NCBI GenBank assembly: GCA_020725865.1
Contig: DYEC01000023.1
Span: 1 to 64,000 of the forward strand
DNA length: 64,000 nt
Direction: 5' to 3'
From: Anaerolinea sp.
GTDB taxonomy: Bacteria > Chloroflexota > Anaerolineae > Anaerolineales > Anaerolineaceae
Below are positions 1 through 64,000 of this stretch, one piece after another. How positions within the stretch are numbered: the stretch's first letter is position 1; each line of letters opens with the position of its first letter. The translations under genes were made by a program, and so were the position numbers. Below the pieces are notes generated by a model. The model did no database searches and was not told where the DNA came from. It saw only the letters and a program-made list of their open reading frames with translations.

Positions 1-42
1 CACCTGCCGCCTGAAGGTCTTGAGCCAACACCGCTAAACAAA

Positions 43-249
43 ACACCCCTGCCGGGGATTTGCAGGGTGTCTGTTCTCGTGCTATACTTTCTCACGAGGT
101 GAGCAGCGCACTCTGCTTGCCTCAACCGTGAGCGTGCTACCACACGGCTCACGGAACGCCCCGGTCGGGCGCACAACGCCCATACGCCGGGGCGTTGTGT
201 TTGAGGCGGTTCGATATTGGTTTGAGAAGGTGCTATGAGGAGTATAGCA
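43..249 (+). ncRNA. Candidate structured RNA or hairpin-rich element, unidentified
   Basis: No credible reading frame lies in the first 320 bases, but the stretch is packed with inverted repeats. Arms are 43-52/62-70 (one bulge), 76-81/93-98, 96-106/113-123 (11 pairs, two of them G-U), 126-133/147-154 (8 pairs), 157-164/187-194 (8 pairs) enclosing 167-171/177-181, an alternative 172-181/190-199 (10 perfect pairs), and 231-236/244-249. The two G-U pairs in the 96-123 stem become A-C mismatches on the other strand, which favours a plus-strand RNA. I do not recognise the family. An orphan HEARO/omega-type RNA, another structured RNA, or a mobile-element end are all possible. The element may begin outside the window. 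Confidence 0.35.
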
Positions 250-287
250 TTAAGTTTTCCTAGTTGTCAATACTTGGAAAAGTTTTT

Positions 288-313
288 ACAAGAAAAAAGG
301 GCTTCTAAGCCCT
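288..313 (-). terminator. Rho-independent terminator of the helix-turn-helix gene
   Basis: Read on the minus strand, a 6-bp stem AGGGCT/AGCCCT closed by the tetraloop TAGA is followed at once by a run of six T. It starts 8 bases past the stop codon of the gene at 321-797, so it should end that transcript. Confidence 0.8.
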
Positions 314-320
314 ATAAACA

Positions 321-797
321 TTAGAATGCCGGGGAGCCTGTTTTCGGTTTATATGGCATCCCTTCCCTGTTGAATACCCGCTTTCCTTGTCCACCGCGTC
401 TGCGATAGACTTCTACACAGTATGCAACATCAGCCTCATCCAAAAAAATCTTCTCGCCACCTAAGCCTTTCTCACGCTTGGTCTCTCTAATAAAGCCTTT
501 TTTATACCACCGATAAAGAGTTGAAAGATTTATATTGTACCTTCCCAATGCTTCAGTAAAACCTATTGAATGCCCCCTCAAATGTGCGTGTATTTGATAC
601 TCCGGCAAATCCTCTTTGCGGAGACCTTTTTCCTGTATCGCCTCGCTGCGCACTTCTTCCTCGCTCACGACCACCTCGCCCGTAACAGTACCTGCGCGTA
701 TTTTACCCGCCTCGATCAGTTGGCGCAAGCGGGTTTCGTCCAGCCCGTATTTGCGGGCGGCTTCGGAAAGGGGAAGAAAGGTGGGGAGAGTAAGCAC
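321..797 (-). CDS. Double helix-turn-helix DNA-binding protein
   Basis: A 158-residue protein of unknown role with two predicted MerR/excisionase-like helix-turn-helix units. The first (about residues 5-45) begins LPLSEAARKYGLDETRLRQL. The second (about 78-130) contains EALGRYNINLSTLYRWYKKG and a following wing-like segment. The tail is basic. The frame opens two codons earlier at a GTG (803), but that codon abuts the AAGGAG ribosome-binding site. The GTG at 797 lies 5 bases beyond GGAG and is the better start. The gene lies just downstream of the tRNA on the same strand and has its own terminator. Excisionase-like proteins beside a tRNA can be remnants of integrated elements, but no integrase or attachment repeat is visible. 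It could equally be a chromosomal regulator. Confidence 0.7.
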   Translation of the reverse strand: MLTLPTFLPLSEAARKYGLDETRLRQLIEAGKIRAGTVTGEVVVSEEEVRSEAIQEKGLRKEDLPEYQIHAHLRGHSIGFTEALGRYNINLSTLYRWYKKGFIRETKREKGLGGEKIFLDEADVAYCVEVYRRRGGQGKRVFNREGMPYKPKTGSPAF

Positions 798-828
798 AAT
801 CACTCCTTTCTAAAAAGCCTACATATAG

Positions 829-900
829 TGGGCCCGGCAGGATTCGAACCTGCGACCAAGCGGTTATGAGCCGCGCGCTCTGCCGCTGAGCTACGGGCCC
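829..900 (-). tRNA. tRNA-Ile(CAU), the lysidine-type isoleucine tRNA
   Basis: The minus strand folds into a full cloverleaf of 72 bases without an encoded CCA. The acceptor stem is GGGCCCG/CGGGCCC, the D-arm GCTC/GAGC, the T-arm GCAGG/CCTGC with loop TTCGAAT, and the anticodon loop CTCATAA. The CAT anticodon could read Met. However, the anticodon loop, its 3' side and the variable loop (CTCATAA followed by CCGCTTGGTC) closely match E. coli tRNA-Ile2, whose wobble C is converted to lysidine by TilS to read AUA. The first anticodon-stem pair is mismatched (C-T). I therefore favour Ile2 over initiator or elongator Met. Confidence 0.85.
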
Positions 901-1005
901 CCCTCAGCACCTATTCAATTGTTAATCATCCTCGCACGCTCAATACCCCGTGATATTTGAGATTACCAAGCTGCGTGTACTTTCATCTTTTAGTCGGCTA
1001 ATTAA

Positions 1006-1034
1006 ATTATAACATCCCCTTTTGCCTTGCACAA
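1006..1034 (-). promoter_or_regulatory. Sigma-70-type promoter for the tRNA and helix-turn-helix gene
   Basis: On the minus strand, -35 TTGTGC (1034-1029) and a perfect -10 TATAAT (1011-1006) are separated by 17 bp. The start point would fall near 999, about 100 bases before the tRNA. The rest of 901-1227 carries only this promoter and the divergent one at 1135-1162. Confidence 0.55.
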
Positions 1035-1134
1035 TCCTTGACAAAGCGGAAACTTCCTCTTGTAACGAGGATGTGAGCCTGTTTGTGTTGTTAATCCCCA
1101 AAAAGGTTTGCACTACAGTTTACAGGGCACAGTA

Positions 1135-1162
1135 TTGATAATACAATAATACCAATTACAAT
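1135..1162 (+). promoter_or_regulatory. Probable promoter of the diguanylate cyclase gene
   Basis: TTGATA (1135-1140), a 16-bp spacer and TACAAT (1157-1162) lie about 65 bp before the start codon. A second AT-rich TATAAT-like hexamer follows near 1174 without a good -35. The region is very AT-rich, so the exact start point is uncertain. Confidence 0.4.
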
Positions 1163-1227
1163 ATAAAGAAGATATAATCGTGTCGTTTCGCAGAAGAAGA
1201 GATTATTTTTGAGGGGTGTCTGCCTGA

Positions 1228-4200
1228 ATGAAAATCCTGTACGTGGATGATCAGCCTAATCGAGCGCGCCAGCTGGAGCAATTGCTCCGGCCCTTTGATA
1301 TGCAGTTAATTCATATTGCCTCGTCTGCCAAAGCTGTGACTTTGCTGAAGCGTAACCGCTCGGATTTCGATGTCGTCTTGCTCAATCTGAATTTGAGCGG
1401 TGCACAGGGTCTAAAGGCGCTTGTCCACATGCTTGAGCAAGTCCCCGGTTTACCCGTTGTTGCCCTATGTGATCAGTTGGATCATGATCTTGCACGGCGA
1501 GCGATTCGCGCTGGGGCTCAGGATGTATTGCCCAGATATTTGCTGAATTCTGATCTATTGCAACGTGTGATTAATTACGCATTGGAACGCAAACAGGCTG
1601 AGGAAAGTCTGCTCAGACGCGATGAAATTCTTAAGGCGATCAGTATTATCGCTAATCTCCTGTTATACATGGGCAATTTTGAGGAAGTCATCACTGAGGC
1701 GTTGGCTTTGCTGGGAAAAGCAACCAATGCCAGCCGGGTCAATCTCTTTATTCATCATCCTGCTAAGAATGGAGATGATCTGCACTTCAGCCTGCGTTAT
1801 GAATGGGATGCCCCCGGAATTCCCAATTTACTTTCCGGCGGATTGTTTGAGAACCGTTCGGCGAGCGGTACATTGATTGGCGAATGGTGGCCCTCCCTTG
1901 AAGCTAACCAGGTTGTTCATGCCCGGCGCAGTGAATACCCGCCGGAAGCATGGGCGGTACTGCCGGAAGATACGCTCTCGATCCTGATCGCGCCCATAAA
2001 GATCCGAGACTCGGTTTGGGGCACAGTTGAGTTCAATGACTGTGCTGTTGAACGTGTCTGGTCACTGGCTGAAATCGAAGCTCTTCAGACTGCCGCCAGC
2101 TTGTTGGCTGCGGGTATTCAGCATCATGAGATGCTTGAGGGATATCGCGCCCTGGTGGATCATTCCCTGCAAGAGTTGCTCATTATTCAGGACAACCGTG
2201 TCGTCTATGCCAATCCAGCGGCGGTTGCTAATATTGCTCCATTGGAGCATTTGCGACAATCATCACCTGAGGAGCTTCAGCGTTTCATTCATCCTGAAGA
2301 TCGCCCTATGCTCCTTCAGTCTATGGATGGTTGGGAACAATGGACGGCGCCGGTAAAGCAGGAATTGCGCCTTTTGAAGCCGGATGGCAGTGTGCGCTGG
2401 GTGGAATTTCTGGCAGCCCGCATTACTTACCAGAATCGACCAGCTTTGCAGGTTGCTCTGCTGGACTTAACTGAGCGCAAGGAAATTGAAAATGCTCTGC
2501 AACGCAGTGCGGAGAGTATGCGTACGCTCTTTGAGCATTTTCCCAGTGTGGTGGCACGCTATGACCGTAATTTGCGCTATCAGTATATCAACCGCGCCGT
2601 TGAGGAACTACTGGACATTCCAGCAGAACGGTTTATCGGCAAGACGCAGCGTGAGGTTGGCTTTCCGGAACAGTTGGTGAAACAATGGGAGGGCGCGCTG
2701 CGACGCGTCTTTGAACGCGGTGAGGAAGTTTTACTTGAATATGAACAGGACACCCCTCACGGACGTGTGACGCGCGAAGCGCACTTGATGCCAGAATTTT
2801 CATCAGATGGCAGTGTAGACAGCATCTTGGCGGTTTCAATGGATATTACAGAGCGCAAGCGCGTTCAACGGGAGCTGGAGAAAGCCTTGGATGAATTACA
2901 AATGATTGCCTCGTCAATATCGGATGTTTTATGGGTGGGCGAGTTCAATCCGCAGGGCAACTACCATATCACTTATGTTTCACCGGTGATGGAAAAATTG
3001 ACCGGTCATCCCAGCGAGTTTTTCCTGCGTGACCCTGGCAACTGGTTGAGCATTGTGCATCCGGAAGATCGCCAGAAAGTGGTCGAGATGGACCAGCGCG
3101 CCTACCATAGCAACCTGGAGGAAATCGAGGGAGAATACCGCCTGATTGATGCCAGCGGCAGATTGCGCTGGGTGCGTGACAATATCCGTATTATTCGTTT
3201 GGCAGATGGCACTGTGCGTTTTGTCGGTGTTGTTTCGGATATTACCGAGCGCAAGGCAGTTGAACAGGACTTACAGGAAGCCAATCAACAGCTCATGAAG
3301 ACCGTTTCCGAGTTGGAAGAGCGCAGCCGTGAAGCGGTTCTGTTTAATGAAATGGGTGATCTTCTGCAGAATTGTATTTCTGTCGAGGAAATTTACCATG
3401 TCGTTTCAATGACATGCCCGCGTTTGTTTCCTGCACTTGGGGGCGCGCTGTATATCATTGATCGCCGTCAGAATTTTGCTGAAACGGTTGCTAGTTGGGG
3501 AGAAATGCGCAGTTTGCAGGTGTTTGAAGCCGATTCCTGCTGGGCTTTAAGGCGCGGCCGTCCGCACATCGTCGAACAGACCGAAAACGAACTCATCTGC
3601 CGTCACGTTACGCTGCCGTTTCCGCCTTCTTACCTGTGTGTACCGCTGATTGCCCAGAGTGAAACTATTGGTTTGCTCCATTTGCAGTGTCACTCGGGAC
3701 ATCTGGCGAGCCGTTGTCAACAGGTTGCCAACATGGTCGCGGAGCGCGTGGCGCTGGCAATTTCCAACTTACGACTTCGGGAGACGCTCCGAATGCAGTC
3801 CATCCGTGATCCGTTGACCAATCTGTATAACCGGCGCTACATGGATGAAACGATGCACCGTGAGTTGTCACGTGCCAGCCGACGCGGTCATCCTATCGGC
3901 ATTATCATGATGGACATTGACCATTTCAAAGTATTCAATGACAGCTACGGACATGAAGCAGGCGATATTATCTTGCAAACCCTCGGCGCTTATTTGCTGA
4001 TGAACGTGCGTAACGAGGATAGTGTTTGCCGTTATGGCGGTGAGGAATTTATCATTATCATGCCGGAATGTACGCTTGAGGAGACTGTACAGCGCGCGAA
4101 TGAACTGCGTAAGGGGGCAGAAGCGCTTACAATCAGCTATCGTGGAACATTACTCGGTGGATTGACACTTTCGGGCGGTGTGGCTGCCTATCCCAGAAAT

Positions 4201-4293
4201 GGAGCCACCTTTGCCGAGCTGCTCCAGGCATGTGACCGGGCACTCTATCGCGCCAAGCAAATTGGACGTAATCAGATCGCTGTTGCCGAATGA
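1228..4293 (+). CDS. Receiver-GAF-PAS3-GAF-GGDEF diguanylate cyclase
   Basis: A 1021-residue cytoplasmic signalling enzyme predicted to make cyclic di-GMP from two GTP. Domains in order: receiver (1-118), GAF (135-300), three PAS domains, each ending in a D-[LI]-TERK linker (305-420, 430-545, 558-675), a short coiled coil, a second GAF (705-848) and GGDEF (855-1018). The active-site loop is GGEEF at 937-941. The inhibitory I-site RNED sits at 928-931, the correct five residues upstream, so product inhibition should work. The receiver is degenerate: the phosphoacceptor Asp is Asn53, the conserved Thr/Ser is Cys81 and the Lys is Arg103, though Asp7-Asp8 remain. It therefore probably does not accept phosphate. 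No transmembrane segment is present, so input must come from the PAS and GAF domains. It converges on the S41 gene with only one base between the stop codons. Confidence 0.93.
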   Translation: MKILYVDDQPNRARQLEQLLRPFDMQLIHIASSAKAVTLLKRNRSDFDVVLLNLNLSGAQGLKALVHMLEQVPGLPVVALCDQLDHDLARRAIRAGAQDVLPRYLLNSDLLQRVINYALERKQAEESLLRRDEILKAISIIANLLLYMGNFEEVITEALALLGKATNASRVNLFIHHPAKNGDDLHFSLRYEWDAPGIPNLLSGGLFENRSASGTLIGEWWPSLEANQVVHARRSEYPPEAWAVLPEDTLSILIAPIKIRDSVWGTVEFNDCAVERVWSLAEIEALQTAASLLAAGIQHHEMLEGYRALVDHSLQELLIIQDNRVVYANPAAVANIAPLEHLRQSSPEELQRFIHPEDRPMLLQSMDGWEQWTAPVKQELRLLKPDGSVRWVEFLAARITYQNRPALQVALLDLTERKEIENALQRSAESMRTLFEHFPSVVARYDRNLRYQYINRAVEELLDIPAERFIGKTQREVGFPEQLVKQWEGALRRVFERGEEVLLEYEQDTPHGRVTREAHLMPEFSSDGSVDSILAVSMDITERKRVQRELEKALDELQMIASSISDVLWVGEFNPQGNYHITYVSPVMEKLTGHPSEFFLRDPGNWLSIVHPEDRQKVVEMDQRAYHSNLEEIEGEYRLIDASGRLRWVRDNIRIIRLADGTVRFVGVVSDITERKAVEQDLQEANQQLMKTVSELEERSREAVLFNEMGDLLQNCISVEEIYHVVSMTCPRLFPALGGALYIIDRRQNFAETVASWGEMRSLQVFEADSCWALRRGRPHIVEQTENELICRHVTLPFPPSYLCVPLIAQSETIGLLHLQCHSGHLASRCQQVANMVAERVALAISNLRLRETLRMQSIRDPLTNLYNRRYMDETMHRELSRASRRGHPIGIIMMDIDHFKVFNDSYGHEAGDIILQTLGAYLLMNVRNEDSVCRYGGEEFIIIMPECTLEETVQRANELRKGAEALTISYRGTLLGGLTLSGGVAAYPRNGATFAELLQACDRALYRAKQIGRNQIAVAE

Positions 4294-4294
4294 G

Positions 4295-6352
4295 CTATTC
4301 CAGAATCGCCTGTTCGGCGGCTTTCAACACTACATCCTCGTTGCTCAATACCGTCTCGCGTGTAATCGGGATGCGCTGTGTAAGTTGTACGCCTTTCCCT
4401 TCTAGAAAGATACTGCCATCCGGCAAGGTGAAACGCCCGGTTGGGATGGTCAACTCGATGTCGCCCGGCAACTTAAACTGCCCGCGCGCGGTTTCTGCTT
4501 CCACACCGGCAGTGGGAAATTGCCCCATCACCACCATTCCCGGCACCTGACTGAACCCATACGCCTCAATCTCACAGGCTGAATAGCAATTCTGATCCAC
4601 CAGCAATACCATCTCATCGAAGCGGTATTGTCCAACATTAGGGTACACCTTCTCACGCGGTCCTTCGGGCTCGAACTTTCCGGTCTTGTCGCTGTAATAC
4701 TCAAGCTGTCCTAGGGGGATCTCCTGATCATATAGAAAACCTGCCAGTCCCAGCGGCGCGCCGCCGAAGTTGAAACGCATATCAATAATCAGCCCGGCAA
4801 CTTGATTCTGCTCAAAGATTTTCAATGCTCGCTCAAAAATGCGGATTGCCAGTCCCAAATCATCATAATTAGAGTTGATACGGATATAGCCGATTTGTGT
4901 TTCCAGCGTCTTGTATTCTACTGGCAACACATCTGGATCAGCATCGTCAAAGGGCCAGCCGGCCAGAAAGCTGTCAAATTCCTGAACGGCTTGCAGGGTG
5001 ACGGTTTTGGCTTTGTCGCCCGGATTGATAAATGTCACCTCTGCTTTTGTACCAGCCGGCGCCCGCAACAGGTACAATGCCTGAGCAGTGCGCAAACCGA
5101 AGTCGGTTGAATATGGTGCCTCAAATGGAAGAACCTTGCCAATTGCTTCGCCAATCGGCATACGGTTGAACTCGGTTATCTCTGCGCCAACCTTGATGCC
5201 CGCTTTTTGCGCCGGGCCATTCTCGGTTATATATGTGACAATCACACTGCCATCGTCCAGCTCGCGAATGGTGAAGCCATAACCGCTACCGGCAATCTGA
5301 CGGAATTCTTGCCGCCGCAGGTCACTGCTCAAACCCACATGACCATCCTTGAAGGCATAGGTGAAATCGCGCAAGGCTGCATAATAGGCGCGTACATCAT
5401 TCTTCTGTTCGGCTTCTTTGACGCGTGGTGAGAGTTCGGCATAGAGTTTATCCCAATTCGGCTGTTTGCCCTCAATGCCGTTGAAAGCGTATTCCTTGCG
5501 AGCGATTTCAAACATCTTGTCAAAAGCTTCACTGAATGAGAGATTGGAGAAATCTTTCACCGCAATATCCTGCGGTTCATAGAGCTTCATTTTCGCTTCC
5601 TGCCCCTGATAAATATCAAAGGGTTGTTTATCCAAGTCAATCACTGAATAACCGGCAGGTAACGGAGCAATCGGATCATCTTCGGTGAATAGCAATCCGT
5701 CATCACCGAAACCGGCTGGGAATGCTTGCTGATCATCGGCTGCCCAGACCACCAATTTGCCGCCGATTACCTCGTCTTGATTCTCGGTATCTGTAACAAT
5801 AGAAGCCAGATAGGTGGGCCAGCCAAGCGAACGATCATCACCGACCGAGAAAACATCGCCGGTGAGATTGGGGGAATAGCCCACGGCAAAGATTTGTACG
5901 CCATTATCCTTCGTCCCATCGTTATCCACATCATGGCTTTCACCGGCCGGACGTACCGGCAACTGCAGGCGAAATGTGCCACGGTTGTTCTCTGTGTCCA
6001 CGTTCATGTAACCCAAGACCTGCGATTCAACTGGTAATTTCCATTCCTTATCGCGCTTGAGGTAACCGGTCAGGTCCAGCAGTGCTACCGCATGTTCGAC
6101 ATAATATGTTTCAAGGACAAATTCGTTCGTGTAGGTAAAGTCTCCTGTAATCAACTCCACCCCCGGTGCGCACAAAGCAGCAACCGTCGGTTTTGGCGGG
6201 CTGTTGGTAGGTAGCAGGTTTTCAGCAGATGCTGATTGGGTTGCAGCTGACGGCTGCGTTGCAGAGATTGCCGATATATTCTGTGGTAATGCCGTGCAGG
6301 ACAGCATCAACATTCCCAGCAGGATCACAATAAACAGATACCGGGTTTTCAT
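4295..6352 (-). CDS. S41-family (tail-specific type) protease lipoprotein with PDZ domain
   Basis: A 685-residue secreted, lipid-anchored protease. A short lipoprotein signal ends in a lipobox at Cys19. Next come a Pro/Ser-rich spacer, a unique N-terminal domain, a helical segment with KDGHVGL (His338), a PDZ domain (about 358-460) and the S41 catalytic domain. The latter has the family motif DMRFNFGG (about 524-531) and CYSACEIE with the likely nucleophile Ser591. The Lys found about 25 residues after Ser in CtpA-type enzymes is not visible here. A Ser-His arrangement using His338, as in tricorn-like S41B members, fits better. I chose ATG 6352, which has GGAGG 6 bases upstream; the frame opens 11 codons earlier. 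The substrate is unknown. It lies 65 bp downstream of the MFS gene. Confidence 0.85.
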   Translation of the reverse strand: MKTRYLFIVILLGMLMLSCTALPQNISAISATQPSAATQSASAENLLPTNSPPKPTVAALCAPGVELITGDFTYTNEFVLETYYVEHAVALLDLTGYLKRDKEWKLPVESQVLGYMNVDTENNRGTFRLQLPVRPAGESHDVDNDGTKDNGVQIFAVGYSPNLTGDVFSVGDDRSLGWPTYLASIVTDTENQDEVIGGKLVVWAADDQQAFPAGFGDDGLLFTEDDPIAPLPAGYSVIDLDKQPFDIYQGQEAKMKLYEPQDIAVKDFSNLSFSEAFDKMFEIARKEYAFNGIEGKQPNWDKLYAELSPRVKEAEQKNDVRAYYAALRDFTYAFKDGHVGLSSDLRRQEFRQIAGSGYGFTIRELDDGSVIVTYITENGPAQKAGIKVGAEITEFNRMPIGEAIGKVLPFEAPYSTDFGLRTAQALYLLRAPAGTKAEVTFINPGDKAKTVTLQAVQEFDSFLAGWPFDDADPDVLPVEYKTLETQIGYIRINSNYDDLGLAIRIFERALKIFEQNQVAGLIIDMRFNFGGAPLGLAGFLYDQEIPLGQLEYYSDKTGKFEPEGPREKVYPNVGQYRFDEMVLLVDQNCYSACEIEAYGFSQVPGMVVMGQFPTAGVEAETARGQFKLPGDIELTIPTGRFTLPDGSIFLEGKGVQLTQRIPITRETVLSNEDVVLKAAEQAILE

Positions 6353-6417
6353 GACATACCTCCGTGTGGTCGAAGAACAGGACAACTATGAGACAATTCT
6401 ACTCGAATATCGGGTGT

Positions 6418-7665
6418 TCAGTGAATGGAACGCATAACCGGACGCCGCCAGTAGACTAGCAAAGCAAATGCCAACAGCACGGCGGCATTGAATAAAACGG
6501 CATTTTGCTCTCCCCAGCGGCCGGCAATTTCACCTGCCAGCAAGGAGCCAATGGGCAATGAACCCATAAAAGTCAGCGAATAGATACTCATCACCCGCCC
6601 GCGTAGCTCGTCAGGTACCCGGCTCTGGATCAGTGCGTTTAGATTGATCGCCATGCTCAACAATCCCCACCCGATGAGTGCCATCAATGCCAGAGAAGGA
6701 AGCTGCCATTTTATCAGCGCGAAGGCAAACATACCCAGCGGTAGCACAAAGCTGCCCAAGGTCCAGATTTTACCGCGCCGGCTTCGTTCTCCCAGTGATG
6801 CCAGGGTAAGCGCAGCAATCAGCGCCCCTACGCCGCGCGCCGAGAGTAGCAAGCCATTGGTGCGTTCATCACCGCCCAACACATTGACTGCCCAGGCTGG
6901 AATCAGGGTCACCAAACTGAAGCCAAACAATGCTGTTATTCCCAAGGAGACAATTAACAGGCGAACCAGATCGTTGCCTGCCACATACCGTAACCCGTCC
7001 AGAATGTCCTGCCACGCATTGTTCGTGTGGGATGGGGGCGTGAACGGCGGCAGGCGCATCAACAAAAGCGCAGCGATCACCGCCAGAAATGAAATGCCGT
7101 TGATGGTAAAACACCATCCCGGTCCAGCCAGCGCATACACCAGCCCGCCCAGCGCCGGACCGATCACCAATCCCAGGTTGAACATGCTTGAGTTGAGGGC
7201 GATGGCGTTGGTTAAATGCTCGCGGTTATCCACCAGTTCAACCACAAATGACTGACGCGCTGGGGCATCAAAGGCGTTGGCAATGCCGTTAAACGCTGCC
7301 AGCACCAGAATGTGCCAGGGCTGCACAATACCGGAAAATGTCAAACCTGCCAGCAGGAATGCCGGCAGCATCATGGAAATTTGAATCAACACCAGTAAAT
7401 TGCGGCGCGGAACGCGATCTGCCACCAGCCCCCCAACCAGGGTGAACAACCAAGTCGGCACCCCGGAGATAAACCCAACATACCCCAGATAAGCTGCCGA
7501 GCGTGTCAGCTCGAATAACAAATATCCCTGTGCGGCGGACTGCATCCAGCTTCCAATCAATGATAGAAGCTGTCCGATGAACCAGGCGCGATAGTTGTAT
7601 GAAGAGAAGGCAGCAAACGTGCGGCTAGCCAGCCGGCTACGCCGCGCAGGAGTGGTGGTATCCAT
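6418..7665 (-). CDS. Major facilitator superfamily exporter (DHA3/EntS-like)
   Basis: A 415-residue integral membrane protein with about 12 hydrophobic segments and the MFS motif A (GGLVADRVPRRNLL) between the second and third. Its length and pattern match the MFS_3 group (EntS and macrolide exporters), which move drugs or siderophores by proton antiport. It lies 97 bp downstream of the iron-transport operon on the same strand. That makes siderophore or metal-complex export a reasonable guess, but the substrate cannot be read from sequence. The ribosome-binding site is weak and the upstream 60 bp are very AT-rich. Confidence 0.8.
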   Translation of the reverse strand: MDTTTPARRSRLASRTFAAFSSYNYRAWFIGQLLSLIGSWMQSAAQGYLLFELTRSAAYLGYVGFISGVPTWLFTLVGGLVADRVPRRNLLVLIQISMMLPAFLLAGLTFSGIVQPWHILVLAAFNGIANAFDAPARQSFVVELVDNREHLTNAIALNSSMFNLGLVIGPALGGLVYALAGPGWCFTINGISFLAVIAALLLMRLPPFTPPSHTNNAWQDILDGLRYVAGNDLVRLLIVSLGITALFGFSLVTLIPAWAVNVLGGDERTNGLLLSARGVGALIAALTLASLGERSRRGKIWTLGSFVLPLGMFAFALIKWQLPSLALMALIGWGLLSMAINLNALIQSRVPDELRGRVMSIYSLTFMGSLPIGSLLAGEIAGRWGEQNAVLFNAAVLLAFALLVYWRRPVMRSIH

Positions 7666-7762
7666 AGTGTCAGGTCTGTATTAATCATATCATAATTATT
7701 AATTATTATTTGAACATCTCCCCTTTTACTATTCAGCCCTGCTTGTTATTAAGAAACCCGCA

Positions 7763-8023
7763 CTATGTGGAAATCTTCTTTGTCTGTAATGTATAGACCT
7801 GCGTTTGCCGGTCTGCACCGGAAGCACAAAATTGGGTCAAAGGACACGAATTGCATTGTGTTTCACTACATGCCATAGAGGTTCGTTTTAAGTACCCCCG
7901 CCTGACTAGTTCATCCAACATCTGTAAAACCTGCGCCGGACTGGTGCCCAATTCGGCTGCCAGTTTTTCCACCCGTTGTATGCCGTCATCTCGTTGAAGG
8001 AGATTGAGGAGTTGCTTGAGCAT
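7763..8023 (-). CDS. feoC: FeoC-like iron-sulfur winged-helix protein
   Basis: An 86-residue protein with an N-terminal winged helix (about 1-48) followed by a cysteine cluster at Cys52, Cys57, Cys60 and Cys66. This is the spacing expected of FeoC proteins that bind an Fe-S cluster. FeoC is thought to modulate FeoB activity or stability, and possibly transcription. The start codon lies one base beyond the feoB stop, so the two are translationally coupled. It is the last gene of the fur-feoABC unit. No clear terminator follows before the MFS gene. Confidence 0.85.
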   Translation of the reverse strand: MLKQLLNLLQRDDGIQRVEKLAAELGTSPAQVLQMLDELVRRGYLKRTSMACSETQCNSCPLTQFCASGADRQTQVYTLQTKKIST

Positions 8024-8024
8024 A

Positions 8025-10025
8025 TCAGCGTCCCAGAAACAGACTTGCCAGCCAGTATGTGCTGATGCCGGCGAGAAAAGAAATCAGCAACAATAACCCA
8101 ATGTTGAACAGCGTCCACTTCCAGCTTGCGGTTTCCTGATGAATTACAGATGTTGTTGCCAGACAGGGAATGAAGGTCATCTGTACAACCAGGAGTGCCA
8201 GTGCTGCGGCAGGTGACAGCGAGACTGCCAGAATCGCTGCCAGTCCAGACCCCTCTTCACGATAAAGTATGCTTAGGGCGGCAATCGTGTTTTCTTTGGC
8301 GATGAAGCTGCTCAGCAACGCAACCATGATGCGCCAGTCTCCCAACCCCATCAATCGTCCAACCGGTTCCAGCCAGCGTCCAAACACAGCCAACAGACTG
8401 TCTTGAATATTACCGCCCGGTATCACTGAAAGTACCCATAGAAATGCCGAGAAAATTACAATCAGACTGCCTGCTTTGCGCACGAACGCTACCGTTTTGT
8501 GCCAGACGAACACCCCAATCGTTCGCAGGTTTGGCAGATGATAAACGGGCATTTCCATAATAAATGCGGAACGCTCGCCTTTAAACACTAACCGGTTGAT
8601 TACTATCCCAAGCAGGAGGACAAGGATAACATTGAAAGCTACCAGTCCCCAAGAGACCATCGCAGCGGAATTCTTAAAAAAGGCGGGCACAAGGAATGCG
8701 ACAACCGCCATACGCGCCGTGCAGGGGATGAGCGGGGTCAATAGAATGGTCAGCAAACGAGAACGCCGGTCTTCAAGGATACGCGCACCCATGACGGCCG
8801 GAACATTGCAGCCAAAACCCAGAAACAAGGGCAGAAATGACTTGCCGTGCAGTCCCATCCGGTGCATGAAGCGGTCCATGACATAGGCTGCGCGCGCCAT
8901 GTAGCCAACGTCTTCCAGTATCCCCAGCGCGGCAAAGAAGATCACCAGAATCGGCAGAAAAGTCAGCACCGTCCCAGCCCCACTGATGATGCCATCCACT
9001 GCCAAGCCGGTGAACCAGTGTGGAGCGGTGGACAGCCCCAATGCTGCCAAATTGGACAGAGGGGAGACGATTTCTGTATTCAGCCAATCCACCAGCGGCG
9101 TTGCTAGGGTGTAGGTCAGCCAGAAAACCAGCGCAAAGATGCCCAATAGCACCATCAGCCCCGCGACCGGGTGAGTGGCAATACGGTCAAGCCGGTCTGT
9201 CAGGGTGAGTGCACCTGCACGGGGGCGGATGGCAGCTGCGCGCACCATGCGCTCAACCCATTCATACCGCCCGCCCACAATATCCAGAAAGGCGTCCTCA
9301 TGTTGCATTAAGATTGAATGCACTTGCTCCCAAACTTGCGGCGCTGCCTGCCTGACCAAACCGGCGATTTCTTCATCGCCCTCCAGCAGTTTCAGCGAAA
9401 CCCAATCTTCCGGGTAGGGGCTGGGGATTTTTCCATTCAACAGGGTGCGCAGTTGTGCCAGAATCGGCTGATGATCGGGGCGAATCAGCGGGCGGTTCGG
9501 TGAAAACGTTGCAGGGTTTTCTACCAGCCGTTCGGCAGCTTCCATCAACTCCCTTACCCCCTGGTTTTTTGTGGCTACCATGGGGATAACCGGAACGCGC
9601 ATAGCCGCTTCCAGCACATGCGGTTCAATTTGTACCCCTTCTCGACTGGCAACGTCCATCATGTTCAGCCCTACCACAACCGGTACATTGAGTATCAGAA
9701 TCTCTGCCACAAGATACAAACTGCGTTCCAGCGTGGCAGCATCAACGACTGCAATGATGACATCCGGTTTGTGGCGGATGAGATAGTCACGTGCAATGCG
9801 CTCTTCCTCAGAATTTGCCGAAAGGCTGTATGTACCCGGCAGGTCCACCAGATGAAATAATTTGCCGTTGTGATGAAACTGCCCGGTTTTCTGCTCAATG
9901 GTCTTGCCCGGCCAGTTGCCAACATGTTGATTTAAACCGGTCAGCATATTAAATACTGTGGACTTGCCTACGTTAGGCTGTCCGGCTAGAGCAATCGTGA
10001 TTTGCCTTTGGCTTTGTTCGGTCAT
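8025..10025 (-). CDS. feoB: Ferrous iron transporter FeoB
   Basis: A 666-residue inner-membrane Fe(II) importer. The N-terminal G domain has the P-loop GQPNVGKST (15-23), DLPGTYS (G3) and NMMD (G4). A helical GDI region follows, then a C-terminal polytopic part with two gate motifs and conserved cysteines (for example GFGCNVPAV and PCTARMAV). The length is slightly shorter than the 770-residue E. coli protein, as in many FeoBs. It overlaps feoA by 4 bases (ATGA) and runs into feoC after one base. Expression is probably iron-repressed through the palindrome at 10965-10991. Confidence 0.96.
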   Translation of the reverse strand: MTEQSQRQITIALAGQPNVGKSTVFNMLTGLNQHVGNWPGKTIEQKTGQFHHNGKLFHLVDLPGTYSLSANSEEERIARDYLIRHKPDVIIAVVDAATLERSLYLVAEILILNVPVVVGLNMMDVASREGVQIEPHVLEAAMRVPVIPMVATKNQGVRELMEAAERLVENPATFSPNRPLIRPDHQPILAQLRTLLNGKIPSPYPEDWVSLKLLEGDEEIAGLVRQAAPQVWEQVHSILMQHEDAFLDIVGGRYEWVERMVRAAAIRPRAGALTLTDRLDRIATHPVAGLMVLLGIFALVFWLTYTLATPLVDWLNTEIVSPLSNLAALGLSTAPHWFTGLAVDGIISGAGTVLTFLPILVIFFAALGILEDVGYMARAAYVMDRFMHRMGLHGKSFLPLFLGFGCNVPAVMGARILEDRRSRLLTILLTPLIPCTARMAVVAFLVPAFFKNSAAMVSWGLVAFNVILVLLLGIVINRLVFKGERSAFIMEMPVYHLPNLRTIGVFVWHKTVAFVRKAGSLIVIFSAFLWVLSVIPGGNIQDSLLAVFGRWLEPVGRLMGLGDWRIMVALLSSFIAKENTIAALSILYREEGSGLAAILAVSLSPAAALALLVVQMTFIPCLATTSVIHQETASWKWTLFNIGLLLLISFLAGISTYWLASLFLGR

Positions 10026-10396
10026 TTTTCGTCAGCTTCTTCGAGAGCTTCCACCTGTATTCTGGCTGCTTCCCTGTTGCCCAGCGCAACGCGCGCGCCG
10101 CGAACAGAAACCAACACAGGTCCATTTCCATAGTTTTCGAGCATGGTAATTTCCGAGCCGGGCAGGAATCCCAACTCATAAACCCGATTGGCGAAATGCC
10201 TGCCGCCGTGTAGACGACGCACAATTCCCCGTCTGCCAGCTTTCAATTCGTTTAGAGGAATGAGTGATGTGGCTGCGGTATCTGTCGGCGTGGGGGAAGG
10301 AGAGGGAGGTTGTGCCCGCCGAAAAAACTGTATCCAACGCCGCATCAGGTGAGGGCGGTGGTGCAGGGAGAAGAGGGGCTTTTTGTGCTGACGCAT
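10022..10396 (-). CDS. feoA: FeoA-domain protein
   Basis: A 124-residue protein with a C-terminal SH3-like FeoA domain (about 42-118) containing GRRGIVRRLHGG, a YELGFLPG segment and GARVALGNREAARI. FeoA is a small cytoplasmic partner needed for FeoB function. The N-terminal 40 residues are a basic, Pro/Thr-rich extension not typical of FeoA. The frame can be opened at a TTG 4 codons earlier, but that codon lies within the GAGGAG ribosome-binding site. ATG 10396 has the right spacing and is preferred. It overlaps feoB by ATGA and follows fur by 77 bp. Confidence 0.9.
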   Translation of the reverse strand: MRQHKKPLFSLHHRPHLMRRWIQFFRRAQPPSPSPTPTDTAATSLIPLNELKAGRRGIVRRLHGGRHFANRVYELGFLPGSEITMLENYGNGPVLVSVRGARVALGNREAARIQVEALEEADEK

Positions 10397-10473
10397 CGGT
10401 CTCCTCAAAAAATCAGGGTTGATGGTTTATGTTGCGAAAGTGCTTAAGTGCTGGCTTGTTTGTTCTTAGTGGA

Positions 10474-10956
10474 TCACTTGCTCCCGAAAGGGTAACCATC
10501 CGGATGCTTTTGGCTTGTTCTGATATCCGCTTTCTCTGCCAGGCAGCTATCGCACAACCCGTCCAGCGCAAGCTGTACGCTCTGGATGTATAGCCCCTGT
10601 TGGTCTGCTATCCTTTGCAAGGCTTCAGCAAGATCGGGTAACTCAAACTCGATCACGCGCCCGCAGTGCTGGCAGGTGAAATGGTAATGGGGCGTTTGCG
10701 GCAACATCTCAAAATGTCCATGTTCTTCGCCAAGGTGCTGTTCACTGACCAATCCCATTTCTTTCAGCAGTGCCAGGGTGCGGTAGACGGTCGCCAGGCT
10801 GATCTTCGGATCGCGGGTTTTAACCAGTTGGTAAAGCTCGGAAGCGTCCAGGTGTTCCCGGCTTTGCTGCAATGTTTCCAGCACCAGACGGCGCTGACGG
10901 GTCAGCTTGTGCTGTCTGTTCGAGATTGCTACATTTAGTTGTTTGTGTTGTGTCAT
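10474..10956 (-). CDS. fur: Fur-family metal-responsive repressor
   Basis: A 160-residue Fur superfamily regulator. It has an N-terminal winged helix (LTRQRRLVLETLQQS to LATVYRTLALLKEMGL), then a metal-binding dimerisation domain with HYHFTCQHCGRVIEF and a second CDSC pair. The CxxC...CxxC structural zinc site is intact. Fur, Zur and PerR share this architecture. The operon link to feoABC and the Fur-like operator just upstream point to iron. I chose ATG 10956; the frame opens earlier at 10989, inside the palindrome, which would be an unlikely start. The operator overlaps its own promoter, which implies autoregulation. Confidence 0.92.
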   Translation of the reverse strand: MTQHKQLNVAISNRQHKLTRQRRLVLETLQQSREHLDASELYQLVKTRDPKISLATVYRTLALLKEMGLVSEQHLGEEHGHFEMLPQTPHYHFTCQHCGRVIEFELPDLAEALQRIADQQGLYIQSVQLALDGLCDSCLAEKADIRTSQKHPDGYPFGSK

Positions 10957-10964
10957 GGTTGTCC

Positions 10965-10991
10965 AATTGAGAATAATTATTATTCTCAATT
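10965..10991 (-). promoter_or_regulatory. Fur-like operator, perfect 27-bp palindrome
   Basis: Two 13-bp arms, AATTGAGAATAAT and ATTATTCTCAATT, surround one central base. The sequence contains a 7-1-7-like core resembling known Fur boxes. It begins 8 bp upstream of the fur start codon and overlaps the -10 hexamer, so bound repressor would block transcription of fur-feoABC. Confidence 0.8.
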
Positions 10992-11017
10992 ATCAACCCA
11001 AACAACGATTTTGTTAA
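10989..11017 (-). promoter_or_regulatory. Promoter of the fur-feoABC operon
   Basis: On the minus strand, -35 TTAACA (11017-11012) and -10 GATAAT (10994-10989) are separated by 17 bp. The -10 lies on the edge of the Fur palindrome. Confidence 0.6.
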
Positions 11018-11103
11018 GTGACAAATATCACGCTTTTTAGGGGAAGGAAGGACGTGGATGTGAAATATTGCGGGACAGCAAGGCGGATTTTGAAAAGCTT
11101 GCC

Positions 11104-11820
11104 CTACTTAAACAACTCGTCCACTTTTTGCAGTGAATCCACCAGGATTCTTAAGTCTTTTTGTGCGGTTTTGGGATCGCGTTCCATTTCTGAGATGGCA
11201 AGCTGAAGGCGGGTCATCAGGTCATCTGCCAGAGCAGGATTTTTTCCCCTGATCGCCGGCTGAACTTTTTCCAGAGCGGCTTTTGCGCTGGTGACCGCCT
11301 GACGGGCAATACCCTGCTCGCGGTTAGCAAGGGCGTTTTGTGCCTCCAGTGCGTTCTGGATCACGGCAGCAATCTGCACACGAACAGCAAGCTTTTCTGC
11401 TTCGGTTTTTGTAGCATCATAACGTTCCTGGACTGCTTTCAGGTCGGCGGCTGTTTTTGTCAACTCACTTTTTGTTTCTTTGAGTTCCTGTTGAAGCGTG
11501 GCAATTTGCTTCTGTGCATCCAGACGGCTGGCGTATTCAGGGCGGTAGAGTAGCAAATAAGCAGTCAGGAATCCAAGCGCAAATAACCCCACAATGATTG
11601 CCAGCCAGCGCACCAACGGCCGCAGAAAGCGTCCCATACGCGTTTCCGGGCTGAAAAGAACGTACAGTGCTCCCTTGCGAGGTGCGGCTGACATTTCGGG
11701 GACGGACTCGGGCGGCGTTTCGACAACTGACTCGGACTTGACAACGGGCTGTTCCATGCCTGCGGGTTGTTCTTCAATGTTTCCTTGTTCAGGGTTAGGA
11801 GTTTCGAGTTTTTCGTTCAT
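11104..11820 (-). CDS. Membrane-tethered coiled-coil protein (third of three)
   Basis: I do not recognise a family. The protein of about 238 residues has a Pro/Glu-rich cytoplasmic N-terminus and one transmembrane helix (about residues 75-95). A long heptad-type coiled coil follows (about 100-170, with LDAQKQIATLQQELKETKS), and then a helical C-terminal domain. The start is uncertain. ATGs exist at 11847, 11835 and 11820. I prefer 11820 because GAGG lies about 9 bases upstream and the neighbouring sister protein also begins Met-Asn-Glu. It follows the sister gene at 11858-12721 closely and is the last gene of the unit. A scaffold or partition-like membrane role is possible but unproven. Confidence 0.7.
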   Translation of the reverse strand: MNEKLETPNPEQGNIEEQPAGMEQPVVKSESVVETPPESVPEMSAAPRKGALYVLFSPETRMGRFLRPLVRWLAIIVGLFALGFLTAYLLLYRPEYASRLDAQKQIATLQQELKETKSELTKTAADLKAVQERYDATKTEAEKLAVRVQIAAVIQNALEAQNALANREQGIARQAVTSAKAALEKVQPAIRGKNPALADDLMTRLQLAISEMERDPKTAQKDLRILVDSLQKVDELFK

Positions 11821-11857
11821 CGCAATCAACCTCATGAATTTTTCCATACGTACTATG

Positions 11858-12721
11858 CTAGGGCGTAGGTGTAAGGGTTGCGGTTATAGATGACAATGCG
11901 GGTGTGCCTGAGGGAATTGGTGAACCGGTTGGCGTTGGCGTGGAAGTTTTCCAGCCGGCTGAGAGAGTTTGCCAGACGATTTCCAGATCATCTGCCGCCA
12001 GAACCGGATTATCGGGCAGGTTGATGTAGGCGGCATTAAGACGTTTTGCCATCTCATTAAGGATGGGTATCTGATACGGCGGTGCTTCAGCCATCAGTTC
12101 CAGCAGTGCTTGCTGGGCTTTTTCCACTTCCCGTTTTGCCAGCACGAAGTTGCTTTGCATTAAGTACATGCGGCTGCGATTGAGCAATTCCAGAATATGG
12201 ATTAGTTTAACTTCTTGCCGTAGTTCAAGTTGTTCTTTTTGTCCATAGAGTGGGGTTACCTGTAGTGCCATCACCTGCGTGCTGATGTCCCCAGTGAACT
12301 CAGACAGGCGATCCAACCGGGCTTCGAGTTCTTTGAGGCGCCGCTGCAGGGCAGCATAGTCTCTGCTTTCCTGGCGAAGTTTCTCAATCTCGCCATAAAG
12401 GTTACGCAGGCTCTCATTTGCCAGATTATGGCGGTTTTCTAACGCAAGAATCTGCTCATCGAGACGGGAAATCCTTTGATAGATACCTTTGTCCTGCTCT
12501 GCCTGTTGAGTTTCCAGCGCTGAGAGGCGGGCGGCATTTTCCTGTTGCCCTTCAATGATTCGGCTGTATATAACAGTGACTGCCAGGTAAACCGCCAGCC
12601 CCAGCACGGCGCCAACCAGTATCACCAGCACGATACGCACTAACGCACGCAAGAAACCCAAGAAAAACCGGTTAGTGCCTGAACGAGGCGGCTGAGAGGT
12701 TTGAGCGGGGATTTCGTTCAT
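11858..12721 (-). CDS. Membrane-tethered coiled-coil protein (second of three)
   Basis: A 287-residue protein of unknown function. A short basic cytoplasmic N-terminus is followed by one transmembrane helix (about 27-51) and an extended coiled coil (about 55-160) that predicts as an oligomerising rod. A helical domain (about 165-255) then precedes a Thr/Pro/Ser-rich tail. The ribosome-binding site GGGAGG precedes ATG 12721. Only 11 bases separate it from the upstream gene, so the two are surely co-transcribed. The layout (N-terminus in, single span, coiled coil out) is the same as in its two neighbours, which suggests that they assemble together. Confidence 0.75.
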   Translation of the reverse strand: MNEIPAQTSQPPRSGTNRFFLGFLRALVRIVLVILVGAVLGLAVYLAVTVIYSRIIEGQQENAARLSALETQQAEQDKGIYQRISRLDEQILALENRHNLANESLRNLYGEIEKLRQESRDYAALQRRLKELEARLDRLSEFTGDISTQVMALQVTPLYGQKEQLELRQEVKLIHILELLNRSRMYLMQSNFVLAKREVEKAQQALLELMAEAPPYQIPILNEMAKRLNAAYINLPDNPVLAADDLEIVWQTLSAGWKTSTPTPTGSPIPSGTPALSSITATLTPTP

Positions 12722-12732
12722 CGTGTGCCTCC

Positions 12733-13620
12733 CTATGGGCTAACTGGAGTTAAGTCCGTTAGCAGGGTGCGCAAGCCCTGTAAAAAGCGGTCAAAAATCT
12801 GAACACTTTTTTGCAGGTTATCTACTTGCTGATCCAGACGGTCAAACTCCGCTTGTAACTGCTCCATCTGCGCCGCAGTTGTTTCCACTTCATCGCGCAA
12901 CGCTTCGGTCTCTTTTTCCAGACTGCTCACTCGACCGCTAAGCGCTTCCATCGTTTCCACCCGCAGGCGTAGCGCATCCACATCTTGCTGAAGGGTGGTG
13001 ATCTGATTATTGAGCAGTTCCACGCGGCTTTGCAGGGCATTGAAGCGCGCCGGGGCGATGTAACGTAGTCCGCCATTGATGACGGCAAGGAAGCCCAAAC
13101 TGAAGATAATTGCCAGCATGAAAGCCAGCAGGCTGAACAGTCCGGCGTAGAGCAGGGTTTCATTGCGGCTGAAAAGCTTGGGGCTGGGCGGCTGTGCAAT
13201 GGTCTCATGTACTGGCGCAGGGCTCTCCGGGGCAACAGCCGGCGGCGGGGGGATGACCGGCTCTGGGACAGCAGGTTCTGGTGCTTCGGCGGATGTTTCC
13301 TCCGGCTGTGGCTCAGGGGACGGCGGGATTTCGACGGGTATGTGAATTTGTTCGATTGCTGTGGGAGTGGCTTCACTTTCAATCATTGGGGCGGGCGGTG
13401 TTTCTTCCGCATTTTCTGGTGGCGGTGCGGGTTCGGGGAAAGCGAGATATGGTTTCAATCGCTTGACCAGCCGGGTGTTCATGCCTTTGACGCGGCGCAG
13501 GTCTTCCGGCGTCTGAAATGGACGCGCCGCGATCAAGCGTTCTGCGAGTTCCGGTGTCACACCGGGCAGGGTGACCAAGTCTTCAAGTGAAGCTTGATTG
13601 ACATCCAGTGGTTTATCCAT
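12733..13620 (-). CDS. Helix-hairpin-helix membrane coiled-coil protein (first of three)
   Basis: A 295-residue protein. Residues about 3-60 form two ComEA-like helix-hairpin-helix units (LDVNQASLEDLVTLPGVTPE, then a second FQTPEDLRRVKGM), a fold that often binds DNA non-specifically. A Pro/Glu/Ala-rich linker (about 60-150), one transmembrane helix (about 156-183) and a coiled coil (about 190-275) follow. Unlike ComEA, the hairpin domain is N-terminal and predicted to face the cytoplasm. It could therefore tether chromosomal DNA to the membrane; that is inference. ATG 13620 has AGGA about 8 bases upstream; the frame opens 7 codons earlier. Confidence 0.75.
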   Translation of the reverse strand: MDKPLDVNQASLEDLVTLPGVTPELAERLIAARPFQTPEDLRRVKGMNTRLVKRLKPYLAFPEPAPPPENAEETPPAPMIESEATPTAIEQIHIPVEIPPSPEPQPEETSAEAPEPAVPEPVIPPPPAVAPESPAPVHETIAQPPSPKLFSRNETLLYAGLFSLLAFMLAIIFSLGFLAVINGGLRYIAPARFNALQSRVELLNNQITTLQQDVDALRLRVETMEALSGRVSSLEKETEALRDEVETTAAQMEQLQAEFDRLDQQVDNLQKSVQIFDRFLQGLRTLLTDLTPVSP

Positions 13621-13715
13621 AGCACTTTTCCTTTCCAACACAGGTCAGGAGGACGATTTTAAAATTTATCCCTGCCGGTGGGCTTTGCAACCAATACGTT
13701 TCTCCCGAATCGCCA

Positions 13716-14561
13716 TTATCTTTTGTCGCTGCGTTCGGGCAGGCTCGGACGGACGGGATACGGCAGGGGAATGTATTCCACGGATGGGCGGCGGGCATTT
13801 GCCTGAGGATAGAGGTTCATCAACTGATAAATTTCGGGCGGCATGTCAGTACTGATTTTCAGCCCCAGGGCGCGCGCTTCGTCCACTGTAATGGGATAAT
13901 CATGCGTCCATTTGCCGGTTGCCAGGGTTTCCGCCAACCGTCGCCGCTCTTCTTCAGTATAGACACAGCAAGCAATGCGTTGAATGGTATCTTTTACCTG
14001 CTGGATGGCTTTGCGCGAAATGTCTGCCAGGATGAGGGTTTCATCATCTACTTTGTTTTTGTCTTTTTGCTCCACCACCTGTAGAATGGATGCTGCCGGA
14101 TACTGACCAATTTGCGGGTCTACCGGACCCAGCACGGCGTTTTCGTCCATGACGATCTCGTCTGCCGCCAGCGCCAGCATGGTACCGCCGGACATGGCAT
14201 AGTGGGGGACAAAGACAGTTACTTTCGCCGGGTGGCGCGCCAGTGCTTGGGCAATTTGCTCTGAAGCCAGCACCAGCCCGCCGGGGGTGTGCAGGATCAA
14301 GTCAATTGGCACCTGCGGGTCGGTCAGCTTGATGGCGCGCAACACTTGTTCGGAATCCTGAATGTCAATGTAGCGAGAGATCGGAAAGCCCAGAAAGGAC
14401 ATACTTTCCTGACGGTGAATCATGGCGATCACGCGTGTGCCGCGCTTTTCTTCCAGCTTTCGCAATAGCTTCAGGCGCGCTGCGTCCAGCATCCGCTGTC
14501 GAATGAGGGGAGTTAGCGACGAGATGACCAGAATGATCCAGAACAAGTTTAAGAGTTCCAT
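13716..14561 (-). CDS. Membrane-anchored ClpP-class serine protease (SDH family)
   Basis: A 281-residue protein with one N-terminal hydrophobic anchor (about 1-18) and a ClpP/crotonase-type domain of the serine dehydrogenase proteinase family. Visible landmarks are LILHTPGG (oxyanion-type glycines), HYAMSGGTMLALAADEIVMD with the likely nucleophile Ser in MSGGT, and AVLGPVDPQIG. These proteins are thought to degrade membrane-associated substrates; the natural substrate is unknown. It lies 15 bp downstream of the rhomboid gene and 95 bp upstream of the coiled-coil trio, all on the same strand. Confidence 0.85.
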   Translation of the reverse strand: MELLNLFWIILVISSLTPLIRQRMLDAARLKLLRKLEEKRGTRVIAMIHRQESMSFLGFPISRYIDIQDSEQVLRAIKLTDPQVPIDLILHTPGGLVLASEQIAQALARHPAKVTVFVPHYAMSGGTMLALAADEIVMDENAVLGPVDPQIGQYPAASILQVVEQKDKNKVDDETLILADISRKAIQQVKDTIQRIACCVYTEEERRRLAETLATGKWTHDYPITVDEARALGLKISTDMPPEIYQLMNLYPQANARRPSVEYIPLPYPVRPSLPERSDKR

Positions 14562-14576
14562 GTGACCTCCAGCAAA

Positions 14577-15272
14577 TTACCAGGGAAAGTACTCGTCAAA
14601 ATATTGCCGACGTCTTCTTCGGAAACCAAAAGGCACCGCAACAAGCAGACCAAACAGGAAACCACCAATGTGTGCCCACCAGGCAACTCCACCCATTGCC
14701 GCCCCACTGGCGGTTGCCAGTGAGAGAAAGCCTGAATACAATTGAGAAACAAACCAGACGCCAAGATAGAAAATGGCAGGAATATCTATGAACCATGGCA
14801 GGAAGAAGAGCGGCACAAAAGTAATCACCCGAGCGCGTGGGAAATATAAGAAATAAGCACCCATCACTGCGGCGATGGCACCGCTGGCGCCGATTGCCGG
14901 CACCGTACTACCCAGATTGACAGAAGTCTGCAAAAACCCCGCCGCAATACCGCCAAGCAGATAGAAGATGAGATAACGCAGCGAACCCATGCGGTCTTCT
15001 ACGTTATCGCCAAAGATCAACAGCATCCACATATTACTGAGAAAATGAAACCATCCGCCATGCAGAAACATATGAGTAAGAAATGGCAGGAAACTGAAGG
15101 GGTTAAGCAGATTCAACCGCGCCGGTACCAGCCCAAAAACTCCGATAAAGCGTTCCAGTCCCAGCGGCGAGAGACTGAGTTCAAAGAGAAATACCAGTGT
15201 GTTGGCGATCAAGATGAGCCAGTTGACAATCGGAAAAGAATAGGAACGAATGGTATCTCGGATTGGGAACAT
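14577..15272 (-). CDS. Rhomboid intramembrane serine protease
   Basis: A 231-residue polytopic membrane protease with six or seven hydrophobic segments. Catalytic landmarks are intact: HGGWFHFLSNMW with the oxyanion Asn80, GASG with nucleophile Ser130, and AHIGGFLFG with His201. Rhomboids cleave single-span membrane proteins near or within the bilayer. The three downstream single-span coiled-coil proteins are obvious candidate substrates, which is inference. An RRRRR-like basic tail ends the protein. Confidence 0.93.
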   Translation of the reverse strand: MFPIRDTIRSYSFPIVNWLILIANTLVFLFELSLSPLGLERFIGVFGLVPARLNLLNPFSFLPFLTHMFLHGGWFHFLSNMWMLLIFGDNVEDRMGSLRYLIFYLLGGIAAGFLQTSVNLGSTVPAIGASGAIAAVMGAYFLYFPRARVITFVPLFFLPWFIDIPAIFYLGVWFVSQLYSGFLSLATASGAAMGGVAWWAHIGGFLFGLLVAVPFGFRRRRRQYFDEYFPW

Positions 15273-15314
15273 AATGTGCCTCTTAATATTTTAGTATAGC
15301 ACAGGATACTATAA

Positions 15315-15379
15315 GGAAGGTCTTGTTTCGGTAACAATAAGCAGACCTTCCACAAGGCGGCAACCTTTGGAAGGTCTGC
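15315..15379. repeat. Three-copy inverted repeat between argH and the rhomboid gene
   Basis: The motif GGAAGGTCT occurs at 15315-15323 and 15369-15377, and its complement at 15343-15351. The outer pair 15341-15351/15369-15379 makes an 11-bp perfect stem. The alternative pair 15315-15323/15343-15351 makes a 9-bp stem. Only one can form at a time. No T-run follows either hairpin on the minus strand, so a classical terminator is not clear. Confidence 0.6.
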
Positions 15380-15400
15380 AGTGAAGTGTGATCAGACGAA

Positions 15401-16774
15401 TTAATCCGCAAGCACGGTTCGTGCCAGTTCTAATTGCTTTCGTACTGCGCCGGGCGCAGTGCCGCCAAAAGCGGCGCGGCGGTCAAGACAGTGGGAAAGG
15501 TCAAGCAATGAAAGTACATCCTGCTCAAAGGCGGGGTGAACCGCCCGCCACTCATCGAGCGGCAATTCGCGCAGGCTCAGTCCGAGACTGGCAGCGCGCT
15601 GCACAACCCGCGCCGCAACGGAATGCGCCTGACGGAAAGGAATGCCTTTTTCCACCAGATAATCGGCAACATCGGTTGCCAGCATGCTCCAGTCCAACGA
15701 CTGATGAATACGCTCCGAATTGATTTTGAGGGTGTTAAGTAACCCGCTCAGCACAGGCAGGACAACCGCCAGTGTATCCGCGGCTTCAAAGACTGGCGGT
15801 TTATCTTCCTGCAGGTCTTTATCATAGGCAGAAGGCAAACCTTTGAGGATAGTCAGCAAGGTGGTCAGCTTGCCAATCAACACACCGCTTTTGGCACGAA
15901 TCAATTCCAATGGGTCGGGATTTTTCTTTTGCGGCATCAGACTGGAGCCGGTGGTGTAGGCATCATCCAGCGTGATGAAGCCGAATTCGCGTGTGGTGTA
16001 AAGGATCAGTGCCTCAGCCAGACGGCTGAGATGAACGCCCAGCAAAGCCGCCCAGAAGAGAAACTCGGCGGCAAAGTCGCGGTCGCAAACTGCATCTATG
16101 CTGTTGGGTACTGGTGCTGAAAAACCGAGCTGCTCAGCCAATGTGAAGCGGTCAATAGTGGCGAACCCTGTCCCTGCCAGGGCGCCGCTGCCCAGCGGGA
16201 GCATCGCACTATGCTCACGTACCGCTTTCAGCCGCTGGCGGTCGCGCTCCAGCGCCCAGAAATGTGCCAGCCACCAGTGGCTGAGCAGGACGGGCTGTGC
16301 CTGCTGGAAGTGGGTATAGCCCGGCAGGATGACACCCCAGTCGGTTTCTGCGCGCGCCAGTAATGCCTTTTGCAAGCCACACAGAGCTGATTCGAGTTGG
16401 TCGCAGGTTTCCATCATCCACAGGCGGAAATCGGTTGCCACCTGGTCGTTGCGGCTGCGTCCGGTGTGCAGCTTTCCTGCCAGCGCTCCAATCACCTCTC
16501 CCAGCCGCCGCTCGATAGCCGTATGAATGTCTTCGTCGGATGGCTGGAAGGTAAAGCGTCCTTCCTCCAGCTCATCCAGTATCTGGCTCAATCCTGCCAC
16601 GATGCGGGCAAGCTCACCCTCTTGCAGGATGCCGGCTTTGTGCAATGCGCTTGCCCAGGCGATACTGCCGCGCACATCCTGAATCGCCAACCGCTGGTCG
16701 AATGGCAGTGAATCGTTCAGGCGGGCGGTCAGCTCATCCATTGAGGTTGACCAGTGGGCGTTCCACAGTTTCAT
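15401..16774 (-). CDS. argH: Argininosuccinate lyase
   Basis: A 457-residue cytoplasmic enzyme of the fumarase/aspartase superfamily that splits argininosuccinate into arginine and fumarate, the last step of arginine synthesis. The superfamily signature appears as GSSLMPQKKNPDPLEL, with the flexible-loop catalytic Ser. The N-terminal LWNAHWSTSMDELTARLNDS replaces the more usual WGGRF-type start, but the overall length is normal. It follows argG by 79 bp on the same strand and should share its attenuator-controlled transcript. Confidence 0.96.
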   Translation of the reverse strand: MKLWNAHWSTSMDELTARLNDSLPFDQRLAIQDVRGSIAWASALHKAGILQEGELARIVAGLSQILDELEEGRFTFQPSDEDIHTAIERRLGEVIGALAGKLHTGRSRNDQVATDFRLWMMETCDQLESALCGLQKALLARAETDWGVILPGYTHFQQAQPVLLSHWWLAHFWALERDRQRLKAVREHSAMLPLGSGALAGTGFATIDRFTLAEQLGFSAPVPNSIDAVCDRDFAAEFLFWAALLGVHLSRLAEALILYTTREFGFITLDDAYTTGSSLMPQKKNPDPLELIRAKSGVLIGKLTTLLTILKGLPSAYDKDLQEDKPPVFEAADTLAVVLPVLSGLLNTLKINSERIHQSLDWSMLATDVADYLVEKGIPFRQAHSVAARVVQRAASLGLSLRELPLDEWRAVHPAFEQDVLSLLDLSHCLDRRAAFGGTAPGAVRKQLELARTVLAD

Positions 16775-16853
16775 CGTACGCTTCCTTTTTGCTTCTTGTG
16801 CAGGTTTGTAACGTTCGCAGATTGGGTGGGTTGAAAACTTGCCAGAGGCTGGT

Positions 16854-18113
16854 TTAGTCTTCGCCAGTTACCGCCGGTGCAGGGACGGGGGTACCATGAT
16901 GCAGATAGGCATGAACGCGTGAAGGCAGACTGAACAGGTGAATGAAGCCTTCGGCATCCTGATGGTCATACAACGCAGAGTGTCCAAAAGTGGCAATATC
17001 GGCGCGGTAGAGGCTCTTGGCGCTTTGGCGTCCGCTGACAATCAGGTTGCCCTTATAAAGCTTTAGCCTAATACTGCCACTGACGGGTTTTTGCGTCTCC
17101 AGGAAAAAGGCATCCAGTGCCTCGCGCAGTGGGGTGAACCATTGACCAAAATAAATCATCTCGGCGTATTTTTGTGCCAGGATATCTTTATAGTGCAGTG
17201 TTTCGCGGTCGAGGGTAATGGTTTCCAGCTCTTTGTGCGCAGTGACCAGAATAGTACCGCCGGGGGTTTCGTAAATGCCACGCGACTTCATTCCTACCAG
17301 ACGGTTCTCCACCAAGTCCACCCGACCAATGCCGTGTTTGCCGCCAAGTTGATTGAGGGTCTCAATTAACTGCACCGGATTAAGATATTGGCCGTTTAGG
17401 CTGACTGGTGTACCGGATTCAAAGCCGATCTCAATTTCCTCTGGTTGATCGGGGGCTTTTTCAGGTGACACGGTGAGCTGGTAAATCCATTCTTCCGGAG
17501 CATAATTGGCGTCCTCCAGTGGACCGCCTTCGTGTGAGATGTGCCACAGATTACGGTCACGGCTGATGAGCTTTGGTCCACTGCTGGCAGGCACGGGCAG
17601 ATTGCGCGCCTGCAGATATGCCAACGCATCTTCACGCGAGCGAATATCCCATTCGCGCCAGGGAGCAATGACGGTCAGCTCCGGCGCCAAGGCGGCATAA
17701 CCCATCTCAAAACGCACCTGATCGTTCCCCTTGCCGGTGCAGCCATGCGCAACAGCGTCAGCCCCCTCCTCCAGTGCAACCTCCACTTGTTTCTTTGCCA
17801 TCAACGGCCGGGCAATGGAAGTGCCCAGCAGGTATTTGCGCTCATAGACTGCGCCCGAGCGTACCATGGGAAAGATGTAGTCGCGGCATAGCTCTTCGCG
17901 TAAGTCCATAACGACCAGCTTGGAAGCGCCGCTCATTTTGGCGCGTTCTTCCAGCCCGGAAAGTTCCTCACCCTGACCAACATCTGCACAGAAGCAAATG
18001 ACCTCACAATGGTAATTTTCTTTCAGCCACGGAACGATGACCGAAGTATCTAACCCGCCGGAGTATGCCAGGACAACTTTTTTAACGGTTTTATGTGAAT
18101 TGTGATTGGACAT
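16854..18113 (-). CDS. argG: Argininosuccinate synthase
   Basis: A 419-residue ATP-dependent ligase that joins citrulline and aspartate to give argininosuccinate. The N-type ATP-binding loop AYSGGLDTSVIVPWL is at the N-terminus. GCTGKGNDQVRFE, the second conserved motif, lies about 40 residues beyond REELCRDYIFP. The length is normal. An AAGGAG sits 8 bases before ATG 18113. The 210-base leader holds an Arg-rich leader peptide and an intrinsic terminator, so expression should respond to charged tRNA-Arg. argH follows. Confidence 0.97.
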   Translation of the reverse strand: MSNHNSHKTVKKVVLAYSGGLDTSVIVPWLKENYHCEVICFCADVGQGEELSGLEERAKMSGASKLVVMDLREELCRDYIFPMVRSGAVYERKYLLGTSIARPLMAKKQVEVALEEGADAVAHGCTGKGNDQVRFEMGYAALAPELTVIAPWREWDIRSREDALAYLQARNLPVPASSGPKLISRDRNLWHISHEGGPLEDANYAPEEWIYQLTVSPEKAPDQPEEIEIGFESGTPVSLNGQYLNPVQLIETLNQLGGKHGIGRVDLVENRLVGMKSRGIYETPGGTILVTAHKELETITLDRETLHYKDILAQKYAEMIYFGQWFTPLREALDAFFLETQKPVSGSIRLKLYKGNLIVSGRQSAKSLYRADIATFGHSALYDHQDAEGFIHLFSLPSRVHAYLHHGTPVPAPAVTGED

Positions 18114-18181
18114 AGTTTTTTCTCCTTTTTTGAAAATTTTTTAAGCTGCTTATGGTGTGTTTGGATCGCTGTATTGCCGCT

Positions 18182-18211
18182 GGAAAAAAAAGCCCCTCCG
18201 GAAGGAGGGGC
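18182..18211 (-). terminator. Intrinsic terminator in the argG leader (attenuator)
   Basis: On the minus strand, the 8-bp stem GCCCCTCC/GGAGGGGC (18211-18204/18199-18192) with a 4-base loop is followed by a run of eight T. It sits upstream of argG, not downstream of any gene. It would stop leader transcripts about 70 bases before the argG start codon. Confidence 0.85.
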
Positions 18212-18328
18212 AAGGGTTACAGTGAAAACCTTTTCAGCCGTTAAGCCGCGCGCAAGATGCCCACCTTTCCGGGTCGGGGTGAGTTTCGATTTCGTCGAGC
18301 GCGCAGAAAATTGATGGCTGACATGTTG
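18192..18328 (-). promoter_or_regulatory. Arginine attenuator: leader peptide, antiterminator and terminator
   Basis: In order on the minus strand: leader peptide codons; GGAAAGGTGGGC (18270-18259, leader codons 19-22); leader stop at 18243-18241; terminator 18211-18192. The 12-base segment at 18270-18259 can pair with GCCCCTCCTTCC (18211-18200), the 5' arm and loop of the terminator, at 10 of 12 positions including one G-U. This gives a competing antiterminator. An upstream CTCACC (leader codons 14-16) can pair with GGTGGG inside the same segment as a protector. These are the four segments of a ribosome-mediated attenuator. A ribosome stalled at Arg codons 8-13 would leave the antiterminator arm free. 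Confidence 0.7.
18241..18324 (-). CDS. Arg-rich leader peptide controlling argG
   Basis: A 27-residue frame (ATG 18324, stop TAA 18243-18241) in the argG leader. Six residues are Arg, at positions 8, 10, 11, 13, 17 and 25, encoded by CGC or CGA. No Shine-Dalgarno precedes it. The -10 hexamer TAAAAT ends only 10 bases before the ATG, so the transcript should begin about 4 bases upstream and be translated as a nearly leaderless message. Its likely role is as a sensor of Arg-tRNA supply, not as a functional product. Its frame has no similarity that I recognise. Confidence 0.7.
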   Translation of the reverse strand: MSAINFLRARRNRNSPRPGKVGILRAA

Positions 18329-18334
18329 AGCTTT

Positions 18335-18362
18335 ATTTTACGTGCTTGTCCAGTTTTGTCAA
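18335..18362 (-). promoter_or_regulatory. Promoter of the argG leader transcript
   Basis: On the minus strand a perfect -35 TTGACA (18362-18357), a 16-bp spacer and -10 TAAAAT (18340-18335). The predicted start point is near 18328, 4 bases before the leader-peptide ATG. Confidence 0.75.
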
Positions 18363-18367
18363 GCAAA

Positions 18368-18396
18368 TTGACGAATTACTTTGAACATGCTATCAT
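18368..18396 (+). promoter_or_regulatory. Promoter of the PIN-TRAM gene
   Basis: TTGACG (18368-18373), a 17-bp spacer and TATCAT (18391-18396). Its -35 lies 5 bp from the -35 of the divergent argG promoter. The start point near 18403 leaves a 74-base untranslated leader. Confidence 0.65.
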
Positions 18397-18476
18397 GTAA
18401 GAAGAACGGTTATTATTCTATTATCATTCCATTTTTTTCTGCTCTTTAACAACCGGTTTTATTTTTGGGAGGACTT

Positions 18477-19565
18477 ATGAGTCTTGATTTTATTTTTCGA
18501 TTAATTGGCATGATCGTTTTTTCTACGCTGGGTGTCTACTGGGGCACTCAGTTGGGCCGCCTGGCTAATCAAGATCCTGCAGTTAGTACATTTTCAGTTG
18601 AACAGTATGCATTTACCATTGGTCTGGTGGGAGCGCTGGTTGGTTTAATTCTGACGCCGCTAATTACGGTGCGACCGGTACGTTCCCTGCGCAATCTGCT
18701 GACGCGCATTTCAGCACACTCGCTGTTTGCCGCGCTGGTGGGATTGGTCGTCGGATTATTGATTGCGGCGCTGCTGTCTTTTCCGCTTTCGCTGTTGCCC
18801 GCTCCGTTTGGGCAAATTTTGCCGTTTGTGGGGGTGCTGATCTTTGGTTATCTGGGTATTTCTATTTTTGTCATGCGTCAGATGGATTTGTTTACCATGC
18901 TTTCCAGTCTGACCGGGCGCGGGGTGGGAGGAGTGGTGCCGGTTGGAACGGAGAGCGGCTCGAATTGGGCGGAGAGCCGCACAATTCTGCTGGATACCAG
19001 TGTCATTATTGACGGGCGAATCGCCGATATTGCCCGCACGGGATTCCTGCCTGGTTCGCTGCTTATTCCGCGCTTTGTACTCCAGGAGTTGCAGTTTATC
19101 GCCGATTCCCCGGATGGTTTGCGCCGCCAGCGCGGACGCCGCGGCATGGAAGTGATTTCGAATTTACAGAAAGACCCCAGTATTCCTGTGCGCATCAGTG
19201 ATATTGACGTGGAAGGAGTGCGTGAAGTAGATGATAAGCTGATCATTCTGGCTCGTCAGTTGCGCTGTCCGATCTTAACCAATGATTACAACCTGAACCG
19301 CGTGGCGGAATTGCAGGGTGTGCCGGTGTTGAATATCAACGAACTGGCAAACGCAGTAAAGTCTGTTTTGTTGCCCGGCGAGGTCATTAATGTACGCGTC
19401 ATCCAAGAAGGCAAGGAAGCCAATCAGGGTGTTGGCTATATGGATGACGGTACTATGGTGGTGATCGAAAATGGTAAAGAATACCTTGACCGTGAGGTGG
19501 ATGTTGTGGTGACGAAAGTTCTGCAGACCGCCGCCGGCAGAATGATCTTCGCCCGCCCGGAATAG
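18477..19565 (+). CDS. PIN-TRAM domain membrane protein (YacL family)
   Basis: A 362-residue protein with four N-terminal transmembrane segments (about 5-140), a PIN-like nuclease domain (about 165-290) and a C-terminal TRAM RNA-binding domain (about 300-360). PIN acidic residues are visible in ILLDTSVIIDGRIADI, in the FVLQELQFIADS helix, in VDDKLIILA and in LTNDYNL. It is homologous in layout to Bacillus YacL. The cellular role is not settled; RNA cleavage or binding at the membrane is inferred. The frame opens at TTG 18465, but GGGAGG 4 bases before ATG 18477 fixes the start. Confidence 0.88.
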   Translation: MSLDFIFRLIGMIVFSTLGVYWGTQLGRLANQDPAVSTFSVEQYAFTIGLVGALVGLILTPLITVRPVRSLRNLLTRISAHSLFAALVGLVVGLLIAALLSFPLSLLPAPFGQILPFVGVLIFGYLGISIFVMRQMDLFTMLSSLTGRGVGGVVPVGTESGSNWAESRTILLDTSVIIDGRIADIARTGFLPGSLLIPRFVLQELQFIADSPDGLRRQRGRRGMEVISNLQKDPSIPVRISDIDVEGVREVDDKLIILARQLRCPILTNDYNLNRVAELQGVPVLNINELANAVKSVLLPGEVINVRVIQEGKEANQGVGYMDDGTMVVIENGKEYLDREVDVVVTKVLQTAAGRMIFARPE

Positions 19566-19612
19566 TCCTGATGTAAGGGCTATCCTGAAAAATTGATCAT
19601 AAAAGAGGAAAG

Positions 19613-21010
19613 ATGACGCTCAAGATTTACAATACGCTGACGCGTAAAAAAGAGGTATTTGAAACCATCGAACCCGGAAAGGTGCGCATGTATGTCTGCG
19701 GACCAACGGTTTATGATAAGGCGCACATCGGACATGCTATGTCGGCGCTGGTGTTTGACATCATCCGCCGCTATCTGGAGTATCGCGGCTATGAGGTGAA
19801 ACATGCGATGAACTTCACCGATGTGGATGATAAGATTATCAAACGCGCCCAGGCACTGGGCAAAGACCCTTTTGAATTGGCTGAAATGTATATCGCCGAG
19901 TTTGAGAAAAACCTGCAGGACCTCAACGTTCTGCCGCCAACGGTCAAACCGCGTGCCTCGCGCGAGATTGATCAGATTATTCAAATGGTTCAAGCGCTGG
20001 TGGAAAAAGGCTTTGCCTATCCGCTCAATGGCGATGTCTATTTCCGTGTTCGCAAAGATGAGGACTATGGAAAGCTCTCCGGGCGGCGGCTGGAGGAAAT
20101 GCAGGCAGGGGCGCGTATTGAGGTGGATGAGCGCAAAGAAGACCCGATGGATTTTGCTTTGTGGAAAGCCGCCAAACCCGGCGAGCCTGCCTGGGACAGC
20201 CCCTGGGGAGCAGGGCGGCCCGGCTGGCATATCGAATGCTCGGCGATGAACCTGCATCATCTTGGCGAGCAGATTGACATTCACGGTGGCGGCAATGATC
20301 TGATTTTCCCGCACCATGAGAATGAGATTGCCCAAACCGAGAGCCTGACCGGCAAGCCTTTTGCCCGTTATTGGGTTCATAATGGCATGTTACAGCTTGG
20401 CGAAGTTAAGATGTCTAAATCGCTGGGCAACCTGATCACTATCGAAGAATACCTCTCGGAACATTCGGCGGATTCACTGCGTTATATCATTCTCAATGCT
20501 TCCTACCGCAGCCCGTTGATTTACTCAGATGAGGTTGTTGCTCAGGCAGAAAAGGCGCTGGAGCGGCTGCGCAGCGCATTACGCCCGGCACTGCCGGAGG
20601 CAAAAGGTCTTTCTGAAGAAGGCAAAAGGGCGCTGCAGCAGCAAGTGGAAGCCAGCAAAGCCGGCTTTGTCGAGGCAATGGATGATGATTTCAATACCGC
20701 CGGAGCTTTGTCGCACATTTTCGAGCTGGTGCGGGCTGTCAATCAGGCACGTGCAGATGGGGCATTACCCGCTGAACTGGAAGGTGCACAGGCATTGATG
20801 CGTGAACTAACGGGCACGCTCGGCTTGACCCTTCAGGAAGCGCAAAAGGGCGGTGATGCCGATCCATTTATTCAGTTGCTGGTGGATTTGCGGCTGGAAC
20901 TGCGCAAACAAAAACTGTACGCTCTGGCGGATACGGTGCGCAACCGGCTGGCAGAGCTGGGGGTGATCCTCGAGGACACTCGCGAGGGTACCACCTGGCG
21001 CTGGAGTTGA
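19613..21010 (+). CDS. cysS: Cysteinyl-tRNA synthetase
   Basis: A 465-residue class I aminoacyl-tRNA synthetase charging tRNA-Cys. The HIGH motif ([10 protein letters not shown], near residue 40) and KMSKS (near 268) are both intact. The zinc ligands CGPTVYDK (near 29) and GWHIECSAM are present, with the [15 protein letters not shown] signature. The ribosome-binding site AGAGG precedes ATG 19613. The stop overlaps the next frame by TTGA. Confidence 0.97.
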
Positions 21011-21681
21011 CCTGCCGGAGCGCTTTCCTTACTAACTCGGCTGTTGTGAGCGACCTGTTTCCTGCAAAGGATTTCGACCATTGGGCAGCAACTTATGACG
21101 TGCAGGTTGCGCTTGCCGGCGGTTTTCCTTTTGAGGGTTATGCTGCAGTGCTGAATAAAATCCTCGCCGAAGCGGATCCAAGACCGGGGATGAGGGTGCT
21201 GGATTTAGGCACTGGCACAGGGAATCTGGCGGTGAAGTTCGCCGCGGCGGGGTGTGAACCCTGGTGTGTGGATTTTTCGCTGCTGATGCTGCTGCAAGCG
21301 AAAGAAAAACTGCCCGGGGCGCGCTGTTTTCTTGCCAATTTGCACAACCCATTGCCTCTATCAGCCGGAAAACGGTTTGACTGCATTGTCTCTGCTTATA
21401 CCTTTCACCACTTTGATTTGGCAGAGAAGGTAGAGCTGGTGCGCGGTTTGCTGCACCGTTTTCTGATGCGCTGTGGTCGTCTGGTGATCGGCGATATTGC
21501 CTTTGCCGATCGAAAGGCGCAGGAGAAAACCAGAGAGATGTTAGGAGAAAGCTGGGAAGAAGAATTCTACTGGATTGCCGCTGATGCTGTTCCGGCTTTA
21601 CAGTCTGCTGGTCTGGTGGTGCGTTATCTTCCGGTGTCGTTTTGCGGCGGCGTGTTCACGATTTGGGAGCGGTTAGATTGA
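21007..21681 (+). CDS. Class I SAM-dependent methyltransferase
   Basis: A methyltransferase of about 210-224 residues with the SAM-binding motif [16 protein letters not shown], an acidic post-I residue (CVDFS), and a VSAYTFHHF segment typical of ubiquinone/menaquinone-type or small-molecule methyltransferases. The substrate is not evident. The longest frame begins at TTG 21007 and overlaps the cysS stop by TTGA. GTG 21046 gives a more family-like N-terminus. Neither has a convincing Shine-Dalgarno, so translation is probably coupled to cysS. Confidence 0.8.
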
Positions 21682-22412
21682 AAGAGTGGATTAGCGGGCG
21701 GAATCCGGTTTATGAGGTACTGCGGGCGCGCCGCCGGCAGGTCTTTCGGCTGTGGGTGGCGCAGGGTGCGGAAGAGAAAGGACGTCTGGCAGAGATTCTT
21801 AAACTGGCGGACGAACGGCGTCTAACGGTGGAGCGAGTGGCGCGCCAGCGGCTGGATACACTGGGAGAGACACATCAGGGGGTGGCGGTGGAGGTGAGCG
21901 GTTATCCCTACGCCGCATTACAGGATATTCTCAAACTGGCGCAGGAACGGAATGAGCCGCCTTTTGTGCTGGTGCTGGACGCCTTGCAAAATCCGCAGAA
22001 TTTTGGGACGTTGCTGCGGACCGCGGAGGCGGTCGGCGTGCATGGCGTGCTGATTCCGCTGGCGCGCACAGTTGGCGTGACGCCGGCGGTGGTGCATGCT
22101 TCTGCAGGTGCGAGTGAGCATCTGCTGGTAGCGGCGCTCAATCTGGCGCAGGGGATTGAACGATTGAAGCAGGCAGATGTCTGGGTGGTTGGACTGGAAG
22201 CCAGTCTGGAGGCGCAACCGCTGGAAAATGTGCGCTTGGATGGGGCGCTTGCTCTGGTAGTGGGCAGTGAGGGCGAAGGGTTGCGGGCGCTGGTGCGCAA
22301 GTCCTGCGATATGCTGGTTTGCCTGCCGATGCGGGGGAAAATTGAGTCGTTAAACGCTGCGGTGGCGGGGTCGGTAGTGTTATATTGGGCATTGCAACAG
22401 CGCCGCGCGTAG
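21678..22412 (+). CDS. rlmB: TrmH/SpoU-type rRNA 2'-O-methyltransferase (RlmB-like)
   Basis: A 244-residue SPOUT enzyme, probably methylating the ribose of a guanosine in 23S rRNA (G2251 in E. coli). An N-terminal substrate-binding domain begins with ISGRNPVYEVL. The knotted catalytic domain has DALQNPQNFGTLLRTAEAVG (motif 1), LVVGSEGEGLRALV (motif 2) and LPMRGKIESLNAAVAGSVVL (motif 3). I chose TTG 21678, which has GGGAG 8 bases upstream and overlaps the preceding stop by TTGA; a longer frame starts at 21642. Confidence 0.88.
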   Translation: MKEWISGRNPVYEVLRARRRQVFRLWVAQGAEEKGRLAEILKLADERRLTVERVARQRLDTLGETHQGVAVEVSGYPYAALQDILKLAQERNEPPFVLVLDALQNPQNFGTLLRTAEAVGVHGVLIPLARTVGVTPAVVHASAGASEHLLVAALNLAQGIERLKQADVWVVGLEASLEAQPLENVRLDGALALVVGSEGEGLRALVRKSCDMLVCLPMRGKIESLNAAVAGSVVLYWALQQRRA

Positions 22413-22436
22413 ATGTAGGCATTTGCTGACAAGATA

Positions 22437-22507
22437 AATTTGTATAAATTCTATACAAATTAACAGATTTCTAACAGAAAACTGCTATAATATTGATAAC
22501 AATTGTT
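22437..22507 (+). promoter_or_regulatory. Ferritin promoter with two palindromic operators
   Basis: An extended -10 promoter (TG at 22483-22484, TATAAT at 22486-22491) lies upstream of ferritin with no good -35. Upstream, 10-bp arms AATTTGTATA (22437-22446) and TATACAAATT (22452-22461) flank a 5-base spacer at about -61 to -37. A perfect 10-bp palindrome AACAATTGTT (22498-22507) covers the predicted start point. The missing -35 and the dyad at that position suggest activator or repressor control, perhaps by an iron- or peroxide-responsive protein. Confidence 0.6.
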
Positions 22508-22523
22508 TCCGGAGGATAAAGAT

Positions 22524-23009
22524 ATGTTAATCAGCAAACCATTAAATGACGCCATCAACGCACAGATCGGGCATGAGTTTCAAGCTTCCATGGAATATGT
22601 GCAGATGGCAGTATATTTTGACGAAGAAGGTTTCAAAAAACTGGCAAAAATGTTTTACAAACAGGCGGAAGAAGAACGCGAACATGCTATGAAGTTCATC
22701 GAATATCTGGTGGATACTGGCGGCAAGGTTGCCATTCCCGCCATCCCTGCACCAAAGACTGATTATTCATCGGTCGAGGAAGTATTTAAGACCGCTCTGG
22801 ATTGGGAGTTGATCGTGACTGATAATATCAACAAAATCCGTCATATCGCTGAGCAGGAAAAAGATTACGCGGCGCAACAATTTCTGGATTGGTACCACAA
22901 CGAACAGATTGAAGAAGTCTCGACAATGGAGAATTTGCTTAAGGTTGCCCGCAAAGTTGGCGAGAAGAACATTATCATGCTGGAAGCTTATCTCTCTCAC
23001 GAAGGCTAA
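22524..23009 (+). CDS. ftnA: Ferritin, non-haem iron storage protein
   Basis: A 161-residue four-helix-bundle ferritin that oxidises and stores iron in a 24-mer shell. Ferroxidase ligands are visible: the Glu of the first helix (NAQIGHEFQASMEY), EEEREHAMKFIEY with Glu and His, and the later E and Q residues in QEKDYAAQQFLDWYHNEQIEE. No Met-rich haem-binding helix marks it as bacterioferritin. The frame opens at a TTG 7 codons earlier; ATG 22524 with GGAGG upstream is the start. It is a single gene closed by a strong hairpin. Confidence 0.94.
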   Translation: MLISKPLNDAINAQIGHEFQASMEYVQMAVYFDEEGFKKLAKMFYKQAEEEREHAMKFIEYLVDTGGKVAIPAIPAPKTDYSSVEEVFKTALDWELIVTDNINKIRHIAEQEKDYAAQQFLDWYHNEQIEEVSTMENLLKVARKVGEKNIIMLEAYLSHEG

Positions 23010-23049
23010 TTCTCAAGCACATTTCCTTCACTCTCCTTTCTCTCTGGTG

Positions 23050-23090
23050 AACCTGACAGGCTGATTTCCAGCCTGTCAGGTTGGTTTATG
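23050..23090 (+). terminator. Long perfect hairpin after ferritin
   Basis: The 14-bp perfect arms 23050-23063 (AACCTGACAGGCTG) and 23069-23082 have a 5-base loop and are followed by a weak T-rich stretch (GGTTTATG). It probably ends ferritin transcription. The length and perfection of the stem also fit an intergenic REP-like palindrome. Confidence 0.65.
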
Positions 23091-23173
23091 TGAGGGAATC
23101 GGGTGAAGAGGTTGTATAATCTTTTCTGGATCTCCATTCCACAGCTGTAATTGTGTTACAAGGAAGGCTGACA

Positions 23174-24526
23174 ATGATTGCCGATTGTCCACCGGGCTTC
23201 AAAAGCTATGAACTGCTGTTTCAACTGAATCGGATCCGACGGGATACGCTGGGTTTTCTTCTGGATTGTGCCGCAAAATTTGGTGACCTGACCTATTTTG
23301 AGGCAGGCAAACAGCGCGCTTTTCTGGTCAATTCTGCTGATGGCGTGCGGCGTGTTCTGCAGGATAATCATCGTGCCTATAATAAAGACACCATTCAGTA
23401 TAACTCGCTGGCACAGATCACCGGACGCGGGTTGCTGACCAGCGACGGCGATTTGTGGTTCCGTCAGCGCCGTCTAGAACAGCCGGCATTCTCGCGCGCC
23501 CGTTTGAACGCGCTGGATGGGGTAGTTGTGCCAACGGTGCAGAAGATGTTGCAGCGCTGGGAACGATATGCCGCCAGCGGCGAGCTGGTGGATGTAGATG
23601 GCGAAATGATGCGCGTCACGCTGGAAATTGTCGGCAAGGCATTATTCAGTATTGACCTTTCAACTCAGGCGCATCAACTCACCGAGGCAGTCTTGACCGT
23701 ACTGGATCATATTGTCTATCAGGCACAAAACCCGGTGCGCCTGCCTGAGATTTTTCTGACGCCGCGCACGGTGCGTTTCCGGGCAGCGCTTTCCACGCTG
23801 GATATGGCAGTGTATGAGATGATTGCCAATCGGCGCGAGCAGGCTGATCCCGGTGAGGATATGCTGGGGATGTTGTTAAAAGCACGCGATGAACAAACCG
23901 GTCAGCCGATGAGCGAAGAGCAGGTGCGGGATGAGGTGATCACATTGCTCATTGCCGGGCATGAAACGGTCGCCAGTGCGCTCACCTGGAGCTGGTACTT
24001 GCTTGCACAGCATTCGCGGGTCTGGGAGAATTTGCGCACAGAGGTCGGCTCGGTCCTACAGGATCGTCTGCCAACAACTGCCGACCTGCCCAACCTGCCA
24101 TACACGGCGCAGGTGTTTTCTGAGGCGCTGCGGCTTTACCCGCCTGCCTGGCTGATCACCCGTAAAGCCATTGAGGATGATCAAATTGGGGGGTATCCTA
24201 TTCCAAAGGGTGCGCTGATCATCATCAGCCCGTATGTAATTCACCGCCATCCGGCATACTGGGAAAATCCGCTGGCTTTTGACCCTGAGCGGTTCAATGA
24301 GGCACGCGGCAAAAGTTATCCGCGCTATGCCTATATCCCCTTTGGCGGCGGACCGCGTTTGTGTATCGGTTCGCAATTTGCCCAGGTGGAAGCAACGCTG
24401 ATTCTGGCAATGGTCACCCAGCACTACCGACTCGAATTACCCGAAGGCAGTCAGGTCAAAGTGGATGCGCTGGTGACATTGCGCCCGCACGGCGGTTTAG
24501 CCATGCGGGTGATCCGTGCGGCGTGA
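23174..24526 (+). CDS. Cytochrome P450 monooxygenase
   Basis: A 450-residue soluble P450. The haem-thiolate loop FGGGPRLCIG, the I-helix oxygen-activation motif AGHETVASALTWSW, the ExxR pair in SEALRLYP, and the PERF-like DPERFNEA are all present. This pattern resembles the fatty-acid or xenobiotic CYP groups common in free-living bacteria, but the substrate cannot be told from sequence. No reductase or ferredoxin gene is adjacent. The frame starts at GTG 23153; ATG 23174 has GGAAGG 7 bases upstream and is preferred. Confidence 0.95.
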   Translation: MIADCPPGFKSYELLFQLNRIRRDTLGFLLDCAAKFGDLTYFEAGKQRAFLVNSADGVRRVLQDNHRAYNKDTIQYNSLAQITGRGLLTSDGDLWFRQRRLEQPAFSRARLNALDGVVVPTVQKMLQRWERYAASGELVDVDGEMMRVTLEIVGKALFSIDLSTQAHQLTEAVLTVLDHIVYQAQNPVRLPEIFLTPRTVRFRAALSTLDMAVYEMIANRREQADPGEDMLGMLLKARDEQTGQPMSEEQVRDEVITLLIAGHETVASALTWSWYLLAQHSRVWENLRTEVGSVLQDRLPTTADLPNLPYTAQVFSEALRLYPPAWLITRKAIEDDQIGGYPIPKGALIIISPYVIHRHPAYWENPLAFDPERFNEARGKSYPRYAYIPFGGGPRLCIGSQFAQVEATLILAMVTQHYRLELPEGSQVKVDALVTLRPHGGLAMRVIRAA

Positions 24527-24539
24527 GCGCCTTCGGCTT

Positions 24540-24791
24540 TTATTCCAGCACTTTATAGACGACATCGCCTTTGCGCACCGGTTCTTCGACACGCAGTGCA
24601 ACTTCCTGCCCGGCATGGACGGCTTCCACTTTTTGGTGCTCAATTTCCATTGAGGTGACGCGCTGCTCTAGTTCTGTGGTGTGTCCCAAAATCAACACCA
24701 TGTCGCCGATTTTTAAATCCCCGGTGAGCTGTAAGACCGCCACACCAATGCGGTTGTAATAATGGGTGACCTGCCCGATTGGAATATTCAT
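24540..24791 (-). CDS. Stand-alone translation-factor beta-barrel protein
   Basis: An 83-residue protein resembling domain II of EF-Tu/IF2 GTPases. It begins IPIGQVTHYYNRIGVAVLQL, runs LKIGDMVLILGHTTELEQRV, and continues through EVALRVEEPVRKGDVVYKVL. Similar free-standing domains occur near U32 peptidases, but none is present here. The function is unknown; RNA or ribosome binding is a guess from the fold. ATG 24791 has GGAGG 8 bases upstream. The site lies in a CTCCATGGAG palindrome that could mask it. Confidence 0.75.
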   Translation of the reverse strand: MNIPIGQVTHYYNRIGVAVLQLTGDLKIGDMVLILGHTTELEQRVTSMEIEHQKVEAVHAGQEVALRVEEPVRKGDVVYKVLE

Positions 24792-24956
24792 AACACATCC
24801 CTCCATGGAGTTTTTGCGCCTGAGAGATGCTCGCCAATGATGATTTACTATAATGTAGCCAATCTGACGACAAAATGCAAGAACTTACTGATAAGGGGCT
24901 TGTAACAGGTGAATGAGGATACAGGTTAATTTGCGCGGATGTATTGGAAATTCATC

Positions 24957-25790
24957 CTATAAGACCAACAGCCACGTCAGCAGCGCTCCACTCAGAGCGC
25001 AGAAAGCATTTACCCAATCGTTGTTCATCCAGCGCCAGCCGCGCTTGAAGATGGTATTTGTCCCGCAGGTGTGCAGGGGATAACGCTCGGTTTCCTTCCC
25101 GCAGGTGGGGCAGGTATAAATTGCCTGCACGGTGGCGCCCAACAGCGAATCTACCAAGCTGGCGAACAAACCACCCAGCCCGATCGCTGCCAGCCAGCGG
25201 ATAGCAGTGGTTTGCCCCGACCCAAAGGGCAGAGCGAGCAAAGCGATGAATAAAGCCCCGCTCAAAGCTGCTAACGTCCCCTCGATGGTGACGCCGCCAG
25301 AACTGCCTCGTTCGACCAACCTGCCGTTGGAGATCAGGCGGGGCTGGCTCCTTGCCAGCACACCCAGTTCAGTTGCCCAGGTATCGGCGTTGACCGCCGC
25401 CATTGCTCCGGCAAACGCCGCCCATGGAAGGACGGATTGAGGAAAAAGGACATGCAGGATAACGAAAAACCCGGCAATGGCGCCGTTTGCTGCCACCTGT
25501 CCGGCATCCCGTTCCGAACCTTTGGAGAATTTTTCCGACAGCGTTTCTTTGCGTTTCTGGGAAAAGCGGGAAAGTGCGCTGGATGAGATGAAGAAGCCCA
25601 TCAGCAACACTGCCCAGCCCAGTCCGCCCAGCCCAAACACCACGCTGCCCAGCACAAAAGCCGCAAGTGCGCCGCTGGTGTTCAAGGCGCGCGCTTTGCG
25701 TGCCGCCAGCGCGATCAACAGAGCAAGAATAACACCAATGAGCAGTTGGAGACCGTTAATCATCTTCAGCGATAAATCCTCGAAAAACAA
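24957..25790 (-). CDS. DUF92 family integral membrane protein
   Basis: A 277-residue polytopic membrane protein with about six hydrophobic segments. It matches the DUF92/TMEM19/VTE6 group by its AANADTWATE-like segment (AAVNADTWATELGVLA) and SSGGVTIEGTLAALSG. Plant VTE6 is a phytyl-phosphate kinase that uses CTP; bacterial members are uncharacterised. A CPTCG...CG cysteine pair occurs in a cytoplasmic loop near residue 226. The longest frame starts with TTG 25790, with GGGA 8 bases upstream. ATG 25763 is the alternative but has a poorer site. Confidence 0.8.
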   Translation of the reverse strand: MFFEDLSLKMINGLQLLIGVILALLIALAARKARALNTSGALAAFVLGSVVFGLGGLGWAVLLMGFFISSSALSRFSQKRKETLSEKFSKGSERDAGQVAANGAIAGFFVILHVLFPQSVLPWAAFAGAMAAVNADTWATELGVLARSQPRLISNGRLVERGSSGGVTIEGTLAALSGALFIALLALPFGSGQTTAIRWLAAIGLGGLFASLVDSLLGATVQAIYTCPTCGKETERYPLHTCGTNTIFKRGWRWMNNDWVNAFCALSGALLTWLLVL

Positions 25791-25866
25791 TTCTTTATTC
25801 CCAAATGAATAGAACCATGTTTATCATACTTTGTCGCTTTTTGCAATAAACTGTAGGTGGCTTTGC

Positions 25867-25895
25867 TTGCCCTCAGCGTGACTACCTGCTACAAT
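25867..25895 (+). promoter_or_regulatory. Promoter giving a leaderless message for the DNA methyltransferase
   Basis: TTGCCC (25867-25872), a 17-bp spacer and TACAAT (25890-25895). The expected start point is near 25902, about 5 bases before ATG 25907. No Shine-Dalgarno exists. Confidence 0.6.
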
Positions 25896-25906
25896 TTTCT
25901 AGACTC

Positions 25907-26767
25907 ATGAACCGCATTTATTTTGGTGATAACTTGCCCGTTTTGCAAGCGTTGCCGGCGGAATCGGTTGACCTGATTTATGTTGACCCGCCGTTCAATA
26001 CCGGCAAACGCCAGAGTCGCATTCAGATTCGCACCGAGCAGAGCGAGGAAGGCAACCGCACCGGTTTTGGCGGCAGGCGTTATCTTACCGTCAAGGTCGG
26101 GCAGCGCGGCTATCTGGATATGTTTGATGATTATCTGGCGTTTCTGGAACCCAGACTGGTGGAAGCTTATCGTATTCTGAAACCGCACGGCAGCCTCTAC
26201 TTTCACATTGATTACCGCGAGGTGCATTACTGCAAGGTGTTGCTGGATGCGATTTTTGGGCGCGATCACTTTATGAATGAAATTATCTGGGCGTATGACT
26301 ACGGTGCGCGCACAAAGCGCAAATGGCCGCCAAAACATGACAATATCCTGTGGTATGTAAAAGACCGTTTTCACTATACTTATAATGTGGATGAAATTGA
26401 GCGAATCCCATATATGGCGCCTGGGCTGGTGGGCGCAGAAAAGGCGGCGCGCGGCAAGCTGCCAACCGATACATGGTGGCATACCATTGTACCGACCAAT
26501 AGTCATGAGAAAACCGGCTACCCAACGCAAAAGCCGCTTGGAATTTTGCGGCGCATTATTCAAGCGTCTTCCAACCCCGGCGAGGTGGTGATGGATTTCT
26601 TTGCCGGCAGCGGGACGACCGGCATGGCAGCTTGGGAGCTGGGTCGGCAATTTATTCTGATAGACAACAATCTGCAGGCGTTGGAGGTGATGGCAAAACG
26701 CTTTGCACACATCCCGCAAATCGAGTGGATTGGTTATGATCCGTACCTGCTGGCAGATGGATCATGA
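25907..26767 (+). CDS. Orphan adenine-type DNA methyltransferase, beta class
   Basis: A 286-residue site-specific DNA methyltransferase. The catalytic motif IV DPPF is at residues 27-30 and the SAM-binding motif FFAGSGTT near 230-237. This IV-before-I order defines the beta class, whose members make N6-methyladenine or N4-methylcytosine; DPPF favours adenine. PTQKPLGILRRII is motif X. Only one short insert is available for target recognition. No restriction endonuclease or specificity subunit is adjacent, so it looks like a solitary regulatory or defensive methyltransferase. The message appears leaderless. Confidence 0.88.
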   Translation: MNRIYFGDNLPVLQALPAESVDLIYVDPPFNTGKRQSRIQIRTEQSEEGNRTGFGGRRYLTVKVGQRGYLDMFDDYLAFLEPRLVEAYRILKPHGSLYFHIDYREVHYCKVLLDAIFGRDHFMNEIIWAYDYGARTKRKWPPKHDNILWYVKDRFHYTYNVDEIERIPYMAPGLVGAEKAARGKLPTDTWWHTIVPTNSHEKTGYPTQKPLGILRRIIQASSNPGEVVMDFFAGSGTTGMAAWELGRQFILIDNNLQALEVMAKRFAHIPQIEWIGYDPYLLADGS

Positions 26768-26780
26768 AAGGGAGGGAGAT

Positions 26781-27617
26781 ATGTCTTTGCGTAGATTTTG
26801 GTTTGTGTTCTTGACTGCCCTGTTGAGTGCGTGCTTTCCTTTACCGGGTCAGCGGGAGGCATTGGAGACCGAAATTGCTGGTAAGATTTACCAAACGCTG
26901 ACCGCTGCTGTGCCACCGGCAACGCCGACATTGGAGTTTACGCCAACACCGGAGTTCACGCCCACTCCCCTGCCAAGCCCGACACCTCTGCCGCAGGCAG
27001 TGGTTTTGTCGGTAAACCTGAATTTGCGCGAAGGGCCCGGCTTCAATTACACCCCGATCAAGTTGCTGGCACGCGGCGACTTGCTTTCCATCGTTGGCAC
27101 CTATGCTGAATGCGGCTGGTTAAAGGTGCGCATAGGGGACGGCACGGAAGGCTGGGTCAAGGGAGATTCCACCTATGTGTCTTACAAAGAGGACTGCCGC
27201 ACCTTTCCGCCCGGTACATTTCGACCGCCAAACGGTACCATCCTGTTTGATCAGCGCAAACTGTTTGGAGGCGGTGAGCTGACGGTTGAGAACAACAGCG
27301 ATCAGGAAGGACTGGTAGTTTTGACGGATAGCGTGAGCAACCCATTGGTGGCGTTCTATGTGCGTCAGGATGAAAGCTTCACGCTCACTCGTATCGCCGA
27401 TGGCAGCTATCAGTTGTATTTCACGCTTGGCTCGGAATGGGTTGGAGATGAGCTGAAATTTCTTAATGTCTCCGCAGTCAAACGCATGGATGAACTGCTG
27501 GCGTTTGCAACCACCGGGGCAATCTTTACGACCTGGAAAGTCAGCCTGCAATCCCCGCCGGGTGGAACCGGCAGAGCAAGCGAGATCCCTGAAAGCGAAT
27601 TCCCCGCGCTGAAGTGA
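26781..27617 (+). CDS. SH3b-domain lipoprotein
   Basis: A 278-residue predicted surface lipoprotein. A signal peptide ends in LLSAC with lipidated Cys18. A Thr/Pro-rich spacer (about 50-75) and a bacterial SH3 domain (about 78-135) follow, the latter reading NLREGPGFNYTPIKLLARGD and GWLKVRIGDGTEGWVKG. The C-terminal half (about 150-278) is an unrecognised beta-rich domain. SH3b domains bind peptidoglycan or peptides, so an envelope role is likely. The frame extends upstream into the methyltransferase gene, but GGGAGGGAG before ATG 26781 fixes the start. Confidence 0.85.
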   Translation: MSLRRFWFVFLTALLSACFPLPGQREALETEIAGKIYQTLTAAVPPATPTLEFTPTPEFTPTPLPSPTPLPQAVVLSVNLNLREGPGFNYTPIKLLARGDLLSIVGTYAECGWLKVRIGDGTEGWVKGDSTYVSYKEDCRTFPPGTFRPPNGTILFDQRKLFGGGELTVENNSDQEGLVVLTDSVSNPLVAFYVRQDESFTLTRIADGSYQLYFTLGSEWVGDELKFLNVSAVKRMDELLAFATTGAIFTTWKVSLQSPPGGTGRASEIPESEFPALK

Positions 27618-27633
27618 AACCTTAGAGATCATT

Positions 27634-28395
27634 ATGAGCGAAACCCCACCCATTCTGGAATACGATCCATCACCGCGCGCCATTCTCGAACCGCAAACCA
27701 AATTTGAAGGGCGGGCACCGGCACGAGCAGTGCTGTGCTTTTTTCAAGAGGTGTTGCAGAAACTGCTGGAGGGCGGTCAGCTCAGGGTGGTTGGGCATCT
27801 GATTTCTGAGATCGGGCGCAATCCGATTTATGAGCTGGAATGGCAGGGCGCGCGGCTGCTGGTACTGCATCCGGGCGTAGGTGCACCGCTGGCAGCGGGG
27901 TTTCTTGAAGAGCTGATTTCGCTGGGAGTGAAAAAGGTGATTGTCTGCGGCGGGTGCGGCGTGTTGGATCACAATATCGCTGCCGGGCGGCTGGTGGTTT
28001 TGCGTTCTGCGGTGCGTGATGAAGGCACGTCCTATCATTACCTGCCGCCGGCTCGTGAGGTGGAAGCCAGTCCCCAAGCGGTTGCGGCGATAGAAGAGAC
28101 GCTGTGCCGTCGCGGCTTGCCGTATCTGGTGGGCAAGTCCTGGACGACGGATGGGCTATACCGCGAGACTGAAGCGCGGCGGATGCGGCGGATGATGGAG
28201 GGCTGTCTGGTGGTGGAAATGGAGGCGGCGGCTTTGTTTGCGGTGGCGAGCTTTCGCAAGATAAGGCTGGGGCAGCTTGTCTATGGCGGCGATCTGGTTG
28301 TGCCGGAAGGCTGGGATGAACGTGCCTGGTTTAACCGCAAAAGTGACCGCGAGTTGCTCTTCTGGCTGGCGGTGGAGGCTTGTGCGGGGTTATAA
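27634..28395 (+). CDS. Nucleoside phosphorylase (uridine/purine type)
   Basis: A 253-residue PNP/UDP-family phosphorylase that releases a base from a nucleoside and forms ribose 1-phosphate. Family features include VIVCGGCGVLDHNIAAGRLV (phosphate/base loop), the Glu in VVEMEAAALFAVASF that contacts the ribose, and SWTTDGLYRET. The substrate specificity (uridine versus inosine/adenosine) is not decided by these motifs. It starts 17 bp after the lipoprotein gene and converges with lipA, 6 bp between stops. Confidence 0.88.
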   Translation: MSETPPILEYDPSPRAILEPQTKFEGRAPARAVLCFFQEVLQKLLEGGQLRVVGHLISEIGRNPIYELEWQGARLLVLHPGVGAPLAAGFLEELISLGVKKVIVCGGCGVLDHNIAAGRLVVLRSAVRDEGTSYHYLPPAREVEASPQAVAAIEETLCRRGLPYLVGKSWTTDGLYRETEARRMRRMMEGCLVVEMEAAALFAVASFRKIRLGQLVYGGDLVVPEGWDERAWFNRKSDRELLFWLAVEACAGL

Positions 28396-28400
28396 GGCGA

Positions 28401-29342
28401 TTATTGCTTGTCTCCGTATAGCTGGCGATGTACGACGCTCAAAGCGCGCACCTGCTCGGCGGCGTGATAGGAAGAACGCACCAGCGGGGCGCTTTCTACC
28501 CAGCGAAAGCCAATGCTGTACCCATAATCACGCAATTCCTGGAATTCTTCCAGTGTGTAATAACGGCTGATAGGCAGATGCCGCCGGCTGGGTTGCAGAT
28601 ATTGACCAACCGTTAGGATGTCCACCTGCCAATCGCGCAGGTCGTGCATGACGGCTTTTACCTCGTCCATCGTTTCGCCCAGCCCAACCATAATGCCGGA
28701 TTTGGTCAGCACATCCGGGTCAAGTTTTTTGGCGTTGCTCAGGACTGCCTGTGACCACTCGTAACGGTCTTGCGGCTGGACAAGCTTGAACAGACGCGGC
28801 ACGGTTTCAACATTATGGTTGAGGATTTCGGGGCGGGCATCCATGACGATTTTCAATGCTTCAAGACTACCCTTAAAATCCGGAATCAGCACCTCAATGG
28901 AACAACCGGGGTGCAGTTCGCGGATGCGGCGGATAACCATCGCAAAGATCGGTGCGCCGCCATCTTTGCGCTCATCGCGGTTGACACTGGTGATCACAGC
29001 GTGTTTGAGATTCATCGCTTTTACCGCTTGAGCGACGCGTTCCGGCTCTTCCCAATCCAGCGGCAGTGGACGGCCGTGTTTGACATCGCAAAAGCCACAG
29101 GTGCGCGTGCAAATATCGCCCATAATCAGAAAGGTGGCAGTACCGCTTCCCCAGCATTCCCCCATATTCGGGCAGCCTGCTTCTTCGCAGACGGTATGTA
29201 AAGCCTTCTGACGCATTAGATTTTGCAGCCATTCGTAGGTTTCACCGGATGGGGCGCGCACTTTGATCCACTCCGGACGGCGTATGGGTGTGGTGTCCAT
29301 GCGTTCAGGATTTATGCGATCTCGGGTCGGATTTATCGGCAT
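28401..29342 (-). CDS. lipA: Lipoyl synthase
   Basis: A 313-residue radical SAM enzyme that inserts two sulfurs into octanoyl groups on lipoyl carrier proteins. Both clusters are visible: the auxiliary cluster C52-x4-C57-x5-C63 and the radical SAM motif C78-x3-C82-x2-C85. The conserved serine ligand lies in [10 protein letters not shown] near the C-terminus. AGGAGG precedes ATG 29342. No lipB or lipM partner is nearby. Confidence 0.97.
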
Positions 29343-29389
29343 ACTACCTCCTGCCGCTCATTATATATGGTTTGAGCGGCCCTGTAAAG

Positions 29390-30166
29390 CTAAAAATTGC
29401 CCGCCACCCGCAAACCGGTCAGCCGTTCCAGCAGTTTGCGCAGCAACCAGATCGGAAACAACAAAATCAGGTGCAGGATTAAACTAATGGCAAAAACAAC
29501 TGCAAGTGCCTTCAGCGCTGCGTTCAAGCCCGGCGCCAGATAAGCCAGCATCCATTGCCCGGCGCCTGCCAGTGAGGCGACCCCGCCCAGTACGACGAGA
29601 AGCAAAACCAACGGCAACCAGGCGCGGCGGTCTGAGTCAGAAGGCAGCATGGTGCTGCTCACTGTAAATGCCAGATAAAACCACAGCCAGAAATCCGGTC
29701 GGGATGGCATGGCGAGCAGGGAACCCAGCAACATTCCCCATGCCTGTTGTGATGCCAGAGCCGCCCAGTTGCTCATCCCAAGCGGCTGCAATCCCAGATA
29801 AGCGGTGATTAGCCCGCCGCTGATCAGCGGCGCCATGCCGATAAAGGCATCGCGCAGAAAATCACTGCGTGCGGTTTCCACGTATCCCAACCGGACATGC
29901 CCATCCGGCAATACCTGCGGCAGGATGGAAAACCTGCCTGTCCTCACCTGCAGAAGACGGGCAGCCAGCCAGTGACTTAATTCATGCACCAAAACGCCGG
30001 GTAAGAACAACAACGAAAACAGCCCAATGGTCAGTGCTGGACGACGGGTGAGCAACAGAAAGACCGCCTGGATTTCTAGATGCAGCCGCCGGTTGACAAA
30101 CAGGAAAGGCGCCAGCGTAATCAGTAGCCAGCCCAGTCCGCTAAAAGCGATTGCTGTGCCTTCCAA
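29390..30166 (-). CDS. Membrane zinc metallopeptidase with HEXXH (M50-like)
   Basis: A 258-residue polytopic protein with a zinc-protease signature HELSH (His61, Glu62, His65) inside the second hydrophobic segment, as in site-2 proteases and related M50 or FtsH-independent membrane peptidases. A later Asp-rich loop, MLPSDSDRRAW, could supply the third ligand. Six or so hydrophobic segments follow. No PDZ or CBS domain is present. The start is TTG 30166 with only a weak site, 6 bp after the tpiA stop, so it is probably coupled to tpiA. The substrate is unknown. Confidence 0.75.
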   Translation of the reverse strand: MEGTAIAFSGLGWLLITLAPFLFVNRRLHLEIQAVFLLLTRRPALTIGLFSLLFLPGVLVHELSHWLAARLLQVRTGRFSILPQVLPDGHVRLGYVETARSDFLRDAFIGMAPLISGGLITAYLGLQPLGMSNWAALASQQAWGMLLGSLLAMPSRPDFWLWFYLAFTVSSTMLPSDSDRRAWLPLVLLLVVLGGVASLAGAGQWMLAYLAPGLNAALKALAVVFAISLILHLILLFPIWLLRKLLERLTGLRVAGNF

Positions 30167-30172
30167 ATTCGC

Positions 30173-30931
30173 CTACACCGCGGCTGCCTTTGTAATGGCG
30201 ACAAAATCATCGGCTTTCAGGCTTGCGCCACCGACCAGCGCACCGTCAATTTCCGGCTGAGTGAAGAACTCGGCGGCAATATCGCCCTTGACAGAACCGC
30301 CATAGAGGACACGAACTGCTTCCGCTACCTCGCGCCCGAATAGGCTTTGCAATGTAGGGCGGATATAGTTCGCGACAACGGCGTTGGCGTTCTCGCCGCT
30401 GGAAGCGCGCCCGGTGCCAATTGCCCAGACCGGTTCGTAAGCGATGACAATTTTGCCAGCTTGGTCAACTGGGATGCCTTCCAGCCCGGCTTTCACCTGT
30501 CGGGTGACCACCGCGGCGGTCTGGCCGCTTTCGTTTTCTGCCAGCGTTTCCCCTACGCAGACGATCGGGATCAAACCGATTGCCAATGCAGCTTTGGTTT
30601 TCTTGTTGACGGTTTCATCAGTCTCGCCAAAGTAGGTACGACGTTCGGAATGCCCGATGATGACGTACTGACAGAACTCTTTTACCATCGCTGGTGAAAT
30701 TTCACCGGTGAACGCGCCGGAGGCTTCCCAGTACAGGTCTTGTGCGCCCAGACCGATGCCGGTGCCTTCCAGCAGCCGGGAAATCGCCATCAACGCGGTA
30801 AATGGCGGACAAATCACCCGCTCGACAGATGGAACAGATTGAAGTCCCAGCAGCATTTGCGAGACCAGCGCAGTGGCTTCACTAACGGTTTTGTTCATTT
30901 TCCAATTTCCAGCAACCAGTGGTGTACGCAT
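30173..30931 (-). CDS. tpiA: Triosephosphate isomerase
   Basis: A 252-residue TIM-barrel enzyme interconverting dihydroxyacetone phosphate and glyceraldehyde 3-phosphate. Active-site residues are intact: NWKMNK (Lys), IGHSERR (His) and AYEPVWAIGTG (Glu and loop 6). GAGAGG precedes ATG 30931. It heads a two-gene unit with the membrane metallopeptidase. Confidence 0.97.
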   Translation of the reverse strand: MRTPLVAGNWKMNKTVSEATALVSQMLLGLQSVPSVERVICPPFTALMAISRLLEGTGIGLGAQDLYWEASGAFTGEISPAMVKEFCQYVIIGHSERRTYFGETDETVNKKTKAALAIGLIPIVCVGETLAENESGQTAAVVTRQVKAGLEGIPVDQAGKIVIAYEPVWAIGTGRASSGENANAVVANYIRPTLQSLFGREVAEAVRVLYGGSVKGDIAAEFFTQPEIDGALVGGASLKADDFVAITKAAAV

Positions 30932-31006
30932 TGTTAACCTCTCTGCAAAAATATAATCTCACCCTCCAACATTATGGAAGTGTGTTGTGGATGCCGCTTT
31001 GTTTCA

Positions 31007-31103
31007 TTCGGGATAAGAGATTGCTTTTATGGCGCAATTTGGTAGCCTGTGAAGGCAGGCAGGTTGGATTACCTGCCCCATTCTTTGGTTTCTTTATCCC
31101 GAA
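31007..31103. repeat. Inverted repeat enclosing a small hairpin
   Basis: The 10-bp arms TTCGGGATAA (31007-31016) and TTATCCCGAA (31094-31103) enclose 77 bp, within which GGCAGGT/ACCTGCC makes a second 7-bp stem. No gene lies here. It may be a short non-coding RNA, a degenerate miniature element or a processing structure between the divergent tpiA promoter and the osmC 3' end. Confidence 0.4.
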
Positions 31104-31154
31104 CTCATGCTATTTTAACAGAGAACTGTTATCTTTTGTAAAATCAGAGTCGTG

Positions 31155-31550
31155 TCAGGCAACCTGTGTGTAGACGTTAAAAGCGGGTGGATTTTCCAGG
31201 TGCTTTTTGACCGCGCAAAGTTCCGCCGAACGCACCAGTGCATCTCGGTAACGTTCCGGAAAGGTGGCTGGAACCTGTATCTCGATGTCCACTTTTTCGA
31301 CCATACCGTTCATCGGGTTGCTGTGGACGCGCTGGATCAAACGGATGCCTTCAGTGGGCAGACCGCGCTGGCGGCAGAAGCCCAACACGTAGATACCGGC
31401 GCAGGTACCTAATGAGGCTAAAAACAGAGCGAAAGGCGTCGGGGCTGAACCTTCGCCGCCGCCCATTGGCGGCTGGTCAGTCTTGACAGTGTAAGGTCCA
31501 AAGTGTGCATCAACGCGCGCCCCGCCGGGAAAGTCAATCAGCATTTCCAT
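31155..31550 (-). CDS. OsmC/Ohr-family protein
   Basis: A 131-residue OsmC-fold protein. The two conserved redox cysteines appear at Cys50 (SLGTCAGIYV) and Cys112 (AELCAVKKHLE), so peroxidase chemistry on organic hydroperoxides is plausible. The GGEGSAPTPFALFLASLG segment is the family signature. An AAGGAG lies about 13 bases before the ATG, a little far. It is a single gene transcribed towards tpiA. Confidence 0.88.
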   Translation of the reverse strand: MEMLIDFPGGARVDAHFGPYTVKTDQPPMGGGEGSAPTPFALFLASLGTCAGIYVLGFCRQRGLPTEGIRLIQRVHSNPMNGMVEKVDIEIQVPATFPERYRDALVRSAELCAVKKHLENPPAFNVYTQVA

Positions 31551-31686
31551 TTTTGTTGTTGTCTCCTTGATAAGTCTTAGTTTAGATTACCAAAAGTTGG
31601 ATGATACTCTTATGCAAAAAGTTACATGTCATATTGTGCTGTTTCATTTATCATACTCCACCCAGTAAAAGGCATGAGTTTTGTCA

Positions 31687-31705
31687 GCACTTTTAAGAAA
31701 AGTGC
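31687..31705 (+). repeat. Inverted repeat upstream of the cNMP-binding gene
   Basis: GCACTTTT and AAAAGTGC (8-bp arms, 3-base loop) follow directly after a TTGTCA hexamer (31681-31686). The position, about 35-50 bp before the start codon, suits an operator or a leader hairpin. No good -10 is spaced correctly. Confidence 0.4.
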
Positions 31706-31738
31706 CACTATTACATATCGGGGGGTTTCATTAACATA

Positions 31739-32242
31739 ATGGCAATGTTGCGAGAAGAACTGGCTCATCTTCCCCTTTTTGAAGGCTTAAGTAGTGAACA
31801 GCTTGAGCAATTTGCCGCGTTGCTGGATATTTGTTACCTGACCAAGGGTACGCGTGTTTTCGAGCAGGGTGATGCAGCCGAATATCTCTACATCCTCTTG
31901 GAAGGGGAAGTTCTGATTCGTTATAAACCCTATGACGGGGATGAGCTCACGGTGGCGCGTGTGGTGCCGGGCGGGGTATTTGGATGGTCGGCGGCGCTGG
32001 GACGCTCAGCCTATACTGCTTCTACGGTTGTTGTTCAGGATGGCAGGGCTTATCGCCTGCGGGCGGAGAAACTACAAAAACTATGTGACCAATGTCCCGA
32101 AACCGGTGTTATACTATTAAAAAAACTGACAGAAGTCATTTCCCGGCGTGTTCAGGTAACTCATGAACAAGTGTTTGGTATTCTAAGCCAGGGCATGGAT
32201 AGTAGCGGTGATTGCGAGCGGGAGTTTGAGGATGGCAACTGA
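31739..32242 (+). CDS. Cyclic-nucleotide-binding domain protein without a DNA-binding domain
   Basis: A 167-residue single-domain protein with a CRP-type sensor fold (about 10-130): LPLFEGLSSEQLEQFAALLD, then GDAAEYLYILLEGEVLIRY, then VVPGGVFGWSAALG. The last is the phosphate-binding cassette but lacks the usual Arg-Ser/Thr pair, so ligand binding is uncertain. The chain ends after the C-helix with no helix-turn-helix, so it cannot act as a normal CRP regulator. It overlaps the NifU-like gene by 11 bases, which implies joint function. The translation start lacks a well-spaced Shine-Dalgarno. Confidence 0.8.
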   Translation: MAMLREELAHLPLFEGLSSEQLEQFAALLDICYLTKGTRVFEQGDAAEYLYILLEGEVLIRYKPYDGDELTVARVVPGGVFGWSAALGRSAYTASTVVVQDGRAYRLRAEKLQKLCDQCPETGVILLKKLTEVISRRVQVTHEQVFGILSQGMDSSGDCEREFEDGN

Positions 32243-32489
32243 TAGTATTCCCAATTATTCAACCGATGAGCAACTGCGCGGCTTAATTGAACAACTGGAT
32301 GCCTATATCAGCCACTATCATGGCGGCAGTGTGCAGTTGGTTTCTTTTGATGGAAAAGTGGTGAAGGTTCACTTAGGGGGAGCCTGCGAGGATTGTCCGC
32401 TTTCTCCCACCACACTGCATGGGTGGGTAGAAGGCACCATCCGCCAGTTTTTCCCGGAAATTGAACGGGTGGAGGACGTAAAACCCTGA
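32232..32489 (+). CDS. NifU C-terminal-domain Fe-S scaffold protein
   Basis: An 85-residue protein equivalent to the C-terminal NifU/Nfu domain, which carries or transfers Fe-S clusters. The CxxC motif is in GGACEDCPLSPTTLHGWVEG, preceded by the family HGG-x-V-x-L pattern (YHGGSVQLVSFDGKVVKVHL). ATG 32232 lies within the 3' end of the preceding gene, with TTTGAGG just upstream; the frame extends 8 codons further. No IscS/SufS or SufBCD genes are nearby. Confidence 0.88.
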   Translation: MATDSIPNYSTDEQLRGLIEQLDAYISHYHGGSVQLVSFDGKVVKVHLGGACEDCPLSPTTLHGWVEGTIRQFFPEIERVEDVKP

Positions 32490-32493
32490 CTTT

Positions 32494-33264
32494 TTAGCGC
32501 CGTTCGGTTCGGCGTTCCCATTCGGCAACAGCGGCGCGCAACAGCGCCTTTGCTTCTTCGTCGTCCACGGCGTCAATGCCGTGATATCGTCTGGTACCAA
32601 TCCAGACGATTACTCCTTCTTTTGGGTCCTCTGCCAATTTAACGATCTTTCCAGCCAATGATGAAGCCGGCAGCATTTCCTGCAACACTTCATCAATTTG
32701 CTGAACGATGCTCAGCAGAGCCGGGGGAGCTTTCTCTTCTTTTGTGGGTTTAGTGGAAGAAGGTTTTTGGGCTTGGTTTACAGCTGTTAGAACAGGCGGG
32801 GGGGGCGTTTGAGTTTCTTCGGCCGTTGTAGGCAGGGATTGTTCTGGTGGTGCTGTATCTGCAACAGCAGGCTTGTGCCGGGTTGGTTTTTGGCGTTCCT
32901 CAGCCGGTGCGCCCATCCAAATCAACCATTCACGCGTCAGCAAAGCCGTTTGCTGGCGCAGGCGTTCATCCATCGCTCGTGCACTTTCGAAACGTTTTTC
33001 ATCCAATATGGCGATCAGTTTGCCGCTGGAACGTGAACGCAGCAGACGCAGCACTTCGATTTCGTCACCGGGTTCGATGATTGGCTTCTCGGCAGTGGCT
33101 GTTTCAAATTCATGTTGCTCTTCTATTATGGTTTTTTCGGCAGGTTGATCTTTTTCAGCTTCTTTTTTGCCGCGGTCGGCGAACAGCATTGCTACCAGTG
33201 CACCGCCAATAAAACCCACCGTGACAAAGATTAGCGCCAGCAACAAAACATTTCCCAACGCCAT
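32494..33264 (-). CDS. Single-span membrane protein, unknown function
   Basis: A 256-residue protein with an N-terminal transmembrane helix (about 5-27) and a charged helical region (about 30-130, including EIEVLRLLRSRSSGKLIAIL). A Pro/Thr-rich linker (about 135-185) follows. A C-terminal domain with VIVWIGTRRYHGIDAVDDEE resembles domains placed on envelope-associated proteins but is not one I can name. GGAGGGG before ATG 33264 fixes the start; the frame runs back into mutM. It is the last gene of the seven-gene operon. Confidence 0.7.
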   Translation of the reverse strand: MALGNVLLLALIFVTVGFIGGALVAMLFADRGKKEAEKDQPAEKTIIEEQHEFETATAEKPIIEPGDEIEVLRLLRSRSSGKLIAILDEKRFESARAMDERLRQQTALLTREWLIWMGAPAEERQKPTRHKPAVADTAPPEQSLPTTAEETQTPPPPVLTAVNQAQKPSSTKPTKEEKAPPALLSIVQQIDEVLQEMLPASSLAGKIVKLAEDPKEGVIVWIGTRRYHGIDAVDDEEAKALLRAAVAEWERRTERR

Positions 33265-33280
33265 AACCAACCCCTCCAGT

Positions 33281-34144
33281 TCAAACGACTTGTTTGATTG
33301 TAGCACAATTTGCAGGCTGACAGCGCGGACAAAAATGAGTGCTGCGTTGACCAATGACCATACGCTGGATAGTTGTGCCGCATATCAGACAGGGCTCACC
33401 CGTTCTGCCATAGACCCGCAACCGGCTTTGAAAATTGCCGCCACGGTATATCCAGTCAATGCTGGTGCCGTTATGGCGGATGCCTTCCTTCAACACGTTA
33501 CGGATTGCGCCCCACAGCCGCTCTGCCTGTTCTTCGTTAAGCTGGTTGGAATGAAGAAGCGGGTGAAGTCCGGCTAGGTGCAGGGCTTCATCCGTATAAA
33601 TGTTTCCTAGGCCAGCCAGGAAGCTCTGGTCCAGCAACAGGGGCTTGAGCTGGCGGCGCACAGATTTCAGTTGTTGGTATAACAGTTGCGCAGTGAAGTT
33701 TTCCCCCAGAGGTTCAGGACCCAATGCCCCCAGCACTTCTGCCGGCTCTTGGACAAGCCAGATGCGCCCAAATTTGCGCGGATCGTTGAAGGCAAGCCGC
33801 CAGCCATTGTTCAGATAAAACAACGCCCGGTCGTGTAGTTCAACAGGACGCAGGCTTGCATCTGCCAGCTGGCTGGTTTCCATCCGCAGGTCGCCGCTCA
33901 TACGCAGATGGATGAGCAGATAGTTCTTGTCCAACTCGATAACGATGAATTTTCCGCGCCGCCAAAGCCCTCGGATTACTTGACCGGGCAAGGTGTTATT
34001 CAGTTCTTCCGGGATTGGCATGGCAAGGGTGCGTTGCCAGAGTAGTTCGATTTTTTCGATGGTATGCCCTATCAGGGGAGGATGTTCTTCATTCCCCTGC
34101 CGCAGATTGCGCACGATTGTCTCGACTTCAGGCAGTTCGGGCAT
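33281..34144 (-). CDS. mutM: Formamidopyrimidine-DNA glycosylase
   Basis: A 287-residue bifunctional DNA repair enzyme that removes 8-oxoguanine and FaPy lesions and nicks the strand. The catalytic N-terminus PELPEVETIVRNL (Pro2, Glu3) is exact. The H2TH region contains GLGNIYTDEALHLAGLHPL. The C-terminal zinc finger is C-x2-C ... C-x2-C (CLICG, CPRC). It starts 6 bp after prs. Confidence 0.97.
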   Translation of the reverse strand: MPELPEVETIVRNLRQGNEEHPPLIGHTIEKIELLWQRTLAMPIPEELNNTLPGQVIRGLWRRGKFIVIELDKNYLLIHLRMSGDLRMETSQLADASLRPVELHDRALFYLNNGWRLAFNDPRKFGRIWLVQEPAEVLGALGPEPLGENFTAQLLYQQLKSVRRQLKPLLLDQSFLAGLGNIYTDEALHLAGLHPLLHSNQLNEEQAERLWGAIRNVLKEGIRHNGTSIDWIYRGGNFQSRLRVYGRTGEPCLICGTTIQRMVIGQRSTHFCPRCQPANCATIKQVV

Positions 34145-34150
34145 GATTAC

Positions 34151-35140
34151 TTACTCGTTAAACATCTCTCCTACACTGCGTCCTTCATTGGCACGGCGGA
34201 TCACCTCGCCCAGCAGTTCTGCCACCGTCAGCACTTTCAGCCGGGCTCCCAGCAGAGCGCGTTTGTATTCGGGAATGGGGACGGTATCGGTGGTGATAAA
34301 TTGGGTCACCGGTAATGCCGCCAGCCGCTCGGCGGCGTTAGCGGAAAGGACGGCATGGACAAACGAAACATAAATGTTGCGCGCCCCGCAGGATTTGACC
34401 AGCTGCACCGCCTCAACCATTGATCCGCCGGTGTCTACCTCATCATCCACGATGATCACGTCGCGGTTTTCAACTTCACCAATTAGTGTAAGCGCTTCTG
34501 CATTAGCATCATTGCTGATACGGCGTTTTTCGATAAATGCCATTGGTACATCCAGCGCAGCGGCGTAGTTGCGCGCTTTTTTCGCAAAGCCCAGATCGGC
34601 GGTGACGACCACCGGGCGGTGCATCTGCGGTTTGAGCGATTTAACATAATCACAGAGGATGTAGAAGGTAGTCAGAACATCACCGGGAATGGAGAAGAAC
34701 CCCTGGATCTGTCCGGCGTGCAGATCGAGGGTGATATAGCGGTCTGCGCCGGCGATTTCAATCATATCGGCTACCAGCCGCGCCGTGATGGGAACGCGCG
34801 GCTGGTCCTTCTTATCGGAGCGGGCATAACAAAGGTATGGCACCACAGCAGTAATGCGCGCCGCCGAATCCAGCCGCAGGGTTTGCAGCAAGATCAGCAG
34901 TTCCATCAGATTATCATGCACCGGCGCCGGCGTGGTCTGGATCACATAACAATCCTGACCGCGCACACTGCCATGCAGTTTGACAAACAAATTGCTGTTG
35001 GGAAAAGTGATAATATCCCGCCCGCATAACGGCAAACCGAGATAATCGGCGATCTTTTGCGCCAGTTCCGGGCAGGCGGTTCCGGCAAACAGTTTGATTT
35101 CGCCATACATTTTCTCGTGCCGATGAATGGGTAAAGGCAT
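34151..35140 (-). CDS. prs: Ribose-phosphate pyrophosphokinase
   Basis: A 329-residue PRPP synthetase that supplies phosphoribosyl pyrophosphate for nucleotide, His and Trp synthesis. Signature segments are LCYARSDKKDQPRVPITARL (ATP site), DLHAGQIQGFF and the PRPP loop VIIVDDEVDTGGSM. GGAGGGAAG lies before ATG 35140. It starts 9 bp after the acetyltransferase stop. Some motif positions differ from canonical class I enzymes (KKRISN region reads EKRRISNDAN), but no catalytic residue is obviously lost. Confidence 0.93.
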   Translation of the reverse strand: MPLPIHRHEKMYGEIKLFAGTACPELAQKIADYLGLPLCGRDIITFPNSNLFVKLHGSVRGQDCYVIQTTPAPVHDNLMELLILLQTLRLDSAARITAVVPYLCYARSDKKDQPRVPITARLVADMIEIAGADRYITLDLHAGQIQGFFSIPGDVLTTFYILCDYVKSLKPQMHRPVVVTADLGFAKKARNYAAALDVPMAFIEKRRISNDANAEALTLIGEVENRDVIIVDDEVDTGGSMVEAVQLVKSCGARNIYVSFVHAVLSANAAERLAALPVTQFITTDTVPIPEYKRALLGARLKVLTVAELLGEVIRRANEGRSVGEMFNE

Positions 35141-35149
35141 CTTCCCTCC

Positions 35150-35698
35150 TTACTTTGCTGTTGAGGCATCCCGCCACTCGGATCGCAGGATGCTCATTAG
35201 CAGAACATCCACATATTTTCCATCTTGATAACGCCCCTGACGCAGTCGCCCTTCATGGACAAAGCCAACATGTTCGTAGCTTCGAATACCGCGCAGATTG
35301 GTTTCGTATACTTTCAAACCCACCCGGTTCAGATTGAGCGTGTTGAAGGCGTGCTGTAGCATCAACTGCATTGCTTCGCGCCCGTAGCCCTGATTCCAGT
35401 ATTGCTTTTCGCCGATGAAAATTCCTACTTCTGCACTGCGGTCATACCAGTTGATGTTGGATAAGCCGATATTACCGATAGCTCTCCAGCCTGTCGGTGT
35501 TTTAATCTCAATGGTAAAGGGGCGCTCTTCGGGCGGGCGCTGCTGCAGAGAAGCAAACCAGGCTTCTTCTTCGGTGACGGAGAGCGGCAGGCGCAACAGG
35601 AGGTTCTGGCGCACTTCCGGATCGTTCAGCCAGATTGCGAATCTCGGTACGTCTTCCTGCTCAATTGCCCGCAGACGGATACGCTCGCCATAGATCAT
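35150..35698 (-). CDS. GNAT-family N-acetyltransferase (RimJ/RimL type)
   Basis: A 182-residue acetyltransferase. IRLRAIEQEDVPRFAIWLND is the usual RimJ/L opening and NQGYGREAMQLM is the acetyl-CoA-binding motif A. LNRVGLKVYETNLRGIRSYE is motif B. The acceptor (ribosomal protein N-terminus, polyamine or small molecule) is not known. GGAGAGG precedes ATG 35698. It sits between aspS and prs in the operon. Confidence 0.85.
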   Translation of the reverse strand: MIYGERIRLRAIEQEDVPRFAIWLNDPEVRQNLLLRLPLSVTEEEAWFASLQQRPPEERPFTIEIKTPTGWRAIGNIGLSNINWYDRSAEVGIFIGEKQYWNQGYGREAMQLMLQHAFNTLNLNRVGLKVYETNLRGIRSYEHVGFVHEGRLRQGRYQDGKYVDVLLMSILRSEWRDASTAK

Positions 35699-35714
35699 GG
35701 ATCACCTCTCCATT

Positions 35715-37034
35715 TTATGGATGCAGGCGGTTTGGACCTCGGAACAGGAAGACGCACTCGCGAATGTTGGGCACATCCAGCATAACCATCAACAAGCGTG
35801 AAAGCCCCATGCCAAAACCACCGTGCGGCGGACAACCGTACTTGAAAAAGTCCAGATAGAACTGGATCGATTCTTGCGAGACGCCTTTTTCCTTTGCCTG
35901 CCTCAGTAAAACATCATAGCGGTGTTCGCGCTGCGCGCCGGTGACGATTTCCAGACCACTGGCGATCAAATCAAAGCTCTTGGTCAAATGAGGATTATCC
36001 TCATGGCGCATATGGTAGAAGGGGCGCACGGTAATGGGCCAGTCAATTACATAGACAAACTCATGATTGTATTTGTCTTTGATGTATTTCGCCAGTGCGC
36101 GCTCTCCGCCGGGGTCAAGGTCGCCTTTTTTCTCCGGCGGGAGCTGATAGCCCACCTCTTTGAGAATCTCATGCGCCTCTGCCATTGTGACGCGCGGGAA
36201 GGGCACTTCCGGAACGATCAGTTCTTTATGAAAAACCTCTTTAATCTGGTCGCCGTGCACTTCTTTGACCCGCTGATAGGTATATTGAAGCAGGTTTTCC
36301 AGCACTCGCATTACGTCATCATGCGAATCGATCCATGAGATTTCCATATCAATGCCGGTAAACTCGGTCATATGACGAGCGGTGAAGGATGGATCGGCGC
36401 GAAAAACAGGACCAATTTCAAAAACTTTTTCAAAACCTGCCGCCATCGCCATCTGCTTGTAAAACTGTGGTGACTGCGCCAGATAGGCTTTGCGGTCAAA
36501 ATAGGTCATCTCAAACAGTTCAGCGCCACCCTCGCTGGCACTGCCCATGATCTTGGGTGAGTGGATTTCCATGAAGTCATTTTTGACCCAGAATTCGCGC
36601 ATCGCCATTTCCAGTGTGGTTTGCACCTTGAAAATCAACAGACTCTCGGTGCGGCGCAGGTCAAGATAGCGCCAGTCGGAGCGAAAGTCGGTGGAAGGCA
36701 GGGTATCGCCAAAAGGTTCAAACGGCAGGGGAGATTGGGCAAGGCTCTCCACCTTGAGCGTCTCAAGTTGAATTTCCAGCCCGCCCAGTTTGACAATCGG
36801 GTTATCTACCACCTTTCCGGTGATGGTCAGTGCCGATTCGGTGGTCAGTTTGGAGATTTGCTCAGCCAGCGACGGGTCACTCTGACGCCAGAAAGCTACC
36901 TGTACCATGCCGGTGCGGTCACGCACGACCAGAAACTGCATCTTTTTCTGGTCGCGCAGGACTTGTAGCCAGCCCTGTATTTTGACCTGCTCGCCAATGT
37001 GTTGCCGCAAACTGCCGATGGGGGTTGTTTCCAT
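35715..37034 (-). CDS. aspS: Aspartyl-tRNA synthetase, archaeal type (probably non-discriminating)
   Basis: A 439-residue class IIb synthetase. An N-terminal OB fold (VKIQGWLQVLRDQKKMQFLV) precedes the catalytic core: motif 2 reads VFRADPSFTARHMTEFTGID and motif 3 reads GFGMGLSRLLMVML. The C-terminus ends FRGPNRLHP. The length and the absence of the roughly 150-residue bacterial insertion domain identify the archaeal/eukaryotic subtype, which in bacteria often charges both tRNA-Asp and tRNA-Asn. AsnRS shares the fold, but I rate AspRS higher from the RHMTEF context. AAGGAG 9 bases upstream fixes ATG 37034; the frame opens 7 codons earlier. Confidence 0.85.
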   Translation of the reverse strand: METTPIGSLRQHIGEQVKIQGWLQVLRDQKKMQFLVVRDRTGMVQVAFWRQSDPSLAEQISKLTTESALTITGKVVDNPIVKLGGLEIQLETLKVESLAQSPLPFEPFGDTLPSTDFRSDWRYLDLRRTESLLIFKVQTTLEMAMREFWVKNDFMEIHSPKIMGSASEGGAELFEMTYFDRKAYLAQSPQFYKQMAMAAGFEKVFEIGPVFRADPSFTARHMTEFTGIDMEISWIDSHDDVMRVLENLLQYTYQRVKEVHGDQIKEVFHKELIVPEVPFPRVTMAEAHEILKEVGYQLPPEKKGDLDPGGERALAKYIKDKYNHEFVYVIDWPITVRPFYHMRHEDNPHLTKSFDLIASGLEIVTGAQREHRYDVLLRQAKEKGVSQESIQFYLDFFKYGCPPHGGFGMGLSRLLMVMLDVPNIRECVFLFRGPNRLHP

Positions 37035-37064
37035 GTGATAAAACTCCTTGGTCAAGAATTAGTG

Positions 37065-38072
37065 CTATTTCTCCAGTAATTTTACAACTGCCTGATATGG
37101 CGATATTGTTCTTTTTATCACCTGTTGCAAAATACTTTGATACGTTTCTTCTGGAACGCGCTCTCGCCAGCGTGCTACCAGTTCTGCTTGAACCAGTCCC
37201 TGCAATTCGGCATCCAGCCGTTCCAGTTCTCTGCGCTGCCATTCACCGTTGCGCCGCAGGTGTTCACCATGTTCACGGACTGCCTGCGCCAGTTCCTGAA
37301 CGCCTTCACCGCGCAGTGCAATGGTTTTCATAATAAAAGGTTTCCAAACGCGTGCGGCTTCGTTCTCTTCTTCTTGATAAGACAATACCGCAAGCCGTCC
37401 ATGATGCATCACTATCCGCTCTGGCTTTGCCAGCTCTAACATGGCGCGCAGGGCGCGCTCGGTTTGTTCCACACCCGGTCTATCGGCTTTGTTGATCACC
37501 AGAATATCGGCAATTTCCAGAATGCCGGCTTTGATGGCTTGAATGTCATCACCCAATCCCGGCGCTTCCACAACGATGGTTGTATGCGCTAGACGAGCGA
37601 TGTCTACTTCGCCCTGACCTGCCCCAACCGTTTCGATGAGGATGATTTCAAAACCAGCAGCATCGAACACCTGTGCCACTGCCGCCGTGTTGCGAGCCAG
37701 TCCACCCAGCGCGCCGCGTGATGCCATTGAACGGATAAACACACCCGGATCGCCTACCAGGTCGCGCATGCGCACCCGATCTCCCAGCAATGCGCCGCCG
37801 CTGAATGGGCTGGATGGGTCCACCGCAATCACCGCCACGCGCAGTGGGGAAGAACCATCTATGGGATGGCGGAAGGCATAGGCAAGCTGGTTGACCAGTG
37901 AGGACTTACCTGTGCCGGGTGCTCCAGTGATACCGACGAGATGTGCACGTCCTGTGTGCGGAAACAATTCATCCAGTTCTGACCGTCCCTGTGGCGTATC
38001 ATTTTCAACCAGCGATAACATGCGTGCCAGCGCAAGACGGTCTCCAGCAATGACCTGTTCAGCCAGTTTCAT
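37065..38072 (-). CDS. meaB: MeaB/ArgK-type G3E GTPase chaperone of B12 mutases
   Basis: A 335-residue P-loop GTPase that protects or loads adenosylcobalamin on methylmalonyl-CoA-type mutases. The P-loop is GAPGTGKSSLVNQLA. The family signature VAVIAVDPSSPFSGGALLGDRVRM is exact, with IETVGAGQGEVDIA (switch II) and VINKAD (G4). The upstream neighbour, 12 bp away, encodes the B12-binding subunit of such a mutase, which supports the assignment. The large catalytic subunit is not in the window. Confidence 0.94.
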   Translation of the reverse strand: MKLAEQVIAGDRLALARMLSLVENDTPQGRSELDELFPHTGRAHLVGITGAPGTGKSSLVNQLAYAFRHPIDGSSPLRVAVIAVDPSSPFSGGALLGDRVRMRDLVGDPGVFIRSMASRGALGGLARNTAAVAQVFDAAGFEIILIETVGAGQGEVDIARLAHTTIVVEAPGLGDDIQAIKAGILEIADILVINKADRPGVEQTERALRAMLELAKPERIVMHHGRLAVLSYQEEENEAARVWKPFIMKTIALRGEGVQELAQAVREHGEHLRRNGEWQRRELERLDAELQGLVQAELVARWRERVPEETYQSILQQVIKRTISPYQAVVKLLEK

Positions 38073-38084
38073 CTACGCAGTTGC

Positions 38085-38501
38085 TCATCCCTGTGGAATC
38101 ATCTGCCCCAGAACGTAATGCCGGATGTCTTCTACGATTTTTTCGGTTGAGGTTCCGGGACCGTAGACGGCTTTGACGCCGTGTGCCAGCAAGGCTGGCA
38201 CATCTGTATCTGGGATGATACCGCCAACAAAGACACAAACGTGATCTTGTCCATTGGCGCGTAGCAGTTCCATCACGCGCGGCACAAGTGCCATATGTGC
38301 CCCAGAAAGGATGGAAAGCCCCACCGCATCCACATCTTCTTGCAGGGCGGCTTCGGCAATCATTTCTGGGGTCTGGCGCAAGCCGGTGTAGATAACCTCC
38401 ATGCCAGCATCGCGCAGCGCCCGTGCTACCACTTTGGCCCCGCGGTCATGTCCATCCAGCCCAGGTTTGGCAATCAACACGCGAATTTTTCGCTCTGCCA
38501 T
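38085..38501 (-). CDS. mcmB: Cobalamin-binding small subunit of methylmalonyl-CoA-type mutase
   Basis: A 138-residue B12-binding domain. The base-off/His-on motif DxHxxG is D16-x-H18-x-x-G21 in [26 protein letters not shown] and [15 protein letters not shown] complete the Rossmann-like fold. The subunit carries adenosylcobalamin for interconversion of methylmalonyl-CoA or a related acyl-CoA with its linear isomer. It is encoded separately from the TIM-barrel subunit, as in archaeal-type mutases. It is the first gene of the operon running to 32494. Confidence 0.92.
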
Positions 38502-38670
38502 TAAGTTTCTCCACTGATTGAGGTGGCTATGCTTTGATTATACCGCGCCTTTGGAGTGTGGTCCGGTATGATCATACAAAGTAAGTCGTGATAGTTGTCC
38601 GCTATGCTCACACGTGGTAAACTTATGATGTGTTCATGGAAAATACATTGAGTGAGGTTACGAGACTGAT

Positions 38671-39771
38671 ATGCCAGTGATCTTTCCGTTTACCGCCATC
38701 GTTGGTCAGCAGCGGATGCGCCGGGCTTTAATCCTCAATGCCGTAGATCCACGCATTGGCGGTGTATTGATTCGCGGCGAGCGCGGCACGGCGAAATCCA
38801 CCGCGGCACGCGCGCTGGCGGCGCTTTTGCCGCGTGTGAGAGTCGTCAGCGATTGCCGGTTTGGCTGCGATCCTGATCGTCCGGATACATGGTGCACGGA
38901 ATGCCGCGAACGTGCAGCGCGCGGGGAAGAGCTGCCGGTTTCCACACGTACTACCCCGTTTATCAACCTGCCGGTCTCGGCAACCGAGGATCGCGTGGTT
39001 GGCACACTGGATATTGAAAAAGCCATCCAACGCGGCGAGCGTCACTTCGAGCCGGGCGTACTGGCGGCGGCAAATCGTGGTTTGCTTTACATAGATGAAG
39101 TCAACCTTTTAGATGACCATGTGGTTGATATTTTGCTTGATTCGGCGGCAATGGGAATGAATATCGTCGAGCGCGAGGGCATTTCGTTCAGCCACCCGGC
39201 GCGCTTTATCCTGGTTGGCACGATGAACCCGGAAGAAGGTGACCTGCGCCCACAATTGTTGGACCGCTTTGCGCTTTCGGTGGATATCTATGGTATCCGT
39301 GATGCCCGCGATCGCGTACAGATCATGGAGCGCATTCTGGAGTTTGAAGCCGATCCGGAAGGTTTTCGGCGCAAATGGCTGCCCAAAGAAGAAGAACTTT
39401 CGCGCCAGATCGAACAGGCGCGGCGGCTGGTGGATCAAGTCACCTATACCACCCGAGATTTGCTTTCGATTGCCGCGTTGACTGCCTCACTGAATGTCGA
39501 AGGTCATCGCCCGGATTTGGTGATTCTGAAAGCCGCCCGGGCACAGGCAGCTTTTGAGGGTCGCACAGCTATCAATGACCGCGATATCGCGCTGGCGGCT
39601 GAGCTGGCACTGCCGCATCGTCTCAAGCGCGGACCTTTCCAGCAAACTGAGATCAGCATGGAAGAGCTACAGGAACGCATTGAGCAATTGCAAGCCAGCG
39701 AAACCAGCAAATCGTCCCAAACCAACGTCGAACAACAGGTCGGCGATCAAGAGGCTCAAAAAAAAACTTAA
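38671..39771 (+). CDS. Mg/Co-chelatase-type AAA+ ATPase (ChlI-like subunit)
   Basis: A 366-residue AAA+ ATPase of the ChlI/BchI family, the motor that drives metal insertion into tetrapyrroles. Walker A is GERGTAKST (36-44) and Walker B LLYIDEVNLLDDH. The N-terminal insert CRFGCDPDRPDTWCTEC and the hairpin region ATEDRVVGTLDIEKAI are family hallmarks. Translation ends in CAA AAA AAA ACT TAA, that is, the stop lies immediately after a nine-A run. A -1 shift there continues into the VWA domain at 39765-40763. GAGG about 13 bases before ATG 38671 is a modest start signal. In a non-phototroph the likely metal partner is cobalt, which is inference. Confidence 0.92.
   Translation: MPVIFPFTAIVGQQRMRRALILNAVDPRIGGVLIRGERGTAKSTAARALAALLPRVRVVSDCRFGCDPDRPDTWCTECRERAARGEELPVSTRTTPFINLPVSATEDRVVGTLDIEKAIQRGERHFEPGVLAAANRGLLYIDEVNLLDDHVVDILLDSAAMGMNIVEREGISFSHPARFILVGTMNPEEGDLRPQLLDRFALSVDIYGIRDARDRVQIMERILEFEADPEGFRRKWLPKEEELSRQIEQARRLVDQVTYTTRDLLSIAALTASLNVEGHRPDLVILKAARAQAAFEGRTAINDRDIALAAELALPHRLKRGPFQQTEISMEELQERIEQLQASETSKSSQTNVEQQVGDQEAQKKT
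39759..39766 (+). other. Predicted -1 frameshift site (A-run) in the chelatase gene
   Basis: Nine consecutive A (39758-39766) contain the heptamer A AAA AAA in the zero frame. AAGAGG (39749-39754) lies a few bases upstream and could act as an internal Shine-Dalgarno. A stop codon follows two codons later in the zero frame. In the -1 frame the reading remains open for 332 more codons and enters the VWA domain. Ribosomal slippage or RNA-polymerase slippage on the A-run would both work. Confidence 0.7.
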
Positions 39772-40763
39772 CTGAGCCTGAAACCGTTGAAGACACCAAA
39801 GAACAGGGCAAACCGGAACCGGTTCCCCAGCAGGATGTTTTCAAAAGCAACGAAGGGCGTTGGTGGGAAGGCGGCGAACGCACCCGCATTGGCGAGGTCT
39901 TTGCCGCGCGCCGGCTGGATACACCGCTGGATAAAATGGTGCGCCGCAGTGCCGGACGTCGCTCTCGGACGATTTCAGAGCGTAAGCGCGGGCGCTATGT
40001 GCAGGCTCGTCCGGTTCTGGATGGCAAAGCGGATGATCTGGCATTGGATGCTACACTGCGCGCCGCAGCACCCTTTCAAAAAGAGCGTGCAGAGGACCGA
40101 AAACGAGTAGCTTTCTCCATTCATCCTACGGATTACCAGCGCAAGGTGCGCGTGCGCCGCTCCGCCAATCTGGTGCTGTTTTTGGTAGATGCTTCTTGGT
40201 CTATGGCGGTGGCTGAGCGTATGGCGGCAACTAAAGGAGCCATCATGTCACTGCTGACCGATGCCTATCAGCGCCGTGACCGGGTGGGCTTGATTGTGTT
40301 TCAGAAAAATAAAGCCACGCTGGTACTGCCCCCGACCAACTCGGTCTTGCTGGCGCAGCGCGCGCTGGCAGATATCCCGATTGGCGGTAAAACACCGCTC
40401 TCGGCGGGTTTACAAATGGCGTTTGAAGTTTTACAACGGGAGAAAATCCTGCACCCGGATGTCCGTCCGCTGTTGATTATCCTCACCGATGGTGCCGGTA
40501 ATGTTTCAATGGGGAGGTTATCCCCGCAGGAAGAGGCGGAGAAAATCGCCAAATCCATTGCCCAGGCAAATATCCATAGTGTGGTAATTAATATGGAGCA
40601 TGCGGCGTTTGATCAGGGGCTGGCACAGGCGCTTGCGGATAACTTGAGCGCTCCCTGTTATACCATTACTGAGCTGAGGGCGGAAAGTTTGTACGAGACG
40701 GTACGTTCTGAAATGGCGAACGTCAAAAATGTTCTGGAACATACACGACAGAGTTCCAGTTGA
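39765..40763 (+). CDS. VWA-domain (ChlD-like) portion, reached by -1 frameshift
   Basis: The -1 frame downstream of the A-run encodes an acidic/proline linker, a conserved NEGRWWEGGERTRIGEVFAA segment and a von Willebrand A domain. The metal site (MIDAS) is VDASWSMA, with GGKTPLSAG and ILTDGAGN later. Fused to the upstream ATPase it gives a 697-residue ChlI-ChlD-like protein, the size expected of ChlD/CobT-type medium subunits. An independent start at ATG 39936 would lack a Shine-Dalgarno and would drop the conserved linker. I therefore favour the frameshift product. The integrin-binding/MIDAS pair is thought to mediate assembly with the ATPase ring. Confidence 0.8.
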   Translation, partial: NLTEPETVEDTKEQGKPEPVPQQDVFKSNEGRWWEGGERTRIGEVFAARRLDTPLDKMVRRSAGRRSRTISERKRGRYVQARPVLDGKADDLALDATLRAAAPFQKERAEDRKRVAFSIHPTDYQRKVRVRRSANLVLFLVDASWSMAVAERMAATKGAIMSLLTDAYQRRDRVGLIVFQKNKATLVLPPTNSVLLAQRALADIPIGGKTPLSAGLQMAFEVLQREKILHPDVRPLLIILTDGAGNVSMGRLSPQEEAEKIAKSIAQANIHSVVINMEHAAFDQGLAQALADNLSAPCYTITELRAESLYETVRSEMANVKNVLEHTRQSSS

Positions 40764-40845
40764 AATTGCCGACCCAAAGGATTGAAAGCGTGGTCGGCTT
40801 GTCAGTTCTTATGGCTGATGATATGATACAGGTCGTGAGGAGCCT

Positions 40846-41253
40846 ATGATTGAAACCCAGCAGGAACGTCGCTCCCGAACTCGTTCAACCCTGCTCTTCG
40901 TTATCCTGGCAACCATTCCCTGTTATTGCCTTGGCTTTGTGGTTTTGCGCGCCTGCGAGCCGGTCTCCCGTCTTGCCGCCACATTCACGCCCTCGGCTTC
41001 TGTCACTATGACCTTATCTCCGCTGCCATCCAGTACCGTCACTTTGAGCTGGGTTTCCACACCAACCGTGACCGAGACTGTCACCATCACCTGGACGCCT
41101 TCGCAGACTTTTACCCCCTTTCTGACCCCTACGTATACCATCACGCCCATCCCCTCGCGCACGCCTACCCCGGAACCCAGCCTTACCCCCACTCAAACCA
41201 TAACAACCGAGCCAAGCAGTACTGAAACACCAACAGAAACCAGCACACCATAA
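40846..41253 (+). CDS. Membrane protein with Thr/Pro-rich external tail
   Basis: A 135-residue protein with a basic N-terminus, one transmembrane helix (about 18-36) and a low-complexity tail of Thr, Pro and Ser repeats to the C-terminus. The tail resembles the spacers used by surface lipoproteins elsewhere in the window but carries no folded domain. GTGAGGAG before ATG 40846 supports translation. The function is unknown. Confidence 0.6.
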   Translation: MIETQQERRSRTRSTLLFVILATIPCYCLGFVVLRACEPVSRLAATFTPSASVTMTLSPLPSSTVTLSWVSTPTVTETVTITWTPSQTFTPFLTPTYTITPIPSRTPTPEPSLTPTQTITTEPSSTETPTETSTP

Positions 41254-41282
41254 ACCAAACCAATACTCATGGACCAGCATAG

Positions 41283-42347
41283 ATGATGGAAATAACACCT
41301 TTTTTGAAGAAACTGCTCAGCCTGCCGGGTCTTTCGGCTTATGAGACGCCAGTGCGCGAAGCGATTGCCGAAACCTGGCGACCTCTGGTAGATGAGCTTG
41401 AAGTCAGCCGCGTGGGCAGTTTGCACGGTTTGAGACGCGGCGTTGCGCCCGAACCCCGCCCGCGCCTTCTGCTGGCAGCGCACATGGACGCTGTCGGTTT
41501 GATGGTCAGTGGGATGATAGATGGTTTTTTGCGTATCACTGAAGTGGGCGGTGTGGATGACCGCATTCTGCCTGGGCAGTTGGTCACCGTTCACGGACGG
41601 CGCGACCTGCCCGGTGTGATTGTTCAGCCGCCGGACTTTTTGCTCCCGCCGGATCAGCGCGGCAAACCCGTCCGCCGTGAATTTTTGCTGGTGGATGTTG
41701 GTCTGACGCCTGATGAGGTTGGTAAACTGGTGCGGACAGGCGATCTGGTCTCGTTTGCTCAGCAACCCTTTGAACTGCCCGGCGATGCGCTGGTTGGACA
41801 CAGTCTGGATAACCGCGCCTCGGTTGGGGCTCTAACCGTGTGCCTGGACGAATTACAGCACATGAGCTGTGATTGGGATGTCTGGGCGGTTGCTACCGCA
41901 CAGGAAGAAGAAACCTTTCTGGGAGCGTACACCTCGCCGTTTGACCTGCGCCCGGATATGGCGCTGGTAGTGGATGTGACCCACGCGAAAGGTCCCGGCA
42001 GCAACGATTACCGCACCTTTGGACTAGGGAAGGGGGTGGTGCTGGGCTGGGGCGCAAATATCCATCCCGGTTTATATAAAGCCGTCAAAGAGCTGGCAGA
42101 GCGGCTGGAAGTGCCATTCCAGATTGAAGCCATGTCGCGGCATTCCGGCACAGATGCGTATGCCATTCAGGTCACAGCCGAGGGTATTCCCTGCATGGTA
42201 TTGAGCATTCCTCTGCGTTATATGCATACACCGGTTGAACTGGTGTCGCTGAAAGACATCTACCGCACCGGTCATCTGCTGGCAGAGTTTATCGCCCGCC
42301 TCAAACCCGATTTCATGCAGAAGATCACCTGGGAGGAGCCGTCATGA
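41283..42347 (+). CDS. M42 family aminopeptidase (first of three)
   Basis: A 354-residue dinuclear-metal aminopeptidase of the M42 (deblocking/PepA-tetrahedral) family. The first metal ligands are in LLAAHMDAVGLMV, the bridging region is GHSLDNRASVGALTV, the catalytic Glu-Glu is in ATAQEEETFLGAY, and the last ligand is near PVELVSL. The segment after Glu-Glu is ETFLGAYTS where the family usually has VGLRGA, so this paralogue is the most divergent of the three. ATG-ATG at 41283 has no strong Shine-Dalgarno. It overlaps the next gene by ATGA. Confidence 0.88.
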   Translation: MMEITPFLKKLLSLPGLSAYETPVREAIAETWRPLVDELEVSRVGSLHGLRRGVAPEPRPRLLLAAHMDAVGLMVSGMIDGFLRITEVGGVDDRILPGQLVTVHGRRDLPGVIVQPPDFLLPPDQRGKPVRREFLLVDVGLTPDEVGKLVRTGDLVSFAQQPFELPGDALVGHSLDNRASVGALTVCLDELQHMSCDWDVWAVATAQEEETFLGAYTSPFDLRPDMALVVDVTHAKGPGSNDYRTFGLGKGVVLGWGANIHPGLYKAVKELAERLEVPFQIEAMSRHSGTDAYAIQVTAEGIPCMVLSIPLRYMHTPVELVSLKDIYRTGHLLAEFIARLKPDFMQKITWEEPS

Positions 42348-43441
42348 ACCCCAATTCTCAACCCTCTGCTCGTCCCCCGGCAGTTGGTGCCCGCCAGATC
42401 GCCCTGCTGGAGAAGCTCTCAAATGCCTGCGCTGTTTCTGGCGATGAGAGCGAAGTGCGTCGCATAGTTCTGGACGAACTCAAACCGGTGGCGGATGAGA
42501 TCAAACACGATGCGCTGGGAAATTTGCTGGTAATCCGCAAGGCGCATGTGGAACAACCGCTTAAAGTGATGATTGTCGCCCACATGGATGAAGTGGGCTT
42601 TATGATTGTGGATAAAGAGGAGGGCGGTCTGTTTCGTTTTGAGCTTGTGGGCGGTGTTTCCAAAAGCCATCTGGCGGGCAAGGCGGTCTGGGTGGGGGAA
42701 AAACATCACAATGGGGTGATCGGGGCAAAAGCCATTCATCTGGTCAGCCCGGAAGAGCAGAAAAACCCCATTTCGATAGAAAATCTGCGGATTGATATGG
42801 GGCCCGGTGGAGCGGATAACGCCCGTGTGGGCGACCGCGCCGCCTTTGCCACATCCTTCCGCCGGGCAGGACCCAGCCTGATCGGTAAGGCACTGGATAA
42901 CCGGTTGGGTGTGGCAACGCTAATCGAGCTAGTCAAACATGCACCTGGTCATATTGAATTGCAGGCGGCTTTTACCGTGCAAGAGGAGATTGGCGCACGC
43001 GGGGCAATCGTTGCGGCGTATGCGTTGCAGCCCGATCTCGCAATTGCGCTGGATTCGACGCCCGCCTATGACCTGCCCGATTGGGACGGGCAGGAAAACA
43101 CGCGCTACAATACCCGGCTGGGTTTTGGACCGGCGATTTATGTTGCCGACGCCGGCACGATTTCCGATCCCCGTTTGGTTAGTTTTTTGACCGCGGTTGC
43201 GGAGAAATACCGTATCCCTTATCAAATCCGCCAGCCCGGCGGGGGCGGCACAGATGCAGGGGTGGTTCACCGTTCGCGCGGCGGTGTTCCCAGTGTTTCG
43301 GTTTCTATTCCCGGACGCTATGCACATACACCTGCCGGTTTGTGCCGTATTTCGGACTGGCGTCACACGCTGGCTTTGCTTTACCATGCACTTCAGGACA
43401 TTACCCCATCCATCCTTGAATCAGAACGAAGGATGCCATAG
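42344..43441 (+). CDS. M42 family aminopeptidase (second of three)
   Basis: A 365-residue M42 peptidase. Metal-site motifs are VAHMDEVGFMIVD, ALDNRLGVATLIEL, TVQEEIGARGA with the catalytic Glu, and RYAHTPAG with the last His. These enzymes form 12-subunit tetrahedra that trim short peptides released by larger proteases. The first 20 residues are a Pro/Ser-rich extension. It is coupled to the first paralogue by a 4-base overlap. Confidence 0.92.
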   Translation: MNPNSQPSARPPAVGARQIALLEKLSNACAVSGDESEVRRIVLDELKPVADEIKHDALGNLLVIRKAHVEQPLKVMIVAHMDEVGFMIVDKEEGGLFRFELVGGVSKSHLAGKAVWVGEKHHNGVIGAKAIHLVSPEEQKNPISIENLRIDMGPGGADNARVGDRAAFATSFRRAGPSLIGKALDNRLGVATLIELVKHAPGHIELQAAFTVQEEIGARGAIVAAYALQPDLAIALDSTPAYDLPDWDGQENTRYNTRLGFGPAIYVADAGTISDPRLVSFLTAVAEKYRIPYQIRQPGGGGTDAGVVHRSRGGVPSVSVSIPGRYAHTPAGLCRISDWRHTLALLYHALQDITPSILESERRMP

Positions 43442-43451
43442 GAGAAATTTC

Positions 43452-44447
43452 ATGAAAGAACTAATTAAAAAACTGGTCGAGTGTATCGGACCATCCGGTT
43501 TTGAGCACATCGTGCGCGATGTGATAAAGGATGAAATTGCCCCCTTTGTAGATGAGATGCACGTAGACGCACTGGGCAACCTGATTGCCCGCAAGGGCAC
43601 CCGAAAAGAGAGCGGACTGCGCGTTATGCTCTCGGCACATATGGATGAGATTGGCATTATTGCCACACATATTGATGAAAACGGTTTTGTCCGCTTTACG
43701 ACGGTCGGCGGGGTATTCCCGCGCAATTGTCCTGGTGGACGGGTGCGTTTTATGAACGGCGCACAGGGCGTGATCGGCACCGAGCGTGCCGAGAGCGCAG
43801 ACAAAGCCTATACGATTGAGCAATTGTTTATTGACGTAGGTGCCTCCAGCCGTACGGATTGCCCGGTCAAAGTGGGTGACGTGGCAGCGTTTGACCGTCC
43901 GATGCTCGATCTGGGCAACCGGCTGGTGGCAAAGGCAATGGATGACCGTATCAGTGTTGCGGCCCAGATTGAAACCCTCCGCCGGCTCAAAGATACTCCG
44001 CATGAAGTGTACTTCGTCTTCAGTGTTCAGGAAGAAGTGGGGCTGCGGGGGGCTACAACCGCTGCTTATGGGGTTGATCCCGATGTGGGGATTGCGGTGG
44101 ATATTACCATGACCGGTGACACGCCGCGCGGAACGAAGATGGAAGTGGCGCTGGGGAAGGGTCCGGCAATTAAGGTCCGCGACGGCAGGATGCTTTCTGA
44201 TCCGCGTCTGGTCAAACTCATGGTTGAAGCGGCTGAAAAAGCCGGCATCCCTTACCAGATGGAAGTACTGGAAGGCGGCACGACGGATGCCAGCGTCATC
44301 CAGCTGACGCGCGCTGGAGTTCCTTCTGGCTGTGTCTCCATTCCCTGCCGCTATGTGCATTCGCCTTCGGAAATGGTGGACATTCGCGATGTGGAACACG
44401 CCGTCAGACTTTTGCTGGAGATTTTGAGTAATCCTATATTATTATGA
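43452..44447 (+). CDS. M42 family aminopeptidase (third of three)
   Basis: A 331-residue M42 peptidase with the most canonical motifs of the trio: LSAHMDEIGIIATHI, AMDDRISVAAQIETL, VQEEVGLRGATTAAYG, and RYVHSPSEMVDIRD. The computed frame runs back to 43197 inside the previous gene, but GGAG 7 bases before ATG 43452 and the family-like start KELIKKLVECIGPSGFE fix the start. It overlaps the solute-binding gene by ATGA. Confidence 0.94.
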   Translation: MKELIKKLVECIGPSGFEHIVRDVIKDEIAPFVDEMHVDALGNLIARKGTRKESGLRVMLSAHMDEIGIIATHIDENGFVRFTTVGGVFPRNCPGGRVRFMNGAQGVIGTERAESADKAYTIEQLFIDVGASSRTDCPVKVGDVAAFDRPMLDLGNRLVAKAMDDRISVAAQIETLRRLKDTPHEVYFVFSVQEEVGLRGATTAAYGVDPDVGIAVDITMTGDTPRGTKMEVALGKGPAIKVRDGRMLSDPRLVKLMVEAAEKAGIPYQMEVLEGGTTDASVIQLTRAGVPSGCVSIPCRYVHSPSEMVDIRDVEHAVRLLLEILSNPILL

Positions 44448-45760
44448 GGCTGTTGGCGGGTGCGTTTATAACGTTGATTGTGGGGCTGTCTCTGCTTTCT
44501 GCCTGCGCCGGCGGGGCAGTTTCAGGTGAGGTTGTTGCAACCCATATAGCTACCTCCACACAACCGGCTCCGACACCCGCAGGTCTCCCTTCCCCCAATA
44601 CACCTGTCGCGGTAACCGTATCTCCACCGATGCGGCAGAAACTGACCCTTTGGCTGCCTCCGCAGTTTGATCCCTCAGCACCCACGGCAGGCGCAAAGCT
44701 ATTCAGAGACCGGTTGCAAGCCTTTGAGCAGCAAAATCCTCAAGTGGAAGTGACTGTGCGGTTGAAGGCTCTTAGTGGTCCGGCAGGTTTGCTGGAGATG
44801 CTGACGGCTGCCCATGCAGCAGCCCCGGCGGCTTTGCCTTCGCTGGTTGCGTTGACGCGTTTTGACCTTGAAACGGCAGCGATCAAAGGAATTGTCTATC
44901 CTTTTGAAACCTCGTTTGATGCTGGTGAGGAAGAGGAAGACGGCTGGTTAGAGTATGCACGTCAGCTTGGTCAGGTGCAGGGGAGTGCGATGGGACTGCC
45001 GTTTGCAGGGGATGCGCTAGTGTTGCTCTATCGTCCTTCCAGAGCCGGCTCTCCTCCTAAAGACTGGCTGGATTTATTGCAGCGCGATCAGCCGATACTT
45101 TTTCCAGTTGCCGATCCATATAGCCTGCTGACGTTGGATTTGTATCTTTCTGCGGGCGGTGTCCTTCAGGATAATCAGGGCAAGCCCATGTTGCAGGCGG
45201 AAATCCTTGAAAAAGTGCTGAGGTTTTATGTAGATGGTGCAGATCAAAATTCGTTTCCTGAATGGATGGTGCAACTGGAAAACGAGGAACAAACCTGGCA
45301 ATCCTATCGCGAGCAAAACGCACACTGGCTGGTAACGCATAGCTCGTATTATCTGGCCAACCCGCCGGCGGATACGCTGGCTGCGCCATTGCCTTCTCTT
45401 AGTAGCGGCAATTTCACCCTCGCCGGCGGCTGGCTCTGGGCGGTGGCTGATCCTGATCCGCAGCGCCGTCAGCTTGCCGAACTATTGGCGCAGTATTTGA
45501 CCGATGAAACGTTCTTGAGACAGTGGAGCCCGTACTCCGGTTACCTGCCGGTGCGTGCATCCTCGTTAAGCGGCTGGGATAAACAAACGCTGCGAATGCT
45601 TGCGGGAGAGGTGACGCGTTCTGCGCAGGTACAACCTCCCGGCGAATTGATCAACATCTTGGGCCCGATCTTGCAGGAAGCAACCATTGCTGCAATACGC
45701 GATCACAGCAATCCCACACAGATTGCGCAAACTGCAGCGGCGAAACTGGTTACGCCATGA
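44444..45760 (+). CDS. Extracellular solute-binding lipoprotein (family 1)
   Basis: A 438-residue ABC-type substrate-binding lipoprotein. The signal peptide ends LSACAGG with lipidated Cys21. A Thr/Pro spacer precedes a bilobal family 1 (sugar/peptide-type) fold with KLTLWLPPQFD, GLPFAGDALVLLYR and ETFLRQWSPYSGYLPVR. No permease or ATPase genes are adjacent, so it may be an orphan sensor or use a transporter elsewhere. Its place after three aminopeptidases suggests peptide or amino-acid binding. Overlaps of 4 bases occur at both ends. Confidence 0.85.
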   Translation: MRLLAGAFITLIVGLSLLSACAGGAVSGEVVATHIATSTQPAPTPAGLPSPNTPVAVTVSPPMRQKLTLWLPPQFDPSAPTAGAKLFRDRLQAFEQQNPQVEVTVRLKALSGPAGLLEMLTAAHAAAPAALPSLVALTRFDLETAAIKGIVYPFETSFDAGEEEEDGWLEYARQLGQVQGSAMGLPFAGDALVLLYRPSRAGSPPKDWLDLLQRDQPILFPVADPYSLLTLDLYLSAGGVLQDNQGKPMLQAEILEKVLRFYVDGADQNSFPEWMVQLENEEQTWQSYREQNAHWLVTHSSYYLANPPADTLAAPLPSLSSGNFTLAGGWLWAVADPDPQRRQLAELLAQYLTDETFLRQWSPYSGYLPVRASSLSGWDKQTLRMLAGEVTRSAQVQPPGELINILGPILQEATIAAIRDHSNPTQIAQTAAAKLVTP

Positions 45761-46092
45761 AAAAGCACAAGAAAAATAACGCTTTTCAGAAATTCAAGGG
45801 GGTTCGCTGGCCCTCCTGGCTGAACCGCCGAACTTTGATTTTGCTCATCATTGCGCTCCTTTTTCTGGGGGCACTTTCGCTGGCTGAACCATTGCCGCGC
45901 GCCGATAAGTATTCCTATGCTAACTTGACCCCCACCCCATTCCCTGAAGCACTGGAATCCGGCGCTCCAACACCCCTGCCGCAGGAATATCTGGAAAATG
46001 CCGATCAGACCAATGGCATTTTACTGGGGGGGACAATTCTGGTGCTGATCGTTGTATTTGGAACGCTCTCTGCTTTGCGCAGACAGACGTAA
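45757..46092 (+). CDS. Small two-span membrane protein, unknown function
   Basis: A 111-residue protein with a basic N-terminus, a transmembrane helix (about 26-43), an external Pro/Thr linker (about 50-80) and a second helix (about 86-105). It overlaps the solute-binding gene by ATGA and so belongs to the M42 operon. I recognise no family. It may anchor or assist the lipoprotein. Confidence 0.65.
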   Translation: MKKHKKNNAFQKFKGVRWPSWLNRRTLILLIIALLFLGALSLAEPLPRADKYSYANLTPTPFPEALESGAPTPLPQEYLENADQTNGILLGGTILVLIVVFGTLSALRRQT

Positions 46093-46275
46093 ATTTTTCC
46101 GCCTGCTTTACATAATATTAAGTTTCTATTAATCAAACTATCCGCTTCTGTTAATAAGCAGTTGTTAAGATAAATCAGGCATTTGCTGCCTATGGGCGCA
46201 ACGCTTTTCTCATTTCTGCGTATATGTAAGAGCAATGCACAATCTGAAAATTTATTAACATGAAAGGAAGCTGTC

Positions 46276-47694
46276 ATGTCAAAGAAGTTGTTTTTCTGGG
46301 GACGCTGGTGCTTGATTGTCCCGCTAGTTTTTGTTTTGATGCTTGGTCTGGTGCAGCCAGTCCATGCAGCTGAATTTATTGAGGGTGGTGTAATTGGCGC
46401 GGGTGAAGTCATTGATGATGATGTTTTCATTTCCGCCGAAAACGTTACCGTGGATGGCACCGTCAACGGAGCACTGTTCGCAGCAGGCAATATCATTACC
46501 GTGAACGGCGTGATCAACGGAGACGTCTTTGCGGCAGGTAGTCAGGTAATTGTCTCCAATAAAGCAAAAATCGCTGGTAACCTGTTCATTGGCGGGCAAG
46601 CGCTGACGGTCGGCGGGGAAATTGGCGGCAGTGTCTTTGGCGGCAGCAGGTCTATGGTAGTTCAAGAAGGGACAAAGGTCGGGCGCAATTTGTATTACGG
46701 CGGGTTCAGCCTTGAAGTCCAACCGGCAACAACCATTGCCCGTAGTCTATATGCCGGCGGGTATCAGGTCATTCTCAAAGGCGAAGTGGCTCAGGATGCC
46801 AAGCTGAGCGCCGGAGCGGTGGAATTAAGCGGTAAAGTTGGGCGCAATATGGTAGTGGAAATGGGTGAGGTAGATCAAGGGGCACCTGCGCCTCCTCCCG
46901 TGTTCTTCATGCCTGGCAACGTGCCAATGCCGCCGGCGATCAAACCTGGTTTGCGCGTGGACCCAAAGGCTGAGATTGGCGGAAAGCTGGTCTATACCAG
47001 CAATCTGGATATGTCCGGCCAAATTCAGGCAGCGCCAGCGGGTGGTGTGGTGTTCCAGACCCCTGTGCCGAAGGAAAAAGAAGAAGCGCAACCGCGCGGG
47101 CTGAGCCGGATTGAACGCATCAGCCCGGTGGTGAGCTGGATTTTCAAGACCCTGCGCAACTTGATCACGTTGCTGGTGCTGGGCGGCTTGGCGCTGTGGC
47201 TATTGCCGGGGGTGTTGCGGCGGCTGGTGGATCAACTGCGCACCAGCCCTGCCCCGGCTGCCGGCTACGGTGCACTGGTACTGGTTGTGGGGTATGTTGG
47301 TGCATTCTTTGCTGCGCTTATCATCCTTTCAATTGGAATTTTCCTGCTGATAGTGACGCTAGGGGGTCTGGGCGGGACTGTACTGGGGATGGGACTGTCT
47401 TCGCTGGCGGTCTTTTTGGCGGCGCTGGGCTTTCTAGTTAATTATGGCAGCAAGCTGGTGCTAGCTTTTTTGGCTGGCAAGTGGATCATGCAGCGGCTTG
47501 CCCCAAATGCCTCACATCCGCACATCTGGGCGTTGGTGGTAGGCGTGGTGGTTTACGTTTTGTTGCGTGCCATTCCGTTTGTCGGCTGGGTTTTCGGTCT
47601 GCTTGCCACGCTCTTTGGATTGGGTGCCATGTACCTTGTGTACCGTGCCTGGCGGGCGGAACGACTGGCTTCTGCCGAACAGCCTGCAGTCTAG
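46276..47694 (+). CDS. Bactofilin-like beta-helix membrane protein
   Basis: A 472-residue exported protein. A signal peptide ends near residue 32. Residues about 35-250 hold repeats of the polymer-forming (bactofilin/DUF583) type, for example VTVDGTVNGALFAAGNIITV and IGGSVFGGSRSMVVQEGTKV, folding as a right-handed beta-helix. The C-terminal half has four or five transmembrane segments (about 300-455). Classical bactofilins are cytoplasmic and lack both signal and membrane parts, so here the helix should lie outside the membrane. GGAAG before ATG 46276. The 183 bp upstream hold no gene and no clear promoter. Confidence 0.82.
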   Translation: MSKKLFFWGRWCLIVPLVFVLMLGLVQPVHAAEFIEGGVIGAGEVIDDDVFISAENVTVDGTVNGALFAAGNIITVNGVINGDVFAAGSQVIVSNKAKIAGNLFIGGQALTVGGEIGGSVFGGSRSMVVQEGTKVGRNLYYGGFSLEVQPATTIARSLYAGGYQVILKGEVAQDAKLSAGAVELSGKVGRNMVVEMGEVDQGAPAPPPVFFMPGNVPMPPAIKPGLRVDPKAEIGGKLVYTSNLDMSGQIQAAPAGGVVFQTPVPKEKEEAQPRGLSRIERISPVVSWIFKTLRNLITLLVLGGLALWLLPGVLRRLVDQLRTSPAPAAGYGALVLVVGYVGAFFAALIILSIGIFLLIVTLGGLGGTVLGMGLSSLAVFLAALGFLVNYGSKLVLAFLAGKWIMQRLAPNASHPHIWALVVGVVVYVLLRAIPFVGWVFGLLATLFGLGAMYLVYRAWRAERLASAEQPAV

Positions 47695-47700
47695 CCCGGC

Positions 47701-47765
47701 TTGAGCCATTCGGCTCAACCGTGAAAAGCGCACCGGTGGTAAGTTGCCGGTGCGCTGGGCTTTTT
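47701..47765. terminator. Bidirectional terminator between convergent genes
   Basis: A 7-bp hairpin (47701-47707/47712-47718) precedes a 10-bp perfect stem AGCGCACCGG/CCGGTGCGCT (47727-47736/47747-47756). T5 follows on the plus strand and T4 on the minus strand, so it serves both flanking genes. Confidence 0.8.
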
Positions 47766-49059
47766 ATAACGGCAGAGCAATGAACGGAGTCAGCATTTCG
47801 GCGCGGGTGAGTGCCCCGTGCCGCCCAAGCAAGATGTTTTCTTTGTTTGCCCACCACAGGTAGGCATTATCTTGTGCAATTGCCACCCAGTCACCGATTC
47901 GTTCGAGCGTGCGCGGCGCAGGTTGACCAGGTCCAAACAGACCGGCTTGCAAAAGCTGCTCCGCAGGGTACAGGCGGAAACGTTCACCCCAGCGTTCGGC
48001 AAAAAGCTGTCGCAGCTTTTCTTCTTTGCCGGGGCGGACATACAGATAGGCAAAGCGTGCTTCGCCGGTTGCCATGACCAGACAATCCATCACGTCCGGA
48101 TGGTTCTTCAGGTCATAACAGGTGTATCGGGGGGTGGCGATTTCACCGTGATCAGCAGTCAGGATTAGCAATGTGCGTCCTTTGACGTTCTGGCGAACCA
48201 AGCGTACAAAGCGCTCAAACAATCGGCTGAAGGATTCAAATTCCCAGTAGACGCGTTCGTTATCGGGTCCATAGAGATGACTCAATTCATCCAGTTCACC
48301 CCAGTAAATATAGATATAACTGCGCTCATAGTTTTCCCCCGAAAGGAACTGGCTGAAAGAATACCATAAATCTGCGGTGGTGCGAAAGCTTTTAACGTTG
48401 ACCTGCGGCATATGCATTGTGGAAAGCCCCGAACGGGCAATGGCGGCGTGAAGGAAACCGAAAGTTTTGACCCCAAATTGTTCGAGGTGTGTTCCAAGAG
48501 TAGGCAAATTTAAGAAAGTTGCTGGGTCAAAACCGGCGCGGCGAAGAGAGCCATTATCACCCTGGAAAGCCATTGGGGCGTGAGTGATCATATTTGCCAC
48601 AACGCCGTACTCTTTCAGCCAGCTCTCATAACCGGTGATGGCATGGCGAAGGGTGGTTTCGCCCGTCCAGAGCGTGGTCAGTGCGGAGGAAGTTGTGCTT
48701 GGGACAATGCTGGTCAGCGGAGCAATCAGTGCATCAGCCAGAAGATTCGACCAGATACGCTCATGGGCTGGTTTTTCCTGTTCTCGAGCCGTATATCGTA
48801 GAAACCAGTCTAATCCTAATCCATCTACCAGCACCAGAATCACATTTCGGTATTTCTCATCCAGTGTGTGAAGGTATGGCTGTGCCAGCGATGGAAGTCC
48901 GAAGGAACCTGCGTCCAACCAGCGGCAGATACTGGCTGGCAGACTGGCAAGGGTTGTCCCTGCCTGATAGTTTGGATAGACCGCCTGTGTGTCAGTGGGG
49001 ATGAGCGGCGGGCGAAAGGATTCGATGATGGGCAGAAGATGGGAAACCAGATCAGGCAT
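47764..49059 (-). CDS. Alkaline-phosphatase-superfamily phosphodiesterase
   Basis: A 431-residue member of the type I phosphodiesterase/nucleotide pyrophosphatase group. Metal-site motifs are ILVLVDGLGLDW (Asp), PSTTSSALTTLWTG (nucleophile Thr/Ser), LTADHGEIATP (Asp-His) and a further His in DLKNHPDV. No signal peptide is seen, so it may act in the cytoplasm, unlike many relatives. The substrate is unknown. GGGAG 7 bases before ATG 49059 fixes the start; the frame begins 27 codons earlier. Confidence 0.88.
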   Translation of the reverse strand: MPDLVSHLLPIIESFRPPLIPTDTQAVYPNYQAGTTLASLPASICRWLDAGSFGLPSLAQPYLHTLDEKYRNVILVLVDGLGLDWFLRYTAREQEKPAHERIWSNLLADALIAPLTSIVPSTTSSALTTLWTGETTLRHAITGYESWLKEYGVVANMITHAPMAFQGDNGSLRRAGFDPATFLNLPTLGTHLEQFGVKTFGFLHAAIARSGLSTMHMPQVNVKSFRTTADLWYSFSQFLSGENYERSYIYIYWGELDELSHLYGPDNERVYWEFESFSRLFERFVRLVRQNVKGRTLLILTADHGEIATPRYTCYDLKNHPDVMDCLVMATGEARFAYLYVRPGKEEKLRQLFAERWGERFRLYPAEQLLQAGLFGPGQPAPRTLERIGDWVAIAQDNAYLWWANKENILLGRHGALTRAEMLTPFIALPL

Positions 49060-49205
49060 GGCGAATCTCCCAATGATAAAGTCACCGCAGGGGCTGAAAC
49101 CGTCTTCGGAAAGAGAAATCTTTCCCCTGTGTTGAGGCAATTATACCCTTAGGGGTGGGAAGAGCGGGTTTTGTGCCGGCAATTTGCGTATAGATTGGTG
49201 ATTTT

Positions 49206-49214
49206 TGCTATAAT
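49206..49214 (+). promoter_or_regulatory. Extended -10 promoter of the phosphoribosyltransferase gene
   Basis: TGCTATAAT, an extended -10 element, lies 56 bp before the start codon. No -35 at proper spacing is seen. The surrounding sequence is AT-rich. Confidence 0.55.
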
Positions 49215-49269
49215 GTTAAATCATTCAAAAATTTTTCTTACTATTTTTAAAACAAGGAAATTATAAAAA

Positions 49270-49779
49270 ATGCGGCGTGAGATCCTGACCTGGAGCGATG
49301 TTGATAAACTGATTGATCACCTGATTCCCCAATTTGAAACCGAATTCGATGCGATGGTCATGATCACACGCGGCGGTTTGATCCCCGGTGGGATGCTGGC
49401 AGAGGCACTCAACATCACCAACATTTTGATCGCCGCAGTGGATTTTCCTGCTGAGATGGAGATGGAAAAGCAGCGCGAGAAATCACGTTTGCTTGCCTGG
49501 CCCACCTTTGCCCAGTTTCCGGATAATTCACTGCTGGTCGGACGGCGGGTTTTGATTGTGGATGATGTCTGGGGGTCAGGACGCACGATTACAGCGGTCA
49601 AGAACCGGGTTTCGGGCGCCGGTGGGATACCCTATACCTGTGTGTTACATTTCAACCCCTATCGTAGCTTGTTCGGCACAGTGCGCCCGGATTATTATGC
49701 GGCGATCACCGATGCGCACATTGTTTACCCATGGGAGATTCACCGTGGGCCCGAGGGCGTACTGCTGAACAGTTTTTGA
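49270..49779 (+). CDS. Phosphoribosyltransferase domain protein (XGPRT/HGPRT-like)
   Basis: A 169-residue type I phosphoribosyltransferase. The PRPP loop is VLIVDDVWGSGRTITAV and the N-terminal part has MVMITRGGLIPGGMLAEAL. This pattern matches the xanthine/hypoxanthine-guanine group (COG2236-like). It probably salvages purine bases with PRPP, but the base specificity is not evident. Spacing from AAGGAA to the ATG is long (about 12 bases). Confidence 0.82.
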   Translation: MRREILTWSDVDKLIDHLIPQFETEFDAMVMITRGGLIPGGMLAEALNITNILIAAVDFPAEMEMEKQREKSRLLAWPTFAQFPDNSLLVGRRVLIVDDVWGSGRTITAVKNRVSGAGGIPYTCVLHFNPYRSLFGTVRPDYYAAITDAHIVYPWEIHRGPEGVLLNSF

Positions 49780-49796
49780 TCAAAACGAATGGGGGG

Positions 49797-50822
49797 TCAG
49801 CCGAGCAGTTCTTCCAGATAAGTGTCAATCATTTGCTGCAGGCTGAAAGCCTGCTCGGCGCGGCGGCGCGCTGCCTGCCTGTAACTTTCCTGGTCGGCGA
49901 GGATTTTGAGCATAGCTTCCGCCAGTGCTGGTAAGTTCGGCGGCTCCAGTTTCCATACATCACCGCCATACGGGGCAAGTTCACCGGAGCCATCGGTGAC
50001 CAGCTCCGGAAGCGCACCGGTTGCAAAACCGGTCACGGGCAGCCCGCAAGCCAGCGCCTCAACTACTGAATTGGGACAGGCAGCATTCAAATCTGCTGAA
50101 AACAGGACGTGCGCTGAACGGTCTATTTCGGGAATGCGCTGACGTTCGACAACCCCAAGCCATGTGATGGTGATATCGCGTTCCTGCCGCCAGCGTGTCA
50201 GAGCATCCTGCCAGACATTGCCGACCACCATTAACTCAACCGGTCGAATTGTCTGGCGTTGAACGAGACGCGCTGCTTGTACAGCATGTTCCAGCCCTTG
50301 TTCGTAACCTCCGCCCACTTGACCTTCGACAACCAGAATCCGCCAGTGGTCATCGGGACGTTGATGTTCCCCTAGTGGAGAAAATTCGTTTAAGTCCACA
50401 CCGTTGTATTGAACCACAGTGCGCTTTTCCAGCGGACGATAGACACGTTCCCACCAGGATTGTGAAAAGTGGCTCTGGTAGATAATGCGGTTGGCGAGCC
50501 GGCGGCGGATAGATGCCAGGACGTGATTGTTCCATTCACACCGCAGATAATAGCGCAGGGAAACACGATGCTGACGGTGTAGCCAGTTCATGCCATTCAG
50601 ACGTTGGACAATGCGTATTCCGCGCCGGCGGGCTTGCCAGAGCGCCGGCAGATAGCGAATTGTCCCGCCAATTAATAGGATTGCCTTGCACTCGTTATCC
50701 ATGGGGGTATGGATAACCGGATACCCCCGCGCCTGAAGCCCGGCGGTCAGGCGTGCTAGGAAAGAAGCCGGACCACCTAAGCCACTGAGCGGCGGAAGGA
50801 CGCAAATGGCGGCGTTTTTCAT
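49797..50822 (-). CDS. GT4-type glycosyltransferase
   Basis: A 341-residue GT-B glycosyltransferase. The N-terminal glycine loop is LSGLGGPASFLARLTAGLQ, and the C-terminal nucleotide-sugar site reads SVVEALACGLPVTGFATGALP. It should transfer a sugar from an activated donor to a lipid, glycan or small-molecule acceptor at the inner membrane face. No other cell-surface polysaccharide gene is next to it, so the pathway is unknown. Confidence 0.88.
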   Translation of the reverse strand: MKNAAICVLPPLSGLGGPASFLARLTAGLQARGYPVIHTPMDNECKAILLIGGTIRYLPALWQARRRGIRIVQRLNGMNWLHRQHRVSLRYYLRCEWNNHVLASIRRRLANRIIYQSHFSQSWWERVYRPLEKRTVVQYNGVDLNEFSPLGEHQRPDDHWRILVVEGQVGGGYEQGLEHAVQAARLVQRQTIRPVELMVVGNVWQDALTRWRQERDITITWLGVVERQRIPEIDRSAHVLFSADLNAACPNSVVEALACGLPVTGFATGALPELVTDGSGELAPYGGDVWKLEPPNLPALAEAMLKILADQESYRQAARRRAEQAFSLQQMIDTYLEELLG

Positions 50823-50989
50823 GGTTGCTCGTTTGCAATATCAGAGGCTGTGTTACCTCATGAGTGCGGGTGTGATCAGTGGTTATTAAATATGGCAGAG
50901 ACCTTGCAACCCTGGCATTATTGAAATTATATCCCGTTTCGCATGAGAGGCGGTAAATTATGAATAGTTTACAATTAAATAACAAATGC

Positions 50990-51018
50990 TTGCCTCAATA
51001 CATTCACCGTGATACACT
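50990..51018 (+). promoter_or_regulatory. Promoter giving a leaderless message for the receiver-transposase-fold gene
   Basis: TTGCCT (50990-50995), a 17-bp spacer and TACACT (51013-51018). The predicted start point coincides with the ATG at 51025, and there is no Shine-Dalgarno. Confidence 0.6.
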
Positions 51019-51024
51019 TTAAAT

Positions 51025-53361
51025 ATGCCGAAGGGTGTTCTTGTTGCTACGCCTCATGCCACGTTTGGTGAACTGCTGCGTCTCAGCCTTGAAGAAAGCG
51101 GACGCTATGTAGTGCGTACGGTCACCACAGCTCAAGAGGTGCTGACAAATGGCTGCCGCAACGGCATTGAGCTGGTGATTTTGGACTCTGACCTTATGGA
51201 TGCTTCCGTTGTTGAGGTGGGTACCCGACTGCGGCAAAAAGACCCAACGCTTTGTCTGGTTGTTATTCCGCCCGAAAACAACCCGCGCCATCCGAAGCTG
51301 GCTGGTTTTATTGCGGATGGGTATCTCAGCCGGCCATTCTATACCCCTGTGCTGTTGGAAATGCTGGATGCCTTGCTTGATCCTGAGGATTCGGCGGTAT
51401 CTCGCTCCAATTCTTCGTTTTTACCCTCTGATCCTTCTGACCAGCTATCCTGGCTTCAAAACACGAACTTGGCAACGCAGTTTCTTGCCAGCCTGTTGCT
51501 GGAGACGTCCGCTCATGCTGCGCTGTTAATGCGCAATGATCAGGTTCTGACCCACGCCGGTCACCTGTCTCCCGAAGCTGTTCAGGAAGCATCCCGGATT
51601 CTGGCTCGATACTGGTCGAAAACGGCTCAGCGCGAACTGGCGCGTTTTTTGCGCACTGCCGGTGGTGAATACCTGCTGTATGCTGTTCCCATTCTTGGCA
51701 ATGTGATGCTGGGGATGCTTTTTGATACCACGATGCGGCTCACTCAGGCACGCGGGCAGTCTTTGAGGCTGGCACACGCTTTAGTCACTGAATCCCCTGA
51801 AGAAATGGCACAGCCTGCTTTGCAACCTGTGATTGAGCCGGCGGTTACCGGGGCACCCATAGCAGTAGAAAAACAAGCTCCGACTGAAATATCGCCATTT
51901 TTACCGGGGGAAGAAGCCGAGGAAACGCCGCCTCTTGCAATGGCGGAGACTTCCCCTGTTTTGGAAAAACCGATGTCCCAAACAGAAGAAACCGTTGAGT
52001 CTCCGCTGCAAACCTTGCGACGCTTATTGCAGAGCGAGGAAGATCAAACGGCAGTTGGCGGTTTTGAGCAGGTCTTGGAGCAAGCTGCAACGGCAGAACT
52101 GCCAGAGGGACAAAAATTGGATGTCGCTTTTGCCGAAAGTGAAGAAGATCAACCTTTTGAGCAGCCGGCCGAAACGGCGCTCTTGCTTACAGAAGATGTT
52201 CTTGAGGCGGAAGAGCCCCGCATAGGATTGCCAGATGTATCTGTACCGGATGAAGGGGAATGGACATTTGAGCGTATTGAACCCGAGATTCGGGAGCCGT
52301 CGTTAGAAGAATTGCTCGATTTAGATTGGGGGGAACTGGCAGAAGAACAACCGGAGAAACTGCCGGCAGAACCGGCGAAAGAACAGCCGGTTATGCCAAA
52401 AGACACTGAAGGACAGATTGAAAGTGAACAGCTGAGCGAAGAACTGCCCGAAACTGCCATCCTCTCGCCGCTTGAGCTGGAGGAGGAGAGTACAGTGGAG
52501 CCACCGCCCCTGCCAGCGGAATTCGGGAGCGTTTCTTCGGTGCCGCAACCATCCGCTTTTGCGGATGTAGAAAAATCGGAAGAAACCCACCCTGGTAAAG
52601 AGCTTGCTGAGGGAGACGAGGGTTTCTCCGAAGCGGATGTACAGCGGATTCTGGATATGCTTGCCGAGATGCCTTCACCTGAACCGCAAAGAGGCGAACG
52701 GGAAGAAACCGACCATCCCGCAGAGGACTGGGAGTTTCCTGCCGGTGAGATTACCTTCCCCTGGGAAGATACTGCTGCCAATCCAATTTCTACACCTGAC
52801 CCAGGTGCCACATTGCCGGTGACCGTTGCGGGCTTGCCGCCGGAGTCGGTGGAAATCACGCGTGCCATCGGCGTCACGCGGCCGGTTTTGCGGGCGCGCG
52901 ATGCCAGCGAAGATACCGTCCCGGTGGGGATACATCCTTCCGAACAGGGCAGTTTGCCTCCAATCCTGACACACGAGGAACCCGTTTTGCTTTACACCTG
53001 TGTGCTGGTTCCCCGACTGGCGCGATTTCCGCTCACCGGAAAACTGGCGCAATTGTTGACGCAGTGGATGGCTGAAATTTGCCAGTCCTTTGGCTGGCAG
53101 CTTGAGAACGTTTCTGTCTATGCTGAATATTTGCTGTGGACGGTGCGTCTGACGCCGAGTATTTCGCCGGGTAATGTGGTGCGCTTGATTCGTCAGTACA
53201 CCTCACAACGCATTTTCAACCAGTTCCCGAATGTGCACCAGGTGGTTTCGGGTTATGATTTTTGGGCACCCGGCTATTTGATTGTCCGCGGGTCTCAACC
53301 TCCCGCGATCAATGTGCTTACCGAGTTTATTGATACTGCACACCGCCGCCAGGGGAATTAA
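51025..53361 (+). CDS. Pseudo-receiver/Roadblock-like protein with dead IS200-type transposase fold
   Basis: A 778-residue protein with an unusual layout. Residues 1-120 are a receiver-like domain: Asp54 is in the phosphoacceptor position, but the acidic pair of the first strand is replaced (VATP) and the conserved Lys is Arg103. Residues about 145-255 resemble a Roadblock/LC7 or GAF-like fold. Residues about 255-640 are a Glu/Pro-rich disordered acidic linker. Residues about 655-775 match the single-strand transposase (Y1/IS200 TnpA) fold. In that part, PGNVVRLIRQYTSQRIFNQF and FWAPGYLIV align with its signature segments. The HUH histidines are gone (AEYLLWTV at 700-707) and the catalytic Tyr appears as Phe768. 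So it cannot be an active transposase. It may be a domesticated nucleic-acid-binding scaffold. polA follows 31 bp downstream. Confidence 0.75.
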   Translation: MPKGVLVATPHATFGELLRLSLEESGRYVVRTVTTAQEVLTNGCRNGIELVILDSDLMDASVVEVGTRLRQKDPTLCLVVIPPENNPRHPKLAGFIADGYLSRPFYTPVLLEMLDALLDPEDSAVSRSNSSFLPSDPSDQLSWLQNTNLATQFLASLLLETSAHAALLMRNDQVLTHAGHLSPEAVQEASRILARYWSKTAQRELARFLRTAGGEYLLYAVPILGNVMLGMLFDTTMRLTQARGQSLRLAHALVTESPEEMAQPALQPVIEPAVTGAPIAVEKQAPTEISPFLPGEEAEETPPLAMAETSPVLEKPMSQTEETVESPLQTLRRLLQSEEDQTAVGGFEQVLEQAATAELPEGQKLDVAFAESEEDQPFEQPAETALLLTEDVLEAEEPRIGLPDVSVPDEGEWTFERIEPEIREPSLEELLDLDWGELAEEQPEKLPAEPAKEQPVMPKDTEGQIESEQLSEELPETAILSPLELEEESTVEPPPLPAEFGSVSSVPQPSAFADVEKSEETHPGKELAEGDEGFSEADVQRILDMLAEMPSPEPQRGEREETDHPAEDWEFPAGEITFPWEDTAANPISTPDPGATLPVTVAGLPPESVEITRAIGVTRPVLRARDASEDTVPVGIHPSEQGSLPPILTHEEPVLLYTCVLVPRLARFPLTGKLAQLLTQWMAEICQSFGWQLENVSVYAEYLLWTVRLTPSISPGNVVRLIRQYTSQRIFNQFPNVHQVVSGYDFWAPGYLIVRGSQPPAINVLTEFIDTAHRRQGN

Positions 53362-53392
53362 CCGGTCGGTAGAAAACACAGCGGATGAAATC

Positions 53393-56176
53393 ATGCCACC
53401 TACACTATACCTGATTGATGGTCACGCCCTTGTGTACCGCACATACTTTGCCTTGATGACGGCTGGCGGCGACCGTTTCCGCACCCGCAACGGTGAGCCG
53501 ACTGCCGGCAGTTATGGCTTTGCCAGCGTGTTGCTGCGGCTGCTGGAGCAGGATAAGCCAGAATATCTGGCGGTTGCATTTGATACGGGCAAGACCTTTC
53601 GCAACGAGATATATTCGGCGTATAAAGCCACTCGTGCCAAGATGCCTGATGACCTGCGTCCGCAGGTTGACCGCATTCGCAGTTTGGTGGATGCTTTTGG
53701 TATCCCCCGTTTGGAGATTGAAGGCTTTGAGGCGGATGATGTGCTGGGCAGTGTAACCCATCAGGCTGTGGCACAAGGAATGGGCGTCAAGATTATCACC
53801 GGTGACCGCGATCTGCTTCAGCTTGTCAGCCCACGGGTGATTGTAAATCTGGCGGGCAGCAAGCTTTCGGAGGCAAAGGACTATACGCCTGAGGAAGTCA
53901 CCGCATATATGGGAGTTCCGCCGGAGCAAATTGTGGATTATAAGGCACTGGTGGGTGATCCTTCGGATAATATTCCCGGTGTCCCTGGGGTGGGTGAAAA
54001 GACTGCGCTTGCACTTCTCCATCAGTACCCCACACTGGAGGCGATTTACGCCCACCTGGATGAAATACCCCAGAAAGTGCGCACAAAGCTGGAAAATGGC
54101 AAAGAGTCGGCGTTCATGAGCCGTACGCTGGCGACCATTCGTACCGATGTACCGGTTGTTTTGGAGCTGGAAAAAGCCCGTGTGCAATATGCTGCCTTCC
54201 CCGCAGTGGAAGAATTGTTCCGCGAGCTTGAGTTCCGCTCCCTGATGGGGCGTTTGCAGAACCTCTCTAAATCGGCAGTCGGACAGGAATCGGCAACCAC
54301 TGGAGAGCAATTATCGTTATTTGGTCAGCCGGTTGTGCGCATTGGACAGCCTGCCGAACATCGTTCGCGGGTGCAGATGGTCAATACCCCACAGGCACTG
54401 TCAGAATTGCGGGAGAAACTGGAACGTGCTACCGAGATCGCCTTCGATACCGAAACCACCGCCACCGACCCACTGCGTGCCAGTCTGGTCGGCATCTCCA
54501 TAGCTGTTCAACCTGGCGAAGGATACTACATCCCGCTGGGGCATCGCGCGGGTGAACAGCTGCCGGTGCAAACGGTGATTGAGGCATTGACGCCAGCTTT
54601 CACTGACCCGCGTAAACCAAAGATCGGCCAGAACCTTAAGTATGATTATCTCATGCTGGCGCAGTATGGGTTGCGACCCACACCGCTGGCATTTGATACC
54701 ATGATTGCAGAGTGGTTGATTGACCCCGCTTCGCGCAATTTGGGGTTGAAGGAAATGGCAGAGGCTTACCTGAATGAGCGCATGACGCACATTGAGGAGC
54801 TGATTGGCAAAGGCAAGAATCAGATCAGTATGGCGGATGTAGCGGCAGAGACGGCGGCGGCGTATGCTGTCGCCGATGCTGAGGTGACACTGCGGCTCAA
54901 ACCGTTGTTGCAAGAACGGATGCAGCAGGTTAATGCCATCCGGCTATTCGACGAACTGGAAATGCCGCTTGTGCCGGTTTTGGCTGCGATGGAAGAGGTT
55001 GGCGTTGCGCTGGACGTGCCGTTCTTTCAGCGCATGTCTGAAGAACTGAAGGAGCGCATGGGTGAAATAGAGCATCAGGTCTGCGAGATGGTTGGTTACA
55101 CCTTTAACCTGAATTCAACCCAGCAACTTTCCAAAGCCTTGTTTGAGAAACTGCACTTAAGCCCGCCCGACCGGCGCTGGCGGACGACCAGCGGACATTT
55201 TTCGACTTCTGCCGAGGTGCTGGAAGAACTGCGCGGCGAGCACCCGGTGGTTGACCTGATTTTGGAGTACCGCGAGTTTGCCAAGCTGAAATCTACATAT
55301 GTGGATGCTTTGCCGGCGCAGATTAATCCCCGCACCGGGCGTGTGCATACTTCGTTCAACCAAACCGGCTCGGTTACCGGACGGCTGGCTTCTTCCGAAC
55401 CCAACCTGCAAAACATCCCCACCCGTACCGAGCTGGGGCATCGGGTGCGCTGCGGTTTTGTTGCCAGCCCGGGGATGATGTTGCTTTCGGTGGATTATTC
55501 ACAGATTGAATTACGAATCGTTGCGCACATGTCGGGGGATGAGGCAATGCTGGCGGCTTTCCGTGCCGGGCAGGATATTCATGCTGCCACCGCAGCGGCG
55601 ATTTACCGTATCCCGATTGATCAGGTCAGCAAGGAACAGCGCCGTCATGCTAAGGCGATCAATTTTGGACTGATTTATGGGATGTCGGCTTTTGGTCTTT
55701 ACCGCACTACCGATTTGACGCTGGCGGAAGCGGAAAATTTCGTCAAAGCGTATTTCCAGCAGTTCCCGGGCGTCAAGCGTTATCTGGACGGCATTCGTAC
55801 GCTGGCTGCCCGTCAGGGTTACGTGGAGACGCTGCTGGGTCGCCGGCGTTATTTTCCCAATCTGCGCAATCCGGTCAACCAGGCAACGCGCGCCCGCGAG
55901 GAGCGCGAAGCAATCAACGCCCCTATTCAGGGCAGCGCGGCAGATATTATGAAGCTGGCAATGATTCGTCTGCCGGAGGCGCTGCGAACCTCTGGGTTGC
56001 GGGCGCGCATATTACTTCAGGTACATGATGAGTTATTACTGGAGTGTCCGCAAGAGGAAATTGCCTCAACTGCTCACGTGGTGCAGAACGTGATGGAAAA
56101 CGCCTATGAACTATCTATCCCTTTATTAACTGAAGCCCGCCAAGGAAAAAACTGGGGTGAGCTTCAACCATTGTAG
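53393..56176 (+). CDS. polA: DNA polymerase I
   Basis: A 927-residue family A polymerase with all three activities. The 5'-3' exonuclease opens with LYLIDGHALVYRTYFALM and GFEADDVLGS. The 3'-5' proofreading domain keeps its catalytic acids: FDTETT, GQNLKYDYLML and YAVADAEVTL. The polymerase domain has DYSQIELRI (motif A), RRHAKAINFGLIYG (motif B) and QVHDELLLE (motif C). It functions in Okazaki-fragment maturation and repair. The frame runs back into the previous gene; ATG 53393 is chosen for the family-like N-terminus. The TPR gene starts 18 bp later. Confidence 0.97.
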   Translation: MPPTLYLIDGHALVYRTYFALMTAGGDRFRTRNGEPTAGSYGFASVLLRLLEQDKPEYLAVAFDTGKTFRNEIYSAYKATRAKMPDDLRPQVDRIRSLVDAFGIPRLEIEGFEADDVLGSVTHQAVAQGMGVKIITGDRDLLQLVSPRVIVNLAGSKLSEAKDYTPEEVTAYMGVPPEQIVDYKALVGDPSDNIPGVPGVGEKTALALLHQYPTLEAIYAHLDEIPQKVRTKLENGKESAFMSRTLATIRTDVPVVLELEKARVQYAAFPAVEELFRELEFRSLMGRLQNLSKSAVGQESATTGEQLSLFGQPVVRIGQPAEHRSRVQMVNTPQALSELREKLERATEIAFDTETTATDPLRASLVGISIAVQPGEGYYIPLGHRAGEQLPVQTVIEALTPAFTDPRKPKIGQNLKYDYLMLAQYGLRPTPLAFDTMIAEWLIDPASRNLGLKEMAEAYLNERMTHIEELIGKGKNQISMADVAAETAAAYAVADAEVTLRLKPLLQERMQQVNAIRLFDELEMPLVPVLAAMEEVGVALDVPFFQRMSEELKERMGEIEHQVCEMVGYTFNLNSTQQLSKALFEKLHLSPPDRRWRTTSGHFSTSAEVLEELRGEHPVVDLILEYREFAKLKSTYVDALPAQINPRTGRVHTSFNQTGSVTGRLASSEPNLQNIPTRTELGHRVRCGFVASPGMMLLSVDYSQIELRIVAHMSGDEAMLAAFRAGQDIHAATAAAIYRIPIDQVSKEQRRHAKAINFGLIYGMSAFGLYRTTDLTLAEAENFVKAYFQQFPGVKRYLDGIRTLAARQGYVETLLGRRRYFPNLRNPVNQATRAREEREAINAPIQGSAADIMKLAMIRLPEALRTSGLRARILLQVHDELLLECPQEEIASTAHVVQNVMENAYELSIPLLTEARQGKNWGELQPL

Positions 56177-56194
56177 TGTATTACGGGTCAGGTA

Positions 56195-58534
56195 ATGATG
56201 TCCGGTGATCAACAGCGGTTTCAACAGGCCATGAGTCAGGGGCATTCTGCCGCCTGGGATCAGTTGTGGCAGCAGGCGGCAGATTATTACCGTCAGGCGC
56301 TGACGGAGATTCCAGACCACCCGCTGGCACTGACCAGTCTGGGGCTGGCTTTGTTTGAGCTTAAAAATTATCAGGAAGCGCTGCATTGTTATCAGAAAGC
56401 GGCACAAATCACGCCGGACGATCCGATTCCGGTAGAGAAGATTGCCCGGATTTGTGAACTTCAGGAAAAGACGACGGATGCTATACGATTTTATTTGCAG
56501 TCCGCAGAACTGAACCTGAAAGCTCGCGATGTTGAAAAAGCTATTCAGAACTGGGTTAAGGTCGTACACCTCCAGCCGACGAATATCGTGGCGCGCAGCC
56601 GTCTGGCAATTGTGTTTGAGCGAATCGGCCGCAAGATGGACGCAATTTCCGAATATCTCTCTATTGCCAGTTTGTTGCAGCAAACTGACGAAATTCAGAA
56701 GGCTTTGCAAGCGGTTGAGCGCGCGTTGCAAATCATGCCGGAGCATGTTGAGGCACAACAGGCATTGACCATGCTCCATAGCAATCAGAAGTTGCCCCCA
56801 CCTGGTAAACCGCGTTCGCCGAGCGGGCAGTTGCGACCGCTGGAACCACAGCCCGTAACCAAGCCCGGTACACCTCAAAAAGAAGAGATGGACCCGCTTG
56901 CTGAAGGACGCCATAAGGCGATGGAAGAGCTGGCTGCATTCCTCTTTGAAGAGAGTGAAATAGAAGGGCGTAATGGTCAGGTAGCTCGGCGCGGGCTTTC
57001 TGATCTGACCCGTGGAACCGGCAGCCTTATTCCCCGCCCGCAGGTAGACCGCACACGGCTTATGTTGTATATTGGTGAAGCCATTGAGGCTCAGATACAG
57101 GGGAAGGACGAACATGCAGCCAGCAACCTGGAGCGTGCCATTGAGAATGGCTTGGATCTTGCGGCTGCTTATTACAATCTCGGCTTGCTTCAAGCTAATG
57201 CCAGTTACTCGAATGCCATTCGCAATTTGCAACGTTCGGTAAAAAACCCGAAGTATGCTTTGCCTTCCTACCTGCTGCTGGGAAGGATTTACGAGGTTCA
57301 GGGTGATTATTCTAAGGCTGCCACGTCATATTTGCAGGCGTTATGTCTGGCAGATGTTGAAACGGCACCGAAAACCCAGTCAGAAGATATTCGGATGCTG
57401 TATGAGCCGATTATCGAGCAATACACCCAGCAAGCGGACACAAATTTTCTCAAGAAACTTTGCCAGAATGTTTTCCTTCATCTCAATCGTGCCGACTGGC
57501 GGCGCTATCTCGATTCGGTGCGTCAGCAGGCTGTATCTGAAACCGAAAATGGTCAGCCAGTCCCGTTGATTGAACTATTGATGGAAACCAGTGGCAGCGA
57601 AGTTGTCGAAAGTATGGGGCGCATTCGCGAACTGATCAGACAAAAGAAATACCGTTCCGCCATGGAAGAAGCGTACAGCGCATTGCAGTCTGCCCCTTCC
57701 TATCTGCCACTGCATGTTCAGATGGGGGAAATCCTGCTCCAGCAAGGGCGCAATCAGGAGGCGGTCAGCAAGTTCTTGCTGGTTGCAGAGCTGTACAATT
57801 TACGCGGTGAGACTGCTCAGGCAATACGGTTATTGAACCGTGCTGTCAAATTGATGCCGATGGACATGGGATTACGCACGCGTTTGATTGAATTACTGAA
57901 GGCTTCTTCACAGATTGATGAGGCAGTCGGGCAATATGTTGAATTAGCCAATGTCCATTATCAACTAGCTGAATTGGATGCAGCCCGTCAGACTTATATG
58001 GCTGCCTTGCATCTGGCGCAAAAAGCGCCGACGGATCGTTCCTGGAATGTACAGATCCTGTACAAGATCGCCGACATTGACATGCAGCGCCTGAACTGGC
58101 GTCAGGCGATCCGCGTCTTTGAGCAGATTCGCACACTGGAGCCGGAGGATTTTAAAGCGCGCTCTTCGCTGGTTGAGTTGAATTTTCGCTTGGGGCAGGA
58201 TGCTGCTGCGCTTGCAGAAGTGGATGGCTTTGTTGCACTGCTGGAGAACAGCGGTAAGGCTGCGAAGGCGGTTGATTTTCTGAAAAAATTGATCGCTGAA
58301 AAACCCGATCGCGTGGACCTGCGCAAGCGGCTTGCAGATTTATACATCCGCCACAGACGGGTGAATGAGGCGGTTGAACAGCTTGATTGGATTGCCAACC
58401 GCCTGCTGGATGCAAAGAATGTACGCGGTGCGATGAACGTTTTACAGGCGATTATCGAACTTAACCCGCCAGAGGTTGCTTCTTATCGAGAGGCTTTGCA
58501 AAAACTGAAAAACCAACCGGCACGCGATATTTGA
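56195..58534 (+). CDS. Tetratricopeptide-repeat protein
   Basis: A 779-residue, all-helical cytoplasmic protein with TPR arrays at both ends (about 20-200 and 290-780). A basic Pro-rich hinge lies between them (about 195-230). Typical repeats include PLALTSLGLALFELKNYQEA and DLAAAYYNLGLLQANASYS. TPR arrays bind protein partners. No enzymatic domain is seen. The stop overlaps the sigma-factor start by TTGA, which suggests a scaffold role linked to that sigma factor. Confidence 0.85.
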   Translation: MMSGDQQRFQQAMSQGHSAAWDQLWQQAADYYRQALTEIPDHPLALTSLGLALFELKNYQEALHCYQKAAQITPDDPIPVEKIARICELQEKTTDAIRFYLQSAELNLKARDVEKAIQNWVKVVHLQPTNIVARSRLAIVFERIGRKMDAISEYLSIASLLQQTDEIQKALQAVERALQIMPEHVEAQQALTMLHSNQKLPPPGKPRSPSGQLRPLEPQPVTKPGTPQKEEMDPLAEGRHKAMEELAAFLFEESEIEGRNGQVARRGLSDLTRGTGSLIPRPQVDRTRLMLYIGEAIEAQIQGKDEHAASNLERAIENGLDLAAAYYNLGLLQANASYSNAIRNLQRSVKNPKYALPSYLLLGRIYEVQGDYSKAATSYLQALCLADVETAPKTQSEDIRMLYEPIIEQYTQQADTNFLKKLCQNVFLHLNRADWRRYLDSVRQQAVSETENGQPVPLIELLMETSGSEVVESMGRIRELIRQKKYRSAMEEAYSALQSAPSYLPLHVQMGEILLQQGRNQEAVSKFLLVAELYNLRGETAQAIRLLNRAVKLMPMDMGLRTRLIELLKASSQIDEAVGQYVELANVHYQLAELDAARQTYMAALHLAQKAPTDRSWNVQILYKIADIDMQRLNWRQAIRVFEQIRTLEPEDFKARSSLVELNFRLGQDAAALAEVDGFVALLENSGKAAKAVDFLKKLIAEKPDRVDLRKRLADLYIRHRRVNEAVEQLDWIANRLLDAKNVRGAMNVLQAIIELNPPEVASYREALQKLKNQPARDI

Positions 58535-59196
58535 GAACCAGAAGGGGGCAATCACTTGACACGATTTATCCTGTCATTTACCATAACCTCGTGAACGATC
58601 TTCAGCTTGTCCAGTATGCATTACAGGGGGATTTGGATGCGTTTAACCGCCTGGTACTGGCTTATCAGGATATGGCGTACAATCTGGCTTATCGCATCCT
58701 TTCAGATGCGGATGCTGCGGAAGATGCCACTCAGACGGCGTTTCTCTCGGCATACCGGAATCTGCGCAGCTTTCGCGGGGGGTCGTTTCGAGCCTGGTTG
58801 CTGCGCGTGGTGACCAATGCCTGTTATGATGAATTGCGCCGTCAACAGCGCCATCCCGTTACCGCGCTGGAGCCTGTCCATGAAGAAGACGATGATGAGA
58901 TTGAATCGCCTTCCTGGCTTGCGGATGAATCGCCCTCGCCAGAACAGCAAATCGAAACGCGCGAGCTGGAGCGCGCTATTCAAAATTGTCTCGATCAATT
59001 ACCACTCGATTTTCGCACTGTGGTGATTATGGTAGATATTCAGGGTCTGGATTATCAAGAGGCTTCGCTGGCAATTGGGAAGCCACTGGGAACGGTCAAG
59101 AGTCGGCTGGCGCGCGCCCGGTTACGCCTGCGCGACTGCCTGGAACATCTGGCGGAACTTTTGCCTGCCAATCTGCGTTTAGATTTAAGGGAATGA
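58531..59196 (+). CDS. ECF-type RNA polymerase sigma factor
   Basis: A sigma-70-family factor of about 200-221 residues with regions 2 and 4 only. Region 2 is DLDAFNRLVLAYQDMAYNLA to RAWLLRVVTNACYDELRR, and region 4 is LPLDFRTVVIMVDIQGLDYQ then GKPLGTVKSRLARARLRL. It should direct polymerase to stress or envelope promoters. The longest frame starts at TTG 58531 and overlaps the TPR stop. GTG 58591 is an alternative that gives a more usual N-terminus. The anti-sigma gene overlaps its stop by ATGA. Confidence 0.93.
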   Translation: MRTRRGQSLDTIYPVIYHNLVNDLQLVQYALQGDLDAFNRLVLAYQDMAYNLAYRILSDADAAEDATQTAFLSAYRNLRSFRGGSFRAWLLRVVTNACYDELRRQQRHPVTALEPVHEEDDDEIESPSWLADESPSPEQQIETRELERAIQNCLDQLPLDFRTVVIMVDIQGLDYQEASLAIGKPLGTVKSRLARARLRLRDCLEHLAELLPANLRLDLRE

Positions 59197-60221
59197 CGAT
59201 GAGGACGCAGATTTCACCCCGTGACTGGCAATTGTTGAGTGAGTATGTAGATCATCAGCTCGAAGATGGTGTGCGTACTCGTCTGGAACAGCGGCTTGAG
59301 CGCGAGCCTGAGTTGCAAGCCGCGCTGGAATCGCTGCGACGCGTGCGTGCCGTGTTACGCAGCGCGCCGGCGTATAGAGCACCGCGCAGTTTTGCCATAA
59401 CACCGCAAATGCTGCCAGCCCGCCGGAGTGCCTTTTCATGGGTGCCGGCTTTAGGGGTTACTTCGGTGCTGGCGGCAATGTTGCTGGTGGTTTCCTTCCT
59501 GTTGCAGTGGGTGCCGGCTGCGAGCGCCCCAATGGCAGCCAAAGAGGTTTCTGCTCCGGCGGAAATGGCTGAGATGGCAGTAGCGGTCACCGGGGCGGCT
59601 GAGCAGGCGCCTACGCCGGTGATCGTCTATTGGGGTGGTCCGCGAGTCGTGCAGCAAGATATGGGACGCGGCGGTATGGGCGGCGTCGGTGGTGGCGGTG
59701 GAGCGCCGGGGATGACTGTTTTCCTGCCTACGCCCCTTCCGGCTGTACAGAAACTTGCCCAGCCGACAGAGGCGTACATGCAAACCGAGAATATCCAACC
59801 GGTTCCCGGTGAACAAGTGGAAACACCCGCCGCTGTTGAAGAAGAAAACTATGCGACGGAAGGCGCTCTTTTGGCACCTGCAGAGCCACAGCCAGAAGGC
59901 ACTCCTGCTCCACTTCCCGAGGCAACTGAAATACCGATGGCTGCCCCGTCTGAAGCGGCGCCAACCCCCGTTATGGAAGGCGTTCCTGCTTTGCCGCCGC
60001 AACCGGGTGGTCCAATTCTGGGCATTTCCAAAGCTGTATCCCCGACATTTCTGCCTTCTGAGACCACACCGCCTTCCCAACGTGTAGATACAGGCGAGCC
60101 GAGAGTTTCAGCGGCGCGTGTCGCGCTGTCAGGTCTTTCGCTGGTTCAGGTTGTACTGGCGGCGGTTGCCGTGTTGACTGGGCTGGTTGCGCTGATTCTG
60201 TATTTTTCGAGGAAGTCTTGA
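59193..60221 (+). CDS. Probable membrane anti-sigma factor
   Basis: A 342-residue protein. The N-terminal cytoplasmic part (about 1-85) begins with ISPRDWQLLSEYVDHQLEDG and resembles the anti-sigma domain fold, but it lacks the zinc-binding His-Cys-Cys set. A transmembrane helix (about 88-112), a long Pro/Ala/Glu-rich external region with a Gly-rich patch, and a second helix near the C-terminus (about 312-338) follow. Its overlap with the ECF gene makes an anti-sigma role likely. The frame opens far upstream at 58986; ATG 59193 is chosen for the overlap and the AAGGGA just upstream. Confidence 0.8.
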   Translation: MTMRTQISPRDWQLLSEYVDHQLEDGVRTRLEQRLEREPELQAALESLRRVRAVLRSAPAYRAPRSFAITPQMLPARRSAFSWVPALGVTSVLAAMLLVVSFLLQWVPAASAPMAAKEVSAPAEMAEMAVAVTGAAEQAPTPVIVYWGGPRVVQQDMGRGGMGGVGGGGGAPGMTVFLPTPLPAVQKLAQPTEAYMQTENIQPVPGEQVETPAAVEEENYATEGALLAPAEPQPEGTPAPLPEATEIPMAAPSEAAPTPVMEGVPALPPQPGGPILGISKAVSPTFLPSETTPPSQRVDTGEPRVSAARVALSGLSLVQVVLAAVAVLTGLVALILYFSRKS

Positions 60222-60712
60222 ACAAACCATCCATTCGTTTTTGCCCGCTTTGTGGGACGCCGGTCGTCCTGCAGGAAGTTTTGAATGAACTGCGTCCGGT
60301 TTGCCCGTCCTGCGGTTATGTTCATTATGATGACCCGAAGGTGGCGGTGGCGGTCATTGTTCTGCAGGAGGGCAAAGTGTTACTGACTCGCCGCATTTAT
60401 CCACCCGAAGAGGGGTGCTGGACGGTGCCGGCGGGGTTTATGAATGCTTTTGAGGAGCCGGTTGGTGCGGCTGAGCGCGAATGCTTGGAGGAAACGGGAC
60501 TGCAAGTGCGGGTTACCGGTTTGCTGGATGTGCTGGGCGGGCGTGAGCACCCGCGCGGTGCAGATGTGTTGCTCGCCTATCTGGCGGAAGTGGTTGGCGG
60601 TGAACTGAAAGCTGGCGATGATGCTTCTGCGGCAGCTTTCTTTCCGCTGGACGCGCTGCCGCCGCTGGCGTTTGCTTCCACAAAAAAATTGCTGGCGAAA
60701 TTGAAACGGTGA
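60218..60712 (+). CDS. NUDIX hydrolase with zinc ribbon
   Basis: A 164-residue pyrophosphohydrolase. The N-terminal zinc ribbon is CPLCG ... CPSCG. The Nudix box is exact: GFMNAFEEPVGAAERECLEE followed by TG. This layout resembles NudC/NADH pyrophosphatase or ADP-ribose-type enzymes; the shortness argues against full NudC. TTG 60218 with GAGG upstream overlaps the preceding stop by TTGA. Confidence 0.9.
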   Translation: MNKPSIRFCPLCGTPVVLQEVLNELRPVCPSCGYVHYDDPKVAVAVIVLQEGKVLLTRRIYPPEEGCWTVPAGFMNAFEEPVGAAERECLEETGLQVRVTGLLDVLGGREHPRGADVLLAYLAEVVGGELKAGDDASAAAFFPLDALPPLAFASTKKLLAKLKR

Positions 60713-60836
60713 AAAACTCTCCGAGGATTTCTGAAATCTGTGAGATCGTATAAGCAATACCAGTGGCGGGGAATTGACTTTTTTCGCAATTTGCGCGATT
60801 TTAAAATTGAACCTTAACAAGAAAGGAGATGAGACC

Positions 60837-60977
60837 ATGAGCGGCTTAATGGTTGGTTGGCTTTCGCCCGTTGCTCAGCAAGGGCAAGGCTTCGATGTCG
60901 CCGGGGCCGTCATCGCCTTCATTATTGTTGGCCTGGCAATCGCGGCCGTGCTGGTTCTTGGCAGAGGGCAGGGATAG
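60837..60977 (+). CDS. Small single-span membrane peptide
   Basis: A 46-residue peptide with one transmembrane helix (about 22-42) and a short Gly-rich, positively charged C-terminus. AAGGAG 8 bases before ATG 60837 is a strong ribosome-binding site, so it is probably translated. I recognise no family; membrane peptides this size often bind or regulate larger complexes. Its neighbours are a Nudix gene and ftsK. A longer frame begins at 60774 but has no start signal. Confidence 0.65.
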   Translation: MSGLMVGWLSPVAQQGQGFDVAGAVIAFIIVGLAIAAVLVLGRGQG

Positions 60978-61171
60978 CCTGAAATTCTGTCACAAATTAC
61001 CAGTTGTCGGCAGGATGGGTGGCTGAAATCGGCAGCGTCCTGAACGGTCGGCGATTGGGACAGGTATTTTTTGCCTGTATTGATTACTCCCGTGGGGGGA
61101 GAGGTGAGGGAGTATTGTTTCTTCTGGTATGATAAAATCATAAAAAAGCATTTCAGGAAGAGAAAATCGCT

Positions 61172-63529
61172 GTGGCGAAACGTTCAAGTCCCGCGAAATC
61201 ACACTCAAAATCCAGAGTGCCTGTAAAGCCCTCTCGCTCTTCTCAAAAGCAGACACCGCGCAAGCCTGTGCGCAAGTCTACCCCTGTGCAACGCGGTGCT
61301 ATCGGGGGGTGGTGGAGTCGGCTTTCCAATGAACGCAAACTGGATATCCTTGGCGTTGTGTTGACGCTTTTGGGTTTGATCACCATTCTCAGCCTGCTTT
61401 CGGCACAACGAGGCCAGCTTACCCAGCTTTGGGTGGATATTCTTTATGCGATTTCCGGTTGGGGGGCATTTATCCTGCCGGTGGCGTTCGTTTTGGGTGG
61501 GTTGTGGCTGGTATTTCGCAATATTGAACATATCCCCGCACCATCACTGGAACGGGTGGTGGGACTGGTTTTGTTGTACTTAAATGTCCTGACCTGGATA
61601 CACCTTCTACAGGGTGGCGGCTGGGAATTGGCAAATCAGGGTCAGGGGGGTGGCTTCCTGGGGGCGGCAGCAGAACGTTTCCTGGTCAATGGCATTGGCA
61701 AAGCCGGAGCAGTGGTCATTTTGCTTGCCTGGCTGGTGATTTCGTTAGTTTTTACGCTAGATATTTCTGTTGGTCAGATGGCAATCTGGTTGCAGAAACG
61801 GGCGCGCAAGGCCAGACACCATCATGCTGTCCAGCCTGCACGCCCGACGCGTTCTATCCATAAAATTGGAGAGTCGGAAGAAGGTCCTGTTGAGCTTCCG
61901 CCAGATTTTCATCCGCTGACTCCGCCTGCCAGGACCGGAAAGCCTGCAGCGCGCCCGCCAGTTGTTGAGCACCCTGCGGCCGAGCTTTCCTCTTCATCTG
62001 TGCAAACGTCTGTTTCAACGGCTGCGCCTCAACCTGCAGCAAAGCCCGCGCCAGTGGGCTGGAAGCTGCCCGAGCTGGAAGCCGTTTTGGACCCGCCGAC
62101 ACGCGCTGCGTTGCAAACCAACACCGATTACGACCGCGCCCGCATTATTGAGGAAACGCTGGCTTCCTTTGGTGCGCCTGCGCATGTGGTGGAAATTCAC
62201 CGCGGTCCAACCGTCACCCAATTCGGCGTCGAGCCGGATTTTGTCGAGGGACGCAATGGCAGGGTGCGTGTGCGGGTGGGTAAGATTGTGGCGCTGGCAG
62301 ATGATCTTGCACTGGCGCTGGCGGCGCCGCGCATTCGCATTCAGGCGCCTGTGCCCGGACGCAACTATGTTGGCATTGAGGTTCCCAATGAGGAAATCAG
62401 CCGCGTCACGTTGCGTGAGGTACTGGAGGGTGAAAAGTTCAGGAAAGTGCGCTCCAATTTGCGGCTGGCTTTGGGGAAGGATGTCTCTGGCGAGGCTCAT
62501 GCAGTTGATTTGACTGCTTTGCCCCATCTGTTGATTGCTGGAACCACCGGCTCGGGCAAGTCAGTGTGTGTGAATGCCATCCTGTGTGCTTTGTTGCTCT
62601 ATAATACGCCGGCAGACTTGCGGCTGGTGCTGGTGGACCCCAAACGCGTCGAATTAACCAATTACAACGGCATCCCACATCTGCTGGCGCCAGTGGTGGT
62701 GGAAGCGGAGCGTGTAATCAGTGCCTTGCAATGGATGATGCGCGAAATGGACAGCCGCTACCAGAAGTTCGCCCGCAACGGTTCGCGCAACATTCTGGAA
62801 TTTAACGCCCGCCATCCCGACGAAAAACTGCCTTACCTTGTAATCGTAGTAGATGAGCTAGCAGACTTAATGATGCTGGCGCCGGAAGAGACCGAGCGCA
62901 GTATCACCCGTCTGGCACAACTGGCACGCGCCACCGGTATCCATCTGGTGCTGGCGACACAGCGTCCTTCAGTGGATGTGCTGACCGGTTTAATCAAGGC
63001 AAATTTCCCAGCGCGCATCGCGTTTACCGTTGCTTCTGGCGTTGATAGCCGTGTGATTCTGGATCAGCCGGGCGCGGAGCGCCTGCTGGGGCGCGGCGAC
63101 ATGCTTTTTCAAGCGCCGGATGCTTCTGCACCGGTACGTTTGCAGGGTGTGTATGTTTCGGATAGTGAAATTCAGCGGCTGGTGGATTACTGGCGGCTGG
63201 AGGCATCGCGCGTCAGCGTATCGCAGACAACACTACCGATAGATAACAGCCTGCCGCGCGGCGTGCCGCTCCATCAGGTGCCGTTATGGAGTGACATGAA
63301 GCTGGAGGAGGGTGACCCATTGCTGCCTGAAGCGATTGACCTGGTGCGCCGCGAGGGACGCGCCTCAATTACTATGTTACAGCGGAAAATGCGCATTGGT
63401 TACACGCGCGCTGCCCGATTGATTGATGCGATGGAAAGCAAGAAAATCATCGGTCCGGCAATGCCCAATTCGCAGGTGCGCGAGATTCTGGATTGGGGTG
63501 ATGCCGCTCCGCCGGCAGATGAAGCATGA
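61172..63529 (+). CDS. ftsK: DNA translocase FtsK/SpoIIIE
   Basis: A 785-residue septal DNA pump that clears chromosomes during division. A basic N-terminus is followed by about four transmembrane segments (about 50-200), a Pro-rich linker and the motor (about 290-690). Walker A is GTTGSGKSVCVN and Walker B LVIVVDELADLM; IHLVLATQRPSVDVLTGLIK is the RecA-like signature. A C-terminal gamma winged helix (about 710-775, with KMRIGYTRAARLIDAM) would read KOPS-type sites. The start is GTG 61172. The stop overlaps rsmE by ATGA. Confidence 0.96.
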   Translation: MAKRSSPAKSHSKSRVPVKPSRSSQKQTPRKPVRKSTPVQRGAIGGWWSRLSNERKLDILGVVLTLLGLITILSLLSAQRGQLTQLWVDILYAISGWGAFILPVAFVLGGLWLVFRNIEHIPAPSLERVVGLVLLYLNVLTWIHLLQGGGWELANQGQGGGFLGAAAERFLVNGIGKAGAVVILLAWLVISLVFTLDISVGQMAIWLQKRARKARHHHAVQPARPTRSIHKIGESEEGPVELPPDFHPLTPPARTGKPAARPPVVEHPAAELSSSSVQTSVSTAAPQPAAKPAPVGWKLPELEAVLDPPTRAALQTNTDYDRARIIEETLASFGAPAHVVEIHRGPTVTQFGVEPDFVEGRNGRVRVRVGKIVALADDLALALAAPRIRIQAPVPGRNYVGIEVPNEEISRVTLREVLEGEKFRKVRSNLRLALGKDVSGEAHAVDLTALPHLLIAGTTGSGKSVCVNAILCALLLYNTPADLRLVLVDPKRVELTNYNGIPHLLAPVVVEAERVISALQWMMREMDSRYQKFARNGSRNILEFNARHPDEKLPYLVIVVDELADLMMLAPEETERSITRLAQLARATGIHLVLATQRPSVDVLTGLIKANFPARIAFTVASGVDSRVILDQPGAERLLGRGDMLFQAPDASAPVRLQGVYVSDSEIQRLVDYWRLEASRVSVSQTTLPIDNSLPRGVPLHQVPLWSDMKLEEGDPLLPEAIDLVRREGRASITMLQRKMRIGYTRAARLIDAMESKKIIGPAMPNSQVREILDWGDAAPPADEA

Positions 63530-64000
63530 AGCGAGATGAGACTCTGCTTTCTATGTCTGCCCGTCAGGGCGGCAGGGAAACCACACACCGTTTTTTTGTC
63601 TCGCCGGATCTTCTGAAGTTTGAATTGATTCATTTCCCTGCGCCGCTTGCCCATCAGATGGTGCGGGTGTTGCGGCTCGAAGCCGGCGACCGTGTGACTG
63701 TGCTGGATAATCAAGGGAATGCATACCGGGTGGAATTGCAGAGAGTCTCACCTGCTCAAACAAGCGGGGTGATTCTCTCAAAGGTTGTACCGGCGACTGA
63801 ACCGTTGACACAATTGACCCTCTATCTGCCGCTTACCCAGCGCGAAAAGTTTGAATGGATGTTACAAAAATGTACCGAAGTCGGAGCGGCGGCTTTTGTG
63901 CCGCTGGTTTCCAGCCGTTCGCTGGTGCGGCAAGACATACAAGAAAAGCGCAGGCTGGAACGCTGGCAAAAGATTCTTCAGGAAGCTGCCGAGCAGTCCG
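63526..64000 (+). CDS. rsmE: RsmE 16S rRNA (m3U1498) methyltransferase, truncated by window end
   Basis: The first 158 codons of a SPOUT methyltransferase that methylates N3 of U1498 in 16S rRNA. The N-terminal PUA-like part starts near THRFFVSPDLL. The conserved helix KCTEVGAAAFVPLVSSRSLV and ERWQKILQEAAEQ match RsmE. The catalytic C-terminus and stop lie beyond position 64000. ATG 63526 overlaps the ftsK stop by ATGA. A second in-frame ATG at 63553 is possible. Confidence 0.9.
   Translation, partial: MKRDETLLSMSARQGGRETTHRFFVSPDLLKFELIHFPAPLAHQMVRVLRLEAGDRVTVLDNQGNAYRVELQRVSPAQTSGVILSKVVPATEPLTQLTLYLPLTQREKFEWMLQKCTEVGAAAFVPLVSSRSLVRQDIQEKRRLERWQKILQEAAEQS

Follow-up and report, generated by a model that had tools for sequence, protein, structure and literature searches.

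The gene that precedes polA in the window (the whole stretch of 64,000 nucleotides of Anaerolinea sp. DNA that was analysed) encodes a multidomain protein whose C-terminal domain is a true homologue of the transposase TnpA and, as judged from its residues, a catalytically dead one. The gene is best filed as a case of transposase domestication and not as a transposase, and the data fit one old domestication event leading to a non-catalytic adaptor linked to DNA polymerase I (Pol I). An automatic 'transposase' label can mask a conserved chromosomal gene. The reading frame was recovered exactly, from the ATG at 51025 to the stop codon ending at 53361, and the following features were assigned to it and its surroundings.

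50990..51018, + strand: leaderless-type promoter, TTGCCT as the −35 (50990-50995), 17-nt spacer, second hexamer at 51013-51018
51025..53361, + strand: whole gene, 778 aa, in the order degenerate receiver, Roadblock, acidic linker, dead Y1
51025..51390, + strand: degenerate receiver, aa 1-122, PF00072 match below cut-off, without the acidic pair and the Lys, Asp54 kept
51451..51792, + strand: Roadblock/MglB-like domain, approximately aa 143-256, from a profile against MglB and the topology of the model
51811..52977, + strand: acidic linker, aa 263-651, net charge −73
52648..52686, + strand: linear linker motif, aa 542-554 (ILDMLAEMPSPEP; consensus hLxDhPxP), conserved across linkers
52987..53355, + strand: Y1/TnpA-like domain without the catalytic residues, aa 655-777, from Pfam, profile and predicted fold
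53128..53136, + strand: lost HUH position, Y702-L703-L704, from alignment to TnpA
53326..53328, + strand: position of the catalytic tyrosine, now Phe768, from alignment to TnpA
53393..56176, + strand: polA, DNA polymerase I, 927 aa, Pfam DNA_pol_A at E 1e-152, both exonuclease domains
56195..58534, + strand: TPR-repeat protein, 779 aa, 3' of polA, from Pfam TPR

The C-terminal Y1 domain

The Pfam Y1_Tnp model matched aa 656-767 with 44.5 bits (E 2e-11, cut-off 23), and the NCBIfam IS200 transposase model scored 47.9 bits on the window protein, below its cut-off of 55. A profile built from 39 Y1 domains of the family matched 8 distinct sequences in the PDB, all of them named transposases, with 2ec2 at E 2.6e-20 and IS608 at E of about 1e-9. 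The predicted structure of the domain (mean pLDDT 87.7) matched ISDra2 TnpA in Foldseek at E 8.6e-10 and was aligned with 2fyx over 124 residues at 2.3 Å with a Z score of 15.9; of the rows available for the structure predictions, 57 of 81 and 51 of 77 were used. The profile search and the structure prediction called for in the original prediction therefore both returned the Y1 fold.

In the profile alignment the H-I-H of TnpA corresponds to Y-L-Q of the family consensus. The window protein carries Y702 and L704 at the HUH positions, F768 in place of the catalytic tyrosine and A772 in place of the metal-site Gln four residues further on. At these sites the standalone Y1 proteins encoded in relative genomes carry H, H, Y and Q in 100, 89, 89 and 100 % of cases (n = 9; four divergent or contig-cut ones of the 13 short Y1 proteins were dropped from this comparison and from that of the basic columns). 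The proposed loss of the two histidines and the tyrosine from an otherwise recognisable Y1 fold was thus confirmed for the window protein.

An intact HxH was present in 0 of 138 family rows (39, 80 and 19 rows of overlapping sets, the 19 'distant' rows including five of the same order, L135-L139, with polA next in four of the five). No homologue keeping HUH was therefore found among these rows, and on this count an active transposase with an altered motif was rejected. Tyr stands at the catalytic position in 10 of 39, 49 of 80 and 5 of the 19 rows of the family, in no case together with HxH, and in one of 14 rows from other families; the residue was either lost repeatedly or else regained. Two small standalone Y1 proteins with an imperfect HUH were also seen (L238 with YVH, L232 with HVR), possibly dead or dying copies in the order.

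The sequence and fold of the C-terminal domain are homologous to those of IS200/IS605 TnpA (IS608, ISDra2), but the family differs from these transposases in having no HUH, a replaced metal-site Gln and often Phe instead of Tyr. Also unlike them, the window gene is fused to signalling domains, lies beside polA and is the only Y1_Tnp match in its genome, no further one being present at E 0.001; the single match and the conserved place beside polA are not features of a mobile element. TnpA_REP/RAYT proteins resemble the family as a chromosomal domestication of the Y1 fold. Passages of PMC8266576 and PMC6006769 describe TnpA_REP as a protein with intact HuH and Tyr that cleaves REP hairpins, whereas the window family has lost HUH. 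The prokaryotic Y1 domestication treated in these papers retains its active site; here the HUH is gone and the Y1 domain is the most constrained part of the protein.

This constraint was estimated from 14 close pairs, in which median omega was 0.058 in the Y1 domain as against 0.129 in the N-terminal part and 0.176 in the linker (dS in the Y1 domain was 0.6-1.5, near saturation at the top, pairs of higher dS being skipped). Loss of HUH from a domain that is nevertheless tightly conserved suggests its reuse as a binding part. The domestication of a Y1 fold put forward in the original prediction is upheld by the loss of HUH, the homology, the constraint and the family-wide conservation. The Pfam label of the domain is that of a transposase, as would be expected if a recently decayed insertion sequence had been joined to a signalling gene by chance, giving an artefact or pseudogene. 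This origin is hardly credible, since omega is low, the gene is conserved in the order and beyond, and its genome holds no second Y1_Tnp match; the conservation across loci together with the low omega likewise argues against recent decay of an insertion sequence.

An 81-row tree (136 columns, some long branches, rooted at the midpoint with no true outgroup) parted the fused copies from 11 standalone Y1 proteins by a branch with 100/99 support, and two short contig-cut copies (L250, L254) grouped with the fused ones. A single capture of the Y1 domain appears from this alignment to be well supported, if not proved. Two other assignments were considered and rejected: a defence system, with no PADLOC match at 0.01, and a phage protein, the three PHROG matches being to two transposase families and to one family with unknown function over the receiver.

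Spread of the family and association with polA

The count of homologues and their neighbours across Chloroflexota, another check named in the original prediction, showed a family that spans Anaerolineae and lies mostly beside polA within the order. Three sets of loci were used; they have genomes in common, and a count in one is therefore not independent of the others. The order set (L031-L070 and the window) comprises 40 loci chosen from the listed matches, with weak and several contig-edge matches left out, the class set (L101-L140) 40 loci chosen from the listed matches, and the GTDB set (L141-L220) the 80 loci kept from 172 related stretches that were found on GTDB contigs with one peptide pattern (DFWAPGYL), a procedure that favours close members. 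Alignment A1 contained 39 of 40 domains, A2 34 of 35 (the 35 being those of the 41 loci with a full N-terminal match, after two more had been dropped for offset starts) and A3 32 of 34.

Of 101 relative genomes, 71 had some match, a figure that also covers matches to the receiver alone and standalone transposases, and both halves of the gene were detected by BLAST at 38 of the 41 order loci, including the window. The receiver, Roadblock and Y1 domains occur together at 78 of the 80 GTDB loci, and the other two begin at contig edges. The gene is carried by the named strains Longilinea arvoryzae KOME-1 and Levilinea saccharolytica KIBI-1. All 80 kept GTDB loci stand under Chloroflexota names, two of them outside Anaerolineae (Candidatus Aquidulcis, L155, and Herpetosiphon, L213), and these two records may be mislabelled MAGs. 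In the part of the Y1 domain that was compared, the L213 protein shares 95 % identity with that of L181, and it is close to Anaerolineales proteins, so the name Herpetosiphon may be wrong.

In a class-wide draw the middle domain was matched in 87 of 298 genomes, and in a phylum draw in 25 of 301, of which 24 belong to the class and one does not (L227, a receiver-Roadblock protein in which acidic residues are present by eye). Several class-wide proteins have the order receiver-linker-Roadblock-Y1, as opposed to receiver-Roadblock-linker-Y1 in the order of the window, and others have no Y1 match. The linker precedes the Roadblock domain in L102, L104, L106, L107 and L140, which belong to other families. 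At L118, L119 and L134 (another family) the Y1-less middle-domain genes lie 3' of a conserved gene that we take to be anti-sigma-like (…RDLLS.Y.DGEV), and a small conserved ORF is found opposite the Y1-less gene.

The window gene is flanked by a glycosyltransferase gene and polA, which starts at 53393, 31 nt past the stop codon. Of the 40 order loci with a downstream gene, the window included, 38 have a co-directional polA as that gene, so the placement of the gene directly before polA holds for the order as well as for the window; the most frequent neighbour on the upstream side is shared by 8 of the 40. At the GTDB loci the polA start lies within 400 nt in 69 of 80 and at 0.55-1.3 kb in three more (L204, L155, L189). 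In the remaining eight no polA was seen within the stretch, which in one case is too short to show it; in three of the eight (L150, L151, L153) the opposite-strand neighbour is presumably radA, a DNA-repair gene. A same-strand TPR homologue follows polA in 59 of the 61 GTDB loci that have polA and more than 4.5 kb of room.

Outside the order, 6 of the 14 Y1-bearing loci that were fetched from other families have polA as the next gene (L102, L104, L106, L107, L116, L140), some of the loci without it sitting near contig ends. It is also next in 4 of 21 fetched loci with no Y1 match (L108, L112, L122 and, from within the order, L121). Linkage to polA is therefore strong among members of the order and partial elsewhere.

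The receiver and Roadblock head, the linker and the promoter

The Response_reg model (PF00072) matched aa 5-114 of the window protein with 27.0 bits, under its cut-off of 30.2, and among ten homologues it scored above the cut-off in three and gave no match at 0.1 in two. The model of the receiver has pLDDT above 90 over most of the domain, and a Foldseek search with the receiver and Roadblock domains jointly returned receiver chains among its matches, with low whole-model scores. T9-P10 replace the acidic pair and R103 stands at the position of the lysine. The original description of the receiver as lacking both is correct for the window protein, but the loss of the lysine does not extend to the family: two alignments have Lys103 in 18 of their 34 rows and 46 of their 51 rows, respectively, which makes the Arg of the window exceptional. 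At the first position of the acidic pair an acid was found in 3 of the 34 rows and in none of the 51. The acceptor Asp54, which the original prediction did not mention, is nearly invariant (34 of 34 rows, and 49 of 51 with Glu in the other two). Atypical (pseudo-)receiver proteins exist as a class and share with this family a receiver fold without the acidic pair; the family differs from them in its nearly invariant acceptor Asp and in having a dead transposase fold as output.

Pfam Robl_LC7 had no match in the window protein, and aa 143-256 or thereabouts had no credible Pfam match. A profile of 32 orthologous middle domains nevertheless matched MglB structures at E 2.8e-6 and the model of the domain shows a helix, two strands, a helix, three strands and a helix, which bears out the Roadblock-like assignment. 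R243 is invariant in both alignments and R207 in one of them, the other having it in 47 of 51 rows and Lys in the rest. The profile match and the topology make the middle domain akin to MglB and Roadblock-LC7 proteins; in contrast to MglB, it sits between a degenerate receiver and a Y1 domain, and the flanking genes in the window include no MglA-type GTPase. The genome of the window also encodes a Robl_LC7 protein (L260) and a small GTPase-like ORF (L258:1441-2028; 21.8 bits, below the Roc cut-off of 27). This ORF, whose neighbour we take to be a PATAN/DUF4388 protein, is by its sequence a possible candidate for the partner of the Roadblock domain.

The linker of the window protein is 389 aa long, so that the proposed acidic chain of about 385 residues was right in its length and overall acidity and wrong in taking every residue as acidic. 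The hLxDhPxP motif was found in 74 of the 79 linkers from 78 GTDB loci and the window, and in 21 of 38 of the more diverse order set, as compared with 1.7 % of shuffled linkers. Ahead of the Y1 domain, SRESSPAV and GELDETRPHSITEVAGR recur in many members of the GTDB set (e.g. L178, L202, L207), and LTQEEISAMFAQTAAEPEPAPA occurs at least three times, spaced 35 residues apart, in the linker of the orthologue L036:5247-8135.

The −10 of the window gene is of the extended type, TGaTACACT, with TACACT followed by 6 nt and the ATG. TGnTAnACT at 3-12 nt before the start codon was found in 30 of 39 and 68 of 75 orthologue start regions (98 of 114 overall), scanned from −120 to +110 of the longest ORF, and a CTTG −35 in 24 and 63 of them, respectively. 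The same rule matched none of 40 polA starts and one of 188 other ORFs in the neighbourhood. Alignment of the 98 regions on the −10 showed CTTGCYT and GTGATAMACTT and little else conserved, and the exact promoter pattern has one match in the 3.12-Mb genome of the window. A generic promoter scan missed the window promoter, which has 8 of 12 matches (counted by eye) with the limit set at 9. The leaderless-type promoter proposed for the gene is supported by the conservation of its −10 element, and we infer from the sequence that the transcript is probably leaderless.

The retained Asp54 in an N-terminal receiver and the strongly conserved promoter before the gene would be in keeping with a response-regulator-like transcription factor that uses the dead Y1 domain as its DNA-binding output on its own operon or on others. 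Such a factor appears improbable, as the acidic pair and the switch residue are lost and the 98 aligned regions have no other conserved column, a comparison that would miss an operator at variable distance; a linker this long is also unusual for response-regulator transcription factors. The leaderless-type start of the operon would suit instead a protein that binds folded RNA, namely a transcript hairpin, and regulates the mRNA of the polA operon. PMC8266576 reports that Y1 domains recognise hairpins, and we would still give such an RNA-binding role only a faint chance.

Possible role beside DNA polymerase I

The preferred reading is that of an adaptor. The gene product would be non-catalytic and most likely made together with DNA polymerase I. 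Its TnpA (Y1) domain would have been captured early in the history of Anaerolineae and, having lost HUH and the metal site, may have been retained as a binding module. The degenerate receiver and the Roadblock domain would probably provide dimerisation and input, the latter possibly from a small Ras-like GTPase, and the flexible acidic linker would tether the Y1 domain, with the proline motif as a putative docking site. The Y1 domain might, like its IS608/ISDra2 relatives, recognise folded or fork-like ssDNA of the lagging strand but leave it uncut, and Pol I would thereby be recruited or restrained in Okazaki-fragment processing or gap repair.

That the Y1 domain reads such DNA uncut and recruits or restrains Pol I is, by analogy with these relatives, a real possibility that falls short of being probable. 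The presence of a dead Y1 domain next to polA through the order is consistent with an adaptor that reads DNA structure during lagging-strand or gap processing. For IS608 TnpA, an interaction with the beta clamp, affinity for fork-like DNA and a preference for lagging-strand ssDNA are described in passages of PMC5371812 and PMC6006769. If Pol I is indeed what it acts on, the protein would count as a replication or repair factor specific to this clade and as an example of a transposon captured by the replication machinery.

The charge of the domain speaks against the reading of ssDNA structure. In the order the Y1 domain has a median net charge of +2 to +3, and in the 14 rows of other families one of −6, as compared with +7 for standalone Y1 proteins (11 proteins, up to 150 aa) or +4 for nine of them when only the domain is counted. 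Four of the seven K/R columns of TnpA are kept (664, 723, 738, 773) and three are lost (666, 685, 749). Eleven columns of the Y1 domain have K/R in more than 60 % of family rows, and the window protein has K/R at only five of these (664, 720, 723, 729, 775). It is because of this low or negative charge and the five basic columns out of eleven that the binding of structured DNA was held below the level of the probable, and that a different role of the domain was taken as possible, if rather doubtful: a protein-protein or dimerisation module in a Roadblock/Ras-GTPase scaffold that binds no nucleic acid, with polA as a co-regulated gene or a partner. Besides the weak or negative charge, this scaffold would account for the MglB-related Roadblock domain, for the presence of the GTPase-like ORF and the Robl_LC7 protein in the genome and for the Y1-less versions that adjoin polA too, and it is opposed by the conservation of basic columns in the family and by the polA association across the order.

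The Y1-less versions beside polA, together with the occurrence of polA next to only 6 of the 14 Y1-bearing loci elsewhere, also speak against a Pol I adaptor, as do the eight GTDB loci where polA is missing from the stretch and the lack of a QLxLF clamp motif in the family proteins, and adjacency in an operon is no proof of physical contact with Pol I. An adaptor function spread through much of the class, in which the dead Y1 domain would read lagging-strand structure and couple it through the Roadblock/receiver head to the Pol I of the leaderless operon, is graded as rather unlikely.

No description of a receiver-Roadblock-Y1 fusion was recognised in the open-licence literature, covered mostly at the level of titles and abstracts; the Y1 entry of PMC8756737 lies in a nirS neighbourhood. 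The QLxLF clamp motif was absent from all 79 family proteins checked. The PolA of the window (53393-56176) holds QLSLF, which resembles the beta-clamp consensus, between its two exonuclease domains, and QL[SDN]LF occurs in 19 of the 40 polA ORFs of the order set.
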